Positions 1 through 5,142 of a DNA stretch of 5,142 nt are shown in pieces. The translations under genes were made by a program, and so were the position numbers. The stretch comes from Verrucomicrobiota bacterium. Its GTDB lineage: Bacteria; Verrucomicrobiota; Verrucomicrobiia; Verrucomicrobiales; DEV007. How positions within the stretch are numbered: the first letter of the stretch is position 1; each line of letters begins with the position of its first letter. The stretch spans positions 1 through 5,142 of the forward strand of contig JAQCER010000335.1 of the NCBI GenBank assembly GCA_027618625.1, read 5' to 3'. Under the pieces are notes generated by a model, which was not told the origin of the DNA, made no database searches, and was given only the letters and a program-made list of their open reading frames with translations.

Positions 1-1
1 T

Positions 2-1444
2 CCGGCGGACAAGCCGACGGTCATCGAGTTTACTGAACAACTTGAGCCCGAGAACCGCATCCGCATCATCGCTGATGGCCTTCCAGCGCTGCCTCCGAAG
101 GTGGAGGAAATCGGTGCTGACAAATACACCGGTCCGGGTCTGGTCATCCAGTGGGTCGAGGTCGAAGGCCCGTTGTTGGAATCGTGGCCGCCACCGAGCC
201 ATCGGGCGATTTTTGGCGATCTCAAACAGGAGCGCGTGGAAGGCGACGGAGATGGTCACAGATACGAAGTTGTCTCGTCGCGGCCATTGATCGATGCCGA
301 ACGGATTCTGCGCGACTTCGCGCGGCGGGCGTTTCGACGAGCGGTGACAGACGGGGATCTCCAGCCCTTCCTGACGCGGGTGAAATCCCGGTTGGAGGGA
401 GGATACACATTTGAGCAGGCGGTGCGGGTTGGGCTCAAGGGCATCCTCGTTTCACCCAGTTTCCTGTTTCTCCCAGAGGCGACTGAACCGGACGACTACG
501 CCCTTGCCAGTCGTTTGTCTTATTTCTTATGGAGTTCGATGCCGGACGAAACCTTGCACGATCTCGCTGCTGCGCGGAAGCTTCGTGATCCGGCAGTTCT
601 CCGTGGGCAAGTCGAGCGCATGCTGAACGATCCGAAGGTCGCGGCCTTCACTGAAAACTTCACCGGCCAATGGCTTAGCCTCCGTGCAATCGATGCCACC
701 TCGCCCGATCAAAAACTTTACCCGGAATATGACGACATCCTCAGGGCCGCCTTGATTAAAGAGCCAGCGCTGTTCTTCGACGAAGTGCTGAGGAAAGACC
801 TTAGCGTTGCGAACTTCGTCGATTCAGAGTTCACCTTCCTCAACGAACGCCTCGCAAGGCACTACGGCATTCCAGGAATCGAGGGCGCGAAGATGCGTAA
901 AGTGACCGTGCCGCCAGGGAGTCATCGCGGCGGAGTGATGACGATGGCCAGCGTGCTGAAGGTTACCGCCAATGGCACGACGACTTCACCCGTCCTGCGC
1001 GGTGCCTGGGTGCTTGAACGCATCCTGGGAACGCCGCCGTCGCCACCGCCACCGAATGTTGGGGCCATTGAGCCCGACATCCGCGGTGCCACCACGATCC
1101 GTGAGCAACTCGCGGAGCACCGCACGGTTGCCAGTTGCGCGAAGTGTCACCGCGAGATCGACCCGCCGGGCTTTGCGCTTGAGAGCTTCGATGTCATCGG
1201 CGGATGGCGTGATCATTATCGCGCCACCGGCGATGGCGGCCCGAAGGAAATCAACGGCCGACAGATGAGGGTTTGGCCCGGCCCTGCGGTCGATCCCAGC
1301 GACGTATTGCCCGACGGACGCCGATTCGAAAATATCGACCAGTACAAGGCACTGCTGCTCGATGACAAAGATCAACTCGCCCGCAACCTTACCGAAAAGC
1401 TGCTTACGTATGCGGCCGGTGCCTCTCCGATGATCGTGGACTAA
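2..1444 (+). CDS. DUF1595/DUF1592/DUF1588/DUF1585 cytochrome c-like protein, 5' partial, C-terminus cut by a stop codon
   Basis: The reading frame is open from base 2, so the start lies outside the window; 480 residues are visible. In visible-fragment numbering, a linker typical of the family (VEVEGPLLESWPPP) lies at about 53-66. DUF1595 follows at about 95-157, DUF1592 at about 165-295 (ASRLSYFLWSSMPDE near its start), DUF1588 at about 308-408 and the beginning of DUF1585 from about 438. DUF1588 carries a c-type heme-binding motif, CAKCH, at 379-383, followed by the usual IDPPGFALESFDVIGGWR. Full-length relatives also have an N-terminal planctomycete-type cytochrome c domain and DUF1587, presumably upstream of the window. 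The family is exported and may be redox-active, but no reaction is established. The frame ends at TAA 1442-1444, about 33 residues short of the normal end, inside DUF1585. The DUF1552 gene downstream is its usual neighbour. Family assignment is firm; whether the shortened product works is unknown. Confidence 0.93.
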   Translation, partial: PADKPTVIEFTEQLEPENRIRIIADGLPALPPKVEEIGADKYTGPGLVIQWVEVEGPLLESWPPPSHRAIFGDLKQERVEGDGDGHRYEVVSSRPLIDAERILRDFARRAFRRAVTDGDLQPFLTRVKSRLEGGYTFEQAVRVGLKGILVSPSFLFLPEATEPDDYALASRLSYFLWSSMPDETLHDLAAARKLRDPAVLRGQVERMLNDPKVAAFTENFTGQWLSLRAIDATSPDQKLYPEYDDILRAALIKEPALFFDEVLRKDLSVANFVDSEFTFLNERLARHYGIPGIEGAKMRKVTVPPGSHRGGVMTMASVLKVTANGTTTSPVLRGAWVLERILGTPPSPPPPNVGAIEPDIRGATTIREQLAEHRTVASCAKCHREIDPPGFALESFDVIGGWRDHYRATGDGGPKEINGRQMRVWPGPAVDPSDVLPDGRRFENIDQYKALLLDDKDQLARNLTEKLLTYAAGASPMIVD

Positions 1445-1546
1445 CCGGAAATCGAAGCGATCGTGGGAAAGATCCGCGAAAAGGACTACGGCTTTCGAAT
1501 CTTGATTCATGAAATCGTGCAAAGCGCGTTATTTCAAAGCAAGTAA
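1445..1546 (+). pseudogene. Detached C-terminal end of the DUF1585 domain
   Basis: The same frame as the preceding gene continues beyond its TAA for 33 codons to a second TAA at 1544-1546. The translation (PEIEAIVGKIREKDYGF, then an IHEIVQSALFQSK ending) matches the normal tail of DUF1585 proteins, which commonly end in a phrase like IV.S..F. Relatives typically read ADR-x-E-I-E at the junction, and here the position expected to hold Arg or Lys is the TAA. No frame change is needed to join the two parts, so one base substitution could account for the break. It could be a real nonsense mutation, a read-through site or a base-call error. No start codon suggests independent translation. Confidence 0.8.
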
Positions 1547-1551
1547 GCGTC

Positions 1552-1584
1552 TTAATCGCAATTGTAATCGTCATCATCGTCATC
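1552..1584 (+). repeat. Left hexamer-rich end, degenerate TTAATC/GTMATC units
   Basis: Successive six-base units read TTAATC, GCAATT, GTAATC and GTCATC, followed by ATC and a further GTCATC. Read in frame 1 this gives an alternating Ile/Val run, a composition expected from a repeat and not from a folded protein. The unit is close to the reverse complement of the GATTAA units at 1693-1728, which makes the two arrays an inverted pair. Confidence 0.6.
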
Positions 1585-1611
1585 CTATGCCGCAGCTGCC
1601 GCAGGCCCCAG

Positions 1612-1653
1612 TTCGATCACGAAAAGCTCAAGGTATACCAGGCGGCATTCGCC
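1612..1653 (+). pseudogene. Remnant of a four-helix-bundle protein gene (23S rRNA intervening-sequence protein family)
   Basis: In frame 1 the bases encode FDHEKLKVYQAAFA. This resembles the N-terminus of four-helix-bundle proteins of the S23/intervening-sequence type, which commonly begin with F-(D/E)-x-E-x-L-x-V-Y-Q-x-A. The family is normally about 115-130 residues long; here the likeness stops after about 14 residues and the frame closes at TAA 1696-1698. A possible C-terminal tail signature (YDNDF, then LRLRLR from the hexamers) lies in a different frame from 1671, so most of the gene seems to have been lost by an internal deletion that also shifted frame. No ATG precedes the remnant in frame. 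The match is short and made from memory, so the identification is moderate. Confidence 0.55.
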
Positions 1654-1692
1654 CTTTCTCCCATGTCACCTATGATAACGATTTTCTACAAG

Positions 1693-1728
1693 GATTAAGA
1701 CAACGATTAAGATTAAGATTAAGATTGA
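1693..1728 (+). repeat. Tandem GATTAA hexamer array, six units
   Basis: Six consecutive hexamers read GATTAA, GACAAC, GATTAA, GATTAA, GATTAA and GATTGA. Four are perfect copies of GATTAA and two are degenerate. The array ends four bases before the ATG of the DUF1552 gene, so it occupies that gene's whole translation-initiation region. In one frame it encodes an alternating Leu-Arg run, which is best read as a by-product of the repeat. Confidence 0.85.
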
Positions 1729-1732
1729 GAAG

Positions 1733-2995
1733 ATGAAACGTCGCGCCTTTATCCGTTCCGCTGGGATCTCGCTTGCACTTCCCTGGCTTGATGCTTTTTG
1801 CGGTGACTCCAAGCCAGAAGCAACGAATGGGACTCCGCGTCGCATGGTTTGCATCTGTGCGCCGCTAGGGTTGCATCCTGACAGCTTCTTTCCTGAACAA
1901 AGCGGCAAGGATTATGCGCCATCGCCTTACCTTGAAATCCTTAATGAACACCGCGATGATTTCACCGTGATCTCCGGACTGGAGCATGCCGGCATGAGTT
2001 CGAGCTTCGGGCATCAGGCCTCGGCCAGCTTCCTGACCGGAGCGCCGGGTGCCGGTCGGCCGGGGTTTCGCAATGCGATCTCGCTTGATCAATTCGCCGC
2101 CGAGCATATCGGTGCGCTGACGCGTTTCCCCAGCCTCGCCTTATCGGGTGAGGGATCGGGCGGCCTTTCGTGGACGCGCACCGGAGCGCTCATTCCCTCT
2201 GACAACTCACCGTCCAGGGTATTCGCGCGACTCTTTCTCGAAGGCCGCGCCGTTGAAGTGCGGGAGCAGATGCGCCGGATCGAAGACGGGCGCAGCATCC
2301 TCGATGACGTTCGCGAGCAGGCGAAGTCGCTGCGCACCAGTCTTGGCAGTAGCGATCGGGACAAACTCGATGAATACCTCACTAGCGTCCGGGAGTTGGA
2401 GCTGCGTATGGTCAACGACGAAAGCTGGGCGAGAAAGCCAAAACCCAAAGTGGAAGTTGAGCCACCGCAGGACATCCCAAACCCGGCCGACCTCATTGGG
2501 CGCACGCGCCTGCTCTTTGATCTCACCCATCTGGCACTGCAGACAGACTCGACCCGGCTCATCACCATCATGCTCGCTGGTTCCACTGCTGCCCCGCCAA
2601 TCGAAGGCGTATCCTTTGGGCACCACGACCTCTCACATCATGGCAAAGATCCCGGCAAACTGGAGCAACTCAAGATCGTCGAAGTTGAGGCGATGAAAAC
2701 CGTGCGCGACCTGCTCGGAAAGCTCAAGGGCTCGAAGGAGGATGACGCGAATCTTCTCGACCGCACGACGGTATTCCTCGGTAGCAACCTTGGCGATGCC
2801 AGCAGTCATTCGACCAGAAATCTGCCCGTTCTCCTCGCTGGCGGCGGCTTCCGGCACGGTCAGCATCTTCCCTTCGATCCAGAGAACCCGCCGCCGTTGT
2901 GCAACCTCTACGTGAGCATGCTTCAACGCCTCGGCATCGAGACCGACACGTTCAATACAAGCACGGGAACGCTGACAGGATTGTCGATGGCGTGA
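1733..2995 (+). CDS. DUF1552 (HXXSHH motif) protein with twin-arginine signal
   Basis: A 420-residue protein, near the usual family length of roughly 430-470. The N-terminus MKRRAFIRSAG is a twin-arginine motif followed by a hydrophobic stretch ending around residue 22, so Tat export of a folded protein is likely. Family landmarks are GLEHAG near 82-87, HQASASFLTG at 94-103, the diagnostic HDLSHH at 298-303 (the HXXSHH motif of Pfam PF07586) and an FLGSNLGDASSHS stretch at 348-360. The histidine-rich motif suggests metal binding, but no enzymatic activity is established. ATG 1733 is chosen because the Tat motif begins immediately after it. No good Shine-Dalgarno is visible: GAGAAG abuts the ATG with no spacer. 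The gene follows its usual DUF1592-type partner, but 186 bases of mostly decayed element separate them. It ends in TGA. Confidence 0.93.
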   Translation: MKRRAFIRSAGISLALPWLDAFCGDSKPEATNGTPRRMVCICAPLGLHPDSFFPEQSGKDYAPSPYLEILNEHRDDFTVISGLEHAGMSSSFGHQASASFLTGAPGAGRPGFRNAISLDQFAAEHIGALTRFPSLALSGEGSGGLSWTRTGALIPSDNSPSRVFARLFLEGRAVEVREQMRRIEDGRSILDDVREQAKSLRTSLGSSDRDKLDEYLTSVRELELRMVNDESWARKPKPKVEVEPPQDIPNPADLIGRTRLLFDLTHLALQTDSTRLITIMLAGSTAAPPIEGVSFGHHDLSHHGKDPGKLEQLKIVEVEAMKTVRDLLGKLKGSKEDDANLLDRTTVFLGSNLGDASSHSTRNLPVLLAGGGFRHGQHLPFDPENPPPLCNLYVSMLQRLGIETDTFNTSTGTLTGLSMA

Positions 2996-3049
2996 GGGGG
3001 GGCGCTGGAGTCGTCAGCGGAACCCGAGTCGCCTTGGGAGGAGAAGAAT

Positions 3050-3068
3050 GACGGAGCGCCACTCCGTC
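3050..3068. terminator. Hairpin between convergent genes, possible bidirectional terminator
   Basis: GACGGAG at 3050-3056 pairs perfectly with CTCCGTC at 3062-3068 around a five-base loop, between the stops of two convergent genes. The plus-strand side is followed by only a weak T-containing stretch (GAATTT). On the minus strand the hairpin is followed by ATTCTTCTCC, which is moderately T-rich. Neither side has a strong U-tract, so termination is plausible but unproven. The same spacer has a second inverted pair, GGCGCT at 3001-3006 with AGCGCC at 3055-3060, which would compete with the short hairpin. Confidence 0.45.
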
Positions 3069-3079
3069 GAATTTGTGAG

Positions 3080-4708
3080 CTACGGCTTCACGACGGAAAC
3101 CAACGCGTCCCCTGGTTCAGCACAAAGCACGAGTCCGCGAAAGTGGAATTCCTGCGGCTTGCCATTGGCATGCAATTGCAGGCCGATCGATGAGGCTTTC
3201 AGCATTTCTGGGGCGTCGGTGAAATCGAATACTTCGACGCCGTTTGCTGCACAGCGGATGCGGTCGCCGGCGGCGAGAAATTCCACCAGATTCCAGTCAC
3301 CCTGGTGTTCGGCATCGATGTTGAGCGTCGTTGGGTGACCTGCGGGTTCGATGCGATTGCGCCGATGGGCATCCCAGATGCCCCAGTCGTGACAGAACAT
3401 CAACAGTGGCCCGCGAAAGCCGAACGGATTGTCTCCGGTATCCGTGATCTGCTCGCCTAAAGCTGCTACGGCAGAATGCATGGTCGAGTGCCTGGGTGAC
3501 ATCGTTTGCTTCACTTCGAGCAGGAGTCGAAAATTCCGATGGGTACCGTTGGTAAACAGGTAAGTGCTGGAAGGGACATTGCCAGAGTTGGCACCGCGGA
3601 TCATGCCATCGGTCACCGACCAGTAATCGCGGTCGCCTTTCCAGCCCGTGAGATTGAAACCGTTGAACAGGCGCTGTGGTCGTTCAGTCGCGGGTATCTT
3701 CTCGACGATCGATTCGAAGGTGTCGCTACCACGATGATGTGAAGCGATGAATCCATTGATCCTGGTCTCGATTTCCGCTGCCGCTACACTTGCATCTTGG
3801 ATCTGCATTCCGGGTTTCATGCCGGGTCGAGTGTGGCCGGTATACGTCAACCAGGCACTGTGCAACAACTGCTGCCGTTCATTGACGAGCGCATACAGTT
3901 CCTGGTTCACCTTTGATGATCCAGCGGGGAATCCCCAGCTTTGCAGGATCGGTTCCGCCAGCAAGATTTGGCCGACTTCGTCCACGTGAATGCCGTCGCC
4001 TGACATGACGTAGTCAGGGTTTGTCTCGCGTTGTTTGGCCAGGTGCGCATTCACCGGGCCGTGCCAGTCAATCACCATCTCGACAGGTTCATAGAGGGAC
4101 GATACCCAGTCAGCATAGCGGGCGAGCACGTCGGAGTCGTAGTCTTCATAGATGTCAGTCCAAGCAAATTTCGGCGCATTAAGCTTGGCGAGTTTGCCCT
4201 GCTTCGCCATTGGCAGCGGATCAAAAGGCGGCGGGGTCATTAACACTAACATTGCACCTGAGCGGTGCACCTTTTCTACAAGCTCCAGCATTCCGGATCG
4301 AAACGCCGCAAAGCGATCCTCGCTGAACGGGTGATAGATGCCGTCGTTGATTCCATAGCACGCTACCACTACATCGGGATGCATTCTCGACAGGACTCGA
4401 TCAAGACGCTCGTGCACATTCGGACGCGGGAACGGATGTCCCGGTTCGGTGAGCCCAGTGCAGCCTTCGCTGGGCAGGCCAAGATTGAGCATCTCGGGCA
4501 GGGGACTGATTCCCTCCTGCCGCAGGCGCGTCTCGATCACGGAAATGTAGCGGCCGTCATTCGTGATGGAGTCGCCAAGAAATACGATGCGCTTCGCCGA
4601 TTTTAAAAACGCTGCGGGTTCCTCGGCGCTCAACGAGAGAACCAGGGCAAGAAAGGCGAGGAGACGGAGTAGTGGTAGTGGCTGGAAGGGGAGCGATGAC
4701 AGGTTCAC
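3080..4708 (-). CDS. Secreted SGNH/GDSL hydrolase fused to a DUF1080 (3-keto-disaccharide hydrolase-type) domain
   Basis: A 542-residue protein starting at GTG. A hydrophobic signal peptide spans about residues 10-28, with likely cleavage near SLSA-EE. The SGNH domain covers about 38-260: block I FLGDSIT with nucleophile Ser47, block II Gly77 in NLGLPSEG, block III GIND with Asn121, and block V DGIH with Asp238 and His241. The complete catalytic set implies an active esterase, acetylesterase or similar. The C-terminal DUF1080 domain (Pfam PF06439) covers about 343-532. It opens with QRLFNGFNLTGW and includes LLMFCHDWGIWDAHRRN, typical of this jellyroll domain, which is linked to carbohydrate hydrolysis or binding. 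A helical linker of about 80 residues joins the two. An exported enzyme acting on decorated polysaccharide is a reasonable inference; the substrate is not readable. GTG is the only good start ahead of the signal peptide, and no clear ribosome site is seen. The stop is TAG. Confidence 0.92.
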   Translation of the reverse strand: MNLSSLPFQPLPLLRLLAFLALVLSLSAEEPAAFLKSAKRIVFLGDSITNDGRYISVIETRLRQEGISPLPEMLNLGLPSEGCTGLTEPGHPFPRPNVHERLDRVLSRMHPDVVVACYGINDGIYHPFSEDRFAAFRSGMLELVEKVHRSGAMLVLMTPPPFDPLPMAKQGKLAKLNAPKFAWTDIYEDYDSDVLARYADWVSSLYEPVEMVIDWHGPVNAHLAKQRETNPDYVMSGDGIHVDEVGQILLAEPILQSWGFPAGSSKVNQELYALVNERQQLLHSAWLTYTGHTRPGMKPGMQIQDASVAAAEIETRINGFIASHHRGSDTFESIVEKIPATERPQRLFNGFNLTGWKGDRDYWSVTDGMIRGANSGNVPSSTYLFTNGTHRNFRLLLEVKQTMSPRHSTMHSAVAALGEQITDTGDNPFGFRGPLLMFCHDWGIWDAHRRNRIEPAGHPTTLNIDAEHQGDWNLVEFLAAGDRIRCAANGVEVFDFTDAPEMLKASSIGLQLHANGKPQEFHFRGLVLCAEPGDALVSVVKP

Positions 4709-4771
4709 GCGGGAAGTCTGCCTGACGCTGATCGCTTTGCCAATGTTCGAATCGTGCTTGTCGAGCAGCTA

Positions 4772-4981
4772 CTATTTTTCCCGCATCAGGAACAGGGCCA
4801 CACAGAGGACAGCGCCTACTCCATACATCAGCGTCGTACCTTCGACGAAGTAAGGATACACCATCAGCAGGATTCCGATGATGATCGGCTTGAATGCCGA
4901 GGTACTCTTTCCGTAGACAAACGCACCCATCCCGATGGATCCGAAGAGTATCATCGCAAAGAGGCTGGCGGGTTCTGGCAC
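4772..4981 (-). CDS. Small conserved-looking membrane protein, 69 residues
   Basis: The protein starts MPEPASLFAMILFG from a GTG at 4981-4979 and ends MREK before TAG. Hydrophobic stretches at about 5-23, 30-46 and 50-66 suggest two or three membrane helices. The pattern (F-V-Y-G-K, then P-I-I-I-G-I-L-L-M-V-Y-P-Y-F-V) resembles a widespread family of tiny uncharacterised inner-membrane proteins, sometimes loosely labelled amino acid transport protein. That label is not supported by anything visible here. GTG is the most upstream start in frame, since an in-frame TAG lies about 45 bases before it; Met10 is a later alternative that would clip the first helix. There is no obvious Shine-Dalgarno. 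The gene lies 63 bases upstream of the SGNH/DUF1080 gene on the same strand, so the two may be co-transcribed. Confidence 0.72.
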   Translation of the reverse strand: MPEPASLFAMILFGSIGMGAFVYGKSTSAFKPIIIGILLMVYPYFVEGTTLMYGVGAVLCVALFLMREK

Positions 4982-5142
4982 CGGTAAACATACAACATGT
5001 CGGCTGCTAAATACAAACGGCTAAATCGTTGATACTTAAAGCAATTTTGCGTCCAGAAGGACATTCGATTCTTCGGGTTGCAGCGCTGACTAGAGAACGA
5101 ATGTAGTTCGGAACCGTCGATTGCTGTGATTCCTGCGTGCCT
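4982..5142. other. Region upstream of the small membrane protein gene, no gene recognised
   Basis: The last 161 bases should contain the promoter of the minus-strand genes, but no convincing -35/-10 pair was found. It is more AT-rich near 4985-5050 than the neighbouring genes. One minus-strand frame is open from the right edge to beyond the GTG of the small gene, but its translation resembles nothing known and it is not called. Confidence 0.4.

Follow-up and report, generated by a model that had tools for sequence, protein, structure and literature searches.

A probable deletion remnant of a small four-helix-bundle gene element with inverted six-base-unit arrays between two host genes of a Verrucomicrobiota bacterium

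The window, by which we mean the whole 5,142-nucleotide stretch of Verrucomicrobiota DNA that was analysed, contains a DUF1592-type gene and a DUF1552 gene on the forward strand, with a spacer at 1547-1732 between them. The features around and within this spacer are as follows:

2-1444, forward strand: upstream host gene with DUF1595, DUF1592, DUF1588 and partial DUF1585 domains (Pfam), its 5' end cut by the window start
1550-1585, no strand: left array of six degenerate TCNTAA-type hexamer units, lag-6 identity 0.70, aligning to the left array of a sister copy on contig C305
1587-1694, forward strand: 5'-terminal quarter of a four-helix-bundle (4HB, PF05635-type) gene, spread over two frames and placed by coding-part alignment to the C305 sister (L005)
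1693-1728, no strand: right array of GATTAA-type hexamers in inverted orientation to the left one, lag-6 identity 0.77
1733-2995, forward strand: downstream host gene with a DUF1552 domain (Pfam), with orthologues 80-84% alike in G020, G008 and G076

The DUF1592-type gene ends at an early stop codon (1442-1444), about 100 nt ahead of the stop of its orthologue in G001. Only the first half of its DUF1585 domain remains, and the G001 orthologue continues. Further downstream, positions 3080-4708 of the minus strand hold one gene with GDSL-type lipase and 3-keto-disaccharide hydrolase domains (Pfam).

A preliminary description of this DNA had read the spacer as a repeat-bounded 4HB remnant between two genes, and the lag-6 identity of the arrays, the alignment to C305 and the Pfam domains of the flanking genes bore this out. 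The start codon of the remnant lies at 1587, the first frame encodes FDHEKLKVYQAAFA at 1612-1653 of the forward strand, and the second frame encodes VTYDNDFLQG at 1665-1694. The C305 sister gene is near-full-length and matched PF05635 at 63.3 bits, against a Pfam cut-off of 33.8. The DNA alignment between the two copies starts in the left array, crosses the frame change and reaches the codons for DDLLQD, with a whole score of 95; its coding part scored 70, whereas 500 shuffles gave at most 34. This alignment to the sister, and not a profile match of its own, ties the window copy to PF05635. About 310 nt of the sister are absent from the window copy, just before the right array. The coding part had been called almost wholly deleted; the loss was found, but the remnant is longer than had been stated and keeps the first quarter of the gene.

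The arrays of the C305 sister (TTAATC/TCGTAA on the left and GATTAA on the right) are inverted and stronger than those of the window, and the contig starts inside the left one. The window right array was 91% identical to the C305 arrays over 33 nt and 100% identical over 23 nt. Hexamer arrays in inverted orientation, as first described, were present in the window, but the arms were weak: their best alignment covered 22 nt with 4 mismatches and scored 24, a score reached by 64 of 2000 first-order resamples, against the cut-off of 27 used for relatives. The inverted relation of the two arrays is real but weak in this copy, and since the arms are weak on their own, the copy is recognised through its relatives. 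No target-site duplication was visible by eye at the window copy in comparison with G001, whose spacer differs. Among plasmids, the window DNA matched only one Borreliella record, through a repeat.

Clear TAATC arrays in the window's own genome, a 71% complete assembly, were found only on C305 and in the window, with weak single arms on C284 and C703. A second deleted copy was not found in this assembly, and there was no sign in it that the window copy had moved after its deletion. The several copies expected of a MITE were likewise not found in this genome, which held the gene-bearing C305 copy and the window copy only. Other copies with such ends were nevertheless found, in the same genome (C305) and in relatives. 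The proposal of a MITE-like unit thus fits the class, which has deleted and gene-less copies in other genomes, but is only partly borne out for the window copy.

The orthologous DUF1592-DUF1552 junction measures about 31 nt in the congeneric G001; in G020 and G008 it is about 20 nt long. Comparison of these spacers for an empty site ruled out an ancestral spacer, as the junction is short in all three relatives. The G001 spacer contains one CTTAATC and, to judge from these letters, may be a scar instead of a site that was never used. At the same junction, G076 has an intact 4HB gene from a different subfamily, flanked left and right by GACAATCA-type arrays. Two different elements have thus occupied one junction. 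G076 also holds a gene-less hairpin built from the GACAATCA-type unit on contig C49. Separately, a gene-less array hairpin of this unit lies on the minus strand of L238 (G076:C47, about 4105-4200), in frame within a DUF1592 coding sequence, to which it adds about 35 residues absent from the window gene.

The architecture was surveyed with an arm test, in which the 260 nt left of each 4HB match were compared with the 420 nt on its right after reverse complementation. The cut-off of 27 was chosen after inspection of a control. The FDHEKL-type set comprised 80 loci from named genomes, kept of 536 found, from which 9 were dropped for short flanks or N runs. Scores over 27 were obtained for 68 of 71 FDHEKL-type loci, 11 of 12 FDHEKL relatives (one of 13 dropped), 16 of 17 other PF05635 genes in relatives, and 21 of 29 best PF05635 hits of the phylum (one of 30 dropped); among non-FDHEKL PF05635 genes from the phylum the count was 37 of 46. 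Plasmid-borne PF05635 genes exceeded the cut-off in 17 of 19 cases, 19 having been fetched of 25 records found, all of them complete records from cyanobacteria, Azospirillum and Gemmatirosa. The controls over 27 were 0 of 20 DUF1552 genes and 1 of 56 and 2 of 49 FDHEKL loci with outward-shifted windows. Terminal inverted repeats around the IVP ORF are a feature of the class and are weak in the window copy. Up to three loci may have been counted twice, as L008/L061 and L009/L084 are seemingly the same contigs and L026/L145 the same gene, and L318 and L320 represent an almost identical plasmid element. PF05635 itself was prevalent, with 199 of 288 sampled genomes of the phylum over the Pfam cut-off and 220 at E up to 0.001.

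Cross pairs, in which arms from different FDHEKL loci were compared, exceeded 27 in 38.5% of cases, owing to the common unit. Arm scores thus partly reflect this unit, and only 9 of 71 diagonals topped their own row and column. Own arms outscored cross pairs, with medians of 44 and 24, respectively. When the order of units was permuted, the real order outscored the permutation mean in 62 of 82 loci, and p was 0.05 or less in 28 of the 82 (11 loci skipped). The unit period was 6 in all 72 FDHEKL loci with an arm score of at least 28, and 7 in 31 of 38 non-FDHEKL loci; for plasmids it was 7 in 13 and 8 in 4 of 17. The 6-mer in the pyrimidine-rich left arm reads TC-N-T-A/T-A/C. Its letters vary between elements, and the hexamer is not a fixed end sequence. 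Protein similarity correlated with array composition (r 0.33 over 84 loci; 0 of 2000 permutations). This correlation would fit arrays that are read by the 4HB protein, and common descent alone could also be its source. At L166 (G336:C91), a PF05635 gene lies between inverted arrays of a much longer, GGTTTGAGTCGC-type unit of about 25 nt.

Gene-less hairpins were sought in 288 genomes of the phylum with a short TAATC pattern (loop 5-35 nt), in which one hairpin can yield several matches. FDHEKL-type genes were called with the A1 profile at E up to 2e-23, a cut set after the profile results had been seen. Hairpin matches occurred in 25 of the 288 genomes, namely in 15 of 47 with an FDHEKL-type gene and in 10 of 241 without (Fisher p 2e-7). 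Eight of these 10 carry another PF05635 gene; G190 has none, and G134 was not among the PF05635 matches. G183 yielded 25 hairpin matches and has no FDHEKL-type gene by the chosen cut. The loops are too small for a gene, and some of the hairpins may be part of a hairpin-gene-hairpin element. In G180, 32 TAATC hairpin matches were observed together with four fragments of the 4HB N-terminus, about 48 model positions long (contigs C21, C23, C26 and C153, one of them at a contig end), much like the window remnant.

In G038 a hairpin detector found 13 hairpins over 379 kb, and in G060 it found 2 over 400 kb, with 0 in triplet-shuffled sequence; some of the 13 resemble other repeats, and 10 of the 20 G038 stretches had been preselected for arrays or a 4HB gene. 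A stricter detector gave 3 for G038 and 1 for G060, the latter inside an ORF call, so the counts depend on the detector. Reversed sequence was void as a control because reversal preserves inverted repeats, and the backward-read array pattern is not independent for CTCCTA-type arrays. G038 also contains other dispersed hairpin families (L170-L189), such as CAAGGAGGGCCGACATTCCTGTCGGCC and GAAGTTCGTGAGAACTTC, with a make-up unlike that of the arrays.

Similar copies were found at different sites of single genomes. The MAG ADurb.Bin070 holds three copies on three contigs, 99% identical over 480-524 nt, the Akkermansia-labelled MAG TH-08apr19-195 holds two copies that are 97% identical, and a third MAG holds a copy at 88-90%. 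An outer inverted repeat beyond the arrays was present on both sides in L096, L097, L114 and L102 and on the left only in L092; for L103 the contig ends on the right side. Flanking direct repeats of 8-14 bp were seen by eye in 5 of 9 outer-repeat elements, namely GTGGGTGAA (L078), GTGATGGGT (L082), GAAGCCGAA/G (L096), GGWCCACTCATC (L308) and CCTGCTGGGAACCG (L315), and none was clear by eye in L097, L114, L270 and L290. Target-site duplications are present for L315, L308 and L318, and the length of the direct repeat varies across elements from 5 to 14 bp. G366 contains full-size copies (L097, L114 and L270) along with internally deleted ones, namely L315 (250 bp), L290 (348 bp) and L286, which is cut by a contig end. 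The ends of these derivatives are retained as far as the contigs allow, and L315 is the nearest parallel to the window copy. In G367 the outer repeat GTGCGCATCTCAGATTTTT of 4HB elements also bounds a multi-copy, collapsed sequence at which contigs break. This sequence is probably an IS, on a link that comes from one genome in which the IS body is unassembled. The body of an IS-like sequence with the shared outer repeat was found in 0 of 377 genomes of the phylum. A degenerate pattern for GTGCGCATCTCAGATTTTT gave 103+125 matches in G366, against 24+19 for the control.

Empty sites were identified in cyanobacteria. In plasmid C of Trichormus variabilis (L318), GTAAT stands on both sides of an array-ended element, and plasmids of Nostoc linckia and N. 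carneum carry a single GTAAT and no element, which amounts to an exact empty site and a 5-bp duplication. The flanks of the filled and empty sites are 97.6-98.5% alike, and a plasmid of Nostoc sp. C052 carries a truncated copy at this site. An element lies between cas10 and a cmr3-type gene in PCC 7003 and is absent in PCC 7002. Another lies between cas6 and cas4 in Anabaena sp. 90 and Pseudanabaena galeata and is absent in Dolichospermum UHCC 0315A. A further element, between nrdB and nrdA, has the opposite direction to its host genes. The plasmid loci L321, L323 and L326 have 4HB genes with inverted arrays between cas genes. IVP genes have been noted in cas loci before (PMC3936711), and the reported link with CRISPR loci may, by these arrangements, reflect insertion rather than function. 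As far as can be read from the genomes, near-identical copies at several sites, the empty site, deleted copies and gene-less hairpins point to mobility.

The preliminary description had further held that the ends of the unit, and not its protein, are what is kept. This was too strong, as dN/dS was 0.03-0.17 in 10 of 13 cross-genome pairs. The remaining pairs were near-identical plasmid genes (0.86) and two saturated comparisons. Two 97% copies within one genome gave 0.85, the L012/L013 pair is close to saturation, and values at low divergence rest on few changes. The ratios indicate purifying selection on the 4HB protein in most cross-genome comparisons, so the ends would not be all that is kept. 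The 4HB gene ran in the direction of its host neighbours in 74 of 79 cases in which both neighbours share a direction, the neighbours being longest-ORF guesses and not annotations. A search of solved structures returned the uncharacterised 2gsc (E 1.8e-16) and 2rld (E 0.0022), with FliS chains at E of at least 0.25. No recombinase or transposase was seen within the element, the ORF of the C305 sister being PF05635 only, and no reverse transcriptase was detected among four window ORFs scanned with Pfam. The four-helix bundle is not known to have a catalytic site. From this we infer array binding by the protein and a recombinase supplied in trans.

The anatomy of the element, its recurrence, its copies at multiple sites, the empty sites and its deleted and gene-less copies are all observed directly. 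We consider it probable, though well short of certain, that the insert at 1550-1728 is the deletion remnant of a small PF05635-gene element with inverted arrays of six-base units, and that the class is DNA-mobile with a predicted recombinase acting in trans. Such an element would insert between genes, mostly in the direction of host transcription. Its 4HB gene, presumably promoterless, would be read along with the host operon, and the sense orientation would spare that operon. The 4HB protein would be a putative binder of the tandem units, which would account for the way the period and composition of the unit track the protein subfamily. A second enzyme would carry out strand transfer; in one subfamily the probable candidate is the transposase of a multi-copy IS that has the same outer terminal repeat. 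Loss of the middle of the gene would leave the ends, as in the window, and deletion derivatives and bare hairpins would live on activity in trans, as MITEs do. Movement at the DNA level most simply accounts for the duplications and the empty site, and we favour DNA-level mobilisation in trans with a 4HB protein that would read the arrays.

A wider version of this reading is offered tentatively, as one we suspect is rather less likely to be right than wrong. The 4HB protein would itself act as mobility factor for a minimal transposable element of a new class, in which a pentameric ring reads inverted arrays of 6-8 nt units whose letters drift with the protein. Free-standing 4HB genes across bacteria, the 23S rRNA intervening sequence (IVS), the IVP genes of cas operons and TAACTGA-type arrays would then be its intact, rRNA-borne, operon-borne and gene-less forms, respectively.

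An RNA-level element, as an intergenic counterpart of the 23S rRNA IVS, is the strongest of the alternatives and is still unlikely. In the operon transcript the two arms would form a stem, the 4HB message would be excised by RNase III, and spread would proceed via RNA. The Coxiella IVS, which has the same protein family in terminal inverted repeats with a stem cut by RNase III (PMC4990558), is consistent with it, as are the sense orientation (74:5) and the dependence of arm pairing on unit order in the 28 of 82 loci. However, mismatches in the arms showed no sense-strand preference for G.U (83:88 and 52:55), and selection on an RNA stem is not favoured. The target duplications, the exact DNA empty site and the outer repeats common to an IS-like sequence all argue for DNA.

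Somewhat less likely again is an ordinary IS-derived MITE that captured the 4HB gene as a passenger, with incidental arrays. The outer repeat GTGCGCATCTCAGATTTTT common to 4HB elements and the collapsed multi-copy sequence of G367 would be expected of such an origin, as would the excess of outer-repeat matches in G366 over the control (103+125 against 24+19). Yet a repeat outside the arrays was seen by eye in only about 7 of 88 alignments, whereas the arrays are near universal and follow the protein subfamily. Immobile host regulator genes with locally expanding short tandem repeats would account for elements at seemingly the same junction in several genomes (L010/L011 and L012-L014), as inherited genes would be, but are very improbable in view of the near-identical copies found at separate sites, the closely related plasmids with empty sites and the two different elements at one junction.

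The element can be set beside several known systems. The 23S rRNA IVS of Coxiella burnetii, with a 28-bp stem cut by RNase III and a mobile past under discussion (PMC4990558), shares a lone PF05635-type ORF in terminal inverted repeats inserted in a transcribed unit. In contrast, the IVS lies within the 23S rRNA gene and the window element between two protein genes; the part of PMC4990558 consulted mentions no tandem array for it, while the elements described here have arrays with units of 6-8 nt, are present in several copies within some genomes and include gene-less copies. IVP genes are also reported at several rRNA insertion sites of CPR bacteria (PMC11270868). REPINs, gene-less inverted hairpins that spread intergenically and are tied to one protein family (PMC3116915), are by analogy the nearest gene-less counterpart. 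However, RAYT is a tyrosine transposase, whereas a four-helix bundle and arms of short tandem arrays with varying letters are involved here; the C305 sister ORF, being PF05635 only, provides no REP-associated tyrosine transposase to go with a REP hairpin. MITEs share short deletion derivatives that retain their ends, target duplications and presumed mobilisation in trans. The parental 4HB element differs in that no transposase was seen in it and its ends are arrays of variable sequence. Retention of ends with loss of the gene is clear in the G366 derivatives, and in the window it is to be read with the arm score of 24 and its 64 of 2000 resamples.

TAACTGA heptamer arrays of Beggiatoaceae, cyanobacteria and Bacteroidetes, which have no known binding protein (MacGregor 2015, PMC4679880), are likewise intergenic 7-nt tandem arrays with suspected horizontal spread, but are described mainly as direct repeats. 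A text search of the main text of PMC4679880 gave no mention of four-helix or S23 proteins. The TCAGNNN heptamer arrays of L318 and L319 (1440-1500) resemble TAACTGA, which is TCAGTTA on the other strand. The arrays of MacGregor 2015 may, on this likeness, be gene-less relatives of those of L318 and L319. Avd of diversity-generating retroelements belongs to the same fold family (PMC10053308), and L318 gave a weak bAvd match below the Pfam cut-off. Avd works with a reverse transcriptase and template and variable repeats. The preliminary description had regarded a MITE-like life cycle for this family as not well described, and no publication on 4HB genes together with inverted tandem arrays was found among the matches listed from open-licence papers.

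PF05635 genes are common, and names such as 'four helix bundle' or 'S23 ribosomal' protein assign them no function. If PF05635 is the gene of a small mobile element, one explanation would cover its dispersed occurrence, its presence inside cas and nrd gene pairs and the origin of the rRNA IVS. Cultured cyanobacteria that have filled and empty sites would allow the present or past mobility of the IVS to be tested. The architecture also occurs in other bacterial phyla, and together with its gene-less versions it would make an overlooked family of jumping elements.
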